Assembly: GCF_030718935.1 (NCBI RefSeq)
Contig: NZ_CP132194.1
Location: 1,054,001-1,118,000, forward strand
Source: Psychrobacter sp. M13
GTDB taxonomy: Bacteria; Pseudomonadota; Gammaproteobacteria; Pseudomonadales; Moraxellaceae
Reading direction: 5' to 3'
DNA: 64,000 bases
The notes under the pieces were generated by a model. It saw only the letters and a list, made by a program, of their open reading frames with translations. It ran no database searches and had not been told where the DNA came from. Made by a program: the position numbers and the translations under genes. Position 1 is the stretch's first letter. Each line of letters opens with the position of its first letter. Below, piece by piece: positions 1 to 64,000 of the stretch.

Positions 1-1
1 T

Positions 2-952
2 GGTCGACCCTTAGTGAATCTTATTGGTTTGACGGGTGATGAAACGGTCACCACTATCTTACCAATCCCCAAAATGGTAGAAGAATTATCTAGCAAAAAT
101 GAAGTAGCTTTAATAGATAGCGATTTGGTAAGCGATGACGAATCACTAGAAGATAGTAATGCCGCTGAGCCGCCTTTTGTTTTCTTTGCAACGGCCAATG
201 GTACGGTCAAACGTGTTGAGCTCAAGCAGTTTGCTAATATTCGCTCTAATGGCCTGATTGCCGTCGGACTTGAAGAAGGCGATAAGTTAGTCAGCGCTCG
301 TATCACTGATGGTAGCCAAGAAGTTATGCTGTTCGCCTCAAGCGGTAAAGCTATTCGCTTTAATGAGACGGATGCTCGCGCTATGGGACGTACCGCCAAA
401 GGGGTACGTGGTATGCGTCTTGCTAGTGATGAATTCATTAAATCATTAGTAGTTATCGAAGATGATGTCCATGAAATCCTAATCGCTTGTGAAAAAGGCT
501 TTGGTAAACGCACCTTTGTTGATGAGTTCAATACTCAGCATCGCGGCGGCGGTGGGGTTATCGCTATCAAGACCAGCGAGCGTAATGGCGCACTCGTTCG
601 TGCCACTAAGGTTGATCCTGAAGATGATATTATCCTGATATCAGATAAAGGTACGCTAGTACGTACACCTGTTGAGCATGTGGCCAGCTCGGGTCGTAAT
701 ACTCAAGGGGTGACCTTGATTCGTCTATCAAAAGATGAGAAGCTGGTCGCTATGGCGAGAGTTGAGCATGAAGAGGGCGATGATGACGCTTTGATTGATG
801 CGATGAAAGAGGACGGTACATTTGCGGTTGAGGGTCAAGAGCAAGCAGAGGTAGACGCTGCGGCTAATGCTGGCATAGATGAAGTCGATAACGCGGATAT
901 CAGTGAAACTATTGATATTGCTAACGATTATAATCCACAAGATGACTCTTGA
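2..952 (+). CDS. gyrA: DNA gyrase subunit A, C-terminal part (5' truncated by the window)
   Basis: This is the C-terminal DNA-wrapping domain of the type II topoisomerase subunit that introduces negative supercoils together with GyrB. The reading frame is open from the first bases (GRPLVNL, matching GRPIVNL of other GyrA proteins), so the true start lies upstream of the window. The GTG at 14 is only an internal codon. Four beta-pinwheel blade repeats are visible (FFATANGTVKRV, LFASSGKAIRF, ACEKGFGKRT, ISDKGTLVRT), along with the conserved GRNTQGV. The protein ends in a long acidic tail of about 60 residues rich in Asp and Glu, longer than the tail of E. coli GyrA as I recall it. A strong intrinsic terminator follows. 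Identification is secure. Confidence 0.95.
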   Translation, partial: GRPLVNLIGLTGDETVTTILPIPKMVEELSSKNEVALIDSDLVSDDESLEDSNAAEPPFVFFATANGTVKRVELKQFANIRSNGLIAVGLEEGDKLVSARITDGSQEVMLFASSGKAIRFNETDARAMGRTAKGVRGMRLASDEFIKSLVVIEDDVHEILIACEKGFGKRTFVDEFNTQHRGGGGVIAIKTSERNGALVRATKVDPEDDIILISDKGTLVRTPVEHVASSGRNTQGVTLIRLSKDEKLVAMARVEHEEGDDDALIDAMKEDGTFAVEGQEQAEVDAAANAGIDEVDNADISETIDIANDYNPQDDS

Positions 953-1020
953 TGTTAGACACTTGACTAGGCTTATAGAGTCAGTCTGATCTTCAGCAAA
1001 TGATCTAAAACCTCTCAGTA

Positions 1021-1059
1021 AAAACCTCTAACATCACTGTTAGAGGTTTTTATTTTTTT
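1021..1059 (+). terminator. Intrinsic terminator of gyrA
   Basis: A perfect 13-bp stem (AAAACCTCTAACA / TGTTAGAGGTTTT) closes a 4-nt loop. It is followed by TATTTTTTT. It lies 68 bp after the gyrA stop codon. Confidence 0.92.
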
Positions 1060-1240
1060 GCTTATGCCATTGTCAATGGCTCTGACATTTTCTGTCGATT
1101 TTTACTAGTATTCAAAATGAGAACATGTCTTAATATTATTTTTATATACGGTATTAATGGTGATAGTAATAAGCTACTATTGTTTATCTGCCTTTATACA
1201 ATGATTATTTATAGTGATACAAACTTTGCAGCGATGCTGA

Positions 1241-1294
1241 GCTTTGCGGTAATTTTAAGCTTTACGGTAATTTTAAGCTTTGCAGTAATTCTAA
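1241..1294 (+). repeat. Three tandem 18-bp repeats in a GST leader
   Basis: Three head-to-tail copies of GCTTTGCGGTAATTTTAA occupy 1241-1258, 1259-1276 and 1277-1294. Copies two and three differ from the first at one and two positions. The array ends 13 bp before the start codon of the downstream glutathione transferase, and its last copy runs into the Shine-Dalgarno region. The period is a multiple of three, which keeps a meaningless 60-codon frame open. I see nothing else between the gyrA terminator and 1240. Confidence 0.85.
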
Positions 1295-1307
1295 GTTAGG
1301 ATAAGTC

Positions 1308-1976
1308 ATGTTACATTTGCATCATTTAGAAAACTCACGCTCATTTCGTATTTTATGGCTATTAGAAGAGCTGAAAATAGATTATGAGCTGACTCGTTAT
1401 AAACGTACTAAAGCCTATTTGGCACCTGATAGCCTAAAGAAGGTTCATCCGCTAGGGCATGCACCGATATTAGAGGTTGACGGTCGCTGTTTGCTTGAGT
1501 CTGGTTTTATTATTGAATACCTGCTCAAGCATTATGACGAACAGCAACGGTTTAAGCCTGCTGATAACGATGAGCTTGCTTGGGAGTATTATACTTTTTG
1601 GCTGCATTATTCAGAGGCTAAAGCGATGCCGCCTTTGGTCGTGCGCTTAGTCTTTAATAAGATTGTGGACAGAACGCCTTTTCTTATTAAGCCTGCCGTC
1701 AAATTTATGCGCAGAAGAGTCGAAAAAAGTTATATTGCTGACAATATCTTAGCTATGTTGGCACTCATGGAGCAGCATCTAGCAGATAATCTATGGTTTG
1801 CAGGAGAGAGCTTTAGCGCTGCTGACATTCAGATGTATTTTGTGGCTGTTGCTGCCAAGTCTCGTACACCGCTAGGTAGTGGCGATTATATTAATGTCAT
1901 GAATTGGCTCAAACGTTGTCAGCAGCGCACAGCCTTTAAGCGCGCTGAAAAAAAGGGTGGTCACATAACTCTTTAA
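1308..1976 (+). CDS. Glutathione S-transferase family protein (copy 1)
   Basis: A 222-residue cytosolic GST-fold protein expected to conjugate or reduce substrates with glutathione; the substrate cannot be read from sequence. The N-terminal thioredoxin-like domain (about residues 1-80) has the SRSFRILWLLEEL motif, with candidate catalytic Ser10/Ser12. It also has the cis-proline segment LGHAPIL and the glutathione-binding ESGFIIEYLL, normally E-S-x-A-I-x-x-Y-L. The helical C-terminal domain contains FSAADIQM. The start is supported by an AGGATA ribosome-binding site. A close paralogue lies at 3592, and the first 45 nt of the two genes are identical. An intrinsic terminator follows. Confidence 0.9.
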   Translation: MLHLHHLENSRSFRILWLLEELKIDYELTRYKRTKAYLAPDSLKKVHPLGHAPILEVDGRCLLESGFIIEYLLKHYDEQQRFKPADNDELAWEYYTFWLHYSEAKAMPPLVVRLVFNKIVDRTPFLIKPAVKFMRRRVEKSYIADNILAMLALMEQHLADNLWFAGESFSAADIQMYFVAVAAKSRTPLGSGDYINVMNWLKRCQQRTAFKRAEKKGGHITL

Positions 1977-2100
1977 TATATTACTCTCTAAAACTAAAAA
2001 TTCTAGTTTATATAAAAGAGACGGGTTACTGCTGTTTTAATCGTTTCTCTTTTAATCATCTTATTGTAAATCTAGTTTACTAAGTCTTAAAGTTCTAAAA

Positions 2101-2132
2101 AAAAGCCTTTGACATTATCGTTGGAGGCTTTT
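2101..2132 (+). terminator. Intrinsic terminator after GST copy 1
   Basis: The hairpin AAAAGCCTTTGAC / GTTGGAGGCTTTT has one G-U wobble and closes a 6-nt loop. A T-rich tract follows. It lies about 125 bp after the GST stop and 87 bp before the rarD-like start. Confidence 0.7.
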
Positions 2133-2218
2133 GTAATTTTTGCTTTATTTATAAATCCAAAATATTCTTATATCTCTTAGCGGTATTTTTTGTCAGTTCA
2201 ATTTGTAAGGCCTTTGTT

Positions 2219-3289
2219 ATGCTCACTTCTAACCAAACTATGCAGGGCACTGTCGCATCAGTAGCATCGAGTTTTTTATTCGCGCTGATGTTTTTATTCG
2301 GCCTATTTATGCAGCCATTATCTGGTACACAAGTTGCCTCATGGCGCGTACTGATTATGCTGATCAGTATTATGCTGTTAGTCAGTGTCACTAAGCAGTG
2401 GCAACATGTTTTTAGTTATCTAAAGACCCTAAAAACACCAAAAGAATGGTTATGGTTTATTTTGCCGACACCGATTTTGGGTGGACAGATTTGGTTATTT
2501 ATGTGGGGGCCAGTCAATGATTTTGCTCTAGATGTGACTTTGGGCTATTTTTTATTGCCGCTGGTGATGATTATAGTGGGACGATTTTTTTATAAAGAGC
2601 CGGTTAGCGTGTTTCAGTGGATCGCTGTATTTTTTGCCGCGCTAGGGATAGGCTATGACATCTTTCAATATGGGCACATCTCCTGGGTGACGTTATTTGT
2701 TTGCTTGGGCTATCCGCCTTATTATTTGATGCGTCGAAAGCTTGCTGTGCCGCCTATCACAGGCTTGCTATCAGATTTGATATTGCTAACACCGATAGTT
2801 ATTATCGTACTTTTTGTAAGTGGCGGTATCAGTTTGGCCGTGCAAAATGCCAAATTGTGGTATCTGCTGCCGCTGCTTGGTGCTTTTAGTGCCATTGCTA
2901 TGTCGCTGACGATGGTTGCCAGTCGTAAGCTGCCCGTGTCTTTATTTGGCGCGCTAAGCTATGTCGAGCCTATGCTGCTCTTTGTATTCTCGATCACTAT
3001 TTTGAGTCAGAACCTCGATGAGGGTGGCTCTTTATTTATGTATGCCATGATTATGCTAGCGCTGTTTATTATGGTTGCTGATAGTGCATTAGGCTATGTT
3101 AATAACAAGCGTGAGAATCGTCTGCAAGGTTACCATGAGCCACAGATTAACAGCTTCCCGCTACATCGTCGTCTCAAAAATCACCGTATCGAGGGCATAT
3201 TAGTTGCGCGACGCTTTCGTAAAATTAGACGCTATCAATCTAAGATTAATAAAATGAATCGCAAAATTGACCAGTTGCATTCCAAGTAA
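2219..3289 (+). CDS. rarD: RarD-like EamA-family transporter
   Basis: A 356-residue inner-membrane protein with about ten hydrophobic segments in two EamA-type halves, typical of the drug/metabolite transporter superfamily. The segment GYFLLPLVMIIVGRFFYKEP corresponds to the RarD signature, where other members read GYFINPLV...GR.F..E. RarD was named for chloramphenicol sensitivity in E. coli; the substrate here is unknown. The protein is longer than RarD (about 300 residues). It carries a very basic C-terminal tail of about 60 residues (RRLKNHR, ARRFRKIRRYQSK) that should lie in the cytoplasm. The ATG has an AAGG ribosome-binding site 9 nt upstream. The gene sits between the two GST paralogues, all on the same strand. 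Confidence 0.82.
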   Translation: MLTSNQTMQGTVASVASSFLFALMFLFGLFMQPLSGTQVASWRVLIMLISIMLLVSVTKQWQHVFSYLKTLKTPKEWLWFILPTPILGGQIWLFMWGPVNDFALDVTLGYFLLPLVMIIVGRFFYKEPVSVFQWIAVFFAALGIGYDIFQYGHISWVTLFVCLGYPPYYLMRRKLAVPPITGLLSDLILLTPIVIIVLFVSGGISLAVQNAKLWYLLPLLGAFSAIAMSLTMVASRKLPVSLFGALSYVEPMLLFVFSITILSQNLDEGGSLFMYAMIMLALFIMVADSALGYVNNKRENRLQGYHEPQINSFPLHRRLKNHRIEGILVARRFRKIRRYQSKINKMNRKIDQLHSK

Positions 3290-3591
3290 CCTCTGTTCAT
3301 TGCAATGTTAGAGCTAGCGTTAAAGTTAAAGATAGTGATGGCATAAACATTGCATAAAATTAAGGGTAAGTATAAGAAGAATGTTATATAAACCTTAGTT
3401 TGACTCTAGAATATTCAGAGTTGACCCTATAGATATTGTTTTTCGTAACAGACGCGCTACTAGGCAGTTTTAAAGCACTAGCAGCTAGGTTATTATTAAT
3501 AATATTTTTATCTATGGCATTTTTATACGGATAAGTTTTATCATACTCTTATATTATTACCATTAATTATGGCTTAACAATAGGATAGTCC
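3290..3591 (+). other. AT-rich intergenic region, no gene seen
   Basis: About 300 bp between the transporter and GST copy 2. There is no convincing open frame, tRNA or terminator. It presumably holds the promoter of the second GST gene, because its last bases share the AGGATA ribosome-binding site with the leader of copy 1. Confidence 0.5.
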
Positions 3592-4260
3592 ATGTTACAT
3601 TTGCATCATTTAGAAAACTCACGCTCATTTCGTATTCTTTGGTTATTAGAGGAGCTAAACGCTGATTATAAACTGACCGCTTATAATCGTACCAAAGCCC
3701 ATCTTGCGCCTAAAAGTCTAAAACAAATTCATCCACTCGGTCATGCTCCGATACTAGAAGCAGACGGACGCCCATTAGTAGAATCTGGTTTTATCATTGA
3801 GTATTTGCTTAAGCATTATGATCAAGCGCATGAGTTTAAGCCTGCTGATAGTGATGAATCAGCTTGGGAGAATTATACTTTTTGGATGCATTTCTCTGAA
3901 GCGTCAGTCATGCCGCTGTTGGTGATGCGTTTAGTATTTACTAAAGTCGTTGAGCGCTCACCGATGTTGATCAAGCCAATCAGCAAGGGTATTCGCAAGC
4001 AAGTTGAAAACAGCATGATCAGTAGCAGCTTGACCACGATGCTCAATATGATGGAGGAGCAATTGCAAGACGATCATTGGTTTGCAGGTAGTGAGTTTAG
4101 CGCTGCTGATATTCAAATGCACATCGCTGTCGTCGGTGCAAATGCTGGCAAGGGCTTAGATAAAGTAAAATATGTTAATGTGTTGAACTGGCTTAAACGC
4201 TGTGAGGAAAGAGAAGCTTTTAAGCGAGCAGTAGAAAAGGGTGGACGAGTGAAGTTTTAG
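3592..4260 (+). CDS. Glutathione S-transferase family protein (copy 2)
   Basis: A 222-residue paralogue of the protein at 1308, identical over the first 22 residues and then increasingly divergent. The same functional segments are present: SRSFRILWLLEEL, the cis-proline loop LGHAPILEADGRPL, VESGFIIEYLL and FSAADIQM. Catalytic Ser10 or Ser12 is expected. The two copies have equal length and flank the rarD-like transporter, so this looks like an old local duplication. The 45-nt identity at the 5' end, synonymous sites included, suggests later gene conversion or selection on the translation start. The substrate is unknown. A strong intrinsic terminator follows. Confidence 0.9.
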   Translation: MLHLHHLENSRSFRILWLLEELNADYKLTAYNRTKAHLAPKSLKQIHPLGHAPILEADGRPLVESGFIIEYLLKHYDQAHEFKPADSDESAWENYTFWMHFSEASVMPLLVMRLVFTKVVERSPMLIKPISKGIRKQVENSMISSSLTTMLNMMEEQLQDDHWFAGSEFSAADIQMHIAVVGANAGKGLDKVKYVNVLNWLKRCEEREAFKRAVEKGGRVKF

Positions 4261-4320
4261 GCTAATTCTCAAGCTATTCATTTAAAATAGCCTATGCTTT
4301 TGCTTTTCTTTTTACTAAGG

Positions 4321-4366
4321 CAATAGGGTCTCAATGACGATAGTTTTGAGGCCCTATTGTTTTTTT
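4321..4366 (+). terminator. Intrinsic terminator after GST copy 2
   Basis: The stem CAATAGGGTCTCAA / TTTTGAGGCCCTATTG closes a loop of about 9 nt and is followed by seven T. Confidence 0.9.
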
Positions 4367-4433
4367 GGTTATAATACAGTGCCATTTAGAATAATTTTAT
4401 TTAGCATAAATAGTACTATAAAAAGGTAAGCAA

Positions 4434-4655
4434 ATGACTGACCCAAATGATCGACCTCTCAAAAATAGCGCTGAACCCAATCTTAAAGATATATCGCCAA
4501 AAGCTTGGGCACAAAAGCTACTAGTAGCGCTACTTTGTGTGGCAAGCTTTTATGGCGGCTGGAAGTCCCATGAGTCAAACATGGTGAAACAGTGCTACGC
4601 TAGTGGGGGCCAAGTCACTGAGGGCGAGAAAACGTTACTTTGCGAATTGTCTTAA
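4434..4655 (+). CDS. Small single-pass membrane protein, function unknown
   Basis: A 73-residue protein that I do not recognise. A polar N-terminal part (about residues 1-28) is followed by one hydrophobic segment (about 29-45, KLLVALLCVASFYGGW) and a short C-terminal part with two cysteines (CYASGG and LLCELS). If the C-terminal part is periplasmic, as an N-in anchor would place it, these cysteines could form a disulfide. The ATG has a good AAAGG ribosome-binding site 7 nt upstream. The gene has its own space between the GST terminator and rnz, so it is probably real. Confidence 0.65.
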   Translation: MTDPNDRPLKNSAEPNLKDISPKAWAQKLLVALLCVASFYGGWKSHESNMVKQCYASGGQVTEGEKTLLCELS

Positions 4656-4728
4656 GTTTTCGTTATTTACAACGATAAAAAACAATTAATACGTTTATTC
4701 ATCAGTCAGCTATTACTAGAGATCAGCC

Positions 4729-5883
4729 ATGTTACAACTGACCTTTTTGGGCACATCAGCTGGTGTGCCGACCAAACAGCGCAATGTCACAGCATTGGCT
4801 ATTGAATGTCTAAATCTCTATCTAGCAAGTGCTAAACAACATAACAACAAGTCGCGTCCTTGGCTGCTAATAGATTGTGGAGAGGGCACGCAGCAGCAAT
4901 TGTTACATACTAAGCTATCATTACATCAGCTGGTTGCGATCTGTATCACTCATGTGCATGGCGATCACTGCTATGGTCTGCCAGGACTGCTGGCTAGCGC
5001 GGCTATGTCTGGACGTACTGAGTCACTGACTATTATCGCACCAAAAGCTATTGCTACCTTGCTTGATGCGATAATGCTCACAACTGAATTACACTTTTCT
5101 TACACTATTAACTTTATAGCGGTAGAGGATGTATTATCTGAGCAAGAAAAAGCAAAAACAGATATAACCCTTGAACTGGATAAGCAGCAACAGCTCACTA
5201 TTGATGTGACTAAGCTGTCGCACAGAGTGCCCTCCCATGCTTTTGGTATCACCCAGACCATCAGCCATCGACGTCTAGATACCGCCAAGTTAAAAGCCGA
5301 AAATATTGCGCCAAGCCAGTTATGGGGCAAGCTACAGCAGGGTGAGGATGTCACTACTCAAGAAGGTAAACACCTACTATCAGCGGATTATGTACATAAT
5401 GAGCAGCTGCGGGCGCGTGTCGTAGTGGCAGGTGATAATGACACGCCTACGTGTCTAGTAGGTGCTTTGCAAGATACGGATCTATTAGTACATGAAGCGA
5501 CTTATACCGCTGAGGTATTGGCTAAAATTCAAAGCCGCATCCAGACCCAAAATTCTGACTTTGACGCTGATAGTGATCCTGATACTGAAGCTGGTTTTGA
5601 CCCGATGCATAGCAGCGCTCAGTTAGTTGGTCAGTTTGCGCAAGATATTGGGCTTAATAATTTGATCTTGACGCATTTTAGCGCGCGTTACCAGAGCTAT
5701 GATGACCCTGATAGCAGCACAGCAAATATGAGCGATATCCGTATTGATGCTCAAAGTGCTTATCAAGGTAATCTTTGGCTAGCAGAAGACTTTGCGCAGT
5801 ATTTAGTTAAGGGTAAGTCATCAACATCAGAAAGTAAGGTTGATAACGAAGTAGAGTTTTTGGGATCTGCTCGTGAGAGTTAA
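4729..5883 (+). CDS. rnz: Ribonuclease Z (tRNA 3'-processing endonuclease)
   Basis: A metallo-beta-lactamase-fold endonuclease that matures tRNA 3' ends (RNase BN/ElaC type). The N-terminus LTFLGTSAGVPTKQRNVTAL is the family hallmark. The zinc-binding motif THVHGDH provides His75, His77, Asp79 and His80. Further ligands are expected in LSHRVPSHAFG, VVVAGDNDTPT and ILTHFSARY, which are all present in order. At 384 residues it exceeds the usual length of about 305. The extra length lies in linkers such as a QQ- and K-rich stretch near residue 150 and an acidic segment near residue 280 before the last metal-binding block. It stands alone on the plus strand with no operon partner evident. Confidence 0.93.
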   Translation: MLQLTFLGTSAGVPTKQRNVTALAIECLNLYLASAKQHNNKSRPWLLIDCGEGTQQQLLHTKLSLHQLVAICITHVHGDHCYGLPGLLASAAMSGRTESLTIIAPKAIATLLDAIMLTTELHFSYTINFIAVEDVLSEQEKAKTDITLELDKQQQLTIDVTKLSHRVPSHAFGITQTISHRRLDTAKLKAENIAPSQLWGKLQQGEDVTTQEGKHLLSADYVHNEQLRARVVVAGDNDTPTCLVGALQDTDLLVHEATYTAEVLAKIQSRIQTQNSDFDADSDPDTEAGFDPMHSSAQLVGQFAQDIGLNNLILTHFSARYQSYDDPDSSTANMSDIRIDAQSAYQGNLWLAEDFAQYLVKGKSSTSESKVDNEVEFLGSARES

Positions 5884-5923
5884 ATATGAATAAATGACTT
5901 TGTCGTTGAAATTTTTTGCAGTC

Positions 5924-5950
5924 GCGTAGGGTGCGCCCCGCGCACCATTG
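5924..5950. repeat. GTAGGGTGCG-type repeat, half element
   Basis: The sequence GCGTAGGGTGCGCCCCGCGCACC matches the left part of the complete element at 28011. It forms a small hairpin (GGTGCG...CGCACC). The next 25 bp (AAATTATGATTGAAAAACG) also resemble the interior of that element, so this is probably a decayed copy. It lies between the convergent rnz and DUF815 genes. Confidence 0.65.
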
Positions 5951-6005
5951 ATCAAATTATGATTGAAAAACGACACGAAAATTTCATTTTAAAAAACGCT
6001 CTAAC

Positions 6006-6998
6006 CTAAATTTCATCTGCCGCTGCCAATTGCATCTTACCACTCCAATAACGGCTAAATTGATAAGCGATACGACCAGAGCGTCCACCACGCTCTGACG
6101 CCCAACGCAAAGCCTCCGATCTGATTTGACTTGCCAGTTCGCCATTATCAATCACTTTATTGCTAATATCTTGATTCTTAATAGGATAGCTATCAGATCC
6201 TGATAGCTGCTCAAGCTGTATACTTAAATAATGCTGGACGATATGCAGGTAAGCGGTTTGATCCATTGGCCCAAAGGATAACCAAAGCCCAAAGCGATCC
6301 GATAAGGACACGGTTTCATCAATAGTCTCATACGGATTAACTTCATCAGTCTGACCATTATAAATATTGAGATTGTCTTTCATCATTTGCGGTAGCAGGT
6401 GACGACGATTGCTGGTCGCATAGACTAGTAGTTTGTCCTGCTCAGAGTCAAGTGCACCATCAAGTACACTTTTCAAGGTACGATAGCTCTCATCTTGCCC
6501 ATTAAATGATAAGTCATCGCAGTACACGACATAGCGACAGTTGGAGTCGTTTGGCAATTCATTAATAGCCGCGCGAACCTTATCAAGCACTAGCAAGTCA
6601 TCACGGGCAATCTCAATAACCCGCAGACCCTCGCTATGATAGGATTGCAATAGAGCACGAATCAAAGAGGATTTACCCGCGCCGCGTGTCCCTGTCATCA
6701 GCACATGATTGGCAGGATACCCCTTTAGGAACTGCCGCGTGTTTTGAATCAGCTTAGCCTTTTGGGTGTCAATCCCATGCAGGTCATCTAAGCTTAAAAA
6801 TAGATTAACGGTCAGAGGTTGCAGGTGACCTGTAGACCCGCCAACCCAGCGATAAGCCAACTGTTCAGGATCTATCTGAATAGTAGGGGTGACTTGCTGA
6901 TGCAAATACTGGCTCAATAAAGCTAATAAAGGCTCGGGTAGTGCATAGGAAGAGCAATAGGGATTGGGTGATTTAAAGTCGTCAGTTGATTCAGGCAT
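6006..6998 (-). CDS. DUF815-family P-loop ATPase
   Basis: A 330-residue AAA+-type ATPase of the DUF815 family, whose cellular role is not established. The Walker A motif GTRGAGKSS lies at residues 103-111 and a Walker B-like YVVYCDDLSF near 157-166. The sensor-like YATSNRRHLLP and the downstream LSDRFGLWLSF are characteristic of the family. The C-terminus carries an Arg-rich helix (RWASERGGRSGR) that could serve as an arginine finger or a nucleic-acid contact. The gene is divergent from the kinase gene at 7079, with an 80-bp shared promoter region. Confidence 0.85.
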   Translation of the reverse strand: MPESTDDFKSPNPYCSSYALPEPLLALLSQYLHQQVTPTIQIDPEQLAYRWVGGSTGHLQPLTVNLFLSLDDLHGIDTQKAKLIQNTRQFLKGYPANHVLMTGTRGAGKSSLIRALLQSYHSEGLRVIEIARDDLLVLDKVRAAINELPNDSNCRYVVYCDDLSFNGQDESYRTLKSVLDGALDSEQDKLLVYATSNRRHLLPQMMKDNLNIYNGQTDEVNPYETIDETVSLSDRFGLWLSFGPMDQTAYLHIVQHYLSIQLEQLSGSDSYPIKNQDISNKVIDNGELASQIRSEALRWASERGGRSGRIAYQFSRYWSGKMQLAAADEI

Positions 6999-7078
6999 AA
7001 TAACTCTATCTAATTTTAATGGACGTGTAACGGTGATGATTATGCTACTACATAGGATAAGCTAAAGGTATACTGATT

Positions 7079-8065
7079 ATGAAAAATAATGCCATTAATT
7101 ATCCAACAAAACAAGCGCTACAAACACAAGCTACACAGCTATTGCCGATATTAACGGCTGCCTTTTCAGATTTAAATTATAAAGAGATAACCCATCAACG
7201 TATCAGTCATCAAGATACTAGCCATCAAGATATTAGCTTTCAAGGGTTAACAAAGGCGCGGCACAGTCAGCTTGGTCAAGTTATGATTAAGTGGGAAACA
7301 AGCGCAAATATCTATTATGATCTAACGAGTTTAGGTCATGAAATAAAGGTGCTAAAAGCGCTGAATGGTTCTCAAGCTAAAGCGCAAGCTTCTATAATTA
7401 TTGCGCCACAACTGCTAACTGACAAGAGCTTGATTATAAAAATATTAAACAAAAATTACCAGCTAACCCTTCTAATCATGCCTTACTATCCATTAGGCGC
7501 TCTAGCGCGTCAGCTTAACGCTACCAATCGTCAGCTATTAACCTGCCAGCAAAAGCAGCATTATATTATGCAAGCGGCGCAGTTAATAGCTGATCTACAC
7601 AGCCAAGGCTGGCTACATAACGATATAAAGCCTAGCAACTTTTTGATTGGCTCTAGTCTAACTGACGACAACGTTGATTCAACGCCTAATTTATTACTGA
7701 CAGATTTTGCTGTGGCGCAGCGTATAGATAACTTTAAAAACGATAGTAATCTTGCTGGCACGCCCGCCTATCTTGCGCCTGAGCGCTGGCAAGGACACAC
7801 ACCAACTCAGCAAAGCGATATTTATGCTTTTGGAATTATGGTGTACGAGATTTTGACAAGGGATAGACCGTTTAAGAGAGCAAAGACAAGTGACGACGCA
7901 ATGCTTGATTGGGCGACTCAGCATTGCCAGCAGCCTATTGCTAAATTACCTAGCCAGTATCGTGATTATCAAGCTATTATTAATAAAACTTTAGCAAAAC
8001 GAATTGAAAGTCGTTATAAAGATATAAGTGATGTTATAAGCGATTTGAAGTTTTTTGCCAGTTAG
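7079..8065 (+). CDS. Hanks-type serine/threonine protein kinase, atypical active site
   Basis: A 328-residue soluble protein kinase homologue with no transmembrane or PASTA segment. The candidate ATP-binding lysine is Lys71 (VMIKWE) and the alpha-C glutamate is Glu88 (GHEIK). The catalytic loop is LHNDIKPSN (His180, Asn181, Asp182, Lys184, Asn187). The Mg-binding motif is DFA (Asp209-Ala211) rather than DFG, and the APE motif is at 233-235 (GTPAYLAPE). No clear glycine-rich loop is seen. Its expected place holds a tandem pentapeptide array (HQRIS, HQDTS, HQDIS) coded by 15-bp repeats at 7193-7237. The core catalytic residues are retained, so activity is plausible. Substrates are unknown. An AAAGG ribosome-binding site precedes the ATG. 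Confidence 0.85.
   Translation: MKNNAINYPTKQALQTQATQLLPILTAAFSDLNYKEITHQRISHQDTSHQDISFQGLTKARHSQLGQVMIKWETSANIYYDLTSLGHEIKVLKALNGSQAKAQASIIIAPQLLTDKSLIIKILNKNYQLTLLIMPYYPLGALARQLNATNRQLLTCQQKQHYIMQAAQLIADLHSQGWLHNDIKPSNFLIGSSLTDDNVDSTPNLLLTDFAVAQRIDNFKNDSNLAGTPAYLAPERWQGHTPTQQSDIYAFGIMVYEILTRDRPFKRAKTSDDAMLDWATQHCQQPIAKLPSQYRDYQAIINKTLAKRIESRYKDISDVISDLKFFAS
7193..7237 (+). repeat. In-frame 15-bp tandem repeat inside the kinase gene
   Basis: Three copies of a CATCAAGATACTAGC-like unit lie at 7193-7207, 7208-7222 and 7223-7237. They encode HQxxS pentapeptides in the N-lobe, with a decayed fourth copy (FQGLT) next to them. Confidence 0.85.
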
Positions 8066-8074
8066 TAGTAGTAA

Positions 8075-8608
8075 TTATTGATAATCTTGATAAAGTGCTT
8101 CGACAGGCTTGTCGTTGACGATACTTTGGCACTGTGCAAACTTAGTATCAAACTGCGTCTTTAAGTCATTAATATCTTTTAAGGTTGTCTTATTCGTATT
8201 AGCATAATAGGCTTTAGCGCTTATCGCATAGAGACTCAAGGTATCTAAAGCCTCATCGCAGACCTCAAAGGGTTCGATAGTAGGTATACGATTGACGCTC
8301 ACATTATCCAGAACTCTATAGATATTGTTGGCAGCAATGCCTACTAATTTTGGGTCTTTGTTCGCAATGGCTCTTTCGGTATCGGTTTTTAAGATTACTA
8401 ATTCTTTTGATAGTATTTCCGCATCATTATGATAGCCACTAAACTTCTCAAGATTCATCATAATCTTATTGTTTTCGTCGGTATCTACACTCATCCCAGC
8501 AGTATTAGTCTCTGCTGTGATAGCTGGATCGTACAGACTACGCAGTCCATAAAGCCCAAACGCTAATAGTACTAGCAAGCCTGCCGTTAGCCAAAATCCT
8601 TTATTCAT
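8075..8608 (-). CDS. Membrane-anchored protein of unknown function
   Basis: A 177-residue protein that I do not recognise. One N-terminal hydrophobic segment (about residues 5-22, FWLTAGLLVLLAFGLYGL) probably anchors it in the inner membrane. The remainder should lie in the periplasm, is mostly helical in appearance, and has two Cys residues (EVCDEAL and FAQCQSI) that could pair. I place the start at the ATG at 8608 because the AGGTGG at 8614-8619 is then 5 nt upstream. An upstream GTG at 8617 lies inside that ribosome-binding site. The gene converges on the kinase gene with only 9 bp between stop codons. Confidence 0.7.
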   Translation of the reverse strand: MNKGFWLTAGLLVLLAFGLYGLRSLYDPAITAETNTAGMSVDTDENNKIMMNLEKFSGYHNDAEILSKELVILKTDTERAIANKDPKLVGIAANNIYRVLDNVSVNRIPTIEPFEVCDEALDTLSLYAISAKAYYANTNKTTLKDINDLKTQFDTKFAQCQSIVNDKPVEALYQDYQ

Positions 8609-8660
8609 CATTTCCACCTAGAGGTTTTGTGGTCTATAGACCTGGCAAGTAGTATGGCAC

Positions 8661-8690
8661 AGTTTATGAGTGCTGAGTTTATCAGTGCTA
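8661..8690. repeat. Two tandem 15-bp repeats
   Basis: AGTTTATGAGTGCTG is followed directly by AGTTTATCAGTGCTA (two mismatches). The pair lies in the leader of the minus-strand gene that starts at 8608. Confidence 0.75.
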
Positions 8691-8737
8691 AACCTGCCTA
8701 AATATGATGCAGATAAGAGGCTATCCAAAAATCAGAC

Positions 8738-8762
8738 ACAAAAAAACCTGCTAATAAGCAGG
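8738..8762 (-). terminator. Intrinsic terminator of tRNA-Leu
   Basis: On the minus strand the stem CCTGCT / AGCAGG closes a 4-nt loop and runs into at least seven T. It lies about 50 bp downstream of the tRNA 3' end. Confidence 0.85.
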
Positions 8763-8814
8763 CTAATTTTTAATCTTATCTTTTCAATATAAGCTAAGAT
8801 GTACTATCCGAAAA

Positions 8815-8899
8815 TGGTGGGGCTGGAGAGACTCGAACTCTCACACCTTGCGGCGCCAGAACCTAAATCTGGTGCGTCTACCAATTCCGCCACAGCCCC
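8815..8899 (-). tRNA. tRNA-Leu (anticodon UAG)
   Basis: An 85-nt class II tRNA read on the minus strand. The acceptor stem GGGGCTG pairs with CAGCCCC, then a discriminator A and an encoded CCA. The D-arm is the Leu-type GGCGGAATTGGTAGACGC. The anticodon stem CCAGA/TCTGG closes the loop TTTAGGT, giving anticodon TAG, which reads CUA and CUN codons. The T-arm reads GAGAGTTCGAGTCTCTC. The long variable arm expected for leucine tRNA is present. Confidence 0.96.
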
Positions 8900-9184
8900 A
8901 TTATCCAAACTCTATCATCGTTAACATCCAAAATCAAATGCCAAGCAGATAGATAACTGATTCGGTAGTGCGTCTCAGTGGTTGGCTATTATATAGAGTT
9001 TAAATTATTTGGCAAGCCCTTTTTTGAATTAAATTAAATATTTTTTAATAGCCTGTATTTTAGCGTTATAACCCTCTGTCTATACATCTCTCTTTATTGA
9101 TCGCTTGGCATAGTTATCATGCGCTCAGTCACTTTGCTTCTATCCCTTCTAACATTACTTCTTTTGACGTTATAAGTGGCGACT

Positions 9185-10930
9185 CTAGGGTAGATTTTTC
9201 GAGGGATCATCTTCTAACAAAGATAATTTACGCGTTAACGTATTGCGTCCCCAGCCAAGTAATGTCGCAGCAGTGTTTTTCTTACCTCCGCTATGGGTAA
9301 GCGCGGCGTTGAGTAAAATACGTTCAAACTCAGGAGTAGCAGTCTGTAGAATATCGGTTTTGCCCGCTTGTAGTGACAGCGTTGCCCATTTGGCAAGTGC
9401 CTCTTGCCAGCTAGTCGCAGTAGAGTCAGATGCAACTGAAATGTTTTGTAGACTGAGCTGGGGGCTAGGATTGTTGTCGCTATTGTTATCGTTATAAGTA
9501 GCAGTCATCTGGGGCAATGACTCATCAATCGTAGTTAATAGCTCCGGTGGTAAATCTTCAACCAATACCATGTCGCCTGTGGTCATTACGGTTAGCCAAA
9601 GACAAACGTTCTCTAATTGACGAATATTGCCACGCCAAGCAAAGTTTTGCATCACGCGCATAGCATCGGGATGTAGCTGTTTAGGCGTAGTATTCATTTG
9701 TTTACTAGCACGGTGCATAAAGTGGCTGGTAAGCTCAGCAATATCTTCACGGCGATCGCGTAACGGTGGTAATGGCAGACGAATGACGTTAAGCCGATAA
9801 AACAGATCTTCGCGAAACTTGCCTTGCTGCACGAGATGCTCAAGGTTTTGATGAGTGGCGGCAATAATACGCACATCGACTTTGACAGGCTGCTGACCAC
9901 CGACGCGGTAAAACTCACCGTTAGCTAGTACTCTCAGCAATCGCGTTTGCGTGCTAAACGGCATATCACCAATCTCATCTAAAAACAGCGTCCCACCATC
10001 TGCTTGCTCAAAGCGACCTTGACGCATCGTCGTCGCGCCTGTAAACGCGCCTTTTTCATGACCAAATAGCTCAGATTCAATTAAATCATGCGGGATAGCT
10101 GCCATATTCAGTGCAATGAAAGACTGTTTGGCACGCGGTGAATGTTGATGCAAGGCGCTGGCAACCAGCTCTTTGCCTGTGCCTGATTCGCCTGTAATAA
10201 GTACAGTAATAGGAGAATGGGCTAAGCGCCCGATCGCGCGAAAGACGTCTTGCATCGCCTGCGACTGACCGATAATGCCACTAGGATTATTGTTCGGCTG
10301 TTTTATAGAGGCATCATTAGCGCTAACCTCTTCTTTAACCTGAGTCTTTGGTTTTACAGTTGCTTTCACTGTAGGCAATAACGCTGCTGTAGCTGGTGTA
10401 GTATTGGCTCGCTCTGTGCTCTTAACCGCCTGTGCTTTATTATTTGCTACATCGAGGCTAGGTGTTGCGGGTTGATAGTTGATCGCTTTATAAATAACAG
10501 CTACGGCATCATCCAAATCAAAAGGCTTGGGCAGATAGTCAAATGCGCCTGTCTGGTAGCTATCTATTGCTGAGGTAATATCGGAGTGTGCGGTCATGAT
10601 AATAATAGGAATATCAGCAAAATGCTTGTGTACCCAGTCGCTAAAGGACAGACCATCCATCATTGGCATACGGATATCGGTTAAGATAACATCAGGCAAA
10701 ACAGAGCGGCTCTCTTGCTCCTGCAAAACATCGTTCAGACGCGTCCAAGCTGCTTGTGCTTGAGTAAAGCTCACTACGTTCAAATCAGCATCGGTAAAAG
10801 TATCAGCGAGTACTAAACGCAATGCGGCATCATCATCTATCAGCCATAGAGTGGCTATATCACTAGTATCTACGCCATTGGCAGTTGGGTTATCGGACAC
10901 TTTATTCCCTTTATCATCAACGTTGCTCAT
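9185..10930 (-). CDS. ntrC: Nitrogen regulator NtrC, sigma-54-dependent response regulator
   Basis: A 581-residue transcription activator of nitrogen-assimilation genes, phosphorylated by NtrB. The receiver domain spans about residues 27-150, with acidic pocket IDDD (31-34), phospho-acceptor Asp85 ([12 protein letters not shown]) and Lys135 (LPKPFD). A low-complexity linker of about 65 residues (152-217) follows. The AAA+ domain has Walker A GESGTGKE (247-254) and the sigma-54 contact loop [15 protein letters not shown] (285-299). The C-terminal Fis-type helix-turn-helix ends in [12 protein letters not shown], which is diagnostic for NtrC. At 581 residues it is longer than E. coli NtrC (about 470), mainly through the linker and a second spacer before the DNA-binding domain. 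An alternative GTG start near residue 11 has an AAAGGG ribosome-binding site. It lies 79 bp downstream of ntrB and is probably cotranscribed. Confidence 0.93.
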
Positions 10931-11009
10931 AAATTTATTATACTCATTATTTTATATTTTTAGCGCTACTCTGTTTTTAGAACGGATAAATCGCTATCGT
11001 CATTGAAGA

Positions 11010-12404
11010 TCAAGTTGCAATATTAGGCTGGTTAAAGGGCAGATATACTGTAAAGCTAGTTTGATTACTGTTTTTACCGTTGTTAGGCGTTTTAGTGGAG
11101 CTGACCTCTATCCTACCATGGTGGCGGCTGACGATATCTTGCACTATAGACAAGCCCAAACCTGTCCCTGTCGCTCGACTACTTACCATCGGAAAGAATA
11201 TCTGCTCAATGAGCTTAGGGTCTATACCGCTACCATTATCAGTGATAGTAACTTGCAATACTTGCTTATGTTGCTGACCGCCAATAGTATGCTGAAAGGC
11301 AATCCGTGTTTGGATAAATAATACAGGCTTTAAAAACTTGTCATTGCTATTTAACTTTTGACCTTGTTGCTTTTGTAAATTATCTATTTGATTGTCGTCT
11401 CTATCTTTAATAGCTTCAATAGCCGCGTTATTTGATAGCGCTTGCTGATGCTCTACCATCGACTCACAAGCATTATTTAGTAAATTCAAAAATACTTGGA
11501 TTAACTGATCTTTATCCGCTTCTATCTCTGGCAAAGATAAATCATAGTCACGTTGCAATGTTACTTGTGAATATTGGCTCATCACCAACGTCAGTACTTG
11601 CTCAAGGATTTGGTGAATATTTAACGTTTGCCAATTGGGGAGCTGATTAGAGCCCAATAGCTGTCCAATCAGCTGAGTTAATCGATCGGTTTCAGAGATG
11701 ATAATATCGGTATAAGTTAGCATCTTTTGAGTGGTTGATGCAGTATTGGTCTCATATTCTGAGGAATTTTTTACAGAATCTTGCGCGGCGACTTGGTCAG
11801 CTGCTTGGTAAGTGACAGCGTTTAGCTTTGCCAGTTGTCTTTGTAGCAGCTGTGCGGCGCCGCGAATACCTGCCAAAGGATTTTTGACCTCATGAGCCAC
11901 CGACCGTAGCATATGACGGGCGATATCATATTGCTGCTCTTGCTGCTGCTCCTTTGAGATACGACTTTGTCGATCCTTGCCCCACATCTCAATAATATAA
12001 TAGATCTGATGCTGCTGGATAACTGGCGTCACGCTATAATCGACTAATATGGCAGCGCTTTTGCTAGAGCTACCCAGCGCTTGTGGATGGATACTGTGAT
12101 CATGATCGACAAAGGGCTGCTGATACAGGCGAGCATGAGCAAAGCGCTCTGTTAGCGAATAGATATTATTAATAGGGTGATCAACAACATCATTATTTTT
12201 ATCACCTGTCTCATTAGGAGCTAATAGAGTCAAGATAGACTGATTCAATAGACGGGCGCGACTAATGGTTAATAACTGCTCGGCTTGCGTGTTTAGCCAT
12301 CTTATCTGTAGCGACTCATCGACCCACAAAATAGCGGTAAATAAATGCTGTGAGAGAAAGGTTAAATCAGGAAGCGTTGTAGCAGCATCTGTTTGAGTAG
12401 TCAT
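11010..12404 (-). CDS. ntrB: Nitrogen sensor histidine kinase NtrB
   Basis: A 464-residue cytoplasmic histidine kinase that phosphorylates NtrC under nitrogen limitation; in the family it is controlled by PII. An N-terminal PAS domain (about 15-130) is followed by the dimerisation and phosphotransfer helix with His171 (SVAHEVKNPLAGIRGAAQLL). The ATP-binding domain has the N box (LNLLNNACESM), G1 (DNGSGIDP) and G2 (GTGLGLSIVQDI) motifs. Two insertions rich in Gln, Asn and Asp interrupt the kinase core (about 205-225 and 325-350), so it is longer than E. coli NtrB (about 350). There is no transmembrane segment, as expected. It is divergent from rimO. No glnA or glnK gene is in the window. Confidence 0.92.
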   Translation of the reverse strand: MTTQTDAATTLPDLTFLSQHLFTAILWVDESLQIRWLNTQAEQLLTISRARLLNQSILTLLAPNETGDKNNDVVDHPINNIYSLTERFAHARLYQQPFVDHDHSIHPQALGSSSKSAAILVDYSVTPVIQQHQIYYIIEMWGKDRQSRISKEQQQEQQYDIARHMLRSVAHEVKNPLAGIRGAAQLLQRQLAKLNAVTYQAADQVAAQDSVKNSSEYETNTASTTQKMLTYTDIIISETDRLTQLIGQLLGSNQLPNWQTLNIHQILEQVLTLVMSQYSQVTLQRDYDLSLPEIEADKDQLIQVFLNLLNNACESMVEHQQALSNNAAIEAIKDRDDNQIDNLQKQQGQKLNSNDKFLKPVLFIQTRIAFQHTIGGQQHKQVLQVTITDNGSGIDPKLIEQIFFPMVSSRATGTGLGLSIVQDIVSRHHGRIEVSSTKTPNNGKNSNQTSFTVYLPFNQPNIAT

Positions 12405-12427
12405 TATAAAGGCCCAAATAAGACAAG

Positions 12428-12449
12428 AGTGAAGTAAAAGTGAGGTAAG
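12428..12449. repeat. Two tandem 11-bp repeats in the ntrB leader
   Basis: AGTGAAGTAAA is followed by AGTGAGGTAAG. The pair lies in the divergent intergenic region between ntrB and rimO. A similar duplication (TTATTTAACTG, TTATTTAACTA) follows shortly after. Confidence 0.5.
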
Positions 12450-12567
12450 GTATTATTATTTAACTGTTATTTAACTATAAATCATGAGCATAGCACGGCA
12501 AAACTAGCGGTAAGTATAAAAAAAACGTACAATGCGCACAGCCATTTTATCTCAAGCAAGGTCAGCT

Positions 12568-14145
12568 ATGTCCAAAACTTCTAGCCCATCAGCCAATATC
12601 GTCTCAACCAATGATCCATCAAGCATGCAGACAGTAAAAGATGCGGTAACCGTATTTAATCCTGCCCAAAGCTCAGAACCTATTCAACAAGCGCCAAGCC
12701 AGCCTTATCACCATAAAGCCAATCATAATGAGAACCGTAGTATTGCTCAAAGCAGTGCAGGCAACACTGCGACGGCTAGTGCCCCGACCACAGCGCCAAA
12801 GATTGGTTTTGTATCATTAGGCTGCCCAAAGGCTTTGGTAGATAGTGAGCGTATTATCACAGAGCTGAGCCGTGATGGTTATCAAGTCGCCAGTGATTAT
12901 GAAGGCGCAGATTTAGTCGTGGTCAATACCTGCGGCTTTATTGAGTCGGCAGTACAGGAGTCGCTGGACGCTATTGGCGAGGCGATTAGCAAAAACGGTA
13001 AAGTCATCGTCACGGGCTGCTTGGGGAAAGAGGCAGACAAAATTCGCGCGATGCATCCAGCAGTGCTCGCAGTGACAGGTGCTCATGCGTACGATGAAGT
13101 CATTAGAGCCGTTGCATTACATGTGCCCAAGCCTGAGCGTGAGTTGAATGATAAATATAATCCTAAAATTGATCTGATCAACGAGGCGGGTATTAAACTA
13201 ACCCCAAGCCATTACGCTTATCTTAAGATATCAGAGGGCTGCAATCATCGCTGCACTTTTTGCATTATCCCCAGTATGCGCGGCGATTTAGTCTCGCGTC
13301 CAATTGATAGTGTGATGAATGAGGCGCTAGCGCTAAAAAACGCTGGAGTTAAGGAGCTACTCATTATCTCACAAGACACCTCAGCTTATGGCTTAGATCT
13401 AAAGTATAAGACTAGCTTTTGGAATGGCATGCCGCTTAAGTCAAAATTCTATGACATGTGTCAAGCGCTTAACGACTTAGGTATTTGGGTGCGCCTGCAT
13501 TATGTCTATCCTTATCCGCATGTCGACAAAGTTGTCGCATTAATGGGCGCGGGCAAGCTACTGCCTTATTTGGATATTCCTTTTCAACATGCCAGCCACA
13601 GCGTTCTCAAAGCGATGAAGCGACCTGCGCATAGTGAAAACACGCTAGAGCGTATCAAAGCATGGCGTGAAATATGTCCTGATATTGTGATTCGCTCGAC
13701 CTTTGTGGTTGGTTTTCCTGGTGAAACGGAAGAAGACTTTCAATTGTTGCTTGACTGGCTGGTTGAAGCACGTCTTGACCGCGTTGGCGCGTTTACTTAT
13801 TCAGAGGTTGAAGGCGCAGTCGCTAATGACTTGCCTAATCCAGTACCTGAGGCGGTAAAACAAGAGCGCTACGAGCGCTTTATGGCATTGCAACAGGATA
13901 TCTCCGCGCAAAAGCTGCAAGAAAAAATCGGCAAAACGATGACAGTACTAGTCGATGAGATAGACATGGAAGAGAACATCGCTATCTGTCGTAGCTACGC
14001 TGATGCACCAGAGATTGATGGTCATGTCTATGTTGATGATATTAATGTTGGTGGTAATGGTCCTACTGTAAAAGTCGGGCAATTCATCACGGTGACTATT
14101 GATGATGCGAGCGAGTATGATCTATTTGCCAGCTATCAAGGTTAA
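12568..14145 (+). CDS. rimO: Ribosomal protein S12 methylthiotransferase RimO
   Basis: A radical SAM enzyme that adds a methylthio group to the conserved aspartate of ribosomal protein S12. Numbered from an upstream ATG at 12532, the N-terminal UPF0004 domain begins near residue 91 ([17 protein letters not shown]) with cluster cysteines C98, C134 and C163. The radical SAM motif CNHRCTFC provides C237, C241 and C244. A C-terminal TRAM domain follows. I prefer the ATG at 12568 because AAGG (12558-12561) lies 6 nt before it. Even so, about 75 residues of Ser/Thr/Ala/Gln-rich sequence precede the first domain, unusual for this family of about 440 residues. [10 protein letters not shown] separates RimO from MiaB. 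Confidence 0.93.
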
Positions 14146-14206
14146 ATAGTCGTTCGAATACTCAAAAAATAATGGGCAAATAGAGTAGATGAAAATTGCC
14201 CAATAG

Positions 14207-14380
14207 CTAGGGCGTATCATCAATTAAAACATTTATATTTTATGGGTTAAAAATGGCTATATTTCCGCCACTCTTTATAAATTTCTAGACAATATGTTCA
14301 TATTCTCTGCAAAATTTATCTTGATTGACAAAAATCTATCTCATTTTTACCCTCATAACCTAATTAATGACACGCCCTAG
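14207..14380. mobile_element. MITE-like element with 20-bp terminal inverted repeats
   Basis: The left end CTAGGGCGTATCATCAATTA (14207-14226) and the reverse complement of the right end (14361-14380, CTAGGGCGTGTCATTAATTA) match at 18 of 20 positions. They bound a 174-bp AT-rich segment with no intact open frame. Both ends carry CTAG, so a 2-4 bp target duplication (TA or CTAG) is possible. It resembles a non-autonomous derivative of an insertion sequence; the parent family cannot be settled from this window. It fills most of the rimO-pyrH gap. Confidence 0.65.
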
Positions 14381-14509
14381 TAGTTTTTGCTACAATTAGC
14401 GCAATTTGTTTTTACGCTCTACTCTTCATTATTATAATATCGGCGTTTAATAATAACGCTACGGTTTACTCATATTATTAATAACATATTACTCATAAAA
14501 GGTGCTCTT

Positions 14510-15235
14510 ATGTCTGACAAAAATCCTCGTTACTCGCGCATTTTGCTTAAGCTGTCAGGTGAGGCTTTGGCTGGTGGCAAAGATATGGGCATTGACAGCG
14601 AAGTATTGGACAAAATGAGTTTATCTATTGCCCATCTGCGCGGTCTTGGTGTACAAGTCGGTATCGTCGTCGGTGGTGGTAACTTGTACCGCGGCGCACA
14701 GTTGCAAAAAGAAGGTTTGGTTGGGCGCGTCACAGGCGATCAGATGGGTATGCTTGCGACGGTCATGAATGGCCTTGCTATGCGTGATGCTTTGGAGCGC
14801 CGCAATATTAAGACGCGCTTGATGTCAGCGCTACCGATTGGCGAGGTGACTGAAAGCTATAGTAGCCGTAATGCTATTCGCCACCTCAAAAATGGTGAAG
14901 TCTGTATTTTTGTGGCAGGTACAGGTAATCCGTTCTTTACTACGGATACCGCAGCGTGTTTGCGTGGCATTGAGATTGAAGCGGGTTTGATCCTAAAAGC
15001 GACCAAAGTCGATGGTGTCTATGATAAAGACCCAAGCTTACATAGCGATGCGGTCAAATATGATGGCTTAACCTTTGATGAAGTATTAGAGCAAAAGCTT
15101 GGGGTCATGGATTTAACGGCTATCGCTTTATGCCGTGAGCATAATGTGCCACTGCAAGTGTTCGATATGACCAAACCCAATGCGTTATTAAATGTGGTTA
15201 TGGGCGAAAACGAAGGCACAAGGGTCTATCATTAA
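14510..15235 (+). CDS. pyrH: Uridylate kinase (UMP kinase)
   Basis: Phosphorylates UMP to UDP in pyrimidine nucleotide synthesis; in bacteria it is a hexameric amino acid kinase-fold enzyme regulated by GTP and UTP. At 241 residues it has the normal length. Recognisable segments are [11 protein letters not shown] (phosphate-binding start), [13 protein letters not shown], the UMP-binding region with [15 protein letters not shown], and [20 protein letters not shown] followed by [20 protein letters not shown] precedes the ATG. It starts the block pyrH-frr-uppS-cdsA-dxr-rseP-bamA-lpxD-fabZ-lpxA. The usual upstream rpsB and tsf are not adjacent; rimO and a MITE-like element are there instead. Confidence 0.96.
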
Positions 15236-15337
15236 ACAGCAGCATCATACAGAATGATTAAAAGATGACAGCGCCAACTATATATAGTTAACCGTTAACA
15301 ACCAATAATAAAATATATTATCGATAAGGATAGAACC

Positions 15338-15892
15338 ATGATCAAAGAGATAAAGCAAGAAGGCGAAGCGCGGATGCAAAAGACGCTAGAGGCGCTCGAG
15401 AGTACCTTTAGTAAAGTTCGCACAGGTCGCGCTCATCCTGGTATGTTGTCAGGTATTATGGTCAGCTATTATGGTGCGGCCACCCCGTTGAATCAGGTTG
15501 CTAGCGTCAACGTCGAAGACTCGCGCACCCTGCTAGTCCAGCCGTTCGATCGTACTATGGTACAAGCGGTCGATAAAGCCATTCGCGAAGCTGATTTGGG
15601 TCTTAATCCCATGACCGCTGATGTAATTCGTGTACCGATGCCATCACTGACTGAAGAGACCCGTCGCGATATGCAAAAGCTGGCACGTGGTGAAGCTGAA
15701 AACAGTCGTGTTTCTATTCGTAATGTGCGCCGTGATATGATGAATGATATCAAGGATTTAGCCAAAGAAAAAGAGATATCAGAGGACGATGAGCGCCGCG
15801 CAAGCGATGAGATCCAAAAGATTACCGATAAGTACATCGAAACGATCGATAGTCGTCTAAGTAAAAAAGAAAGTGATCTGATGGAAGTGTAA
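15338..15892 (+). CDS. frr: Ribosome recycling factor
   Basis: Releases mRNA and tRNA from the post-termination ribosome together with EF-G. A 184-residue protein of standard length. It begins with the long helical domain ([20 protein letters not shown]), has the conserved [10 protein letters not shown] loop and continues through [14 protein letters not shown] and [15 protein letters not shown]. The ribosome-binding site AAGGAT is well placed. It lies 102 bp after pyrH and is followed by an intrinsic terminator, so pyrH-frr probably form one unit. Confidence 0.96.
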
Positions 15893-15931
15893 GCAGCTTT
15901 TTTGCTCATTAAGTCACTAGCCATATAAGAG

Positions 15932-15977
15932 CTGGCATCCTCTCACAAGAGCTATTTGTTAGAGTGCCAGTTTTTTT
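15932..15977 (+). terminator. Intrinsic terminator after frr
   Basis: The interrupted stem CTGGCA-tc-CTCT / AGAG-TGCCAG has a loop of about 17 nt and is followed by seven T. Confidence 0.75.
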
Positions 15978-16121
15978 GTAAATGAGTTTTATAAGCCCAT
16001 TTTACATCTCTTTTTTGCATCGCTTATTTTATGCAGTCTATAATAGCAACAGCTTATGACTTCCTTTATAGACGTTAATTCTATTTTCTGTCTTAAATTT
16101 ACCAATGATAATGGCTCTAAA

Positions 16122-16862
16122 ATGCACAAAGAACCCACGCTAGATATTCTACCCAAACACATTGCTATCATTATGGACGGCAATAATCGTTATGGCAAAC
16201 AACACGCGCTAGCTAAAGGCGCAGGCCATAGTAAGGGTAAGGATGCGCTTGATCCTATCGTTGAATACTGTCGTGAAGTTGGCATTGAGGTGTTAACTGT
16301 ATTTGCCTTTTCAAGTGAGAACTGGCAACGGCCACCAACTGAGGTGGCGCTGCTGATGCACCTGCTATCAGTGACGATTACCGAGCAGCTACCAAGGATG
16401 CAAACATATCAAATCCAGTTGCGCTTTATTGGGGATCGTAGTCAGTTATCAGACGAGCTACAAGCGCAAATGGCAGATGCCGAAGCTCAGACTGCGCACT
16501 TTACAGCAATGAGCTTAGTCATTGCGATCAGTTATGGTGGTCAATGGGATATTGCGCACGCCGCAAAACAGTTGGCTGAGCAAGTGCAAGAGGGCAAATT
16601 AGAAGCCAAAGATATCGATAAAGAGCGACTGGCCCAGCACGTACAGCTTGCTGATGCGCCAGCGGTTGATATGCTCATTCGTACGGGCGGCGAGTATCGA
16701 CTATCCAACTTTTTATTGTGGCAATCGGCCTATGCAGAGCTGTTCTTCACTCAGACATTATGGCCGAACTTCATTGCAGAGGAGCTAGCATCAATGCTCG
16801 CAGAATTTGCTCAGCGTCAACGTCGTTTCGGTAAGACCAGCGAGCAAATACTGAGTCGCTAA
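16122..16862 (+). CDS. uppS: Undecaprenyl pyrophosphate synthase
   Basis: The cis-prenyltransferase that builds the C55 lipid carrier for peptidoglycan and O-antigen synthesis from farnesyl and isopentenyl diphosphate. The catalytic segment HIAIIMDGNNRYGKQ has the Mg-binding Asp19. The middle Asn replaces the more common Gly in MDGNGRW. FAFSSENWQRP and the C-terminal DMLIRTGGEYRLSNFLLWQS and YAELFFTQTLWP are all family signatures. I take the ATG at 16122 (246 residues). An upstream ATG at 16056 would add 22 residues unlike anything in the family. Neither start has a strong ribosome-binding site. The gene is followed closely by cdsA. Confidence 0.93.
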   Translation: MHKEPTLDILPKHIAIIMDGNNRYGKQHALAKGAGHSKGKDALDPIVEYCREVGIEVLTVFAFSSENWQRPPTEVALLMHLLSVTITEQLPRMQTYQIQLRFIGDRSQLSDELQAQMADAEAQTAHFTAMSLVIAISYGGQWDIAHAAKQLAEQVQEGKLEAKDIDKERLAQHVQLADAPAVDMLIRTGGEYRLSNFLLWQSAYAELFFTQTLWPNFIAEELASMLAEFAQRQRRFGKTSEQILSR

Positions 16863-16971
16863 GCCAATCATTAACCTGCGCCAATTAGCTGTTATAATGC
16901 CTTTCAGCATGAGTATTATCAGTTAACTATTTTCGTAAACCTACTGACTACAACTAAAAGGCTCGATCACT

Positions 16972-17781
16972 ATGTGGCAACGGATTAGAACGGCAGTGGT
17001 GCTGATCATTATTGTTGGTATCGCATTATTTGCCAGCCAAACACCGGTTCTATTCGCGCCGCTCCTAGCGATTGGGGTGACTATTGCGGCTCATGAGTGG
17101 ACCAAATTGATGCCTAAATGGCGTCAGCCAGTGGTGTTTGTGCTGATAGTATTGGCCATCACTTTAGTCTCTCTCATATTTGAAGCGACTTGGGTGCTGT
17201 GGTGGCTGGCCTCCTTAGTTATTTGGCTCATGGCACTATCTTGGGTCACTAAGTTTCCGACATTTACTAACTGGTATGGTCAGCGCTTGGCTTTGATGGG
17301 CGTTGTCATTTTGACTGGTTCAATCACCGCTATGTTCTATTTGTGGCAAGCATCGCCTTGGTGGCTGATGTATGTGTTCTTGATGGTATGGTGCGCAGAT
17401 AGTGGTGCTTACTTTGTCGGACGTAAGCTTGGCCGCGTCAAGATGGCACCCAATGTGTCACCGAACAAAAGCATGGAAGGATTAGCTGGTGGTTTAGTGA
17501 CGGGCTTAGTGGTGGTTATTGGCATTAGCTTTTTTAAGCTGCAACTCACGGGTATAGCTTTAGTCGCATTTGTAGCTTTGTCAGCGATCACTATATTAGC
17601 GTCAGTATTGGGTGATCTGTTTGAATCGATGCTCAAGCGCCGTGCTAAAGTGAAAGATTCAGGCACTATCCTGCCAGGTCACGGTGGTATTTTAGATCGT
17701 ATTGACTCGCTCTTATCTGCCACGCCGATATTTGCTTTAGGGTTTTGGGGGTTACAGCAATTAGGCTGGTTGGTGGTTTAA
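16972..17781 (+). CDS. cdsA: Phosphatidate cytidylyltransferase (CDP-diglyceride synthase)
   Basis: Makes CDP-diacylglycerol from phosphatidate and CTP, the branch point for all phospholipids; it acts in the inner membrane. The 269-residue protein has about seven or eight hydrophobic segments. It contains ADSGAYFVGRKLG, SPNKSMEGLAGG and the C-terminal CDS signature SMLKRRAKVKDSGTILPGHG followed by GILDRIDS. AAGG lies 11 nt before the ATG. It lies between uppS and dxr, the common order in gamma-proteobacteria. Confidence 0.95.
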   Translation: MWQRIRTAVVLIIIVGIALFASQTPVLFAPLLAIGVTIAAHEWTKLMPKWRQPVVFVLIVLAITLVSLIFEATWVLWWLASLVIWLMALSWVTKFPTFTNWYGQRLALMGVVILTGSITAMFYLWQASPWWLMYVFLMVWCADSGAYFVGRKLGRVKMAPNVSPNKSMEGLAGGLVTGLVVVIGISFFKLQLTGIALVAFVALSAITILASVLGDLFESMLKRRAKVKDSGTILPGHGGILDRIDSLLSATPIFALGFWGLQQLGWLVV

Positions 17782-17866
17782 AGCATAAAAATTTTGTTTG
17801 AGTTCTAATGAGTAGCGCTTAGCTATTTTTATTAGGGTTTGACACTTTTGTAGGCATCAACACTTC

Positions 17867-17892
17867 TTTAGGTATTATTTTTAGGTACTATT
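17867..17892 (+). repeat. Two tandem 13-bp repeats in the dxr leader
   Basis: TTTAGGTATTATT is followed by TTTAGGTACTATT (one mismatch). A third decayed copy (AGACAGGTATTAG) leads up to the dxr start codon at 17911. Confidence 0.7.
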
Positions 17893-17910
17893 AGACAGGT
17901 ATTAGTAGTT

Positions 17911-19113
17911 ATGACGCAACGCATCGCGGTACTAGGCGCAACAGGCTCAATAGGCGATAGCACTTTGGCAATATTGGCCACGCACCTAAAAGACTATCAA
18001 GTCTATGCGTTATCAGGCCATCAACGCCTAGATAAACTGCTTAAGCTTTGCCAACAATTCGAGCCTAAACGGGTCGCTGTACCAACCGCTGCTGTTGATG
18101 ATTTTGCCGCACAGCTTAAACAAGCTGGTTTGACAATTGATGTGGTAGGCGGCGCTGAAGGACTCATTGATATTGCCACTGACAGCCAAGTCGATACGGT
18201 AGTTGCCGCGATAGTGGGTGCTGCAGGCTTGCCTTCTACCTTAGCCGCTGCGCGCGCAGGTAAACGCATACTACTTGCCAATAAAGAGGCGCTAGTGATG
18301 GCAGGTGAAGTGATGATCAAAGCGGTCAAAACCCATCATGCTACCTTATTACCCTTAGATTCTGAGCATAATGCTATCTTTCAGTGTCTACCCGCAGTTA
18401 TTCAACAAGACAATACGCAGATTCATGATAGTAGTCATGGCGTACGTAAACTGTGGTTAACCGCCTCTGGTGGACCTTTTTTAAAGCAGTCATTTGCGCA
18501 GATGCAGCAAGCAGGAATCAGCGAGGCAATCAAACACCCTAACTGGTCGATGGGTCAAAAGATATCTGTCGATTCAGCGACGATGATGAACAAGGGGTTA
18601 GAATTAATAGAGGCCTGTCATTTATTCGATCTACCTGAGAGCAAGATAAATGTGGTTATTCATCCACAAAGCATCATTCACTCAATGGTAGAATATAACG
18701 ACGGCAGTTATTTGGCGCAGCTGGGCAGCCCCGATATGAAAACGCCGATTGCTCATGCGCTAAGCTATCCCAAGCGTATTGCTAGTGGCGCGCAACCCTT
18801 AGATTTATTCGCTTTAAATAATTTAGAGTTTATAAAACCTGACCTGCATAAGTTTGCCTGTTTGCGTCTGGCACGTGATGCTATGCAAGCAGGTACACAA
18901 GCAACGATAGTACTCAATGCCGCTAATGAGCTGGCAGTAGAGGCTTTTTTGCATAGCCAAATACGTTTGACGGATATTGCCACTATTAATGAGCAGGCAT
19001 TAACCCAAGTGCCAGTGCCTGCCTTGAGTGCAGATGCTGATATTGACGATATTTTAGCCATTGATAGCTTAGCTAGGCGTTATACGACTAAGCTAATTGC
19101 TAATATAGCTTGA
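17911..19113 (+). CDS. dxr: 1-deoxy-D-xylulose 5-phosphate reductoisomerase
   Basis: The second step of the methylerythritol phosphate pathway: NADPH-dependent conversion of DXP to MEP, supplying the isoprenoids used by UppS. The 400-residue protein starts with the NADPH-binding GATGSIG (9-15). It has LLANKEALVMAG, LLPLDSEHNAIFQC (metal ligands Asp and Glu), LTASGGPF, and the second metal and substrate region HPNWSMGQKISVDSATMMNKG followed by LELIEACHLF. The C-terminus has the usual helical domain with ANELAVEAFL. It lies 34 bp before rseP. Confidence 0.96.
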   Translation: MTQRIAVLGATGSIGDSTLAILATHLKDYQVYALSGHQRLDKLLKLCQQFEPKRVAVPTAAVDDFAAQLKQAGLTIDVVGGAEGLIDIATDSQVDTVVAAIVGAAGLPSTLAAARAGKRILLANKEALVMAGEVMIKAVKTHHATLLPLDSEHNAIFQCLPAVIQQDNTQIHDSSHGVRKLWLTASGGPFLKQSFAQMQQAGISEAIKHPNWSMGQKISVDSATMMNKGLELIEACHLFDLPESKINVVIHPQSIIHSMVEYNDGSYLAQLGSPDMKTPIAHALSYPKRIASGAQPLDLFALNNLEFIKPDLHKFACLRLARDAMQAGTQATIVLNAANELAVEAFLHSQIRLTDIATINEQALTQVPVPALSADADIDDILAIDSLARRYTTKLIANIA

Positions 19114-19147
19114 TCCAGTTGACAGTAGGTTTAGTTGAGATAAGACT

Positions 19148-20521
19148 ATGACATTTATTCTAACTTTGTTAGCCGCGATCTTTGTTTTAGGTCCGCTCAT
19201 TGCCTTGCATGAATGGGGTCATTATATCGTGGCGCGTCTGTGCGGCGTAAAGGTGTTGACGTATTCTATAGGCTTTGGGCCTAAGCTTACTAGCTGGACG
19301 AGTAAACGTAGTGGTATTGACTATCGTATCTCTATGCTACCGCTTGGCGGTTATGTCAAAATGCTGGATGAGCGTGAGGGTGAGGTGGCAAAAGATCAGC
19401 TGCATTTAGCCTTTAATCGCCAACATCCGCTCAAAAAGATCGCTATTGTAGCGGCAGGTCCAATCATGAACTTTGTGATTGCTATAGCGCTGTTTTGGGT
19501 GTTGTTTATGACCCCATCAGAGCAGCTCGCTACTAACATAGGTCAAGTATTGCCCGATACGCCAGCAGCTATGGCTCAACTGCCAGCAGGCGATAAGATC
19601 GTCGCTATTGATGGTCATCAAGTACAGACTTGGGAAGGCATTAATTATCGATTGGCTGGGCGTATGGGTGAGACTGATAACGTTAGTATCACCTTACAAT
19701 CCGCCACCGATACCAGTCAAGCGACGACGTATCAAGCGCCTGTCACTCGCTTTATGCAAGAGCGAGATCAAGGTAAGGATGCGTTAAGTAGTTTTGGTGT
19801 TTTACCTTGGCAGCCTAATATCACGCCTACTATCGGTGAACTTTCTCCAGATGGGGCCGCTATTAAGCAAGGCTCGCAAGTAGGGGATACGATTACTGCC
19901 ATTAATGAGACGCCTATAACCGATTGGATCAGCGCGACGCGTATTATACGTGACAGTCCTGAGGTGTTATTGAGTTTTACGGTAATGCGCGATGACAAAT
20001 TAGTTAACTTATCGATTATGCCACAGGGCAAAAAAGATAATTTAGGCAATCGCTTTGGTCAGATTGGTGCTATGGTAGTTCAGTCTGAGATTGTTATACC
20101 TGATGAATATAAAACCACGATCGTCTATGGTGCTGGCGAAAGTTTGATTAAGTCGTTTCAAAAGACTGAGCAGCTCGCTGTGATGACCGTAGACTCCATG
20201 GGTAAAATGATTTCAGGTGTGATAGGTTTGGATAATTTATCAGGACCGATTACCATTGCCAAAGTTGCTAAGCAAAGCTTTGATATCAGTTGGGAGATGG
20301 TATTATCTACCGCAGCTTTGATCAGCTTGAGCTTAGCGGTACTTAATTTATTACCTATTCCAGTCTTAGATGGCGGTCATTTGGTCTACTATATTATCGA
20401 GCTGATTCGTGGTAAACCCTTATCAGAGGGTGTCCAAATTGTAGGGGCTAATATTGGTTTACTCTTACTGTTAGGTTTCATGGTGTTAGCAATTGGTAAT
20501 GATATCAGCCGACTTTTCTGA
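19148..20521 (+). CDS. rseP: Site-2 zinc protease RseP
   Basis: An inner-membrane metalloprotease that cleaves anti-sigma factors such as RseA within the membrane and also removes remnant signal peptides. The active-site helix has HEWGH at residues 21-25 (LIALHEWGHY). The third zinc ligand lies in LLPIPVLDGGHLVYY near residue 400. Two PDZ domains are visible in the periplasmic part (one near LPDTPAAMAQLPAGDKIVAI, one near LSPDGAAIKQGSQVGDTI). At 457 residues it is close to the E. coli enzyme (450). It is directly upstream of bamA, as in many gamma-proteobacteria. Confidence 0.95.
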   Translation: MTFILTLLAAIFVLGPLIALHEWGHYIVARLCGVKVLTYSIGFGPKLTSWTSKRSGIDYRISMLPLGGYVKMLDEREGEVAKDQLHLAFNRQHPLKKIAIVAAGPIMNFVIAIALFWVLFMTPSEQLATNIGQVLPDTPAAMAQLPAGDKIVAIDGHQVQTWEGINYRLAGRMGETDNVSITLQSATDTSQATTYQAPVTRFMQERDQGKDALSSFGVLPWQPNITPTIGELSPDGAAIKQGSQVGDTITAINETPITDWISATRIIRDSPEVLLSFTVMRDDKLVNLSIMPQGKKDNLGNRFGQIGAMVVQSEIVIPDEYKTTIVYGAGESLIKSFQKTEQLAVMTVDSMGKMISGVIGLDNLSGPITIAKVAKQSFDISWEMVLSTAALISLSLAVLNLLPIPVLDGGHLVYYIIELIRGKPLSEGVQIVGANIGLLLLLGFMVLAIGNDISRLF

Positions 20522-20779
20522 TGATTACAACTGACAGTTTGTTATTTAAGCTCGCTGTGCTATTGCCCGTATAGGAATGGCATTTAACGAACAAGTATTA
20601 GCGTTTATGATTTTTTAAGCTTCGATGCTGTAATATTAGTAATTTTTAGTTTATTTTATGATGTGTTTTATATACAGTGTCTTGAGTCTGTATGGGATGA
20701 ATCGCTTATTTAGTGTTTATTCCCTTCTTAAGACGCTTTTTAACTTAACTTTAGCACCTTTTATTGACGGATAGTGTTT

Positions 20780-23182
20780 ATGCGTACGCCTTTATTTATG
20801 AGCGCGGCTGGGTTGCCGTTAGTGGTAGCAATGATGAGTGTCTCGGCACAAGCTGCAGATTTTGTAGCCACCGATATCGAATTTTCGGGTCTACAGCGCC
20901 TAACCTCTGATAGTCTCTATCCAGTTTTGCCTGTTTCAGTTGGCGATACGGTGACTGATGCAAGCTTAGCGGCTAGCATCAAAGCTTTGTATGCGACTGA
21001 GAACTTTGCCAATATTCAGAGCCGTGTCACGGGTAATCAGCTGCTTTTTGCTGTCGTTGAGCGTCCGATTATCGCTGAGGTAAATTTTGAGGGCAATAAG
21101 CTCATTCCTAAAGAGGGCTTGACTCAAGGTCTTGAGAACGCAGGGTTATCGGTAGGTGAGGTGCTCAAGCAGGCGACGCTTCAAGGGGTTGCCAATGAGC
21201 TACAACAGCAATACATCTCGCAAGGCTATTATAATAGCGATATCGAAGTCGATCAGACACTACTTGATGGCAATCGCGTCAAATTAGACATCCGCTTTAT
21301 AGAAGGCAAGCCCTCTAAAGTGGTTGATATTAACGTCATTGGCAATAGTCACTTTACAGATAAACAAATCAGAGATGTGTTTGCGCTAAAGGAGTCCTCT
21401 TGGACGCGCTTGTTATCTAAATCTGATCGCTATGCGCAAGAGAAGTTAGCCGCCAGTTTAGAGAGCCTCAAAGCGCTTTATCAAAATGATGGTTATGTGC
21501 GTTTTGCCGTTGATAATGCTGTGCTCAATATTAGTGAAGATAAAAGTAATGTATTTATTGAGATTAGCCTAACTGAAGGCGCGCAGTATCAGTTCGGTGA
21601 GATTAACTTCTTGGGTAAGCCTAAATTTACTACTGATGAGCTCAAAGAGCTCGTGACTTTTGCGCCTACCAATAATTATTCGCAAGCTGAGCTAGACGCA
21701 ACAACCTTAGCGCTAAAAAACCGTTACGGTAATGAAGGCTATTATTTGGCTCAAATACGTCCTGTACCGCGTATTAATGATGACACCAAAGTCGTCGATA
21801 TTGATTATTATATAGATCCTGCACGGCCTGTTTATGTGCGCCGAATTAATTTTAGTGGCAATGTCAAAACCATGGATGAAGTATTACGCCGTGAGATGCG
21901 CCAACTAGAGGGTGCTTTGGCCTCTAACGAAAAGATTCAGCTATCGCGGGTTCGCTTGATGCGTACTGGGTTTTTCAAAGACGTCAAAACTGAGGTTAGA
22001 TCAGTACCCAATCAGCCCGATCAAATTGATGTCAACTATATCGTTGAAGAGCAACCTTCAGGTAGCTCAACGATTGCAGCGGGTTACTCACAGAGCGGCG
22101 GTATTACCTTTCAGTTAGACTTAACTCAAAATAACTTCATGGGTACCGGCAATCGAGTAAAAGCGGCCTTGTCACGCTCAGAGACTCGCGATTCTTATAG
22201 TTTGGGCTATACTGATCCGTATTTTACTGAGAATGGTGTCTCGCAAGGCATTAGTGCTTACTATCGCGAAACCAAGTATGATGATAATAACGTCAGTAAC
22301 TACGTGACAGACTCCTATGGGGCAACACTAAACTATAGCTATCCAGTTGATGAAACCAAGCGCGTTAGTGCGGGTCTAAACGTGGATAATACGACAGTAC
22401 GTGGTGGTCGATTCCTTGGCATCTCAAACGTTGATCGTATCTTAGAGGATGGTGGTGAATTCACCAGCCTTGATGAAGGTGCTAATTTTAAGAATGACTA
22501 TACGACCTACAATCTATTATTAGGCTGGGATTATAGTACGCTTGATCGTCCCGTATTCCCGACCAAAGGTATGAGCCACAGGGTTGATGGTACTATAGGT
22601 CTAGGTGATGCCAGTTATCAAAAAGCTGTCTATAGTGGTAATATCTACTACCCGATTTATAAAGATTGGGTCGCTCGCGGCTATACTAAGCTTGGTTATG
22701 GTAATGATTTGCCGTTTTATGAGAACTTTTATGCAGGGGGTTATGGTTCAGTACGTGGCTATGAGTCCTCAAGTCTAGGACCCAGATCTAAAGCTTACAA
22801 TGATGTCATTACTGGGACTGATCGTATCAGAGATGAAGAGGTCGGTGGCAACGCTTTAGCAAGTTTTGGCGCTGAGCTGATCTTGCCACTACCTTTTAAA
22901 GCGGACTGGGCCGATCAAGTTCGTCCTGTGCTATTCGCTGAAGGTGGTCAAGTATTTGATACGACTGGTAGAGAAGATAGCACCTTTACTGATCCTGTTT
23001 CAGGTACGGCAACTGAAACCCCACTACTTACTCAAGATAATAAGTTTCGCTTTAGTGCTGGTGCTGGGGTAACTTGGTATACGCCGATTGGTCCTATTTC
23101 GATCAGCTATGCGGTACCGTTTGGCGATCAAGAAGGCGATCAGACTGAAAAAGTCCAGTTCCAGATCGGTAGTACCTTCTAA
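20780..23182 (+). CDS. bamA: Outer-membrane protein assembly factor BamA
   Basis: The central pore of the BAM machine that folds beta-barrel proteins into the outer membrane. It has a signal peptide (GLPLVVAMMSVSAQA), five periplasmic POTRA domains (to about residue 420) and a C-terminal 16-strand barrel. The barrel shows VRGYESSSLGP, the VRGF-type lid-lock motif, and a final strand ending in Phe (VQFQIGSTF). I prefer the ATG at 20780 over a GTG two codons upstream. About 800 residues, the normal length. The next gene is lpxD; the skp (ompH) gene often found between them is absent here. Confidence 0.96.
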   Translation: MRTPLFMSAAGLPLVVAMMSVSAQAADFVATDIEFSGLQRLTSDSLYPVLPVSVGDTVTDASLAASIKALYATENFANIQSRVTGNQLLFAVVERPIIAEVNFEGNKLIPKEGLTQGLENAGLSVGEVLKQATLQGVANELQQQYISQGYYNSDIEVDQTLLDGNRVKLDIRFIEGKPSKVVDINVIGNSHFTDKQIRDVFALKESSWTRLLSKSDRYAQEKLAASLESLKALYQNDGYVRFAVDNAVLNISEDKSNVFIEISLTEGAQYQFGEINFLGKPKFTTDELKELVTFAPTNNYSQAELDATTLALKNRYGNEGYYLAQIRPVPRINDDTKVVDIDYYIDPARPVYVRRINFSGNVKTMDEVLRREMRQLEGALASNEKIQLSRVRLMRTGFFKDVKTEVRSVPNQPDQIDVNYIVEEQPSGSSTIAAGYSQSGGITFQLDLTQNNFMGTGNRVKAALSRSETRDSYSLGYTDPYFTENGVSQGISAYYRETKYDDNNVSNYVTDSYGATLNYSYPVDETKRVSAGLNVDNTTVRGGRFLGISNVDRILEDGGEFTSLDEGANFKNDYTTYNLLLGWDYSTLDRPVFPTKGMSHRVDGTIGLGDASYQKAVYSGNIYYPIYKDWVARGYTKLGYGNDLPFYENFYAGGYGSVRGYESSSLGPRSKAYNDVITGTDRIRDEEVGGNALASFGAELILPLPFKADWADQVRPVLFAEGGQVFDTTGREDSTFTDPVSGTATETPLLTQDNKFRFSAGAGVTWYTPIGPISISYAVPFGDQEGDQTEKVQFQIGSTF

Positions 23183-23338
23183 GCGAGTTATAATAAGCTA
23201 TAGGGTTAATGGTTTGCTCAGTTTTGTGCAAGTGTAGAGCTAGGTAAATCATTAGCTTATAACATTAAGAGATAGCCAAGGTGATGGTTTAGCTTGGCAT
23301 CTATTTCTATTTTACTACTAATAATAGTACTATTAACT

Positions 23339-24355
23339 ATGATAACGATTTCGCAACTTATCAGCCAAATTGAGCAACGTCAGCCAGTACTAAATGAGGC
23401 GACGCTCAGTCCCGAGCAGCTGCAAGTTAAGCTAAGCAGCATCGGTAATTTAATAGACGCTAAAGAATCTCAGTTAGGATTTTTGGCTGATCCAAATTAC
23501 ATCGTTCATCTTGCTAGCAGTCAAGCAGGTGCGGTGCTAGTGACAGAGCAGTTTTTTGATCAAGCACCTAATTCTTGTATACCGTTAGTCGTTGCAACCC
23601 CATATTTGGCATATGCGAGCGCCAGCCAGTTATTTGCGCCCAAAGCGGCTACCTCTATTATTCATCCTACAGCGGTAATCGCTGATAGTGCTGATATTGC
23701 TAGTGGCGTCAGTATTGGCGCTTTTTGTGTCATTGGTGAGCAGGTAACAATAGGCACAGGCAGCTGTCTAAAAGCACATGTCGTGGTTGAAGCAAACAGT
23801 CATATTGGTGATTATTGCTTATTTGAGTCGCAAGTGGTCGTAGCCCATAATTGTCTGATCGGCAATCATGTCCGCCTTCATACTGGGGTAAGTATCGGTA
23901 GCGAAGGTTTTGGCTTTGTACCAACTGCTGATCCAAGCGTTAGTGGCTGGGAGCGTATTGCTCAGCTGGGGCGAGTGATTATCGGTGATCATGTACGTAT
24001 CGGTAGTAATACTTGTGTGGATCGTGGTGCTATCGATGATACCGTCATTGGCAATCACGTTATTATTGATAATTTAGTGCAAGTTGCGCATAACGTTCGC
24101 ATTGGCGATGGAACTGCGATAGCCGCTAATACTGGTATTGCTGGTAGCACTACTATAGGCAAACGCTGTATTATTGGCGGGGCTGTTGGTATAACTGGAC
24201 ACATCAATATAACTGATGATGTAACTTTATCAGCTATGACTATGGTCACCAAATCGATTAATACCGCAGGGTACTATTCCTCTGGTACCGTTGCTATGCC
24301 GACGGCAAAATGGCGACGTGCTGCGGTTCGCTTTCGTCAACTAGGTAATGATTAG
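23339..24355 (+). CDS. lpxD: UDP-3-O-(3-hydroxyacyl)glucosamine N-acyltransferase
   Basis: The third step of lipid A synthesis, N-acylation of UDP-3-O-acyl-glucosamine. An N-terminal uridine-binding domain is followed by a left-handed beta-helix of hexapeptide repeats. The catalytic His lies in [15 protein letters not shown], and the conserved GSEGFGFVP precedes it. The ATG at 23339 ([13 protein letters not shown]) gives the normal family N-terminus but has no ribosome-binding site. A TTG at 23294 is preceded by AAGGTGAT with good spacing. It would add 15 residues, mostly hydrophobic ([13 protein letters not shown]), which would be odd for a cytosolic enzyme. The start is therefore uncertain; the function is not. 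Confidence 0.93.
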
Positions 24356-24511
24356 TTATTGCAATCGTTTTTATTAATTGTAGCCATAGTTTTTAAGCAC
24401 TGCTTATTTTAAGTATTATGTATTCTAAAGATCATGTACAGAGTTTTATAAAATAATTTTAGTTTACCTTTATGAGTAAACAGCCCGCAACGATTGCAAG
24501 GAAGCACTATT

Positions 24512-25033
24512 ATGAACGCCATCAATATCGACATAGAAACCTTGACTGATGACGATATAGAGTCATTAGCTGAGCAAAACCTGACTCTACCGCTTACTTA
24601 CCATACGCTCAAGCACTATTTGCCACATCGTTATCCCTTTATGTTGGTTGATAAAATCACCGCTTGTAAGCCTGGTGAATGCATTACTGGTATCAAAAAT
24701 GTGACCATTAATGAAGAGTTTTTTAATGGACATTTCCCTGATGAGCCGATCATGCCAGGGGTGCTGATGGTCGAGTCTATGGCGCAAGTTTCAGGGGTAC
24801 TTGGCTTTATTAGTGCAGGGTTGACCGCTGAAGATGGCTATCTGTATTTATTTGCAGGGGTGGATAAAGTGCGCTTTAAGCGTCAAGTTATTCCCGGCGA
24901 TCAGCTCATTATTAGATCTACACTAACTATGCAAAAGCGTGGTATCTATAAGTTTGACTGTACGGTACATGTGGGTCAACAGCTTGCCTGTAGCGCGCAA
25001 GTGATGATTGCTCGTCAAGAGCAGAATGCTTAG
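24512..25033 (+). CDS. fabZ: 3-hydroxyacyl-ACP dehydratase FabZ
   Basis: Dehydrates 3-hydroxyacyl-ACP in type II fatty acid synthesis and competes with LpxA and LpxD for hydroxyacyl-ACP. The hot-dog fold signature is clear: LPHRYPFMLVDKI with the catalytic His, then NGHFPDEPIMPGVLMVESMA with the catalytic Glu. I choose the ATG at 24512 because AAGGAA lies about 9 nt upstream. The 173-residue protein has about 20 more N-terminal residues, acidic and polar, than the usual form of about 150. Confidence 0.95.
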   Translation: MNAINIDIETLTDDDIESLAEQNLTLPLTYHTLKHYLPHRYPFMLVDKITACKPGECITGIKNVTINEEFFNGHFPDEPIMPGVLMVESMAQVSGVLGFISAGLTAEDGYLYLFAGVDKVRFKRQVIPGDQLIIRSTLTMQKRGIYKFDCTVHVGQQLACSAQVMIARQEQNA

Positions 25034-25169
25034 TGCTGCTGATCAGCGTCATACTCTCTCATTCGTAACGCCTTAGTGGGGCGCTCGTTGGACGGATACA
25101 AATAGTCAAAAAATCCCTTTTTAGTACCAGCTTATTGCAGCTATTATTAAAATTACCAAGGCCTATATT

Positions 25170-25946
25170 ATGAGTCAAATTCATCCTACTGCACTCATCT
25201 CGTCATCGGCAACGATAGATGATACTGCTGTCATCGGTCCTTACTGCGTTATCGGTGAGGAAGTAACTATAGGCGCGCACACGGTGTTACATCGTCATGT
25301 GGTCGTCAGCAGGTTTACTCGAATTGGACAACATAATGAGATATATCAATTTGCCAGTATTGGTGAGGATTGTCAGGATTTAAAGTACGCAGGTGAGCGC
25401 ACTTGGCTTGAGATTGGTGATCATAATATCATTCGTGAAGCTTGTAGCTTGCATCGTGGTACCGTGCAAGATAACTCGTTGACTAAGATTGGTAATCATA
25501 ATTTACTGATGGTCAACACTCATATTGCTCACGATTGCACTATTGGTGATAGTAATATTTTTGCCAATAATGTAGGCATTGCAGGTCATGTGATTATAGG
25601 CAATCATACTATCGTTGGTGGTAATTCAGGTGTTCATCAGTTTTGCCGAGTAGACGATTATAGCCTGATTGGCGGTGCTAGCTTAATTGTGAAAGATGTT
25701 GCCGCTTTTACTATGGTATCAGGTAATCCAGCGCGCGCTCATGGTCTTAACGTTGAAGGTATGCGCCGCAAAGGATGGACACAAGAGACTATCGAAGTAT
25801 TGCGTCAGGCTTATATTACTATTTTTAGATCAGGGCTTACGACTAAGCAAGCGCTTGATAAGCTGCAAGAAAAGGTAGCAGATGAGCCCAAAATTCAGCT
25901 GTTAATCGACTCTTTAGCGCAAAGTAGCCGCGGTGTGGTTCGCTAA
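25170..25946 (+). CDS. lpxA: UDP-N-acetylglucosamine O-acyltransferase LpxA
   Basis: The first step of lipid A synthesis, adding a 3-hydroxyacyl chain to UDP-GlcNAc. The 258-residue protein is a hexapeptide-repeat beta-helix from IHPTALISSSATID onward. The catalytic His lies in VNTHIAHDCTIGDSNIF, and GNPARAHGLNVEGMRRKGW is the C-terminal signature. The C-terminal domain is helical. An AAGG ribosome-binding site precedes the ATG. It is the last gene of the envelope block and is followed by an intrinsic terminator. Confidence 0.96.
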   Translation: MSQIHPTALISSSATIDDTAVIGPYCVIGEEVTIGAHTVLHRHVVVSRFTRIGQHNEIYQFASIGEDCQDLKYAGERTWLEIGDHNIIREACSLHRGTVQDNSLTKIGNHNLLMVNTHIAHDCTIGDSNIFANNVGIAGHVIIGNHTIVGGNSGVHQFCRVDDYSLIGGASLIVKDVAAFTMVSGNPARAHGLNVEGMRRKGWTQETIEVLRQAYITIFRSGLTTKQALDKLQEKVADEPKIQLLIDSLAQSSRGVVR

Positions 25947-25993
25947 AGCTGCCATATCGTACTAAGCAGTCATGACGCTCAAGTCGACTATTT

Positions 25994-26023
25994 AAAAGCC
26001 ATAACTAATTGTTATGGCTTTTT
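25994..26023 (+). terminator. Intrinsic terminator after lpxA
   Basis: A perfect 12-bp stem (AAAAGCCATAAC / GTTATGGCTTTT) with a 5-nt loop and a following T tract. Confidence 0.92.
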
Positions 26024-26218
26024 GTATTTATAGCTTCTTGACTTTTGGCGCTGATTAGCAGAAACTGCCAAGTTATATGTAGTAAGATTGTAGCAACTTA
26101 TCTTAACTAAACGTAAGTTTTAACTAACAGCAAACTAGCAATTTTTTTGATTATTATCGTTTTTTTATAAGAACCTAAGATTATCAAAGCAATTATTAGT
26201 AGATTTTAGGAGTGTTAT

Positions 26219-27736
26219 ATGGCACAGCAAAGGGAAAATTGGTCTAGTAGAACAGGGTTTATTCTAGCCGCTGTTGGTTCAGCAGTAGGATTAGGTAACA
26301 TATGGCGCTTTCCCTATGTCGCTTATGATAATGGTGGTGGGGCATTTATGGTGCCTTATCTCATTGCCTTGTTAACCGCAGGTATTCCACTATTATTTTT
26401 AGATTATATTATCGGACACAAGTATCGCGCAGCAGCACCACGCGCCTATAAGAAATTCTCTCCATCAGGTCAGTTTGTGGGCTGGTGGCAAACGCTAGTC
26501 TCTTTTGTCATTGCTATCTATTACGCGGCGGTGATCGTCTGGGCAGGCAGCTATATGTTCTTCTCGTTTGGCCAAAAGTGGGGCGAGGATACGACGACCT
26601 TCTTTGTTACTGACTTTGTACAGCATACAGGCGAGCTGACTTCAGTGTTCGTACCACAGATGTTTATAGGGTTGGTCATTGTTTGGGCAGTTGCTATTTT
26701 GATTATGTTTGGTGGTATCCGTAAAGGGGTTGAGCTGGCGAACAAAATCTGTCTGCCTTTGCTTATAGTACTATTTGGTATTATGGTATTTAAAGCCGTT
26801 ACTCTACCTGGCGCTGTTATTGGTCTAAATGCATTCTTTGAACCCAATTGGGTCAAAATGCAAGATCCAAATGTTTGGCTTGCCGCTTATGGTCATGTGT
26901 TTTTCTCTCTATCGGTAGGTTTTGGTATTATGGTCACTTATGCCTCCTACCTTAAAAAGAATACTAACTTAACGGGTGCAGGTTTAGTGGTTGGTTTTGC
27001 TAACTCTTCATTTGAGCTTATTGCAGGTATTGGTATCTTTGCCGCTATTGGCTTTATGGCAATGTCAACTGGTCAAGATGTTGCGGAAGTTGCTAGTGGC
27101 GGTGTTGGCCTTGCTTTCTTTGTCTTCCCTAAAATCATCTCGACGATGGGTGCAAGCGGCGATTTTGTTGGCTTCTTATTCTTTGGCTCTCTAGTGGTCG
27201 CTGGTATTAGCTCGCTCATTAGTATTTTAGAAGTGCCAATCTCGGCCTTTCAAAGTAAATTTGACTGGTCACGCAAAAAAGCCGTTGCCCTGATTTGTGG
27301 TGTCTGTGCGGTGATCTCTATTGGTGCTTTCTCGACAGGTAGCTCGCTGGTGCTCGTTGATGTGATCGATCATTTCGCCAATAACATTGGTATTGTAGCG
27401 GGTGGTCTAATGTCTATCGTATTAGTCACTTGGTTTAATCGCAATAAAATCCCAGGCTTGCTGGCGCACATCAACAGTGTCTCTAGCATCAAACTAGGCG
27501 GTGCTTGGATATTTATGTTGACGGTTATTACGCCTACTGTTTTGACTATCTCTTTAGGTCTGAAATTTATTGATCTGGTTAAAACACCTTATGAGGGCTA
27601 CTCTTCAACCATCCTGTTATTGTTTGGCTGGGGCGTTGTGGTGTTCTTTGGCTTAGGGGCATTTATACTGAGTCGTATGAAAGGTATCCATGACGCAGAA
27701 GATGATAAAGCTCGCCTGCTCGATGATGCACGCTAA
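26219..27736 (+). CDS. Sodium-dependent transporter of the NSS (SNF) family
   Basis: A 505-residue inner-membrane symporter of the neurotransmitter:sodium symporter family (LeuT fold). The first helix carries the sodium and substrate site WSSRTGFILAAVGSAVGLGN followed by IWRFPYVAYDNGGGAF. About twelve hydrophobic segments follow. The substrate is inferred to be an amino acid, possibly alanine or methionine, because the next gene encodes a MetS-type small subunit. AGGAG lies 5 nt before the ATG. It probably forms a two-gene unit with the small gene at 27787. Confidence 0.9.
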   Translation: MAQQRENWSSRTGFILAAVGSAVGLGNIWRFPYVAYDNGGGAFMVPYLIALLTAGIPLLFLDYIIGHKYRAAAPRAYKKFSPSGQFVGWWQTLVSFVIAIYYAAVIVWAGSYMFFSFGQKWGEDTTTFFVTDFVQHTGELTSVFVPQMFIGLVIVWAVAILIMFGGIRKGVELANKICLPLLIVLFGIMVFKAVTLPGAVIGLNAFFEPNWVKMQDPNVWLAAYGHVFFSLSVGFGIMVTYASYLKKNTNLTGAGLVVGFANSSFELIAGIGIFAAIGFMAMSTGQDVAEVASGGVGLAFFVFPKIISTMGASGDFVGFLFFGSLVVAGISSLISILEVPISAFQSKFDWSRKKAVALICGVCAVISIGAFSTGSSLVLVDVIDHFANNIGIVAGGLMSIVLVTWFNRNKIPGLLAHINSVSSIKLGGAWIFMLTVITPTVLTISLGLKFIDLVKTPYEGYSSTILLLFGWGVVVFFGLGAFILSRMKGIHDAEDDKARLLDDAR

Positions 27737-27786
27737 ATAAGGCATCAAAAATCTAGCAGATAGAAATTATTTTATAAGGATTTACT

Positions 27787-27918
27787 ATGAGTACTTCAGC
27801 TATTATTTTTATGATTATCTCTATGGTATTGATATGGGGTGGCTTGATTGCTGCAATCATTCATCTAAGAAATAATCCTGATATTCCGATGGATCAGGTT
27901 CCTGATGATCGATATTAA
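27787..27918 (+). CDS. metS: MetS-type small subunit of the NSS transporter
   Basis: A 43-residue protein with one transmembrane helix (about residues 5-27, IIFMIISMVLIWGGLIAAII) followed by a short polar tail ending PDDRY. It starts 50 bp after the transporter gene and has AAGGA 6 nt before the ATG. It matches the pattern of the methionine/alanine import small subunit first described as MetS beside MetP in Corynebacterium. Assignment rests on size, topology, tail and gene position. Confidence 0.8.
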   Translation: MSTSAIIFMIISMVLIWGGLIAAIIHLRNNPDIPMDQVPDDRY

Positions 27919-27995
27919 TACTTTTATAGTGTAGAAATAAAAGTATTAGTTACCATAAAAAAATGCCAGTCAGCTTTTACTGTCTGGCATTTTTG
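27918..27995 (+). terminator. Double hairpin with intrinsic terminator after metS
   Basis: A perfect hairpin (AATACTTTTAT / ATAAAAGTATT) begins at the metS stop codon. It is followed at 27957-27995 by a second stem (ATGCCAGTCA / TGTCTGGCAT, one mismatch) with A and T tracts on either side. The second is the likely terminator. Confidence 0.75.
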
Positions 27996-28010
27996 GTTTT
28001 GAGCTGTTAG

Positions 28011-28080
28011 GCGTAGGGTGCGTTCCACACACCGATATCGAAATTACGAATAACAAATGGTGCGCTGGAGGGCACCCTAC
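28011..28080. repeat. GTAGGGTGCG...GCACCCTAC inverted-repeat element
   Basis: A 70-bp segment starts GCGTAGGGTGCG and ends GCACCCTAC, with nested internal pairs (CACACACCG and AATGGTGCG). Elements of this type are common dispersed repeats in gamma-proteobacterial intergenic DNA. A half copy is at 5924. It lies between convergent metS and tgt. Confidence 0.7.
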
Positions 28081-28143
28081 AAAAGCTAAAAGAGTTAAAC
28101 TTTCAATTGCACGTTTTTAGTTTTGATCTAAATAATGTTGCAG

Positions 28144-29331
<1,188 letters not shown>

Positions 29332-29410
29332 TTATACCATTGCTAGATGATTTTTGTGAGTTGAATAGTTTTTGTGAGACGCTTATTAGTAACTTGTCAG
29401 TTTAGCTCCT

Positions 29411-29469
29411 AGTTTTAAGCGACTAGTGCTGAGCACAGCAGTTTTAAGTATAGTAGTGTTGAGCATGGC
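29411..29469. repeat. Two degenerate tandem repeats of about 30 bp
   Basis: AGTTTTAAGCGACTAGTGCTGAG... (29411-29439) is followed by AGTTTTAAGTATAGTAGTGTTGAG... (29440-29469). They differ by several substitutions and one indel. They lie between the divergent tgt and SOUL genes. Nothing else is evident in this 274-bp gap. Confidence 0.6.
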
Positions 29470-29569
29470 AGAGCTATACCTATACTTAAAAGACACAGAC
29501 AGTAAGACTGCAAAATTGCTAAAGTGAGATTTAGATAAATGATTATATAAATAACGGCAAGGACAAGCT

Positions 29570-30217
29570 ATGAAAGTTGGTGTTTATTTATTAGTAGGCA
29601 GTTTATTAACCTTACCAGGAGTGGCTATGGCTACTGAAGAACCCAAGTATACGGTATTGAATCAAGTAGATGATTTTGAGCTGCGTCGCTATGATCCGCA
29701 AATTGTGGCACAAACGTGGGTGTCAGGCAGTCAAAAGCAAGCGGGTAATAGAGGCTTTAGAATACTAGCCGATTATATCTTCGGTAATAATACCGCGCCT
29801 AGTGGTGAGAGTAGTAAGATCAGCATGACGTCACCTGTCAAAATGCAGCCCCAAAGGGCCGATAGTGATAAGTCACAAAAGATAGCTATGACCTCTCCTG
29901 TAGCCATGCAAGAGCAAGATGGTAAGTGGCGAGTTAGGTTTGTCATGCCAAGTAAATATACGATGCAGACATTGCCAACGCCTAACAACGCTGAGGTTAG
30001 TATTATTGAAGTACCCATGCAGACTTACGGCGTGATTAAGTTTTCAGGGCTTACAGGTGAGCAAAAAGTCGCGGAGAAGACTCAAGCGCTAAAAAATTGG
30101 ATGCAAGGTCAAAATTTAAAGATAATAGGGGATGCTGAGATGGCACGTTACAATCCGCCATGGACATTGCCCTTTATGCGCCGCAATGAAGTTATGATTG
30201 AGTATCAAGCTAATTAA
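29570..30217 (+). CDS. SOUL-family heme-binding protein, exported
   Basis: A 215-residue protein with an N-terminal signal peptide (VYLLVGSLLTLPGVAMA, cleavage near residue 21), so it is predicted periplasmic. The SOUL domain is recognised from YTVLNQVDDFELRRYDPQIV, FRILADYIFGNN, the twin motifs KISMTSPVKMQ and KIAMTSPVAMQ, WRVRFVMPSKYT and the C-terminal RYNPPWTLPFMRRNEVMI. The family binds heme or tetrapyrroles; bacterial roles are mostly unknown. AAGGA precedes the ATG. It shares a bidirectional terminator with the convergent asd gene. Confidence 0.88.
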   Translation: MKVGVYLLVGSLLTLPGVAMATEEPKYTVLNQVDDFELRRYDPQIVAQTWVSGSQKQAGNRGFRILADYIFGNNTAPSGESSKISMTSPVKMQPQRADSDKSQKIAMTSPVAMQEQDGKWRVRFVMPSKYTMQTLPTPNNAEVSIIEVPMQTYGVIKFSGLTGEQKVAEKTQALKNWMQGQNLKIIGDAEMARYNPPWTLPFMRRNEVMIEYQAN

Positions 30218-30243
30218 TAATAATGACGGTGATGATTACCCAT

Positions 30244-30271
30244 AAAAAAGACAGCCTAGGCTGTCTTTTTT
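30244..30271. terminator. Bidirectional terminator between the SOUL gene and asd
   Basis: The palindrome AAAAAAGACAGCC / GGCTGTCTTTTTT has an almost closed loop, with A and T tracts on both sides. It serves both convergent genes. Confidence 0.92.
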
Positions 30272-30304
30272 AGTCTCGCTATTCACTAGAGTCTTTATAA
30301 GCTA

Positions 30305-31438
30305 CTAGCTGTTTTGCTCACGGATGATGTTTAGCATACGACGCAAGGGTTCAGCTGCGCCCCATAATAGCTGATCGCCGACAGTAAACGCCCCTAGATA
30401 TTCAGGACCCATATTTAGTTTACGTAGACGACCAACAGCTACTGTCAAAGTGCCAGTGACCGCGACTGGCGTTAGGCGCTGTATAGTCGCCTGCTTATCA
30501 TCTTCAACCACGTCTAACCACTGATTACCACTGTTTTTTAGCGCCGCTTCAATCTCGCTCAATGGAATATCTTTTTTGAGCTTGATAGTAAGCCCTTGTG
30601 CATGACAGCGCATAGCACCAATACGCACACACATCCCGTCGATAGCAATCGTGTTATCAGCATTATTACCTAAGATTTTATTAGTCTCAACGCCGCCCTT
30701 CCATTCCTCTTTTGACTGCTTATTATCTAATTGAACATCGATATAAGGAATTAAGCTACCTGCTAATGGCACACCAAAATACTGCTGCGGAAAGTCCGCT
30801 GAGCGCTGAGTAGCAGCGATCTTTTTATCAATCTCAAGGATAGCGCTTGCAGGATCAGCCAGCTCATCGGCAACCGCGTCACGCAACACACCCATACCTT
30901 CGATCAGCTCCCGCATATTGTTCGCGCCTGAGCCACTAGCCGCTTGATATGTCATCGCGCTGACCCACTCAACCCAGCCTCTATTGAACAGCTCACCAAT
31001 TGCCATTAGCATGAGCGATACTGTACAGTTGCCACCGATGAAGTCTTTGGTGCCACCCGCTAATGCTTTATCAATGACTAAACGGTTCACTGGATCAAGA
31101 ATAATAACGCTATCATCTTGCATACGTAAAGTACTGGCAGCATCAATCCAATAGCCGCTCCAACCGCTATCGCGCAATGGCTGATGTACCTTTTGAGTAT
31201 AGTCGCCACCTTGGCAAGTAATAATCACATCACAAGCAGCTAGAGCGTCGATATCATGAGCGTCTTTTAATTGACCAGCGTCAATATCATCAAAGCTTGG
31301 CGCATCGCCGCCAGCATTACTGGTCGAGAAGAACACTGGGGTAATACCAGCGAAGTCTTTTTCGTCACGCATACGCTGTACAAGTACCGAACCGACCATA
31401 CCGCGCCAGCCGACCAAACCTACTGTCAAGTTGCTCAT
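30305..31438 (-). CDS. asd: Aspartate-semialdehyde dehydrogenase
   Basis: Reduces aspartyl phosphate to the semialdehyde, feeding diaminopimelate/lysine, threonine and methionine synthesis. The 377-residue protein has the NADP-binding start [14 protein letters not shown], the catalytic Cys138 in GGNCTVSLM and the substrate and histidine region [16 protein letters not shown]. This is the proteobacterial Asd type, of about 370 residues. AAGGA precedes the ATG by about 9 nt. No riboswitch was recognised in its leader. Confidence 0.95.
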
Positions 31439-31576
31439 CAGATGTAATCCTTATTTACTGTTGTTTATTGCCAAACTATTTGCTATAAAGTCAACCAGTA
31501 ACAATGCCGTGAATAGCCTTAAAAAGCAAGACGTTTACGAATAATTTCTAACATTTTTAGTCATAAATTAGTTTGA

Positions 31577-31611
31577 TAGCTATTAACTTTTAATTATTTA
31601 TTTAATAGCTA
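31577..31611. repeat. Perfect 10-bp inverted repeat
   Basis: TAGCTATTAA and TTAATAGCTA are separated by 15 nt in the divergent region between asd and the gene at 31710. It could be an operator or a transcript hairpin. No T tract follows. Confidence 0.45.
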
Positions 31612-31709
31612 CACAATAAAGCGCTAACATCGTGCACAATAGATCTTAAAATTATAATATTTTACTATTAGCTTTTTGCTACTACTTCAATAACGGGTTC
31701 ATAAATCTC

Positions 31710-32885
31710 ATGGATTTTATTTTTATATATTATGCTGTGCAGCTACTGGCAGGATTTGTGATTTTTGTCACCATTTGGGGCTGGATACGCTTAGATAACT
31801 GGTGGGTGCGAGCGGTTGAATTCCCTCGTATTCAAATACTGGTACTGGGTGCTAGCGCTTGGCTTTGCATGTTGCTTTTTGGGCCGTTAGTTTCTGGATT
31901 AGAGTGGCAAGCTAAAGAGTGGACATTGTTCGTCGCCCTTAGCGTCTCGTTAGGCTTTCAGCTGCGTATGGTATTGCCTTATACGCGACTGTGGAAAAAA
32001 GAGGTACAAGAAGCTAAAGTCAAAGCGGATGGCGATAGCACTCATCAGCTCAAAATCATGGTCTCAAACGTACTAACCCCTAACAATGAGACTCAAAAAC
32101 TCATCGATTTAGTCAATGAACAGCAGCCTGATATTTTGATTACCCTTGAGAGTGATAAAAAGTGGGAGCAAGCGCTAAGCGTCATTGAAGCTGATTATCC
32201 TTATACGGTCAAAGTGCCTTTAGACAATCTATACGGCATGCATCTATACTCTAAGCTTGAGCTTATAGATCCTCAGGTTAAGTATCTAATGATCGATGAT
32301 ATCCCCTCTATTCATAGTCAAATGCGCTTGCCAAGTGGCCGAGTCATTTGGCTATATTGTCTGCATCCGATGCCGCCAAGTCCAACTGAAGCTGATAAGT
32401 CAACGACTCGTGATGCTGAGCTGCTAATGGTCGGGCGTCATATCTATGATAATGATCAGACTGCGATTTTAGCGGGCGACTTGAATGATGTGGCGTGGTC
32501 AAAGACGACGCGGCGTTTTCAGCGTATCTCAGGCCTACTTGATCCACGTATTGGCCGCCATTTTATCAATACCTTTCATGTTAAGTATCCGTTCTTGCGC
32601 TGGGCACTTGACCATATCTTCCATAGTGCCTGCTTTACGGTAGTGGATATCAAACGCATGCCATCAATCGGTTCTGATCATTTTCCTGTATTAACTACCT
32701 TGCAGTACGAGCCTGAAGAGATTAGGCAACAGGAGCAAAACGCGCCGACAAAAGATGCAGAGGACATTAAAGAGACGGAGAATAAAATTAAGGAGGGCAA
32801 AAAGGAAGGTCGTAAGGTTTCTAAAGAGCATGCAGAGGAGACTATAAAAAGGGGTCAACAAGACGCTAACTGTAAATCTGCTTAA
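31710..32885 (+). CDS. Endonuclease/exonuclease/phosphatase-family membrane protein
   Basis: A 391-residue protein. Its N-terminal part (about 1-95) has three hydrophobic segments. It is followed by an EEP (DNase I-like) domain from about residue 108 (LKIMVSNVLTPNNETQKLID). Conserved points are the metal-binding Glu in ILITLESDKKWEQAL, the AILAGDLNDVAWS motif, ALDHIFHS and the C-terminal SIGSDHFPVLTTL. These residues suggest an active phosphodiesterase or phosphatase; the substrate is unknown. The C-terminal 50 residues are highly charged (KEGKKEGRKVSKEH) and probably disordered. The start lacks a strong ribosome-binding site. Confidence 0.82.
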   Translation: MDFIFIYYAVQLLAGFVIFVTIWGWIRLDNWWVRAVEFPRIQILVLGASAWLCMLLFGPLVSGLEWQAKEWTLFVALSVSLGFQLRMVLPYTRLWKKEVQEAKVKADGDSTHQLKIMVSNVLTPNNETQKLIDLVNEQQPDILITLESDKKWEQALSVIEADYPYTVKVPLDNLYGMHLYSKLELIDPQVKYLMIDDIPSIHSQMRLPSGRVIWLYCLHPMPPSPTEADKSTTRDAELLMVGRHIYDNDQTAILAGDLNDVAWSKTTRRFQRISGLLDPRIGRHFINTFHVKYPFLRWALDHIFHSACFTVVDIKRMPSIGSDHFPVLTTLQYEPEEIRQQEQNAPTKDAEDIKETENKIKEGKKEGRKVSKEHAEETIKRGQQDANCKSA

Positions 32886-32929
32886 GCAATGCATTAGCAC
32901 TTTATTATGAATGATCTATATGACTTGAT

Positions 32930-32947
32930 TGTAAGCAAAAGCGTACA
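32930..32947 (+). promoter_or_regulatory. Candidate GacA/UvrY upstream activating sequence
   Basis: TGTAAG-CAAAAG-CGTACA matches the published GacA box TGTAAG-N6-CTTACA at 11 of the 12 defined positions. Its centre lies about 65 bp before the predicted start of the candidate RNA at 33004. The biological assignment is inference. Confidence 0.5.
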
Positions 32948-32991
32948 GACAAAGGGGTCTTTAGCGTCTAGGTGAGTAGGAGTGATTGATC

Positions 32992-32997
32992 TATAAT
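32992..32997 (+). promoter_or_regulatory. Candidate -10 element (TATAAT) of the small RNA
   Basis: A perfect TATAAT with no good -35 hexamer at 16-18 bp spacing, as expected for an activator-dependent promoter. It is followed seven bases later by the predicted transcript start. Confidence 0.45.
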
Positions 32998-33003
32998 ACC
33001 TCC

Positions 33004-33159
33004 TATCAGCACAAGGAGCGTTAAGGATAACGTGTTGAGGCGTTGGCAGCATTAGCTAAGCTTACGTTTATGACTTAGGATAAGTCAGCAAGGATGAGAT
33101 AATAATTATACGATAAACTGCCTAAAACCCAAACCTATTGCCCAAGGTTTGGGTTTTTT
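33004..33159 (+). ncRNA. Candidate Csr/Rsm-type CsrA-sequestering small RNA
   Basis: About 155 nt without a credible open frame and ending in an intrinsic terminator. Four GGA motifs with CsrA-like context occur: ACAAGGA (GGA at 33015), TTAAGGATAA (33025), CTTAGGATAAG (33078) and GCAAGGATG (33092). Two sit in the loops of perfect small hairpins: CGTTA-AGGA-TAACG at 33019-33032 and TGACTTA-GGA-TAAGTCA at 33071-33087. GGA in hairpin loops, a GacA box and a terminator are the hallmarks of RsmX/Y/Z and CsrB. The 5' end is predicted only. The alternative is a leader, or the 3' region of the upstream gene. Neither csrA nor a gacA-type gene lies in this window. Confidence 0.5.
33124..33159 (+). terminator. 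Strong intrinsic terminator
   Basis: A perfect 13-bp stem (AAAACCCAAACCT / AGGTTTGGGTTTT) closes an 8-nt loop and is followed by six T. It ends the candidate small RNA. It could also terminate transcripts from the gene ending at 32885, about 240 bp upstream. Confidence 0.92.
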
Positions 33160-33305
33160 CTTATCGATTGGTTTTATGATTGTGCTAAGTGTGGCATATC
33201 TAAAGCAGGTAACAATACTATTTAAAGGTTGGTAATATTGGATAATTATAAAGCTCTAAACAATTGCTTAAATTGGTTTTATACCTTAGAGTAAAAGCTT
33301 ATGAG

Positions 33306-33359
33306 CTAATTGTATTTTCTAAGCCAACTGTATTTTCTAAGTTAACTGCACTTTGTAAG
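33306..33359 (+). repeat. Three tandem 18-bp repeats in a lipoprotein leader
   Basis: CTAATTGTATTTTCTAAG, CCAACTGTATTTTCTAAG and TTAACTGCACTTTGTAAG occupy 33306-33323, 33324-33341 and 33342-33359. They sit just before the ribosome-binding site of the lipoprotein gene. The period of 18 keeps an upstream frame open, which would falsely extend that gene to 33264. Confidence 0.85.
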
Positions 33360-33380
33360 CTGACCATCATTGGAGTCGTA

Positions 33381-34007
33381 ATGAAAACAGACTTTTTATC
33401 ATTTTTAAAGCCAGTGACGAGGTCAACCTTACTACCCACACTATTATCCCTATCAGTAATAGGGTTGAGCGCTTGCGGTGGTTTTGATGACTTGGATGCG
33501 GCAAGAGCGGCAGGTGCTGGTATTGGCAGTACAGTGACCAATCCAAATCAACCTGTTGATCCAGAGATACAAAGCAATTGGCGTTATTCCTCTAGTGAAA
33601 CTGATGATACTATCTTTTCAGTAACTGCCAATAATAATGCGATTAATAGCTTTATAGAACCTAATACTAATCTTCGAGCTATACCAAGAGTTGAGCTTAA
33701 AAAACAACTGGTAAATAACTTTATTGTAGAGTCAGTCAGTATAATTGCAGGTGGGGCAGTGGTTTGCTTGCCTTCTTGCGATGTGCGTATTCGTTTTGAT
33801 AATCAATTTGCTATTTATCGGATGCAAGATAGCGGAGATGGTATTCTCAAACCTGCTAATAGTAATATTGAAGCTGCTTTATTTAGCAAATTCACTACCT
33901 CAAATAAAGCGATAGTGAGCCTACCTATCGTTGGCTTTGGCAATGCATTTGATGCAGAGTTTGATTTGCGCAACTATGATCCCAATCAGATGTCTATATC
34001 ACGATAA
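33381..34007 (+). CDS. Lipoprotein of unknown function
   Basis: A 208-residue protein that I do not recognise. The N-terminus is a lipoprotein signal peptide: MKTDFLSFLKPVTRS, a hydrophobic stretch, then the lipobox LSAC followed by Gly-Gly. It should be exported and lipidated. The mature part begins with an Ala/Gly/Asp-rich linker and then looks beta-rich. It contains one Cys pair (VVCLPSCDVRIRF) likely to form a disulfide. I place the start at 33381 because GGAG lies 5 nt upstream and the signal peptide then begins at once. It converges on surA with a shared terminator. Confidence 0.75.
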   Translation: MKTDFLSFLKPVTRSTLLPTLLSLSVIGLSACGGFDDLDAARAAGAGIGSTVTNPNQPVDPEIQSNWRYSSSETDDTIFSVTANNNAINSFIEPNTNLRAIPRVELKKQLVNNFIVESVSIIAGGAVVCLPSCDVRIRFDNQFAIYRMQDSGDGILKPANSNIEAALFSKFTTSNKAIVSLPIVGFGNAFDAEFDLRNYDPNQMSISR

Positions 34008-34036
34008 TTTGTGATAAAGTCGCAGTTTTTTAGTGC

Positions 34037-34073
34037 AAAAAAAATGGCCTATCTATTAGATAAGCCGTTTTTT
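34037..34073. terminator. Bidirectional terminator between the lipoprotein gene and surA
   Basis: The stem AAAAAATGGCCTATCT / AGATAAGCCGTTTTTT has two mismatched positions and a 3-nt loop, with A and T tracts on both sides. Confidence 0.8.
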
Positions 34074-34096
34074 ATTGAGCGCTTCTACATTGTTAT

Positions 34097-35506
34097 TTAT
34101 TCGAGCACTTGAATGTAGGAGCTGGCGCGTAGCTCTTGCAGCCAATCCTCTTGAGCTTGCGGCGCTAGTCGCTGATACAATGCCTGACGAGCCATATCAC
34201 GACGGTATTCATCGCTAGCATCATATTGACGCTCATCGACTACTTTTAAGATATGCCAGCCGAATTGAGTTTTGAATGGCGCTGAATAATCACCAACGCT
34301 CGTGTTTTTCATTGTCGCCTCAAAAGGTCCGACCATATCTTGCTCGCTGACCCATTCCAGATCACCACCGCGCCCTGCTGAGCCTGGATCATCTGAATAA
34401 GTAGAGGCCAATCCTGCAAAGTCAGCGCCTTGACGCAGTTGTTCATATAGGTCATTAATCTTTTGCTCCGCTAGCGCATCCGTCTGCAAGTCATCTACTT
34501 TGACTAGGATGTGACTGGCACGCCACTGCGGTACGATCATTTTGTCGCTAGACTTTTTGTTCGCAAGCTTAATGATATCTATGCCCTCAGGCGTCACCAA
34601 TGGCGCGCTGACTGCGCCAACGTCAAGCTTAGTGATCTCGCTCGATAGCTCAGTCGGTAGCGATGCGGCTTTATGGTAGCCCATATCGCCACCTTGTATA
34701 TTAATAGCATAGCTGCTTTGTACAGCCGCTATAGCAGCGGCTACGTCGACATTGGGCGCTTGCAGACGACTACGTAAAGTTTGAGCTACTGCTAGAGCTT
34801 CATCGCGCTGAGCTTGCGATAGACGACTATAATCATCTATGTATGGCACACGCACATGAATGGTTTGATACTCACTTTGGTTCAAGCGTTTAGCTTCAGG
34901 AGAGGCTAAAAATGAATCAACATCTTGCTCGCTGATACGCACCCGACTACCCACTTGACGCTGCTGCAAAGACTGAATAGCGGAGTCTTCAATCAGCTGC
35001 GCACGTAAAGCGGCATAACTGCCAGGTTGCTCGGCATCTAAGCGTTGTTGCAGGGCGGCAAGGCTATTGACACCTTCGCTTTGCCCAATTTGTGCTAAGC
35101 GCTGATTGATGGCTGCTTCGTCAGGCTTAACGCCAGCACGGTTGGCTAATGACAACTGCAACTCACGCAATATCAGCGCGTTAAGTACCTCAGATTGTAG
35201 CTGCGCTGAATTAGCTAAGGGTTGGCCTGCCGCTGTAGCGCGTGCTTGCGTCTGTTCTATAGCCTCGATTAAGTCGCTCTTTAAGATAGCGTTGTCATTA
35301 ACCAGAGCAATAATACCATCGGTGCTAGTAGCCGCGCTCAGACGATTGGCTGTATTTTGCGCCATAGCACTGTTATTTGTGGTGGCATCGGCCTGATTAT
35401 TCACCGTTGCCGCTTGAGCATTGACGCCCAAAAATAAGCAAGCACTACCAGCACTCATGGCGATCAGTACAGCACGACTAGTCTGACGTAAAGAAAAAAT
35501 ACTCAT
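34097..35506 (-). CDS. surA: Periplasmic chaperone and peptidyl-prolyl isomerase SurA
   Basis: Escorts unfolded outer-membrane proteins, including LptD, to BamA. The 469-residue protein has a signal peptide ending near VNAQA. An N-terminal chaperone domain follows (from IIALVNDNAILKSDLIEAI). Two parvulin domains follow; the second is clear (WRASHILVKVDDLQTDAL, ADFAGLASTYSDDPGSAGRG, GWHILKVVDERQ). The first is more divergent. A C-terminal helix returns to the chaperone core. AAGGA lies 5 nt before the ATG. It is 47 bp downstream of lptD, the standard lptD-surA order. Confidence 0.93.
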   Translation of the reverse strand: MSIFSLRQTSRAVLIAMSAGSACLFLGVNAQAATVNNQADATTNNSAMAQNTANRLSAATSTDGIIALVNDNAILKSDLIEAIEQTQARATAAGQPLANSAQLQSEVLNALILRELQLSLANRAGVKPDEAAINQRLAQIGQSEGVNSLAALQQRLDAEQPGSYAALRAQLIEDSAIQSLQQRQVGSRVRISEQDVDSFLASPEAKRLNQSEYQTIHVRVPYIDDYSRLSQAQRDEALAVAQTLRSRLQAPNVDVAAAIAAVQSSYAINIQGGDMGYHKAASLPTELSSEITKLDVGAVSAPLVTPEGIDIIKLANKKSSDKMIVPQWRASHILVKVDDLQTDALAEQKINDLYEQLRQGADFAGLASTYSDDPGSAGRGGDLEWVSEQDMVGPFEATMKNTSVGDYSAPFKTQFGWHILKVVDERQYDASDEYRRDMARQALYQRLAPQAQEDWLQELRASSYIQVLE

Positions 35507-35583
35507 AATGTTCCTTATTATTGTGATCTTAAAATAGGATGATTTAACGGCATATGTTATTTAATAATAGTTTTTGATAATCA

Positions 35584-38553
35584 CTAATCTTTCCACGCGC
35601 TTTGCACAGGCTCAAAGCCCAATACCTTATCAGTGAGTAGGCGTGTCAAGCGACTATCGCCACTGCCTAGACCGCTTAATCTAATCTCAGCCATTACCGC
35701 TTGAGTTGGCTCATCTCTTACATTTAAATCATTGTAGTAGCGTCGACCATAAACAGCAAAACCAAAGCAACAATCCTCATAATCAATCCCTACTAAAGCA
35801 TCTAACATCTTATCACGGCGGTGATCATATTGGCCTTGAGCTATCACGCGCCAGTTATTGTTTACAGGAAATACTGCAGAGGCAGTAATCGCGGATAATG
35901 GCAGCTGGTTAGTATTCTCATCACTTTCGCGCTTGATATAGCCAACATTGAATAAACTATTGTTAGAAGGCTGATAGCGCAGTTCAGTGGTGATAAAGTT
36001 TAAATCATAGTCACTTGTTAGCGCACCGCTCACATCAACCCAAAGATTATTGTAAGGCTGAATACTCGAATCCCAAACCATGCCTGATGATGAGCTATTG
36101 AATAACTGCTGATCACCATCTAAGGTCACGCGACCATCGTCGATATAGAATTGTTCTGCAATGCTACCATCGAAACGTGTCACCCCCGTTGCATCGATGT
36201 AACGATAATTAATCCCAGGCGTTATGGCGTGCAAGTCTTGCAGGCGATCGTGTCCTAAGAACCAGCTGTCTGAAAACAGCTGCTCATAGTTAATAGAAGC
36301 AATGCGAGTGTTAAAGTTTGGAATATCGTTTTGATTCTTAAACGGCGAATATGTATATTTTAGGCGGGGACTTAGGAGCTGATAGCCACCCATAGTATCG
36401 TCAAACGCCCCAAACGGAGAACCAGCACGATACAAATGTAAGCCTGCATCGATACTAGCTTGTGGCACTAGCACCGATTGACTTCCATCATCTTCACTAA
36501 GCTCATTATCTGCTAAGCTATCTTGATCGTATGAGGTGTATAAATGCTGTACGCTCAGCTTAGGTTTGATATAACCCCAAGCGGACTCTAACGGGTAAGC
36601 GGCGCTAAGCTTATTATAGACACGGACGCCACTTTTTTCAGCTTCTGAGCCATCATCGATAGATTTTTTGAAGTAAGCGGAATCATGAACCCCCGTTATA
36701 TCGAACGCTTTTGCCCACGGTAGACGATAGTCAAGGGTCAACTGCGGCAGGCGTGAATAGGGCTTGTCCTTGTCTTGTAAAGGTTCGCCATTATTATTAA
36801 AAGCATCTAACGTCTGAAAGGTCTCAACCTTCAGCTCGCCATTCACAAAATCATTATAGTAGTTGAGCCGCGCGCGTCTAGGCAGGTTTACAGTATTATC
36901 TGATAGCCCTAGTGTATCAAAGTCGTTTAAGTAGTCAGCGTCTGAGACATAGCTATACTTGGCATCACCGCTTAAACGTGGAATATCGCTTGATGACCAA
37001 TAATGATCATAGAAAAAACTATTGCGATCCTCACCATCGTATTCTTTATCATTAGGTAAATATGAGCCATTAAAAATACCTGAACCATAATCTTGGGTTA
37101 AATAGCGAAACTCACCTGAGAGCATAGGGTTACGATTGGTATAGATATGAGTGTTAAGCGTCGCATCATAATTGGGTGCTAGATTAAAATAATATGGAAT
37201 ATCAATCTCAACACCGTTCTCACTACCAACGCTGGCATTAGGTAATAAAAACCCGCTGCTACGCCTTGAGTCAATCGGAAAATTAAAATAAGGCAGATAG
37301 AAGACAGGCACATCAGCTATGCGAAAGGTAGTATTATAGGCTTCGCCACGACCCGTATCCGTATCTAGGTCGATACTTTTTGCATCAAGCTGCCACTTAC
37401 GATCAGTGGGCGGGCAGGTGCTAAACATCACGTTATCAAGCTCGTATTGACTCTCATTGGGACGATTTAGCTGCTGGGCGTAACCATGCGCTTGTAACGG
37501 TACGCTGGCAAAAGCCACATCATAAGCGGTTGATTGCCCTGTCTGGGTGCTATAGTTTAAACTATCTGCTACGCCAATTAGACCGCCTTGAGCTACTTTT
37601 TGGGTAACAGGTGTTTGCCGGTTAGTGTTTCTAAAAGCCGTTGGATTGCTAAAAGCGGCAGGCTGGTTTCTATTATTAACCTGACTATTGGCACCATTGC
37701 CTATCGCTTGATCGGTAAACATGACCTTACCTTGAGCGGCTGCAACCCCTGTAGTCAAGTCTAATACGACTTTATCGGCCTCGATATGCTGCGTGCCTTG
37801 ATCGATAATGACATTACCTGACAGCTCAGCGTAATTAATATTATTATAGTAGCCATAATCAGACTCAGTAAACAGCGATGCCTTACTGTTCGGCAGATTC
37901 GCAGGATCAATAGCCGCCTGCCCATTATTCAGCCTATTATTAGCTTCATTGACCGCACGTTGATAGTTGGGATTACTATTAGGATAGACCCATTGACCCT
38001 CGCAGCGCTGAGCACTATCGATTGCATTGGGTAGCAGTTTTAGGTCTCTGCCTACGGGTTGTAGAGTTGAGCTCAGCTTACCTGAGTCGGTAGTCGACTG
38101 CTCGTTTACAGATTGATCACCTTTATCATCGAAGCTTGTCTCAGGCTTTAACTGATAAAATTCAGCCAAGCGTACCAAGCTATCTTGAATACTTTCATCA
38201 TCTGCATTCAAAGCCTTGTCATTAACTGGGTCGTCATTAACTACTTTATTAGCATTAATAGCCGTATCGTTTTGGCTAGATATCACTACAGTATCCGCGT
38301 CATTAGCGCTGTTAGTAATGGCAGTCACAGGTATAGCGCTTTCAGCTAAAGCGCTGTATGAGCTATCCGTAATCAAATCATCAGTCAGATCATTTTGAGC
38401 ATTAGCTAGTAAAGTTGGGCTATCGGTAATCAGAGGCGCAGCAGTTTGCAGATCGGAGCTTACGACGTCAGCTGCAGCTACGCTTAGCCCAGTCAAACTC
38501 AAGGCCCCAAATAAGATCAGGCGAATGCTTTGATACAGCGGAGAATATAACAA
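35584..38553 (-). CDS. lptD: LPS-assembly protein LptD
   Basis: The outer-membrane barrel that inserts lipopolysaccharide delivered by the Lpt bridge. After a signal peptide (LYQSIRLILFGALSLTGLSVAAA) comes a disordered segment of about 140 residues. The OstA/LptA-like domain follows (YAELSGNVIIDQGTQHIEADK), then the barrel. Four cysteines are in the expected places: RCEGQW, STCPPTDRKW and the adjacent pair DCCFGFAVYGRRYY, matching the two disulfides of E. coli LptD. The frame extends to an ATG at 38610. I prefer the TTG at 38553, which has AGGTG just upstream and puts the signal peptide at the N-terminus. At about 990 residues it is longer than E. coli LptD (784). Confidence 0.93.
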   Translation of the reverse strand: MLYSPLYQSIRLILFGALSLTGLSVAAADVVSSDLQTAAPLITDSPTLLANAQNDLTDDLITDSSYSALAESAIPVTAITNSANDADTVVISSQNDTAINANKVVNDDPVNDKALNADDESIQDSLVRLAEFYQLKPETSFDDKGDQSVNEQSTTDSGKLSSTLQPVGRDLKLLPNAIDSAQRCEGQWVYPNSNPNYQRAVNEANNRLNNGQAAIDPANLPNSKASLFTESDYGYYNNINYAELSGNVIIDQGTQHIEADKVVLDLTTGVAAAQGKVMFTDQAIGNGANSQVNNRNQPAAFSNPTAFRNTNRQTPVTQKVAQGGLIGVADSLNYSTQTGQSTAYDVAFASVPLQAHGYAQQLNRPNESQYELDNVMFSTCPPTDRKWQLDAKSIDLDTDTGRGEAYNTTFRIADVPVFYLPYFNFPIDSRRSSGFLLPNASVGSENGVEIDIPYYFNLAPNYDATLNTHIYTNRNPMLSGEFRYLTQDYGSGIFNGSYLPNDKEYDGEDRNSFFYDHYWSSSDIPRLSGDAKYSYVSDADYLNDFDTLGLSDNTVNLPRRARLNYYNDFVNGELKVETFQTLDAFNNNGEPLQDKDKPYSRLPQLTLDYRLPWAKAFDITGVHDSAYFKKSIDDGSEAEKSGVRVYNKLSAAYPLESAWGYIKPKLSVQHLYTSYDQDSLADNELSEDDGSQSVLVPQASIDAGLHLYRAGSPFGAFDDTMGGYQLLSPRLKYTYSPFKNQNDIPNFNTRIASINYEQLFSDSWFLGHDRLQDLHAITPGINYRYIDATGVTRFDGSIAEQFYIDDGRVTLDGDQQLFNSSSSGMVWDSSIQPYNNLWVDVSGALTSDYDLNFITTELRYQPSNNSLFNVGYIKRESDENTNQLPLSAITASAVFPVNNNWRVIAQGQYDHRRDKMLDALVGIDYEDCCFGFAVYGRRYYNDLNVRDEPTQAVMAEIRLSGLGSGDSRLTRLLTDKVLGFEPVQSAWKD

Positions 38554-38640
38554 GGGCGCACCTATGATTGTAAAGCTTCGTGGATGATGATCAAAATAAC
38601 ACTTTATCATTTATAAACAGCAACAATATAACGATTAGAT

Positions 38641-38668
38641 AATAACGAACAAGCAATAACGAATAAAC
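38641..38668. repeat. Two tandem 14-bp repeats in the lptD-amgK divergent region
   Basis: AATAACGAACAAGC is followed by AATAACGAATAAAC (two mismatches). The rest of this 0.35-kb divergent region is AT-rich and presumably carries both promoters. Confidence 0.65.
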
Positions 38669-38916
38669 ACTGCTGCCATGTAAGACTATAGTTTGTACGG
38701 CTATAAATATTAACGACTTATGATAGTCAAAAAAAACCAAATCAGCTACACTATTGAGCAACTTTTATTATTGACCTCATTTTTAAAGTGAGGGCACGCT
38801 CTAGATCATTATAGAAAAGGTCTTTTGTAATAAGCCTAAGTGAATAGTCTAAATGGTTCGCCATTTTAGCAAGTATTTGCCTGATTTATCATTATATTTA
38901 ACTTGTGAATTTTTTT

Positions 38917-40047
38917 ATGACAAATAAGCCTTTTAGCCTTGATGCTACTGCCAGCACAGCTGACGATAATAGCGCGATAACGTGTAGCCGCCTGCAACAA
39001 TTACATAGCTGGTTGCAAAAAGTGTTTGAGCAGCCCTATACTCTAACGAGCTTACCTGGGGATGCCAGTGCTCGCCGCTATCATCGCCTGCAACTGGTTA
39101 ATGAGAATGTAGATGCAGGTGCCAGCCGTTACATGGTTATGGACTCAGCAGATGAACAAGACGCCATGCAGCAGTTTATCAAAGTCACCAAAATAATGAC
39201 ACCTGCGATAAATGTGCCAAAGCTGATAGCACAAGATATCGAACAAGGGTTCTTGGTATTACAAGATTTTGGCTCTGTAGAGTTTGCTGATTTATTGCCA
39301 GAGGCGACTCATAAGCAGGTGGATAAGCACTATCAGTTAGCCATGCAAACCTTGATAGCGCTTCAGCGCTTAGATACGAATGTCGTCAAGTCTGAGTATC
39401 AGTTGCCAGATTATGACACGGCGCTCCTAAACCGTGAGATGGATCTTTTTCGCGACTGGTTTGTGCCTTATATCGAAGTGGAGTTAGACCAAAATATCTG
39501 GAACGCGCTAAAAGCTGCGGTAATCAAAGAGATTTTGGCGCAGCCGCAAGTGGTTGTACATCGTGACTATCACAGTCGTAACTTGATGCAAGATCAGGCT
39601 GATAATGCTCAATTGGGCGTTATAGACTTTCAAGATGCGGTGATTGGCGCTTATAGCTATGATTTAGTATCACTAGTGCGTGACGCTTATGTAGAGTGGC
39701 CTGAGCCCCAAGTATCACAGTGGATTTATGATTATTGGCAATTGCAACAGCGGGCTAATCTGCCAACAGCGGCCAGTGCTGAGCAGTTCGAGCATGATGT
39801 CAATATTATGGGTGTTCAACGTCAACTAAAGGTCTTAGGGATTTTTATTCGTCTGTTTCAACGCGATGGTAAGAGTCGCTATTTGGCAAATATCCCCAAA
39901 GTATTAGATGACTTGATGTTCGAGCTGGAGTGGCTTGAAACTCAGGGTAGTGATGAGCTGATAGTAGCAATAAAACCTTTTAATAAATGGTTAATAGAGA
40001 CGGTATTACCGACTTGTCAGTCGAAGTTTGTGCAGCAATATATTTAG
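38917..40047 (+). CDS. amgK: N-acetylmuramate/N-acetylglucosamine kinase AmgK-type phosphotransferase
   Basis: An aminoglycoside phosphotransferase-fold kinase that, with MurU, recycles MurNAc from peptidoglycan into UDP-MurNAc, bypassing de novo synthesis and the fosfomycin target MurA. Visible motifs are SLPGDASARRYHRL near the N-terminus, the catalytic loop VVHRDYHSRNLM and the Mg site LGVIDFQDAVIGAYSYDLVS. About 377 residues from the ATG at 38917; a GTG four codons upstream is an alternative and neither start has a clear ribosome-binding site. It is 57 bp before murU and divergent from lptD, the arrangement known from Pseudomonas. Confidence 0.9.
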   Translation: MTNKPFSLDATASTADDNSAITCSRLQQLHSWLQKVFEQPYTLTSLPGDASARRYHRLQLVNENVDAGASRYMVMDSADEQDAMQQFIKVTKIMTPAINVPKLIAQDIEQGFLVLQDFGSVEFADLLPEATHKQVDKHYQLAMQTLIALQRLDTNVVKSEYQLPDYDTALLNREMDLFRDWFVPYIEVELDQNIWNALKAAVIKEILAQPQVVVHRDYHSRNLMQDQADNAQLGVIDFQDAVIGAYSYDLVSLVRDAYVEWPEPQVSQWIYDYWQLQQRANLPTAASAEQFEHDVNIMGVQRQLKVLGIFIRLFQRDGKSRYLANIPKVLDDLMFELEWLETQGSDELIVAIKPFNKWLIETVLPTCQSKFVQQYI

Positions 40048-40104
40048 CTATATTGGTCGATCTAAGAGAGCTATATTCAATACTATTATAAATAAGGAGC
40101 AGGC

Positions 40105-40833
40105 ATGGCGGTAATAACGCAGGCTATGATACTAGCAGCAGGCAAGGGCACGCGTCTGCGTCCATTGACTCTAAAGACGCCGAAGCCTCTAGTAGAAGTG
40201 GGCGGACAGCCTCTTATCGTCTGGCATATCAAAGCGCTACAAGAGGCAGGCATCACTGATATTACGATTAATGCCTCTTATCTAGCGGACAAGCTTATGG
40301 ATGAGTTAGGTGATGGGTCGCAATTCGGTGTACGTCTACACTGGTCAGTAGAGGCAGGCGAGCCACTTGAGACCGCAGGCGGGATATTTCACGCGCTACA
40401 AACGGATAAATTGCAAAACGCGCCTTTTATCTTAATTAACTCTGATGTGTGGACAACTTACGATTTTGCACAGTTGCAAGAATATGAGCTTGGGGCTGAT
40501 CAAATGGCGCATTTATTATTAATCGATAATCCACAGCACAATAATGGCGGTGACTTTGCTGTTAATAATGGCTTGGCTAGCGAGCAAGCCATTGGCGATG
40601 CGGATAAATACACTTTTGCTGGTATTAGCGTGCTATCGCCGCGTCTACTTGATGGCATAGTTACAGGTCAAGCGGCTGCACTGGCACCCTTACTATGTAA
40701 GGCTATGATTAAGTTTCAAGTAACCGCTGCTATCATTACTGATAACTGGGTAGATGTCGGTACGCCTGAGCGCCTAGAGCAAGTAAATGAGTTTATCAAC
40801 AGCCATGATATTAGCCAGCATCGCGGAGTCTGA
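40105..40833 (+). CDS. murU: N-acetylmuramate alpha-1-phosphate uridylyltransferase MurU
   Basis: A sugar nucleotidyltransferase that makes UDP-MurNAc from the product of AmgK. The 242-residue protein has the nucleotide-binding signature MILAAGKGTRLRPLTLKTPK followed by PLVEVGGQPLI. It also has ETAGGIFHAL, the metal-binding LINSDVWTTYDF and the C-terminal NWVDVGTPERLEQV. An AAGGAG ribosome-binding site is well spaced before the ATG. It is translationally close to amgK and followed by a strong terminator. Confidence 0.92.
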   Translation: MAVITQAMILAAGKGTRLRPLTLKTPKPLVEVGGQPLIVWHIKALQEAGITDITINASYLADKLMDELGDGSQFGVRLHWSVEAGEPLETAGGIFHALQTDKLQNAPFILINSDVWTTYDFAQLQEYELGADQMAHLLLIDNPQHNNGGDFAVNNGLASEQAIGDADKYTFAGISVLSPRLLDGIVTGQAAALAPLLCKAMIKFQVTAAIITDNWVDVGTPERLEQVNEFINSHDISQHRGV

Positions 40834-40850
40834 ATAATAAATAGCAATAA

Positions 40851-40885
40851 AAAAGCAGCATTGACTAGTCAATGCTGCTTTTTTT
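40851..40885. terminator. Bidirectional terminator between murU and the cyd operon
   Basis: A perfect 11-bp stem (AGCAGCATTGA / TCAATGCTGCT) with a tight loop and A/T tracts on both sides serves the two convergent units. Confidence 0.93.
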
Positions 40886-40925
40886 AGCTTTGATATTAAA
40901 CACTAATATTTAGGTCTATAAGTTT

Positions 40926-41042
40926 TCAGACACCCATCGCCAATCTAATCAATTGCGCGAAAATAAACACAACCAAAAACCCACCGATATACAAACCAAT
41001 AAACCAGACCCACTGCGATTGTTTTTTACTAAGATTTTTCAT
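40926..41042 (-). CDS. 38-residue membrane protein of the cydAB operon (DUF2474/CydX-like)
   Basis: A small protein that starts 60 bp after the cydB stop. An AGAGG ribosome-binding site lies 5 nt before the ATG. A polar basic N-terminus (MKNLSKKQSQW) is followed by one transmembrane helix (VWFIGLYIGGFLVVFIFAQ) and LIRLAMGV. Small single-pass proteins in this position (CydX in E. coli; DUF2474 proteins beside CIO-type oxidases) are accessory subunits of cytochrome bd. The pattern WFIGLYIGGF fits DUF2474 better than CydX. Function inferred from position and topology. Confidence 0.75.
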   Translation of the reverse strand: MKNLSKKQSQWVWFIGLYIGGFLVVFIFAQLIRLAMGV

Positions 41043-41102
41043 TATAACCTCTAGATTGTTAGTTATTTTGGCAACTGTATTTATACCGTTACCAAAACGC
41101 TA

Positions 41103-42119
41103 TCAGTACATAGGCTCATGATTGGATTTGCCTTTGAAAGTATAATAAGCAAACGCGGTATAGCTCAAGATAATAGGTAACATAATACCTGCGCCAATCA
41201 ACATAAACGATAACGAAGTATCCGCCGCCGCCGCCTCATAAATAGTCATCTGATAAGGCACGATATAAGGGAATATCGCAAAACATACCCCAATATAACC
41301 CATCAAAAATAACCCAACTGTCAATAAAAAAGGACGATATTCACGGTCGCTAGTGAGATCTTTACGCATAAAAAAGAAAAGCAATAATACGATAATCGGC
41401 ATAGGCGCTAGGTATAGCAGTCCTGGGAAACTAAACCAGCCCTCTAGAGCATCGATGTCAGAGAAAAACATAAAGCCGGTCACAACGACCATAGCGACCA
41501 CTAATGCTGAGAGTATCCAGCCAGATACCTTGCGCGCCCATACTTGCAGCTTATGCTCAGTCTTGATAATAAGCCACGTCGAGCCAAGCAGTGCATAGCC
41601 GATAATCATTGCAATACCGCAAACAATGGCGAATGGGGTTAGCCAATCGAAGGGTCCGCCACTATAAAGGCGATTACTTGCCTCAATACCTTGTATTAAA
41701 GCACCGAGCATAATGCCTTGGAAAAAAGTGGCCGTAACAGAGCCTACAAAGAAAAACGTATCCCATATATGACGACGGGTATTGGCTTTGAAGCGAAACT
41801 CAAACGCCACCCCGCGCATAATCAAACCAAACAGCATAAAGGTAACGGGCAAATATAAGCCACTCATTATAATGCCATAGGCAACTGGGAACGCGGCAAA
41901 TAAACCACCACCACCCAGTACCAGCCATGTCTCATTACCGTCCCAAAATGGGGCGATAGAGTTCATGATACGGCTACGGTTTTTATCTGACCCTGCAAAG
42001 GGGAATAATATACCACAGCCCAAATCAAAACCATCGAGCAGCACATAGATAAAGACCGATAGTGCAATCAAGCCGCCCCAAATCAGCGGTAAGTCTAATA
42101 CATCACCATAATTAAACAT
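41103..42119 (-). CDS. cydB: Cytochrome bd-type ubiquinol oxidase subunit II
   Basis: The second integral subunit of the bd-type quinol oxidase, an inner-membrane enzyme that reduces oxygen to water without proton pumping. The 338-residue protein has about eight or nine hydrophobic segments. It shows family signatures VLLDGFDLGCGILFPF, SIAPFWDGNETWLVLGGGGL and FGLIMRGVAFEFR. Its start codon overlaps the cydA stop by one base (TAATG), so the two are translationally coupled. The short length fits the cyanide-insensitive (CIO) subgroup. Confidence 0.94.
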   Translation of the reverse strand: MFNYGDVLDLPLIWGGLIALSVFIYVLLDGFDLGCGILFPFAGSDKNRSRIMNSIAPFWDGNETWLVLGGGGLFAAFPVAYGIIMSGLYLPVTFMLFGLIMRGVAFEFRFKANTRRHIWDTFFFVGSVTATFFQGIMLGALIQGIEASNRLYSGGPFDWLTPFAIVCGIAMIIGYALLGSTWLIIKTEHKLQVWARKVSGWILSALVVAMVVVTGFMFFSDIDALEGWFSFPGLLYLAPMPIIVLLLFFFMRKDLTSDREYRPFLLTVGLFLMGYIGVCFAIFPYIVPYQMTIYEAAAADTSLSFMLIGAGIMLPIILSYTAFAYYTFKGKSNHEPMY

Positions 42120-43624
42120 TAGCGTAGCCCTCCATCATCGACATCATCAGCAGGCGTATCTAAATCCTCAGCATCACCTTTAGTCTTTTCAGCAGCGTTA
42201 CTATCACCGCTTAGTGTACGACCTTGACCTTCCGTAATTGAATGCTCATAGAAGTTGTCATCAGCAGGATCCTCATAAGGCTTAGGTCCTTGGGCGACTA
42301 GACGTAAGATATAAAAGCTACCAGCACCGAAAACGAAAATATACAGAACAATAAAACCTATGAGTGTCGTGGCGACTTGCTGGGCTGCAATGGGCGACAT
42401 GCTCTCAGCGGTACGGATAACACCATAGACCGTCCAAGGCTGACGTCCTACTTCAGTGACGAACCAACCTGAAAGTATCGCGATAAATCCCATAGGCGTC
42501 ATCACCATCCATGCACGGTGAAACCATTTGCTTTGCGGGTTATAGTGCTGTTTTTTAAAGTATTTATAAATACTGAACAGACCGACAAATACCATCAAAG
42601 TGCCAATAGCAACCATGATTCGAAATGCCCAAAACACAATAGCGACAGGGGGTTGATCCTCTGGTGCCCAGTTTTTAAGCCCTTTGATCTCTCCATCTAA
42701 TGAATGGGTCAAAATCAAACCTGAGACGTAAGGGATTTTAACTTCGTACTTGTTAGTCTGATTGTCTTGATCAGGAATCGCAAAAAGACGTAATGCAGCT
42801 CCGCGCTCATCCTCCCAGATACCTTCCATCGCCGCAACTTTTGCTGGTTGGTGCTCAAGCGTGTTTAGACCATGCTCATCACCAATAAATACCTGGACAG
42901 GTGCGACAAAAATAGCCATAATCATCGCCATACCCAGCATAACCTGACCATGCTTACGATGATCAGTATGCTTTTTGGACTGGATATAGTAAGCACCGAT
43001 ACCACCGATGACAAAGGCAGTTGTCAAAAATGCTGCCGTCACCATATGCGCAAGACGGTAGGGGAATGAGGGGTTAAATATAATCTCAAGCCAGTTGGTT
43101 GGATACAAGAGGCCATCAGCGCCTATCATAAAACCTTGTGGGGTCTGCATAAAGCTATTGGCTGACAAAATCCAAGTAGCCGATATCAGCGTACCTATAG
43201 CCACAATTGCTGTTGCGGCAAAGTGCATGCGTTTACTAACCCGTCCCCAACCAAAGAGCATAATACCCAAAAATGAGGCTTCTAAGAAAAACGCGGTCAA
43301 TACTTCATAGGCTAATAATGGACCTATGACGTTACCTGCTTTATCTGCGAACACGGCCCAGTTAGTCCCAAACTGATAGGACATCACAACGCCTGATACT
43401 ACACCTAGTCCAAACACTACGGCGAATATCTTAACCCAGTGCTTATAGACTTCGGCATAGATAGGCTCACCCGTTCTCAGCCAGCGAAATTCTAATACCG
43501 TCAAAAAGCTGGCAAGCCCGATAGAAAAGGCGGGAAAAACAATGTGAAAGGAGATAACAAAAGCGAACTGGATTCGCGCTAGTATTAGCGCGTCCATTTG
43601 GTCGATCATAAATGCAGCGAACAT
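42119..43624 (-). CDS. cydA: Cytochrome bd-type ubiquinol oxidase subunit I (CIO type)
   Basis: Carries the heme groups and the quinol site. The 501-residue protein begins with ALILARIQFAFVISFHIVFP (first heme-ligand His) and has WVKIFAVVFGLGVVSGVVMS, then EASFLGIMLFGW, SANSFMQTP and GWFVTEVGRQPWTVYG. The periplasmic quinol loop is short, as in the CIO subgroup (CioA), rather than the long-loop E. coli CydA. The C-terminal 50 residues are acidic and polar, beyond the last helix. The leader contains two inverted repeats described separately. Confidence 0.94.
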   Translation of the reverse strand: MFAAFMIDQMDALILARIQFAFVISFHIVFPAFSIGLASFLTVLEFRWLRTGEPIYAEVYKHWVKIFAVVFGLGVVSGVVMSYQFGTNWAVFADKAGNVIGPLLAYEVLTAFFLEASFLGIMLFGWGRVSKRMHFAATAIVAIGTLISATWILSANSFMQTPQGFMIGADGLLYPTNWLEIIFNPSFPYRLAHMVTAAFLTTAFVIGGIGAYYIQSKKHTDHRKHGQVMLGMAMIMAIFVAPVQVFIGDEHGLNTLEHQPAKVAAMEGIWEDERGAALRLFAIPDQDNQTNKYEVKIPYVSGLILTHSLDGEIKGLKNWAPEDQPPVAIVFWAFRIMVAIGTLMVFVGLFSIYKYFKKQHYNPQSKWFHRAWMVMTPMGFIAILSGWFVTEVGRQPWTVYGVIRTAESMSPIAAQQVATTLIGFIVLYIFVFGAGSFYILRLVAQGPKPYEDPADDNFYEHSITEGQGRTLSGDSNAAEKTKGDAEDLDTPADDVDDGGLR

Positions 43625-43712
43625 AAACGGTTACCTTTATCTGTTAGCTAAGTGGCGCAAGCTTCCATGATATGCGCAAGTAACTGTCCGTAATTGTCGT
43701 AACTATTTGTGA

Positions 43713-43729
43713 AAGATCAAACAGATCTT
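43713..43729. promoter_or_regulatory. Perfect 6-5-6 palindrome upstream of cydA
   Basis: AAGATC-AAACA-GATCTT lies about 90 bp before the cydA start codon. It is a possible binding site for an oxygen- or redox-responsive regulator. It does not match the FNR box TTGAT-N4-ATCAA. Confidence 0.35.
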
Positions 43730-43792
43730 AATAATAGGGAGCGGCAAATGTCACGGGCAATAGCCAAATATTCGTGAGCTGAGAATGGATAC

Positions 43793-43823
43793 TAGCTAAA
43801 TGCAAGTAAGTAACATTTAGCTA
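43793..43823. repeat. Perfect 10-bp inverted repeat upstream of cydA
   Basis: TAGCTAAATG and CATTTAGCTA are separated by 11 nt, about 170 bp before cydA. The rest of the 0.4-kb gap 43625-44022 has no credible gene. Confidence 0.5.
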
Positions 43824-44022
43824 AAGTGTCGAATTGATATCCCTATAATTCAACAACCACCCGTTAATAGAATCAATAAATTGCTATCTTTTAATGTCGA
43901 TATATTATGCGCCTAGCAGCACTATGTCGCAAGTAACAGCCTGTTATAAATACACACCTAATGGTCATAAACCAGCTGTTGAAATACCAAAGCACTCTTT
44001 AAAATACTCAATGAGCCATTTA

Positions 44023-44487
44023 CTAAAAACTGGCTATCTTCGTATTTCTATCAATCATAACCTTAGCAATATCTGCTGGGTCAGCTGCTGTAACACCATC
44101 GATTAATGCCGATTGATCAAGGTCTTTACTAGGTAAGTAGATGGCACAAACTTCGACTTGAGTTTGAGTTTTTTGCATAACAGCTTTCATTAAGCCTTGA
44201 GCGCTCATGTTCTTGGGCGGCTGACCCATAGTCACACTAGATGGAGCATCGCGTAGCGCCATATCACCAGCTGGGCCGCACAGTAGTACGCGAGTGGCAG
44301 CGCCCTGCTGTGCTGATTGCATCGTCAGTACCATTGACATCAGCTGTACTTGCGCGTCATCTGAGGTGACGATCACTAGTAAAGGAGGCGTTAATGCTTT
44401 GACAGAGCGCGTCTCTTCAGCAGAAGCAGAGCCAGCTGCTAAAAAAGTAATAGCAGCACTTAGGGCGGTAATAAGGATTCTTTTCAT
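44023..44487 (-). CDS. Exported DsrE-like protein
   Basis: A 154-residue protein with a signal peptide (MKRILITALSAAITFLAAGSASA). The mature part fits the DsrE/DsrF fold: PPLLVIVTSDDAQVQLMSMV, a nucleotide-like loop GAATRVLLCGPAGDMAL, and VEVCAIYLP with a Cys where DsrE proteins carry their sulfur-accepting cysteine. Periplasmic DsrE-like proteins are thought to handle sulfur or thiols; the exact role is unknown. The ATG at 44487 begins the signal peptide and has GAGAAAT upstream; a TTG at 44511 is unlikely. It is divergent from the exported rhodanese at 45722, with an IS630 element between. Confidence 0.72.
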   Translation of the reverse strand: MKRILITALSAAITFLAAGSASAEETRSVKALTPPLLVIVTSDDAQVQLMSMVLTMQSAQQGAATRVLLCGPAGDMALRDAPSSVTMGQPPKNMSAQGLMKAVMQKTQTQVEVCAIYLPSKDLDQSALIDGVTAADPADIAKVMIDRNTKIASF

Positions 44488-44737
44488 AATATTTCTCTCA
44501 TTGTTGTACAAAGTTATCGGCTATTACTTCACTCTTTAAGGCAAACAGCCGTCGAAAGATAATGCTGATAATGTATGTGTAAGCATAAGTGTAAGAGGTA
44601 ACACTACTTTATGTTTAACAGACCCTAGATATATTTAGATAAATAATAGTAATATATAAATATATAATGTATTTACATATAGTAACATGCTATAGTGAAT
44701 TTATTACAGTTATTTAATAAAAAAATTAAACATATAG

Positions 44738-45304
44738 TTAATCCAGAATAAAAGAGATACATCCCATATCACGAAACAGTTTAGGTAGATCATTCTCCAT
44801 CCACCCTTGGCGTAGAAATTTTGCCTGTGCCCATTTTTTCTCTATGGGATTAAGATCAGGACTGTAGGGTGGCAGCCATAGAATACGATGGCCATGTCTG
44901 TTCAGTAATTTTTGAATGCGTTTGTTTTTATGAAATCGAGCATTATCCATAACAATTACGCATTTGGTTTTAAGGCTTGGAATGAGTGTGTGTTTGCACC
45001 AGTGGTAGAATATGTCACCATTAATATTCTGCTCAAAGTAATCAAGCGCAAACAGCATCTTTTCATACAAAGCCCCGATAACATTAGTACGCTTTTTTGA
45101 TTGCCAGTTGTAGCTACCAATGCAAGGCGTTCCAATGGGCGCATAGCCGTAAGGGCGAATGGTTTCAGCCTCAAAGCCGCTTTCATCCATGAAAACGATG
45201 GGATAGCATTGCTTCATAAAACGATCAAGCTTACTCTGATATTCCGCTCTTTTGATTGGACATGCTTTTGGATGTTCTAAGGTCTTTTTTTTGACTGATA
45301 CCAA
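44738..45304 (-). CDS. IS630-family transposase, DDE catalytic part
   Basis: A 188-residue frame with the catalytic triad in VFMDESGFE, CVIVMDNARFH and PPYSPDLNPIEKKWAQAK, the DDE signature of IS630/Tc1-type transposases. The frame is +1 relative to the upstream half and opens at the A8 run (45285-45292). The real N-terminus is therefore probably supplied by frameshifting or transcript slippage rather than by the GTG at 45304. It is complete at its C-terminus. Confidence 0.88.
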   Translation of the reverse strand: MVSVKKKTLEHPKACPIKRAEYQSKLDRFMKQCYPIVFMDESGFEAETIRPYGYAPIGTPCIGSYNWQSKKRTNVIGALYEKMLFALDYFEQNINGDIFYHWCKHTLIPSLKTKCVIVMDNARFHKNKRIQKLLNRHGHRILWLPPYSPDLNPIEKKWAQAKFLRQGWMENDLPKLFRDMGCISFILD

Positions 45305-45584
45305 GGCGCTTTAAGGCAATCTCAATGCCTGATTTGCTACAATTTAAACGCTGTGCTCTCTCATACATATAATCGTCTGGATACTGTTCAACATCTTTTA
45401 ATAGCACGTCATTAGGTATTTTACTGGGTGGTTTATTCCGAGTTTGTTTGATACTTGGGTTTTTCAGCCAGCGCTGTAATGCGGTTTTACTAATATTGTA
45501 GAAAGTACACGCTTCACGAATACTCATGTCTTTACTTTTAACACTTTTGATCACTTGAGCTCGGAAGTCTGCTGAATAGGTCAT
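45231..45584 (-). CDS. IS630-family transposase, N-terminal DNA-binding part
   Basis: A 117-residue frame with a helix-turn-helix (FRAQVIKSVKSKDMSIREAC, then YNISKTALQRWL) followed by a second helical module (AQRLNCSKSGIEIALKRLGI). It overlaps the catalytic frame. After GISQKK it leaves the family alignment, and the homologous continuation (TLEHPKACPIKR) is found in the +1 frame. Its last 20 or so residues are therefore out-of-frame read-through. Confidence 0.85.
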   Translation of the reverse strand: MTYSADFRAQVIKSVKSKDMSIREACTFYNISKTALQRWLKNPSIKQTRNKPPSKIPNDVLLKDVEQYPDDYMYERAQRLNCSKSGIEIALKRLGISQKKDLRTSKSMSNQKSGISE

Positions 45585-45721
45585 ATATTCTTATACCATT
45601 TCGCTTGTTTTAAAACAATTGTATCTTATTTATAAAAGACTGACTATAGCTAACTAGTCTAAAAGTTAAGATTGGAGTCATGCCTATAGCTGAAATAGCT
45701 TAAGCGCTCCTAGGGGGAAAA

Positions 45722-46267
45722 ATGAAAGTTATTATGTTATCGCTACTTATTATGTTTGGTCTAAGCTCATATGTTCATGCAGACGATGCGCTATCAGTGA
45801 CACCCAATGAGGTTTGGCGCTTAGTGCAACAAGATCCTGATCAGTTGCTATTTATTGACATCAGAGATCCTGTAGAGATTATGTTCGTCGGGTTTACCGA
45901 TGCTGTCGATATCAATATCCCGTTTAAGTCGGTTGATCGCACTCAATTCAATGAGGATAAGGCTGTTTTTGCTATGCGCAGCAATTCGGACTTTGCTAGT
46001 GATATTGAAGAGGCGCTCAAGGCTAAGGGGCTTGATAAAGACGCTTTAATAGTGACTATGTGCCGCTCAGGCTCGGAGCGTGGTAAGCCAAGCGCTGACT
46101 ATTTATTAACCCAAGGATTCACCAATGTAAAGTACATCGACCATGGTTTTCAGGGCAGCGCGGTCAAGCAAGGTGTCATGAAAGGGTTTCGCATAATGAA
46201 TGGTTGGCAAAACTCAAAACTGCCGTGGTCATCAACGCTTGATGCCACCAAAATTAATAAACCTTAA
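45722..46267 (+). CDS. Exported rhodanese-like domain protein
   Basis: A 181-residue protein with a signal peptide (VIMLSLLIMFGLSSYVHA) and a single rhodanese domain. The active-site loop reads MCRSGSERGKPSADYL, with the catalytic Cys near residue 120 and Arg next to it. Upstream are LFIDIRDPVEIMFVGF, typical of the family, and downstream VKYIDHGFQG. The CRSGSER loop length fits sulfurtransferases. A GGGGGAA ribosome-binding site precedes the ATG. It is divergent from the DsrE-like gene, another exported sulfur-type protein, which suggests a shared pathway. Confidence 0.85.
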   Translation: MKVIMLSLLIMFGLSSYVHADDALSVTPNEVWRLVQQDPDQLLFIDIRDPVEIMFVGFTDAVDINIPFKSVDRTQFNEDKAVFAMRSNSDFASDIEEALKAKGLDKDALIVTMCRSGSERGKPSADYLLTQGFTNVKYIDHGFQGSAVKQGVMKGFRIMNGWQNSKLPWSSTLDATKINKP

Positions 46268-46414
46268 TTCTCAGTACTGTAACCAAAGGATTATTACATC
46301 ATTGATAGTAAAGCGTTGTTTGGGCTAATTAAGTCGAGTTAATTGGATAAGGCTAATCAAAATAATAGGTGTGTACTAAATGTCTGTGCATTATATGGAC
46401 TGAATAGGATGAGT

Positions 46415-46456
46415 CTAGGGCATACTAACAAATGCTTAATTGTTTATATGCCCTAG
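46415..46456. terminator. Long hairpin between the convergent rhodanese and hydrolase genes
   Basis: CTAGGGCATA and TATGCCCTAG form a perfect 10-bp outer stem, with an inner AACAA/TTGTT pair. TTTATTTA follows on the plus strand. It probably serves as a terminator for both convergent genes. Confidence 0.6.
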
Positions 46457-46505
46457 TTTATTTACATGACACACTTGTTCATTCAAGCGATACACTTAGT
46501 AGATA

Positions 46506-48971
46506 TCACTGCTTTAACTGCTGATGTAATATTCGGCGTAAGGTTAGGATAGTTTGCGGATTAGATTGAATACTATGACCGCCTGTGATGACGGTTTCAG
46601 AAGCTGCACCATCAAGATGAGCGCTAGTATAAGGCACGATACCATCAGATAGCGTCTCAGTTAAGGCTTGGCTAATATCTTGATTGACCGTCACTGAGGA
46701 GACCAGTGGCGCACCAGATGTATCATCGTTATTGTCATTGTTATCATCAAGTGCTACTGCCGCAGCGTTATAACCCTCACCAGCCTCCTTGTCGGACAAA
46801 GGCTGCGATAAATCTATCTTGGCACCACCTGGCTGCATTCGTGCAAGGCCTTGGGTGATATCCGCATCGTTGTTAGCGATGATAGAGTGATAAGTAATAC
46901 CTTCGTCAATCTTGATATCTTTAGTTAATTCGATAAAAGAGGATTTATTACTGAGCTGGCTGGCGCCATTTTGTAGATACAAGGCACCTAATGGATTTTG
47001 AGCCAAATCTCCTTGAGTGGCGATAGTAGCCAAATTATCGGTGACTGTTTTGACCAGTCCTACGGGCAGATATACTATCCGTCGCAGCGCGCGGGTAAAC
47101 CAACGATCTGCATAATCGGTACCGCGAAACGGCGCAGACAAAAACACCGCCGTATCGACTTGAGTTAAAGTTTCAAGTTTCAGGCGCTCACCCAAGTCCT
47201 CAGCGCTTAATGCTTTTCTAAGCTTATCGTCAATCTGTAACTCATTGCTATTAGCTAGTAGATTTTTATCTTTGCTCTCAAGCACACCTAAATTATTTGC
47301 CAAATTATCATCAGACACCATCATACGTGCAATCAGTGCACCCATACTATGGCTAATAATCACGCTATTACTGCTGGCGCGGTTGCTCATGCTAGGGTCA
47401 GTCTGCTGATAAGTGGCGTTAATTAATTTTTGAATCTGATAGCGATTCTCTAGAATGGGCAAATTGGTCGGATAAAATATCTGCCACACTTGGTAGTTTT
47501 CGCGCAGCTTGTCATCATTAAAGATATCGTTGGTTAGATTAACCCAAGTTGCTGGGCTTGAGGCTAGACCATGGAGCATAATAAGGACGCGCTTATTAGG
47601 ATCATAAGGCTCCAGCATGAATAATTTGGGTAAAGTAGTCTCATCTTTACGACTCAACAAATTGAGATAACCGACGCCATCTAGCTGATTCTCTGCCAAC
47701 CATAGTCCATAACCTGCTGAAAAATTAGCCGCTAGTGGATAGTTGCCGCCCAAAATATCAACGCTATCGCTACGATAAGGGTTATATAGATAAATATCTA
47801 GACTCTCGCTTCCAAGTACATCCAAGATACTGTCGCCTTTGGGCTGGATATATCCTGTTAGTAGTAAATGACCTGTCGGATAAATACGAGCCGTAGCTTT
47901 ACTATTGTCGACGCGCTCAGTAGCAGCAGATTTGCCAAGTTTGCCAGATAGTGATGCTGATAACAGTTCGCGAATAGTAGCTGTATAGCGATCATCTAAG
48001 GATGCGACTAAGCTCACTCCTAATCCTGGACGCTTACTAATAGAGTTCAGACCCGTTAGGCGCATCTGATAAGTTGAGGTCAGATCGATTAAGGCTGAGG
48101 TATCTTTATGAGCGTTTTTTAGATAATTATTTTCATTAGGCAGATGGATATTAAGGCTATAATTATCTAATGCTATTTGCATCACATTTATCTGATCAGT
48201 AGGCTTGCCAGGCAAAGGTGTCTGATTGGCAATAGCGGCTTTGTGATCCTCGTTGACGGTCTTAATTGCAGATAGGTACTTTATCTTACTTGCGCCCATG
48301 ATTTTGGTTTTATCGATCGACTCATATAATTGAGTGAGGATATCATTAGTCGCAGCGTTATAGATGTCTTGAGTTTGAATATCGGTATCATTGGGGATTC
48401 GGTACTGCTGGCGTTTATCACTATCTAAGTCCGCCCCTGCAAAATCATGCTCTAAGCGATCATAAAATAAATAGCTGTAGCTATATTTTATGGCATCAAA
48501 AAGACGGGCTTGATAATTGAGCAAGCAGTTACGGGTATTTTTTTGTTTTAAGTCAGTCTGCTCAGCACTTAGTGGCGCATTGGCATAATAAGGATCTAGT
48601 GGTGGGCGAGTTAGCGCATCGCCGCAGTCGGATGATGCTGAAAGCTCGCGAGCTTTGGCGTAATGAAGCTCAGCAAAGATTGCCATAGAGGCGCGGTAGT
48701 GCTCATTTAGCATACTATCGCTCAACTGATCCAAACACAGATCAAAGCTCTGCAAGCAAGCTTGTTCGTTGAGACCTGCTGATAATAGGGTTGAGCTGGT
48801 AGTGGTGCTCAGATTATTACTAGTGGCAATATTACCACGCTGGTCAGTAATAGTCTTTGCTGAAGTCTGTTTGTTTACTGAAACGGTGCTACACGCAGGC
48901 AGCAGCACAAGGCAAGACACCGCTATCAAAGCTAAGTTTGAGGTAGTTCTCTTGTAACGATAAGCTTTCAT
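46506..48971 (-). CDS. Large lipoprotein alpha/beta hydrolase
   Basis: About 820 residues. It begins with a lipoprotein signal peptide (YKRTTSNLALIAVSCLVLLP) and the lipobox LPAC. The N-terminal half has no domain I recognise. The second half is an alpha/beta hydrolase of the PGAP1/lipase type: LIMLHGLASSPATWVNLT (oxyanion region), then the nucleophile elbow VIISHSMGALIARMM (Ser in SHSMG). Later come VFLSAPFRGTDYADRW and a C-terminal SDGIVPYTSAHLDGA and GGHSIQSNPQTI, which supply a likely Asp and His. The substrate is unknown; a membrane-associated esterase or lipase is plausible. The frame extends upstream to 49037, but the ATG at 48971 starts the signal peptide. Confidence 0.78.
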   Translation of the reverse strand: MKAYRYKRTTSNLALIAVSCLVLLPACSTVSVNKQTSAKTITDQRGNIATSNNLSTTTSSTLLSAGLNEQACLQSFDLCLDQLSDSMLNEHYRASMAIFAELHYAKARELSASSDCGDALTRPPLDPYYANAPLSAEQTDLKQKNTRNCLLNYQARLFDAIKYSYSYLFYDRLEHDFAGADLDSDKRQQYRIPNDTDIQTQDIYNAATNDILTQLYESIDKTKIMGASKIKYLSAIKTVNEDHKAAIANQTPLPGKPTDQINVMQIALDNYSLNIHLPNENNYLKNAHKDTSALIDLTSTYQMRLTGLNSISKRPGLGVSLVASLDDRYTATIRELLSASLSGKLGKSAATERVDNSKATARIYPTGHLLLTGYIQPKGDSILDVLGSESLDIYLYNPYRSDSVDILGGNYPLAANFSAGYGLWLAENQLDGVGYLNLLSRKDETTLPKLFMLEPYDPNKRVLIMLHGLASSPATWVNLTNDIFNDDKLRENYQVWQIFYPTNLPILENRYQIQKLINATYQQTDPSMSNRASSNSVIISHSMGALIARMMVSDDNLANNLGVLESKDKNLLANSNELQIDDKLRKALSAEDLGERLKLETLTQVDTAVFLSAPFRGTDYADRWFTRALRRIVYLPVGLVKTVTDNLATIATQGDLAQNPLGALYLQNGASQLSNKSSFIELTKDIKIDEGITYHSIIANNDADITQGLARMQPGGAKIDLSQPLSDKEAGEGYNAAAVALDDNNDNNDDTSGAPLVSSVTVNQDISQALTETLSDGIVPYTSAHLDGAASETVITGGHSIQSNPQTILTLRRILHQQLKQ

Positions 48972-49131
48972 GCAAGCGTTAAGACTGGCGATAATCATAG
49001 AGAGTCTCAATAAATTATGCTCAGACGTAAACATCAAGCATTAGACGATAAAATTTAAGTGTAGCGTAACTTTTATTAATAAACTATTTTTTTAGCTAAA
49101 TTTTGCCTTAACTGACCTTCGTTATAGCCAT

Positions 49132-49190
49132 AAAAAAGCACATAAGCTTTATTATTGATAAGTCATCAACATAAAACTAATGTGCTTTTA
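49132..49190 (-). terminator. Long near-perfect hairpin terminator
   Basis: On the minus strand an outer stem AAAAGCACAT / ATGTGCTTTT is extended by AGTTTTAT / ATAAAGCT and TTGAT / ATCAA with small mismatches. It is followed by TTTTTT. It lies downstream of the Sel1/TPR gene. Confidence 0.7.
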
Positions 49191-49198
49191 TTACTCTT

Positions 49199-49240
49199 TT
49201 AATAATACTTTCTTAATACTACTGTCTTAATATCATTATC
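49199..49240. repeat. Three tandem 14-bp repeats
   Basis: TTAATAATACTTTC, TTAATACTACTGTC and TTAATATCATTATC follow head to tail. The array lies 3' of the gene ending at 49315, next to another tandem pair. Confidence 0.7.
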
Positions 49241-49273
49241 CTAACTCTCAGCTTACTTTGGCGCTGATGTTGT

Positions 49274-49305
49274 TTAAGTAAATACTAGCTTAAGTAAACA
49301 TTATC
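49274..49305. repeat. Two tandem 16-bp repeats
   Basis: TTAAGTAAATACTAGC is followed by TTAAGTAAACATTATC. The pair sits just after the stop codon of the minus-strand gene at 49315. Confidence 0.65.
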
Positions 49306-49314
49306 AAGCGAGTA

Positions 49315-50274
49315 TTACATAGTAGACGTCACATTAATGTCAGGAGCTGGAATATTCCAAATATAAAATTTACCATCTTCAACTAATTTGATCTGTTGCT
49401 TTAATATAGGGTTATTAGGGTTTTGGCGCTCAAGGCGACGCAGTCGCTCCAAAGCTTGGCTACGACGATCACTTAATAAATCAGACTGAGCAAGACTCTG
49501 TTCCGCTTCGGTATATCCAAGCGCGACCGCACGATCTAGATATTTTTGCCCCTCTTTAAAGCCGCCGCCCTCAGCGAGCATCATCCCATACAAAAAGTTG
49601 GCTTCACCGCTATCCGCTTTTCTCTTGATAGCGCGATCCACATACTGACTACCGCGTACGGCAAAGTCAGTTCCTAAGTCTAAGTTACGCCCCATGCCGT
49701 TAAGTTTTGCTGCGCGGATGAGCACATCATAAGAGGCATCAGGCGCTTTGGCGTACGGATCGATCCACTCTGATAAAGCTTTAATTTTTTCACGCGCATT
49801 ATAGCGCTGAGTACGATTAGGGAAGTTTGGCGGATAATGACGGGCGTTAGGAGAAACATCTTCGATAAAATCATCGAGCAAGCTGACATCTATCTGCTGA
49901 TTGCCACGAGTATCTTGAGCAATGAGTATTGTTTTGATGAAACTAACATCAGAGATAAGCGCTTGCGGCACTGGAATATTGGCCAGTTGACCAAGGCTAA
50001 TGTCAATACCTGTCGCGGTAATAGGACCTGGCTGATAAAGACGTGTTAATGGCACAGCGGCATTATTAGCGGCTAATTGCTCTGGCGTCAATTGTGCTGG
50101 AGTAGCCGTTGTGCTCGGCTGAACACGACGAACAACACGCTTACTTGAGTCAGTGGCGCTAGGAACGGCAAGAGTATCGTTTGGCGCGGCACTAGCTGGC
50201 ACGGCAAACATAATGCTGCAAGCAGTAGCTAGAGCCGTAAGGGTTGCAAATTTATGATAAGTTGAGTGACTCAT
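49315..50274 (-). CDS. Exported Sel1/TPR-repeat protein of unknown function
   Basis: A 319-residue protein with a signal peptide (YHKFATLTALATACSIMFAV ending PASA). A Thr/Ala/Pro/Gln-rich linker follows. The central region is LGQLANIPVPQALISDVSFI, and the C-terminal part looks like Sel1/tetratricopeptide repeats (EANFLYGMMLAEGGGFKEGQ, YLDRAVALGYTEAEQSLAQ, ALERLRRLERQNPNNPILK). Such periplasmic repeat proteins usually act as scaffolds. I place the start at 50274, where the signal peptide begins; the longer frame to 50418 reads through tandem repeats in the leader. Confidence 0.7.
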   Translation of the reverse strand: MSHSTYHKFATLTALATACSIMFAVPASAAPNDTLAVPSATDSSKRVVRRVQPSTTATPAQLTPEQLAANNAAVPLTRLYQPGPITATGIDISLGQLANIPVPQALISDVSFIKTILIAQDTRGNQQIDVSLLDDFIEDVSPNARHYPPNFPNRTQRYNAREKIKALSEWIDPYAKAPDASYDVLIRAAKLNGMGRNLDLGTDFAVRGSQYVDRAIKRKADSGEANFLYGMMLAEGGGFKEGQKYLDRAVALGYTEAEQSLAQSDLLSDRRSQALERLRRLERQNPNNPILKQQIKLVEDGKFYIWNIPAPDINVTSTM

Positions 50275-50290
50275 ATTATAGGATACCTTT

Positions 50291-50339
50291 ATTAGTATGA
50301 CTAAAAAATTAGTATGATTAAAAATTAGCAGGGTTAAAA
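50291..50339. repeat. Three tandem repeats of 16-17 bp in a leader
   Basis: ATTAGTATGACTAAAAA, ATTAGTATGATTAAAA and ATTAGCAGGGTTAAAA follow head to tail, just upstream of the minus-strand start at 50274. Confidence 0.75.
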
Positions 50340-50532
50340 TAGGATTAATAAGGTCTAACTGAGCAAGAATTATTAACAAATTATCAGTACCGTAGCAAAC
50401 TATTATAAGGCCACTCAATAGTGAGTTTGTTATTAATATCTTACTACTATAACTTCACTACTAGGCCAATTTTTGACAAGCACAAATAATTTGAAGATAC
50501 TTATATACTTTAAAAATACTAAGAATAATGTC

Positions 50533-51177
50533 CTAGAAGTGATAAGACGCCTTCTTCATACAATCAGCAAGCAAGCGCATAGTGTAACGCACAGGTGGTG
50601 ACAAAGCGGCGCCGCCACTTTGTAGTGCAAGCTCTCGGTGGTGTAGCTCCTCGATATCCATTTGTGCTAATATTTCGCGCGAGCGCTGATCTTGCAGTGG
50701 TAAGCGGCCAATATGATCTTGTAGATGCTCGCTCACTTGCGCTTCGGTTTCAGCGACAAACCCTAAGCTGAACTCATTAGATATCGCACCTGCAACCGCA
50801 CCAAGACCAAATGACATGCCGTACCACAAAGGCGTGAAGATACTAGGATGACTGCCTAGCTCTCCGAGACGAGTCTCACACCAAACCAAGTGATCTACCT
50901 CCTCTGCTGCTGAGTTTTGCATCGCTTGTTTGACGTCACTATTTTTGGCCGCGAACCCCTGACCATGATATAGACCTTGAGCGCAGACCTCGCCTGTATG
51001 ATTGATGCGCATAAGACCAGCCACATGCCTTGATTCAGTGATACTCAGCTCAGGAATATTATCGTTGCTGACGGGTAGCGGGCGGGTGCTAGGATTGGAG
51101 CGTGGAACGATTGCTCGTAGCGCTTGGTCAACGCCAAGCAATAAATGATCCATCTTCGATAAAGTGCGCAAACTCAT
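50533..51177 (-). CDS. coq7: Demethoxyubiquinone hydroxylase Coq7
   Basis: The di-iron monooxygenase that hydroxylates 2-polyprenyl-3-methyl-6-methoxy-benzoquinone in ubiquinone synthesis. The 214-residue protein carries the metal ligands in two helical pairs: RINHTGEVCAQGLYHGQ, AAEEVDHLVWCETRL, FVAETEAQVSEHLQDH and IEELHHRELALQSGG (EXXH motifs). AGGAG lies 7 nt before the ATG. It stands alone on the minus strand. It supplies quinone to the respiratory chain, including the cytochrome bd oxidase in this window. Confidence 0.94.
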   Translation of the reverse strand: MSLRTLSKMDHLLLGVDQALRAIVPRSNPSTRPLPVSNDNIPELSITESRHVAGLMRINHTGEVCAQGLYHGQGFAAKNSDVKQAMQNSAAEEVDHLVWCETRLGELGSHPSIFTPLWYGMSFGLGAVAGAISNEFSLGFVAETEAQVSEHLQDHIGRLPLQDQRSREILAQMDIEELHHRELALQSGGAALSPPVRYTMRLLADCMKKASYHF

Positions 51178-51418
51178 AATAAACTCCTACTATTAATAAA
51201 TAATAGCTTTCTAATTTTAATCACATTTTAAGCGTATTGGCTAAACGTATTTCAAGTGCCTTTTAAACAATCTTTAAAAACTTTTTAAGAACAGTTGCGC
51301 TGAATAAAACAGGCTTTACTATAGCAAACCTTAGCCAATATCAGCATAGCAATTATGTACTTAGGGGTTCGTTTACGCCTTGTTTATGTCTTTTTTACAC
51401 TTAGTTTTGAGCTAGCTG

Positions 51419-52771
51419 TTAGTCATCATGACGTTGGCTAAAGCTATCATCAGCAGTATCATGCGTTTGGATGACGGCGTGCTGAATATGCTTATTGAGC
51501 TTTAAGTATAAAAACAGTCCGAAAGCTATATTCAATAAGCCGGTAACTAAAAACAGCTGTGGCAATGACATAGCCAAAGAGTTCAACACTACAATAGCAA
51601 ATATGGCCGAGGTCACCATAAAGATGGCATTGAAAATATTATTCGCACCAATGATACGCGCACGATGGCTTTTTGGTGCATAGGCTTGCATAGAAGCGTA
51701 TAGGGGTACAATGTAGAGACCACCACTAAAGCCTAAAAAGAACAAATCTACAAATACGCGCCAGCTGCCTGTTATATCCAACAAACCGCCGATACCTAGC
51801 AGAGTATCACCGGTATCTATGTTCAATCCTGACAGCGAAAAATAAAGATCGATAGCAAATATACTCAACCCTGCGATACCAAAAGGTAGCAAGCGTAAAC
51901 TGACTTGGTTTTTGGTCAGAGTCTTACATAATAGCGAGCCGATCGATACACCAACTGAAAACAGCGTCAATAAAAAAATAACGATGGACTCATCACCTTG
52001 TAAGATAACTTTGCTGACCTCTGGCGTCTGAGTCAAAAACGTCGCTCCATAAAACCAAAACCAGCTATTACCTAAGATGACAAAGAATAAAAACGGTAAC
52101 GAATATAAGTATTTTACGGTCGCCACGCTAGTGGTAAAAATATTCCAGTTTACTTTGAGATCAGGCTGCATCGCAGGCGTCACTGGGATAAAACGCGCTG
52201 CCATGTAACCTAACACTGCCACGATCAAGACGGTAGCGCTGATCCAATACAGCGACTGAGGCAACTGCGTTAATACCCCAGCGATAATCATACCGAGTAA
52301 TATCGCTAATGACGTACCCATTTGAAATAAACCGTTAGCGCCGACCAGCTCATCCTTTTTCATGGCTTGCGGTAGATAGGCGTATTTAATTGGGCCAAAA
52401 AAAGTAGAATGAGTGCCCATCAAAAACAGTGCCACAAAAAGCAGTGGATACCATTCAAAGATAAAACCTACTGCAGCCACTGCCATGATAACAAGCTCAA
52501 GCAGCTTGACAAAACGCGTCAGCTTAGACTTCTCAAACTTATCGGCGAGCTGACCTGCCAAGGCTGAAAATAAGAAATAGGGCAAGATAAATAGCATAGC
52601 CGCCAAATTGTTCAAAATACTGACTTCGACCCCAAGCTGACTGGCAGCGGTATAAGTTAGTACTAATATCAAGGCTTGCTTAAAGACATTATCGTTGAAG
52701 GCACCCAAAAACTGAGTAAAAAACATCGCACTAAAGCGCTTGCGCTTAAATAATTGAAACTGACTGGCCAT
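51419..52771 (-). CDS. MFS transporter of the LplT (lysophospholipid) type
   Basis: A 450-residue inner-membrane protein with about twelve hydrophobic segments. The N-terminus FFTQFLGAFNDNVFKQALI is characteristic of LplT and the membrane domain of Aas-like proteins, which flip lysophospholipids inward for reacylation. THSTFFGPIKYAYLPQ and GANGLFQMGTSLAILLG are also family features. No acyltransferase or acyl-ACP synthetase gene is adjacent. I place the start at 52771 because AGGAG lies 6 nt upstream; a start six codons earlier lies within that leader. Confidence 0.82.
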   Translation of the reverse strand: MASQFQLFKRKRFSAMFFTQFLGAFNDNVFKQALILVLTYTAASQLGVEVSILNNLAAMLFILPYFLFSALAGQLADKFEKSKLTRFVKLLELVIMAVAAVGFIFEWYPLLFVALFLMGTHSTFFGPIKYAYLPQAMKKDELVGANGLFQMGTSLAILLGMIIAGVLTQLPQSLYWISATVLIVAVLGYMAARFIPVTPAMQPDLKVNWNIFTTSVATVKYLYSLPFLFFVILGNSWFWFYGATFLTQTPEVSKVILQGDESIVIFLLTLFSVGVSIGSLLCKTLTKNQVSLRLLPFGIAGLSIFAIDLYFSLSGLNIDTGDTLLGIGGLLDITGSWRVFVDLFFLGFSGGLYIVPLYASMQAYAPKSHRARIIGANNIFNAIFMVTSAIFAIVVLNSLAMSLPQLFLVTGLLNIAFGLFLYLKLNKHIQHAVIQTHDTADDSFSQRHDD

Positions 52772-53059
52772 AAGTGCTCCTACAAGCATATAACGTCTAG
52801 TGGTTTGGGCAAGCTTTTAGAGATTTAAATAAGCTTTAAATAAATAATAGTTAGCACTATCAAAAACTTATCTAAATATAAGATAGGTTTTATCATTATA
52901 AGGCCGTATAATAGCAAGGGTTTGCAATAAAAACCTGTTTTCGATGCTATGATTTAATATTTAACTCAGTTATTATTTGCAAGCTTTAACAGATATTAAC
53001 TGAAATTCAATACTTATGAGCTAATTTATGCCAAATGAAGTGATAGGAAATAAGTCATT

Positions 53060-56000
53060 ATGAATCATCCGTCTAAAGCTTCATTACTTGGTGTAGATCA
53101 TCTACCAACTACTCATACTATAGCGTTGTCAAACCGCTCTTGCACTCGGTATTTGCTTGCGTCTTATCCGCGTAAGCATTTTGCTAGATCCGCTTTATTT
53201 ACCGCCCTTGCTAGCAGTTTAGGTCTAGTGATAACCATGACGCCAGCAATGGCAGCTGATAATGCTAACAGCAATATTAACAGTAATGCCAATAACATCG
53301 TCAAGAGTGATGCATCTCTCACTACCAAAGCCGATATAGATGATGACACGGTACTAGATGCCTTACGTCTAAAAAACGCAGTCGAAAAGGGTATTATTGA
53401 TCGCTCGGTATTAGAAGAGTACAACCAACAGAATATAAACAACAACGGCAAAGGTAATAGCACTACTCGCAATGAAGCTATAAGCAATAATAGCGATAGT
53501 ATTAATGCTGGTAATGAAACTGCTCTCTCAGAGCAACAGCTACAACAACAAGCGCAGCAAATACAGCGAAGTGGCTATCAGATGATGACCCCTGAGCAGA
53601 TTGAGAGTGAGCTTGCAGCGCTTGATATTTTAGATAATCAGCAAGACGCTGTTTCTAATGATTATAATAATGACTCTGACAACAGTGGTTTTGACAGTAG
53701 TCTCAATGACGATATCTTTACTAGTGGTAACGATTTTGACGCACCTATCGCTACTTTAGATAGCGCTCAGCCACCTATTGGGTTTGACAGTGAGCTTGAT
53801 CAAGCCAGCTTGCCGACGCCTAGTAACCTTGAAACCCTAAATATGCCTCAGGATCAGCAAGATGTCGAGGAAGTGGCTGAGATTATGGCCCGTCCTATTC
53901 AAGTCAGTGACGCTGTCAGTAGTGGGCAAGTAGACCCTAGCGCCGATATCACTCAACAAGCCCGTCCTGAGCAAGCTTTGGCGCAGCAACAAGGTAAGCC
54001 TGTTACAGACGCTGGTAATCAGACCCAAGATATTCAGGCACAAGCTGGCGCAGGTAGAGTACCTGATATCGTTGACAATGGTGACCAAGCGACGCCCGAT
54101 AATACGTTAGATCCTGATGATTACTTACCAGAGTACCAAGTGGCGACGGATGAGCAAGCGCTGAGCGAAGGCGTTGAGCAGGCCAACAAGCCCAAGCTCA
54201 GTGCCCGTAACTCTGAGAGCCTTGTTAAACGCGCTTACAATAAACTATTCAATGGTGGCGTTGTTGCCTTGCCGCACGTTGAGACTACCGTCTATCTGCA
54301 ACAAGCGGCTACCGATAAAAATGGCGTTAGCACCACAACACTGATTAAAGCGGATAAAGATATTCAACCGATAAACAATATCAAAGCGGCCTTGGATGAC
54401 ACTACCGTACAGTCAGTGGTTGACTTTACCGCAGCACTACCACGCTTGCGTCAATCTGCATTGGATGCTGCTCGCGCTGTTGGTTATTACGATATTAGCT
54501 TAAAATTGCGCCAGTCTAATAGCGATACTATCGATGTTATTATTGAAAAGCTTGGTGAGCCAGTACGGGTGGATAGTCGCATAGTGGATATTCGTGGCGC
54601 GGGTATCGAGCAACCTGAATTTAAAGAGCTTGAGGCCAAGCTTGCACCGCAAGAAGGTGATATTTTCAATCATCGTGTTTACAAGAATAGCAAAGCGGCT
54701 CTTGAGTCACTGAGCAACACTTATGGCTATTTTGACCAGTATTGGCTCAATAAATCAGTGGATGTTATCTTGCCTGATAATACTGCTGATGTGTCGCTGG
54801 TGTACAATACAGGCGATCGTTATGAGTTTGACGAGGTGGTGTTCTTCACTTATGATAAGGCCACAAATACTCTCACTCGAGATCCTGCCAAATTGCCTGT
54901 TGAACTAAGTTTATTACAGCAGATGTTCGACTTTGAGGCGGGCGATCCTTTTTATCGTCCATCTATTACCAAGTTTGGTAATGACTTATCCGCCACGCGC
55001 TACTTTAATACCGTAAACGTAGAATCCATCTTACCAGCTGATGCTCGCAGTGCCGCCAGCACTTTAGCGTTCGATAATGTACCTGCCAATAGCGAGAGCG
55101 ACTTAGATCCTGATGTCGATAGCGATCAGACTATTAGCAATAGTAATAACAGCAGTAACGACAATAGTAATGCGACTTTAGGCCAAGCTAGTAGCGCTGA
55201 TAACACTACCGATGAGAATGCTGGTACTGGTACTGGTACAGTTATAGCGGGTAGCGCCAGTTCAGACAATGCAGCAATCGGTGATCCCGCTGATATCGCC
55301 CCTATTGAATTTGAAGTTGATGAGCAAACGAGCGAGAAGCTACAAGCAATTAAGCAAAAAGCAACGCGCTTAATCCAGCTACCTAATAATCGAGTACTGG
55401 ATGAAAAAGAGGAGGAGGCGCAAAACTTCTTAGGTAAAATAAGTGACTCTATTAGTAACGTGGTTAAAAAGATCATTCCTGATGAAGAGAGAGCCTTTAG
55501 GGATGAAAATTTTGTACCGCCAACTTTAGAGGGTCGTATCACTCCAGCACAAGTTAAAGAAAATAAAAAAGTACCCCTGTATGTGTTTGTATCTTCCGAT
55601 AAGCCGCGCGATGCCCAAGTGGGCTTAGGTTATGGCACTGATACAGGGGTGCGCGCCACGGGTAAGATCGATTATAACTTGATTAATCGCCAAGGTTATC
55701 AAGCAGGGGCTGAGGTTGAGCTCTCAAGGATTACTAAAAACGCTACGGTCTATGGCAGTCGTCCTTGGAAGCATCCGCTTAATGATAAGATTGAGGCGCG
55801 TCTGACCTATGAAGAAGAAGTTATTGATAAAGGCGAAAGTACTTTTGATCTGTCGACCCAAACTCTAAAAGCCGCTTTAGCTCGTAACATCCGTAAAGAT
55901 AGTGGCTGGAATAGCAGCTATTTTGTCAATTATCGCTTGGACAAACTAGAGTCAGGGGTAGATGAGATTGATTTACAGGACACCCCTATAGAATTTATTT

Positions 56001-56620
56001 TCTCAAAACCTACTCAACAGGCGCTGTTATTTGGTTATGGCATTAATAAGACCGATGTCAATAATGTGATCAATCCTACCAGTGGTATACGCCAGTATTA
56101 TAGTATTGAGGGCGGCACTGAGAGCCTAGCGACCGATACCGATATGGCGATTGTCAGAGCAGGGGTCAGCGGCTTATATAGTTTTGGAGAGGATAATAAG
56201 CATCAGCTATTGGGTAGTTTTAATACTGGCTATATTTGGGCTGATGACTTTGATAGTGTGCCATATAAGTTGCGCTTTTTTGCAGGCGGGGATCGGAGCA
56301 TTCGTGGCTATGATTATGAGAGTCTATCGCCTGTATTTGAATCGCCTTTAACTGATAAAAGCTATCTAACAGGCGGTCAAGTACTAGCAGTCGGTAGCGC
56401 TGAGTATAACTACGAGTTTATCCCTGGCTTTCGAGGCGCGGTATTCACTGATGTAGGTAACGCCTACGACACCGATTTTGACACTGAAACTAAAGTTGGT
56501 GTAGGTGTTGGTATCCGCTGGGCATCGCCAGTTGGCACAGTGCGAGTTGATGTCGCCGCTGGGGTCTCTGAGGAGAGCATTCCTGTTAGACTACACTTCT
56601 TTATCGGATCGCCCTTATAA
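53060..56620 (+). CDS. tamA: Autotransporter assembly factor TamA with long disordered N-terminus
   Basis: The BamA-family outer-membrane barrel of the translocation and assembly module, paired with TamB. After a signal peptide (FTALASSLGLVITMTPAMA) comes a stretch of about 300 residues rich in Asn, Gln, Asp and Ser. POTRA-type domains follow from about residue 390 (VKRAYNKLFNGGVVALPHVE). A second disordered insert (about 655-745, with SNSNNSSNDNSNATLG) precedes the barrel (from about 835, VGLGYGTDTGVRATG). The barrel has the lid motif DRSIRGYDYESLSP and ends LHFFIGSPL. At 1186 residues it is about twice the size of E. coli TamA (577). The gene is 93 bp before tamB. Confidence 0.88.
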   Translation: MNHPSKASLLGVDHLPTTHTIALSNRSCTRYLLASYPRKHFARSALFTALASSLGLVITMTPAMAADNANSNINSNANNIVKSDASLTTKADIDDDTVLDALRLKNAVEKGIIDRSVLEEYNQQNINNNGKGNSTTRNEAISNNSDSINAGNETALSEQQLQQQAQQIQRSGYQMMTPEQIESELAALDILDNQQDAVSNDYNNDSDNSGFDSSLNDDIFTSGNDFDAPIATLDSAQPPIGFDSELDQASLPTPSNLETLNMPQDQQDVEEVAEIMARPIQVSDAVSSGQVDPSADITQQARPEQALAQQQGKPVTDAGNQTQDIQAQAGAGRVPDIVDNGDQATPDNTLDPDDYLPEYQVATDEQALSEGVEQANKPKLSARNSESLVKRAYNKLFNGGVVALPHVETTVYLQQAATDKNGVSTTTLIKADKDIQPINNIKAALDDTTVQSVVDFTAALPRLRQSALDAARAVGYYDISLKLRQSNSDTIDVIIEKLGEPVRVDSRIVDIRGAGIEQPEFKELEAKLAPQEGDIFNHRVYKNSKAALESLSNTYGYFDQYWLNKSVDVILPDNTADVSLVYNTGDRYEFDEVVFFTYDKATNTLTRDPAKLPVELSLLQQMFDFEAGDPFYRPSITKFGNDLSATRYFNTVNVESILPADARSAASTLAFDNVPANSESDLDPDVDSDQTISNSNNSSNDNSNATLGQASSADNTTDENAGTGTGTVIAGSASSDNAAIGDPADIAPIEFEVDEQTSEKLQAIKQKATRLIQLPNNRVLDEKEEEAQNFLGKISDSISNVVKKIIPDEERAFRDENFVPPTLEGRITPAQVKENKKVPLYVFVSSDKPRDAQVGLGYGTDTGVRATGKIDYNLINRQGYQAGAEVELSRITKNATVYGSRPWKHPLNDKIEARLTYEEEVIDKGESTFDLSTQTLKAALARNIRKDSGWNSSYFVNYRLDKLESGVDEIDLQDTPIEFIFSKPTQQALLFGYGINKTDVNNVINPTSGIRQYYSIEGGTESLATDTDMAIVRAGVSGLYSFGEDNKHQLLGSFNTGYIWADDFDSVPYKLRFFAGGDRSIRGYDYESLSPVFESPLTDKSYLTGGQVLAVGSAEYNYEFIPGFRGAVFTDVGNAYDTDFDTETKVGVGVGIRWASPVGTVRVDVAAGVSEESIPVRLHFFIGSPL

Positions 56621-56713
56621 TGCTGGTCGTTAAAGGAAGCTATTTAACTTACTTTAAACAAAACCAGTCCTAAGCAAAACATGCTAATCGTTGATTAGTT
56701 ATGATATTTTTTA

Positions 56714-59700
56714 ATGCAGTTGAGTGTCATGTTGCCTGATAATACCACGCCTCCTAAAGATCCAATGCAAGATCCAGCACAAAGAGATGCGCGCGCGCTG
56801 CGCCGTTGGTATCCGCTATCGTTCTTGATCAAACTATTGATCTTGATCCTTATTGTCTTCGTGATTATGTTTGCGGTGTTCTTTTATCTGGCAGGCACAG
56901 ACTCTGGCACTAAGTTTTTGCTGGATAAGGTAAGTGCTGAGACAGGTATTGAGTTCAAGTACGGTAGTGGTAATCTGCGCGATGGTATCTGGGTGACTGA
57001 TATTGATATCGAGGCGACAGATGATCTTGAGATAGTAGTCGATAAAGCTTATGTAAAAATAGGCTGGCGTGCGCTGTTTGCTAAAGAAGTACACTTACGT
57101 GATGCCAATATTGGGCGCATCGAAATCATCAATCAAAAGCCACCGACCGGTGAGCCTTTTGATTATAAAACCCTTCAGCTACCCGTCAATTTGCGCTTTG
57201 ATCAGGCAAAAATAAAAACCATCGTCTATAACCAAGTGACCAAAGAGCCTGTCATTATCCACGATATTGATGCTCGGGATCTAACTTGGGTCGATACCAA
57301 AGTTTCCGTTGGCCGCGGCAGATTACGCTATGCCGATATTGTCAAAATTAACGCTCTAAAAGGTAGTATTGATCTGCAAGGTGATTATCCGTTAGATCTG
57401 AGCGCTATCGTTGAGGTTAGTGGGTTAGAAAAGGCTTATGTAGACCCACTCAATATTACGGCAACGGGAACCTTAAAGCGTACGGTAGGTAAAGTACGTA
57501 GCCGTTATAATGAGGGTGATGTACGCGGTGATATCGTCATCCAAGGGTTATCCAGTGATGCCCCATTCCAAGCCAAATTGCAATGGGATGATCTGCTTAT
57601 TCCTTATGCAGATGCGCAAGATATTCATCTCAAAGAAGGGGTGCTAAACGCCTCAGGTGTACTCTCTGAGATAAGTCTGCGCATCAATACCGATCTTACG
57701 GCCAAAGATATTCCTTCAGGTCAGTATCAAGCGCGAGCATTGTTAGTATTAGCAGACAAAAAGCTAAATATTGAGCAGCTCAATGCCAATGTGCCAGCAG
57801 GACAGTTACTAGCACAAGGGACTTTAGGTTGGCAAGATAGCTTTGAGGCGAAGATAAACGCTTTTGGGCGTAATTTTGATATACGCCGTGTTATCCCTGA
57901 GCAATATAGCGAATATCAAGCTTATGCACCACAAAAATTAGATGGCAAGCTGGGATTGCACTTTCAGCAAAAAAATATAGCCGGCAATTTAGAAGTCGAT
58001 GTCGATCTGCGTCAGCGTGATGGCGAGACTATTGATGCCAATATTGTCCAAGGCAAAAAGCCTGTGCGCTCCAAACAGCCTGCGCCTTTATTTATAAATG
58101 CTCAATGGCGTAATCTTAAGCGCACCGCTATTCCTAATATCGGCAACATCGATAGTCCAAGTGGGCAGGCTGATGTCACGGTTCGTGGCTCACGGCTGTC
58201 TGTCGATGCGGATGCGGTTATTAATGAGCTAAATGCTGCGCCCAAAGGCAATTATGATTTACAAATACGTAAGAACGGCAACGTCATTGACATTAATCGC
58301 CTTAATTATAAAGGAATAGTTGGAGACTTGGCAGGGACAGGCCAAATTCAATTAGCGACCAATCAACGCCCACTAACGTGGCAAATAGATGCTCGTACTA
58401 CGGGTCTACTGCCTAAAAACTACCGTAGCGATTTGCCGCTTGAGCGCCTGACCGGTAATATTAGCGCGCGCGGGCGCCTGCTAGATATTAGCAAAAACCG
58501 TATCAAAGCTCAGCGTCATATCATCAGCTTTAATGATACGGATCTACAAGTTAAGCTGGATGATACGCAAGATAATCGCGGTATAGGTATCACAGGTGCA
58601 GGCGACGCAAAAGTCGATCTTATTAATGGTGAGCTGTCAATATTTGATGCGCGTTTTGATGGTCAAATCGACACCGCTGATGTGCCAAAAGGCAAGCTAT
58701 CTATTGATGCTGGTGGCAGCACAAAGCTCATTAATATACGTAAGCTCAATTATGCAGGCGAAGCGGGAGCGGTAAAAGCCAAAGGCGTTATCGATCTGCG
58801 TAAAGATCTTGGCTGGCAAGTTAACGGACGTTTTGATAATTTTGATTTAGGATATTTTCTGCCGAATAACCCCGCTATTTTGACGGGCGATTTGGTTACC
58901 AGCGGCGTGTGGCAATCAGCACCTAATAGCAATGCTAATGCCAAAGGCAAGCTGCAACGTTTTGCTATCAACTTTGATGGGATGCTCGATGCTGAGCAAT
59001 TACCAGCAGGCAAGCTGACTATCGACGCTAGTGGCGACTCGCAGCTGATTCGCCTTAAGCGTTTACGTCATGTAGGCGCGGCAGGCAGTATCGATGCTAA
59101 AGGCACGGTTGATGTGCGTCGCGGCATCGCTTGGGATATTAATGCGGTGATGGATCGTTTTAATTTGGGCTATTTCGTTAAGAATATTCCAAGCGCTATC
59201 ACAGGCTCGATTGACACGAATGGTAGTTGGGGTAAAACTCAGCAAGTTATCAACCTAAAACAGATTGATTTATCAGGCAATCTAAAAGGGCAGGCGTTGA
59301 GCGCAAAAGGTAGCTTATCAGCCAAGCTTAATCTACCAGAGGATATCGCCAGCTATTTTAAGCGCTTGCAAGCGCAAGATGCTGGAGCGCAATACAAGCA
59401 AGTCAATGCGCTAATCGATAGCCTTAATGCCAATGATTTGGTGCTACGTTGGGGTGATAATTATCTGACCGCTAACGGCAATGCCAAGCAATTACAGACT
59501 AAGATAAATATTACCAGTCTCGATCAGCTCTCAGAAAATCTAGCAGGTAAGGTCACAGGTGGTGCTACTCTGTCTCAGCCTGAGGGTCAAGCATTACCAA
59601 CGATTTATATTGATTTAGTGGGCGAGCGCATCTCACTGCCAGGCTTTATCTTACGTAAAGGCAGCATTCGCGGTAAAGTAGTCAATCTTGCCAATAGCCC

Positions 59701-61720
59701 AAGTCAGCTCGTGATTAGCGCTGAGGGCTTGGACGCTGCAGGTCAGACTTTTAAGAGTGTTAATGCAGCCTTTAATGGGACAGAGCAAGCGCATACTGTG
59801 AATCTTGCTATTGCTAATGAGCAGCTAAACATAGCCGCGCGCCTCAAAGGCGGCTTTAATCGTGACAAGCTAAGCTGGTCTGGGGCGATAGGTAAAGGTC
59901 AAATCAAGTCGCAATACGCCACGCTGGCTCAAGTGCAACCTGCACAGCTGATTGTGAATCTACCTAAAACTGATGCTAACGATCTACAAGTGCAGCTAGC
60001 CGCGCATTGCTGGCAGGCAACAGATCAAAGTGGCAAGTTATGTTTGCGCGAAAACTTAGTGGCTTCTGCCACAAGCGGACAAGTGAACCTTACCGTACAG
60101 AAGATTGACACCTCTTTGTTCTCCGTGTTTTTGCCTAAAGACATTGACTGGCACGGCAAAATCAATGGCAAGGCGATTGTGGGCTGGCAAAAAGGGCGTC
60201 CACCGACGATCAACACGACGCTGTATTCAGATAATGGCAAAATCGGTCTGATTCAAGATGGTGACGCCGCTCCTGTGACTCTGCCTTATAAGCGGGTCTC
60301 GTTGATAGCGGTCTCTGTGCCTGAGGGCTTAAAGCTGCGTACTGATATTAATACGGGGCGCGGTGCTCGTGGTTATGCCGAGGTGATTGTTGATCCCTAT
60401 AAAACGCCAAAACCAATCTCAGGGGCTGTGGTACTAAATGAGCTAAACCTTGCTATTTTAAAACCCTTCTTCCCAGGTATGCGAGTCTTAGAAGGTAATA
60501 TCACGATGGCAGGTGGACTTGGCGGCACACTCGATAAGCCGCAGTTTTATGGTGATGTCAAGCTGGTTGATGGACGAGTCGCTATGCTTGATCTACCTGT
60601 TAATCTCTCCAAAATTAATGTCGATGCTAAGATTCGGGGTACTCAAGCCACTGTCGATGGTACGTTCAATAGTGGGACAGGGACAGGAACTTTGGACGGT
60701 ACTATCGACTGGCGACAAAAGCTACAAGCTAAGCTTAGCATCGTAGGGGAGCGCTTAGTCTTGACTCAGCCACCGCTACTTTTGGCTGAAGTCAATCCAG
60801 ATATCGATATTATCGTGCGACCAACGGATCAGTACGTCAATATCGCAGGGGCGATTAGCGTGCCCTCTGCAACGATTCGACCGCCAGAGGCCAGTGAAGA
60901 TATCATCACTCAAACTGAAGATGCGGTCGTGCTCGATCGACGTTTGATTGGCAATATCGATGAGGTATTAGCGATCTCCAAGCCTTGGTCTATCAATGCC
61001 GATATCGGGATTGATTTGGGCGATGATATTAATTTCCGTGGTTTTGGGGCGGTTATCCCATTAGCTGGCGCCTTAAATATCACTCAAAGTGGCACAGGGG
61101 TCATGCGCGCTAAAGGTGTAGTACAAGTAGCGCGTCGTACCAAGATTGATGCATTTGGACAGAATTTAGAACTCAATTATGGTCAAGTACGCTTCAATGG
61201 TGATGTTCTAAAGCCGAACTTAAGTATCGAGGCGGTAAAAATCATCAACGATGATACGGTAGGGGTTCGAGTCACAGGTACCATTGAGAGTCCAAATATC
61301 GTCGTCTTTAATAATGCAGGTCTGACCCAGCAGCAAGCCATGAATGCGCTAGTAACGGGTCGAATAGATGACGGTAGTCCTAGTCAAATTAGTGAGCAAG
61401 GATTTAAGTCGCAAGTCACTAATAACTTAGCGGCAGCTGGCCTTAACTTTGGCCTAAATAGTACGCGTGGCTTGACCAATCAGATAGGTCAAGCTTTCGG
61501 TCTACAGGGCTTAACCGTTGAAGCTTCGGGCAATAGTGAGGATACTAACCTGAATGTCACAGGCTATATCAGTCCTGATCTGTATATTCGTTATGGCGTA
61601 GGGGTGTTCAATGCTCAAAACAGTCTGTCTATTCGTTATCAGTTGACGCGGCGTATTTATGTCGAGGCTACCTCAGCCGCCGAAAACGCTGTCGATGTCG
61701 TCTACAGCCTGAAATTCTAA
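56714..61720 (+). CDS. tamB: Translocation and assembly module protein TamB
   Basis: An AsmA-like bridge protein that spans the periplasm from the inner membrane to TamA and is implicated in outer-membrane protein insertion and phospholipid transport. An N-terminal anchor helix lies near residues 36-62 (FLIKLLILILIVFVIMFAVF). A very long beta-rich repetitive body (beta-taco type) follows. The C-terminal DUF490/TamB domain includes GRIDDGSPSQ, LGLNFGLNSTRGLTNQIGQ-like sequence, and ends YVEATSAAENAVDVVYSLKF. At 1668 residues it is longer than E. coli TamB (1259). An ATG five codons in (56729) is an alternative start. It is followed by a strong terminator. Confidence 0.92.
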   Translation: MQLSVMLPDNTTPPKDPMQDPAQRDARALRRWYPLSFLIKLLILILIVFVIMFAVFFYLAGTDSGTKFLLDKVSAETGIEFKYGSGNLRDGIWVTDIDIEATDDLEIVVDKAYVKIGWRALFAKEVHLRDANIGRIEIINQKPPTGEPFDYKTLQLPVNLRFDQAKIKTIVYNQVTKEPVIIHDIDARDLTWVDTKVSVGRGRLRYADIVKINALKGSIDLQGDYPLDLSAIVEVSGLEKAYVDPLNITATGTLKRTVGKVRSRYNEGDVRGDIVIQGLSSDAPFQAKLQWDDLLIPYADAQDIHLKEGVLNASGVLSEISLRINTDLTAKDIPSGQYQARALLVLADKKLNIEQLNANVPAGQLLAQGTLGWQDSFEAKINAFGRNFDIRRVIPEQYSEYQAYAPQKLDGKLGLHFQQKNIAGNLEVDVDLRQRDGETIDANIVQGKKPVRSKQPAPLFINAQWRNLKRTAIPNIGNIDSPSGQADVTVRGSRLSVDADAVINELNAAPKGNYDLQIRKNGNVIDINRLNYKGIVGDLAGTGQIQLATNQRPLTWQIDARTTGLLPKNYRSDLPLERLTGNISARGRLLDISKNRIKAQRHIISFNDTDLQVKLDDTQDNRGIGITGAGDAKVDLINGELSIFDARFDGQIDTADVPKGKLSIDAGGSTKLINIRKLNYAGEAGAVKAKGVIDLRKDLGWQVNGRFDNFDLGYFLPNNPAILTGDLVTSGVWQSAPNSNANAKGKLQRFAINFDGMLDAEQLPAGKLTIDASGDSQLIRLKRLRHVGAAGSIDAKGTVDVRRGIAWDINAVMDRFNLGYFVKNIPSAITGSIDTNGSWGKTQQVINLKQIDLSGNLKGQALSAKGSLSAKLNLPEDIASYFKRLQAQDAGAQYKQVNALIDSLNANDLVLRWGDNYLTANGNAKQLQTKINITSLDQLSENLAGKVTGGATLSQPEGQALPTIYIDLVGERISLPGFILRKGSIRGKVVNLANSPSQLVISAEGLDAAGQTFKSVNAAFNGTEQAHTVNLAIANEQLNIAARLKGGFNRDKLSWSGAIGKGQIKSQYATLAQVQPAQLIVNLPKTDANDLQVQLAAHCWQATDQSGKLCLRENLVASATSGQVNLTVQKIDTSLFSVFLPKDIDWHGKINGKAIVGWQKGRPPTINTTLYSDNGKIGLIQDGDAAPVTLPYKRVSLIAVSVPEGLKLRTDINTGRGARGYAEVIVDPYKTPKPISGAVVLNELNLAILKPFFPGMRVLEGNITMAGGLGGTLDKPQFYGDVKLVDGRVAMLDLPVNLSKINVDAKIRGTQATVDGTFNSGTGTGTLDGTIDWRQKLQAKLSIVGERLVLTQPPLLLAEVNPDIDIIVRPTDQYVNIAGAISVPSATIRPPEASEDIITQTEDAVVLDRRLIGNIDEVLAISKPWSINADIGIDLGDDINFRGFGAVIPLAGALNITQSGTGVMRAKGVVQVARRTKIDAFGQNLELNYGQVRFNGDVLKPNLSIEAVKIINDDTVGVRVTGTIESPNIVVFNNAGLTQQQAMNALVTGRIDDGSPSQISEQGFKSQVTNNLAAAGLNFGLNSTRGLTNQIGQAFGLQGLTVEASGNSEDTNLNVTGYISPDLYIRYGVGVFNAQNSLSIRYQLTRRIYVEATSAAENAVDVVYSLKF

Positions 61721-61736
61721 CCATTTGATAGATAAT

Positions 61737-61763
61737 AAAAAACGCCCTTAGAGGCGTTTTTTA
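61737..61763. terminator. Bidirectional terminator between tamB and hemP
   Basis: A perfect 10-bp stem (AAAAAACGCC / GGCGTTTTTT) with a 6-nt loop, serving both convergent genes. AT-rich, loosely repetitive DNA follows to 61835. Confidence 0.92.
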
Positions 61764-61839
61764 TTAGTTAGCTTTTATTACATGATTTTTTATTAAGTAA
61801 TCTTTATTAAGAAATAAGGATACAAATAATATAGGCGAC

Positions 61840-62004
61840 TTATTTAGTCAAAATGAGACGATTATTACGGGTCAAGCGCAAGCGATATTCTTCGCCTTCA
61901 TGCTCAATGCGCACCTCTTTAGTCAAGGCGAATAAATGTTGGGACTGCATAGTAGGCAAGCGGTTGTCACGGCAGTTTAGATAACGAGAGATCACAACGC
62001 TCAT
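61840..62004 (-). CDS. hemP: Hemin uptake protein HemP
   Basis: A 54-residue cytosolic protein. The C-terminal half matches the HemP family: LFALTKEVRIEHEGEEYRLR then LTRNNRLILTK. HemP proteins are linked to heme and iron acquisition; in some bacteria they act as regulators of heme-receptor genes. The ATG at 62004 has AAAGGA 7 nt upstream; the longer frame to 62049 is not supported. A Fur box lies about 93 bp upstream, so iron repression is likely. No heme receptor gene is adjacent. Confidence 0.88.
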   Translation of the reverse strand: MSVVISRYLNCRDNRLPTMQSQHLFALTKEVRIEHEGEEYRLRLTRNNRLILTK

Positions 62005-62096
62005 AATAAAATCCTTTTGATAATTGGCTAGGTTTATAATAGTTAGCACTTAGCGAGCTATGCTATATAAATAGAACGAGGCTTCAACTAAGTAAC

Positions 62097-62109
62097 GATA
62101 ATCATTATC
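62097..62109. promoter_or_regulatory. Fur box
   Basis: GATAAT-C-ATTATC is a perfect 6-1-6 Fur core, extended on the right by ATTTA. It lies between divergent hemP and the Nudix gene and is nearer to the hemP promoter. Iron-dependent repression is inferred. Confidence 0.8.
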
Positions 62110-62242
62110 ATTTAAAATCTTATACTTTGCAAGCTAATAAGTAAATCAGTGAGCATTATTATATAAACTTATGTGTTTAGATAAAGTTAGACTCTTAGAT
62201 TTATGGTTAAAAACAAATAGAACTTATTATATAGGTCATTTT

Positions 62243-63412
62243 ATGACACATAACTTATCAGCCAAATCGGGAAAGGTTACTGCGAACGAGTCAAGTGCTC
62301 AAGTAGTAAATGTCGCAGTCGCAGTCATCCATTATCAGCAGCACTATCTGCTAGGCTACCGTGATGCAAGCCAACACCAAGGCGATCGTTATGAGTTCGT
62401 CGGCGGCAAAATAGATACTAATGAAACAGCACAAGCAGCGCTTATTCGTGAGGTTAGCGAGGAGGTTGCTATCGATATTAGCGGCAATAACGCCCTCAAG
62501 CTTGGGCGTTTGCATCATGATTATGGCGATAAGCAAGTTTGCCTGCACGTTTATAGAGTTGAGCTAAGCGCCGCGCAGTATCAGCAGCATAAGGGTGACG
62601 ATTTTGGCCCTGAGGGACAAGCTTTGGTTTGGGTAGATAAAGCTGATTTGTTAGAGAATAAATATAATTTGCCAGCGGCGAATACCACGATATTAGCTTG
62701 GTTAAGATTGCCCAAGCTTATCACTATCACTTATCCGCTAGCCCATTTTGCGACTCAATTGGACAGCTGTGAGGCTTGGCTAAGGTTTCATCAGCAAAAC
62801 ATTGCCAACAACGCTTGGGTATATGTGCGACTAAAAGATAAGCAAGCCAGCCACTTTGCCGCTTTAATCCTACAATCGCGTTCAGACATTATGGCCATAT
62901 TACCTGTTGAAAGTAGTAGGGGTATTGATAGTTCTGATACTTTTGAAACAACTACTAAAAAAACAACTACTGATGTGAGAATAAAAAATAAAGATTTAAA
63001 TTATAAAAGCTTAAGGCCACAATTAGCTGCGTATCATCTTAATCACGCTGAAGTACTCACTTGGTTTCATAATTTACGAGTTAATTATGATGATAATAAG
63101 CGCCTTTATATCGAACAGCCTTTGATATTAAGCTGTCATGATGTACAGAGTATACAAGCAGCTAATGCCATCGCTAAGATGCGTCTACAACAGCATCTGC
63201 CACCTGTGATAGGGGTTTTTATCTCGCCAGTATTAGCTACTCATACCCATCCTGATGACAATCCTTTAGGCTGGAGGCAGTGGTCTACGTTGGCACAATT
63301 GGCAGATATACCTGTTATAGCATTGGGCGGTTTATACCCAAATATGTATGACTTAGCCAGTACTTATGGCGCGGTGAGTATTGCAGGTATCCGGCAATTT
63401 CTGCACGATTAA
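62243..63412 (+). CDS. Nudix hydrolase fused to a thiamine-phosphate-synthase-like domain
   Basis: A 389-residue two-domain protein. The N-terminal part is a MutT-type Nudix hydrolase with the box GGKIDTNETAQAALIREVSE then EVAI (G-x5-E-x7-REUxEExGU). It could cleanse 8-oxo-dGTP or another nucleotide. The C-terminal part (about residue 280 on) resembles the TIM barrel of thiamine phosphate synthase (LSCHDVQSIQAANAI, PVIALGGLYPNMYDLA, YGAVSIAGIRQFL). This fusion is known in gamma-proteobacteria; the second domain may not be catalytic. A Ser/Thr/Lys-rich linker near residues 225-260 separates them. I prefer the ATG at 62243, with AGG upstream, over one at 62171. Confidence 0.85.
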   Translation: MTHNLSAKSGKVTANESSAQVVNVAVAVIHYQQHYLLGYRDASQHQGDRYEFVGGKIDTNETAQAALIREVSEEVAIDISGNNALKLGRLHHDYGDKQVCLHVYRVELSAAQYQQHKGDDFGPEGQALVWVDKADLLENKYNLPAANTTILAWLRLPKLITITYPLAHFATQLDSCEAWLRFHQQNIANNAWVYVRLKDKQASHFAALILQSRSDIMAILPVESSRGIDSSDTFETTTKKTTTDVRIKNKDLNYKSLRPQLAAYHLNHAEVLTWFHNLRVNYDDNKRLYIEQPLILSCHDVQSIQAANAIAKMRLQQHLPPVIGVFISPVLATHTHPDDNPLGWRQWSTLAQLADIPVIALGGLYPNMYDLASTYGAVSIAGIRQFLHD

Positions 63413-63630
63413 AATAAATTTCAATATAAATAGTTGTTTTTACTACTATTTACACAGCAGTAACTATAAAAGGCTAATAACAAACACAAGGCAAAACTAA
63501 TTACAAACCGTTGCTTTTCCCTACATAGTGGCACTGTTATGAAAAACAATACCCTATTACTATAAGCTATCAAATTGAAAGCTGTATAAGCTTTTTAATT
63601 CCAATAATTTATAACCTAATATGGTGTTTT

Positions 63631-64000
63631 ATGAAAACCAATAAGTTACCTAAGTCAGAATGGAATGACTTTGAGGCAGCCGGTTCTCATCTGCAACAGT
63701 ACAGTCAGCCCAGTCAGCTATTAAGCACAGACTACATGACGTACAATAATGAAGAGCAAGCTATTTTTGCTAGTAATGATGCAAGTTATGAGAGCGAGTT
63801 ATTCGAGGCAATGGCGTCAGTCATTGCTAATGCCAATAATAATAGAAACCATACTACTGTTTCAGGTGCGCCTTATGTAGAGCAGCCTATAAATGTGGAT
63901 GGTGGCTACAAGAAAGCTGCGTGCAGTTATAGTAATGGCAGCTCTACTAGCGATAGCTCTATAGATTGTACTATTCAATATATAGATATGAGAGAGCCTG
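63631..64000 (+). CDS. Unrecognised gene, 3' end beyond the window
   Basis: An open frame of 123 codons that runs off the window. I do not recognise it. The visible part is polar and rich in Asn, Ser, Tyr and Gln (YSQPSQLL, ANANNNRNHTT) with no signal peptide or membrane segment. Two cysteines occur near the end (KKAACSYSNG and SIDCTIQYID). The ATG at 63631 is the only good start but lacks a clear ribosome-binding site. The low-complexity composition suggests a surface or disordered protein; this is inference. Confidence 0.55.
   Translation, partial: MKTNKLPKSEWNDFEAAGSHLQQYSQPSQLLSTDYMTYNNEEQAIFASNDASYESELFEAMASVIANANNNRNHTTVSGAPYVEQPINVDGGYKKAACSYSNGSSTSDSSIDCTIQYIDMREP

Follow-up and report, generated by a model that had tools for sequence, protein, structure and literature searches.

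The window analysed here, i.e., a 64,000-nt stretch of DNA from Psychrobacter sp. M13, contains a candidate small RNA gene, termed sRNA1, in the gap that follows a gene which we take to encode an EEP-type (endonuclease/exonuclease/phosphatase-like) protein. The features of this locus are collected in Table 1, together with two further loci of the same genome. An earlier note on this gap had described a GacA/UvrY-type box matching at 11 of 12 positions (TGTAAG-N6-CGTACA), a TATAAT hexamer without a −35, four GGA motifs within 80 nt, a 13-bp intrinsic terminator and the lack of an open frame, and all of these were found again. The four GGAs lie at 33015, 33025, 33078 and 33092 and span less than 80 nt, and no sigma-70 hexamer pair was found by a promoter scan at the sRNA1 promoter. 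The two GGA-loop hairpins of the earlier note lie exactly where it had placed them; however, the first one, the inner apical hairpin CGTTAAGGATAACG at 33019-33032, proved to be the shorter apical stem of a compound hairpin that holds both the first and the second GGA.

Table 1. Features of the sRNA1 locus and of the two other boxed loci in the Psychrobacter sp. M13 genome (window positions, except for the last two rows)
Feature	Position	Strand	Remarks
EEP-type protein gene (presumed)	31710..32885	+	conserved upstream neighbour; outside the RNA
GacA/UvrY-type upstream activating box	32930..32947	+	TGTAAG-CAAAAG-CGTACA; 11 of 12 box positions match
Promoter linker element TTTAGCGTCTAGG	32960..32972	+	consensus TTTnGCnnCTA; at the expected place of the −35 hexamer; conserved
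−10 hexamer TATAAT	32992..32997	+	44 bases past the box
sRNA1, about 154 nt	33005..33158	+	conserved block starts 7 nt past the −10; both ends predicted, the 5′ end as the A of ATCAGCAC (33005)
Hairpin 1	33006..33038	+	holds GGA 33015-33017 and GGA 33025-33027
Hairpin 1, outer stem, 7 bp	33006-33012/33032-33038	+	forms in all 25 sequences of the alignment
Variable middle region	33039..33070	+	shortened in the window RNA
Hairpin 3, TGACTTAGGATAAGTCA	33071..33087	+	carries GGA (33078) in its loop
Fourth GGA (33092), AGCAAGGAT	33088..33096	+	unpaired in the consensus fold
Intrinsic terminator	33124..33159	+	13-bp stem 33124-33157; loop ATTGCCCA at 33137-33144
Second boxed RNA (sRNA2, L165)	G000:C1:223470-223820		about 280 nt (ends set by us), 8 GGAs, perfect box, terminator
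Third boxed RNA (sRNA3, L166)	G000:C1:420655-421016		about 290 nt (ends set by us), 6 GGAs, perfect box, terminator

According to the window ORF list, no ORF of at least 60 aa touches 33005-33158. Those of at least 20 aa are a 52-aa antisense frame and a 28-aa sense frame, the latter starting only inside the terminator, and sense frames beginning within the RNA body reach no more than 11-13 codons. A frame of at least 20 codons is absent in 65 of the 101 homologues that were parsed. The fold of the sRNA1 transcript has a z of −2.5, and two overlapping terminator-like sites were found at its end (0.4 in shuffles). The terminator carries an A-run 5′ and a T-run 3′ of its stem and may serve both strands; surA, on the minus strand, comes next after it in many relatives.

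Within the window, a box with at most one mismatch occurs once; of 100 shuffled versions, 23 have such a box as well, and at least two GGA hairpins per 150 nt are present in 259 of 6385 overlapping plus-strand windows. Taken singly, neither the box nor the hairpins exceed chance, but their combination does, and most of all the fact that it is conserved. The frequency of the box in the shuffles is what speaks for a promoter-terminator relic or a functionless chance arrangement, a reading whose probability is next to negligible given the conservation and covariation over 104 of the 105 genus genomes and into other genera.

The figure of 104 combines blastn, which alone located sRNA1 in 92 of the 105 genomes, a covariance model built from regions of an alignment of 25 distinct sequences, which found it in 102, and inspection, which added G078 and G074; an apparent loss from these last two genomes was rejected, as the RNA is present in both. 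In the remaining genome, G092, the stretch ends shortly past the beginning of the EEP gene, too early to tell whether the RNA is absent. The loci collected number 105, i.e., 103 from the genus and two from the genus g29, and 101 of them were parsed by script, the RNAs of G029, G026, G002 and G088 being read by eye as present but kept outside the 101-locus counts; as many of these genomes are closely related, the counts are not independent. A pattern scan of named genomes gave 76 matches, 71 of them titled Psychrobacter; of the others, those in Halieaceae, Motilimonas, Beijerinckiaceae and a Firmicutes MAG were rejected, having no box in the 150 bases upstream, and the fifth is a g29 locus. A covariance match in G242 (E 0.05), with only two GGAs and no box in the 130 bases upstream, was likewise dismissed as chance. 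Two records call for separate mention: the short RNA occurs on more than one contig of genome G062 / MAG SW22112_bin_15 (L083, L125, L143, L352), by true duplication or by a mixture of strains, and BMPS01000018.1 (L123), titled Streptomyces cinereus JCM 3040, is probably mislabelled, its counterpart G317:C18 belonging to this gamma-proteobacterial family.

In the 25-sequence alignment, GGA sites 1 to 4 are kept in 25, 25, 23 and 25 sequences, respectively, the third being replaced by TTA in L007 and by AAA in L023; outside these two cases, the first GGA is lost in L330. Before the terminator, the 101 parsed loci contain four GGAs in 68 cases, five in 25, three in 3, six in 3 and seven in 2. 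The stems are supported by covariation: with a fold of 37 pairs, composed of the RNAalifold consensus and three pairs that we added, both-sided change was observed in 17 pairs, where shuffles gave 7.4 and slid partners no more than 5, and 96.7% of the cells are paired across the 25 sequences. The RNAalifold consensus alone gives both-sided change in 15 of 34 pairs. Such changes affect two of the three pairs in the inner stem of hairpin 1 and all eight outer pairs of the middle region, which in most of the 25 aligned relatives forms a longer stem.

The promoter is more rigid at some positions than at others. Box positions 2-4, 6, 13 and 15-17 are identical in all 101 parsed homologues and A5 is kept in 98, whereas the outer positions vary (T1 in 69, A18 in 35), and the G at position 14 seen in the window is shared by 20. 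The number of box mismatches is zero in 10 homologues, so that the own box of sRNA1 is exact in only these 10 loci, one in 61 and two in 30. The distance from the box to the RNA is 55-57 nt in 101 of 101 loci, and the −10 follows TAnAAT, with each fixed position in 99-100 of 101. Between the box and the −10, much of the sequence outside the linker drifts; within the linker, T33, C36, C39, T40 and A41 (counted from the box start) are present in every parsed homologue. A similar linker was recognised by eye at the other two boxed loci (L165, L166) and in sister genera (L285-L301), in the forms TTTnGCnnCTA, GACGCTTTnGCGACTTA and, in a sister genus, GCGnATAG, or GCGnMTAG across genera. The earlier note had named as a refuting condition that the GGA motifs and the box are not conserved in close relatives; both are conserved in the genus while the spacers drift, which supports its reading.

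The EEP gene ends 45 bp upstream of the box in the same orientation, and of the 79 sRNA1 stretches tested, 74 contain an EEP match (60 of 65 distinct genomes), as would suit a 3′UTR-derived or cis-acting element of this gene, or of the downstream gene, instead of a free-standing sRNA gene. However, sRNA1 has its own fixed promoter set, and in L075 the EEP match lies on the opposite strand, both of which argue against a 3′UTR origin. Nor is sRNA1 beside the EEP gene in four genomes: in G043, G006 and G087 that gene lies elsewhere, without such an RNA in the 1.5 kb behind it, and in G031 an EEP match is absent from the stretch around sRNA1, which makes sRNA1 an independent gene. A downstream cis element is disfavoured by the lipoprotein-like gene downstream, which gave matches only in L001 and L002 among the stretches searched. 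Hence, we regard the 3′UTR or cis-element explanation as highly improbable.

The same neighbour was used to follow the RNA outside the genus. In g29, two loci read directly have the box, the linker, four GGAs and a terminator, and a third matches the covariance model. The EEP gene was found in 20 of 30 other family genomes searched, and a boxed GGA-rich RNA stands beside it in all 14 picked genomes of g23, which is probably Acinetobacter, judging from the family and the number of species, as well as in a single genome from each of g25, g26 and g28. In these 17 genomes, the EEP-linked boxes lie 34-213 bp past the end of the match with 0-2 mismatches (by eye), the RNAs have 6-10 GGAs in the stretch counted, and 16 of the 17 start with ATC(A/G)(A/G)C, like the window RNA. 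The 14 g23 genomes were picked out of 175 and each has at least one exact box somewhere, the EEP-linked box itself not being exact in 9 of them. Beside the EEP genes of g27, g35 and the g29 genome G316, no such RNA was seen.

The earlier note had spoken of the Csr-antagonist RNA of this species. The Csr/Rsm-type part of that statement is supported, but the definite article is not: a box with at most one mismatch occurs at just three sites in the 3.2 Mb genome, and all three head GGA-rich structured RNAs, of which sRNA1 is one. The stretches over sRNA2 and sRNA3 (390 and 420 nt) fold with z values of −5.2 and −4.7. By blastn, sRNA2 has a match in 100 of the 105 genomes, 85 of them nearly full length and 15 partial; sRNA3 has some match in 91 of 105, many covering only the box or terminator and some lying at the other RNA, so that this is not a count of orthologues. 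Exact boxes number 205 in the 105 genus genomes, compared with 4 for a reversed control. RNAs of the sRNA3 type occur in clusters of two or three copies, spaced by about 0.3 to 5 kb, in ten species stretches (L264, L265, L267-L272, L274 and L275, from G078, G077, G044, G046, G038, G039, G006, G087, G037 and G074), and sponge RNAs would seem to have multiplied in some Psychrobacter species.

As for the protein partners, csrA is present in 57 of 57 genomes, with one copy in each of 36 genus genomes; the single copy of the window genome scores above the cut-off. The genome also encodes a GacA-like protein, which at 240 bits (NF007018; second best protein, 110 bits) falls below the curated cut-off of 280, and a BarA/GacS-like hybrid kinase, whose best piece, at 374 bits, falls below the NF008318 cut-off of 890; at loose E-values, both models match in 12 of 14 control genomes. 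With NF007018 at 1e-45, which also matches 3 of the 14 controls, 75 of 80 chosen family genomes gave a GacA-like gene. No exact box was found in any searched genome of g24, g27, g28, g30, g32 and g37, six of the 16 family genera, and GacA-like genes are present in these genera; in g36, one of seven genomes has an exact box, and that genome gave no GacA-like match. Thus, the box and the GacA-like gene are not strictly coupled.

The terminator offers a different reading of the RNA. Terminators could be parsed in 101 of 102 rows, and the loop is GCCC in 99 of these 101, the two others looking like misplaced hairpins; GCCC is kept even in one clade and in g29, where the stem has another sequence. 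This constancy, together with the C-rich stretch that many relatives also have in the middle stem, could mean that sRNA1 is an ordinary base-pairing sRNA, with the GCCC loop as seed and the GGA motifs incidental. However, nothing in the RNA body is as constant as the GGA motifs, which sit in conserved hairpins, and what sRNA2 and sRNA3 share with sRNA1 is the box, a linker and the GGAs, but not the GCCC terminator loop, which makes an ordinary base-pairing sRNA very unlikely. Together with the linker in the −35 place, the loop is a conserved feature that the Csr/Rsm class does not explain. One could speculate, and we hold this to be rather doubtful, that Moraxellaceae GacA promoters require a second operator of fixed sequence (TTTnGCnnCTA; GCGnMTAG), read by GacA or a co-activator in the −35 place, and that the window RNA is bifunctional via a selected GCCC loop for base pairing or protein binding.

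Taken together, the locus has the palindromic box, several GGAs, a non-coding body with a terminator, and a host genome with csrA, gacA-like and gacS-like genes. We are highly confident that the gap encodes a GacA-activated, CsrA-titrating RNA of the Csr/Rsm type, about 154 nt long, whose expression and whose interactions with GacA and CsrA we infer from sequence. This sponge reading is drawn from the conservation, the covariation, the promoter architecture, the partner genes and the three near-perfect boxes that all head GGA-rich RNAs. Against it count the incomplete co-occurrence of box and GacA-like gene, the gacA and gacS scores below cut-off, the EEP genes without an RNA in g27, g35 and G316, the GGA losses in L007, L023 and L330, and the density of GGA hairpins, which is not rare in the window; four GGAs are also at the low end for the class. 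In the proposed mechanism, a GacS/BarA-like hybrid kinase would phosphorylate GacA, which would then bind to the box (32930) and, jointly with the conserved linker, start transcription from the TATAAT of a promoter without a −35. The RNA would display its four GGAs, two in the compound hairpin, one in the loop of the second hairpin and one single-stranded, and these may bind CsrA dimers and so titrate CsrA away from its mRNAs. The two longer RNAs with the same type of promoter (C1:223470 and C1:420655) would act on the same CsrA pool.

The RsmX/RsmY/RsmZ class of GacA-controlled RNAs, which titrate RsmA/E, is characterised by a palindromic GacA box before the −10, GGA hairpin loops, a terminator, a length of about 100-180 nt and several paralogues per genome. 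The Pseudomonas RsmX, RsmY and RsmZ resemble the window RNA in the GacA box, the −10, the GGA loops, the terminator, the length and the paralogues, but the window RNA differs from them in its stems, in having no Rfam Rsm match and in its conserved linker; that of Pseudomonas reportedly shows little conservation. The enterobacterial CsrB/CsrC have many GGA hairpins, so that sRNA2 and sRNA3, with their eight and six GGAs, are closer to them than the window RNA, which is much shorter and has four, and no Rfam CsrB match was found at any of the three loci. The search with the Rfam models of RsmX, RsmY, RsmZ and CsrB, which the earlier note had suggested as a check, gave no match to the window RNA, either at gathering or at E up to 10. 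Matches of rliH, rimP and mir-971 over the terminator were below the gathering scores and were rejected, as were those of Thr_leader, RefA9, MIR9486 and IRES_Bip to sRNA2 and sRNA3, where none of the four Csr/Rsm models matched at E up to 1 and no Rfam match remained. The window RNA family is another member of the known Csr/Rsm sponge principle, outside all Rfam families.

Among published systems, Pseudomonas rsmX-2 is described, in the part of the source consulted, with a UAS, GGA motifs and GacA dependence (PMC7911923). The earlier note knew of no described member in this family of bacteria, but predicted ones from Acinetobacter are already in print. According to an excerpt of PMC5568370, citing Kulkarni 2006, RNAs predicted to regulate RsmA/CsrA lie at ACIAD0018/0019 and ACIAD2750/2751 of Acinetobacter ADP1, and the part of PMC7366521 consulted, also citing Kulkarni 2006, tabulates [RsmX, RsmY, RsmZ] for A. 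baumannii, the brackets meaning that they were found by genome inspection. The 2006 prediction is repeated for A. baylyi in a passage of PMC12442408, and in the available portion of a paper dealing with A. baumannii GacA, CsrA is mentioned but a Csr RNA is not (PMC12070743). The Acinetobacter RNAs, all of them predictions, come from the same bacterial family as the window RNA. A GacA-affected RNA of PMC2375449 was considered and set aside as a different RNA, without a box in the portion consulted, and the relevant parts of PMC9927453 and PMC11882849 mention Psychrobacter or Acinetobacter nowhere but among the references. No report of a Psychrobacter Csr-antagonist RNA was found in the full-text literature searched, a collection outside which most subscription papers lie and in which the matching papers deal, judging by their titles, with other organisms, and no experimentally tested Csr RNA of the Moraxellaceae is announced in the titles or abstract starts among the matches listed.

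For Psychrobacter and, by way of the neighbouring gene held in common, for further genera of the family, the result is a testable set of Csr-antagonist RNAs outside the Rfam models. Gac/Csr regulation would thereby reach a genus whose members live mostly in the cold. Given the conserved linker, it can be tested what these promoters recognise apart from GacA, and those species in which one of the longer RNAs stands in two or three clustered copies may serve as a natural experiment on dosage.
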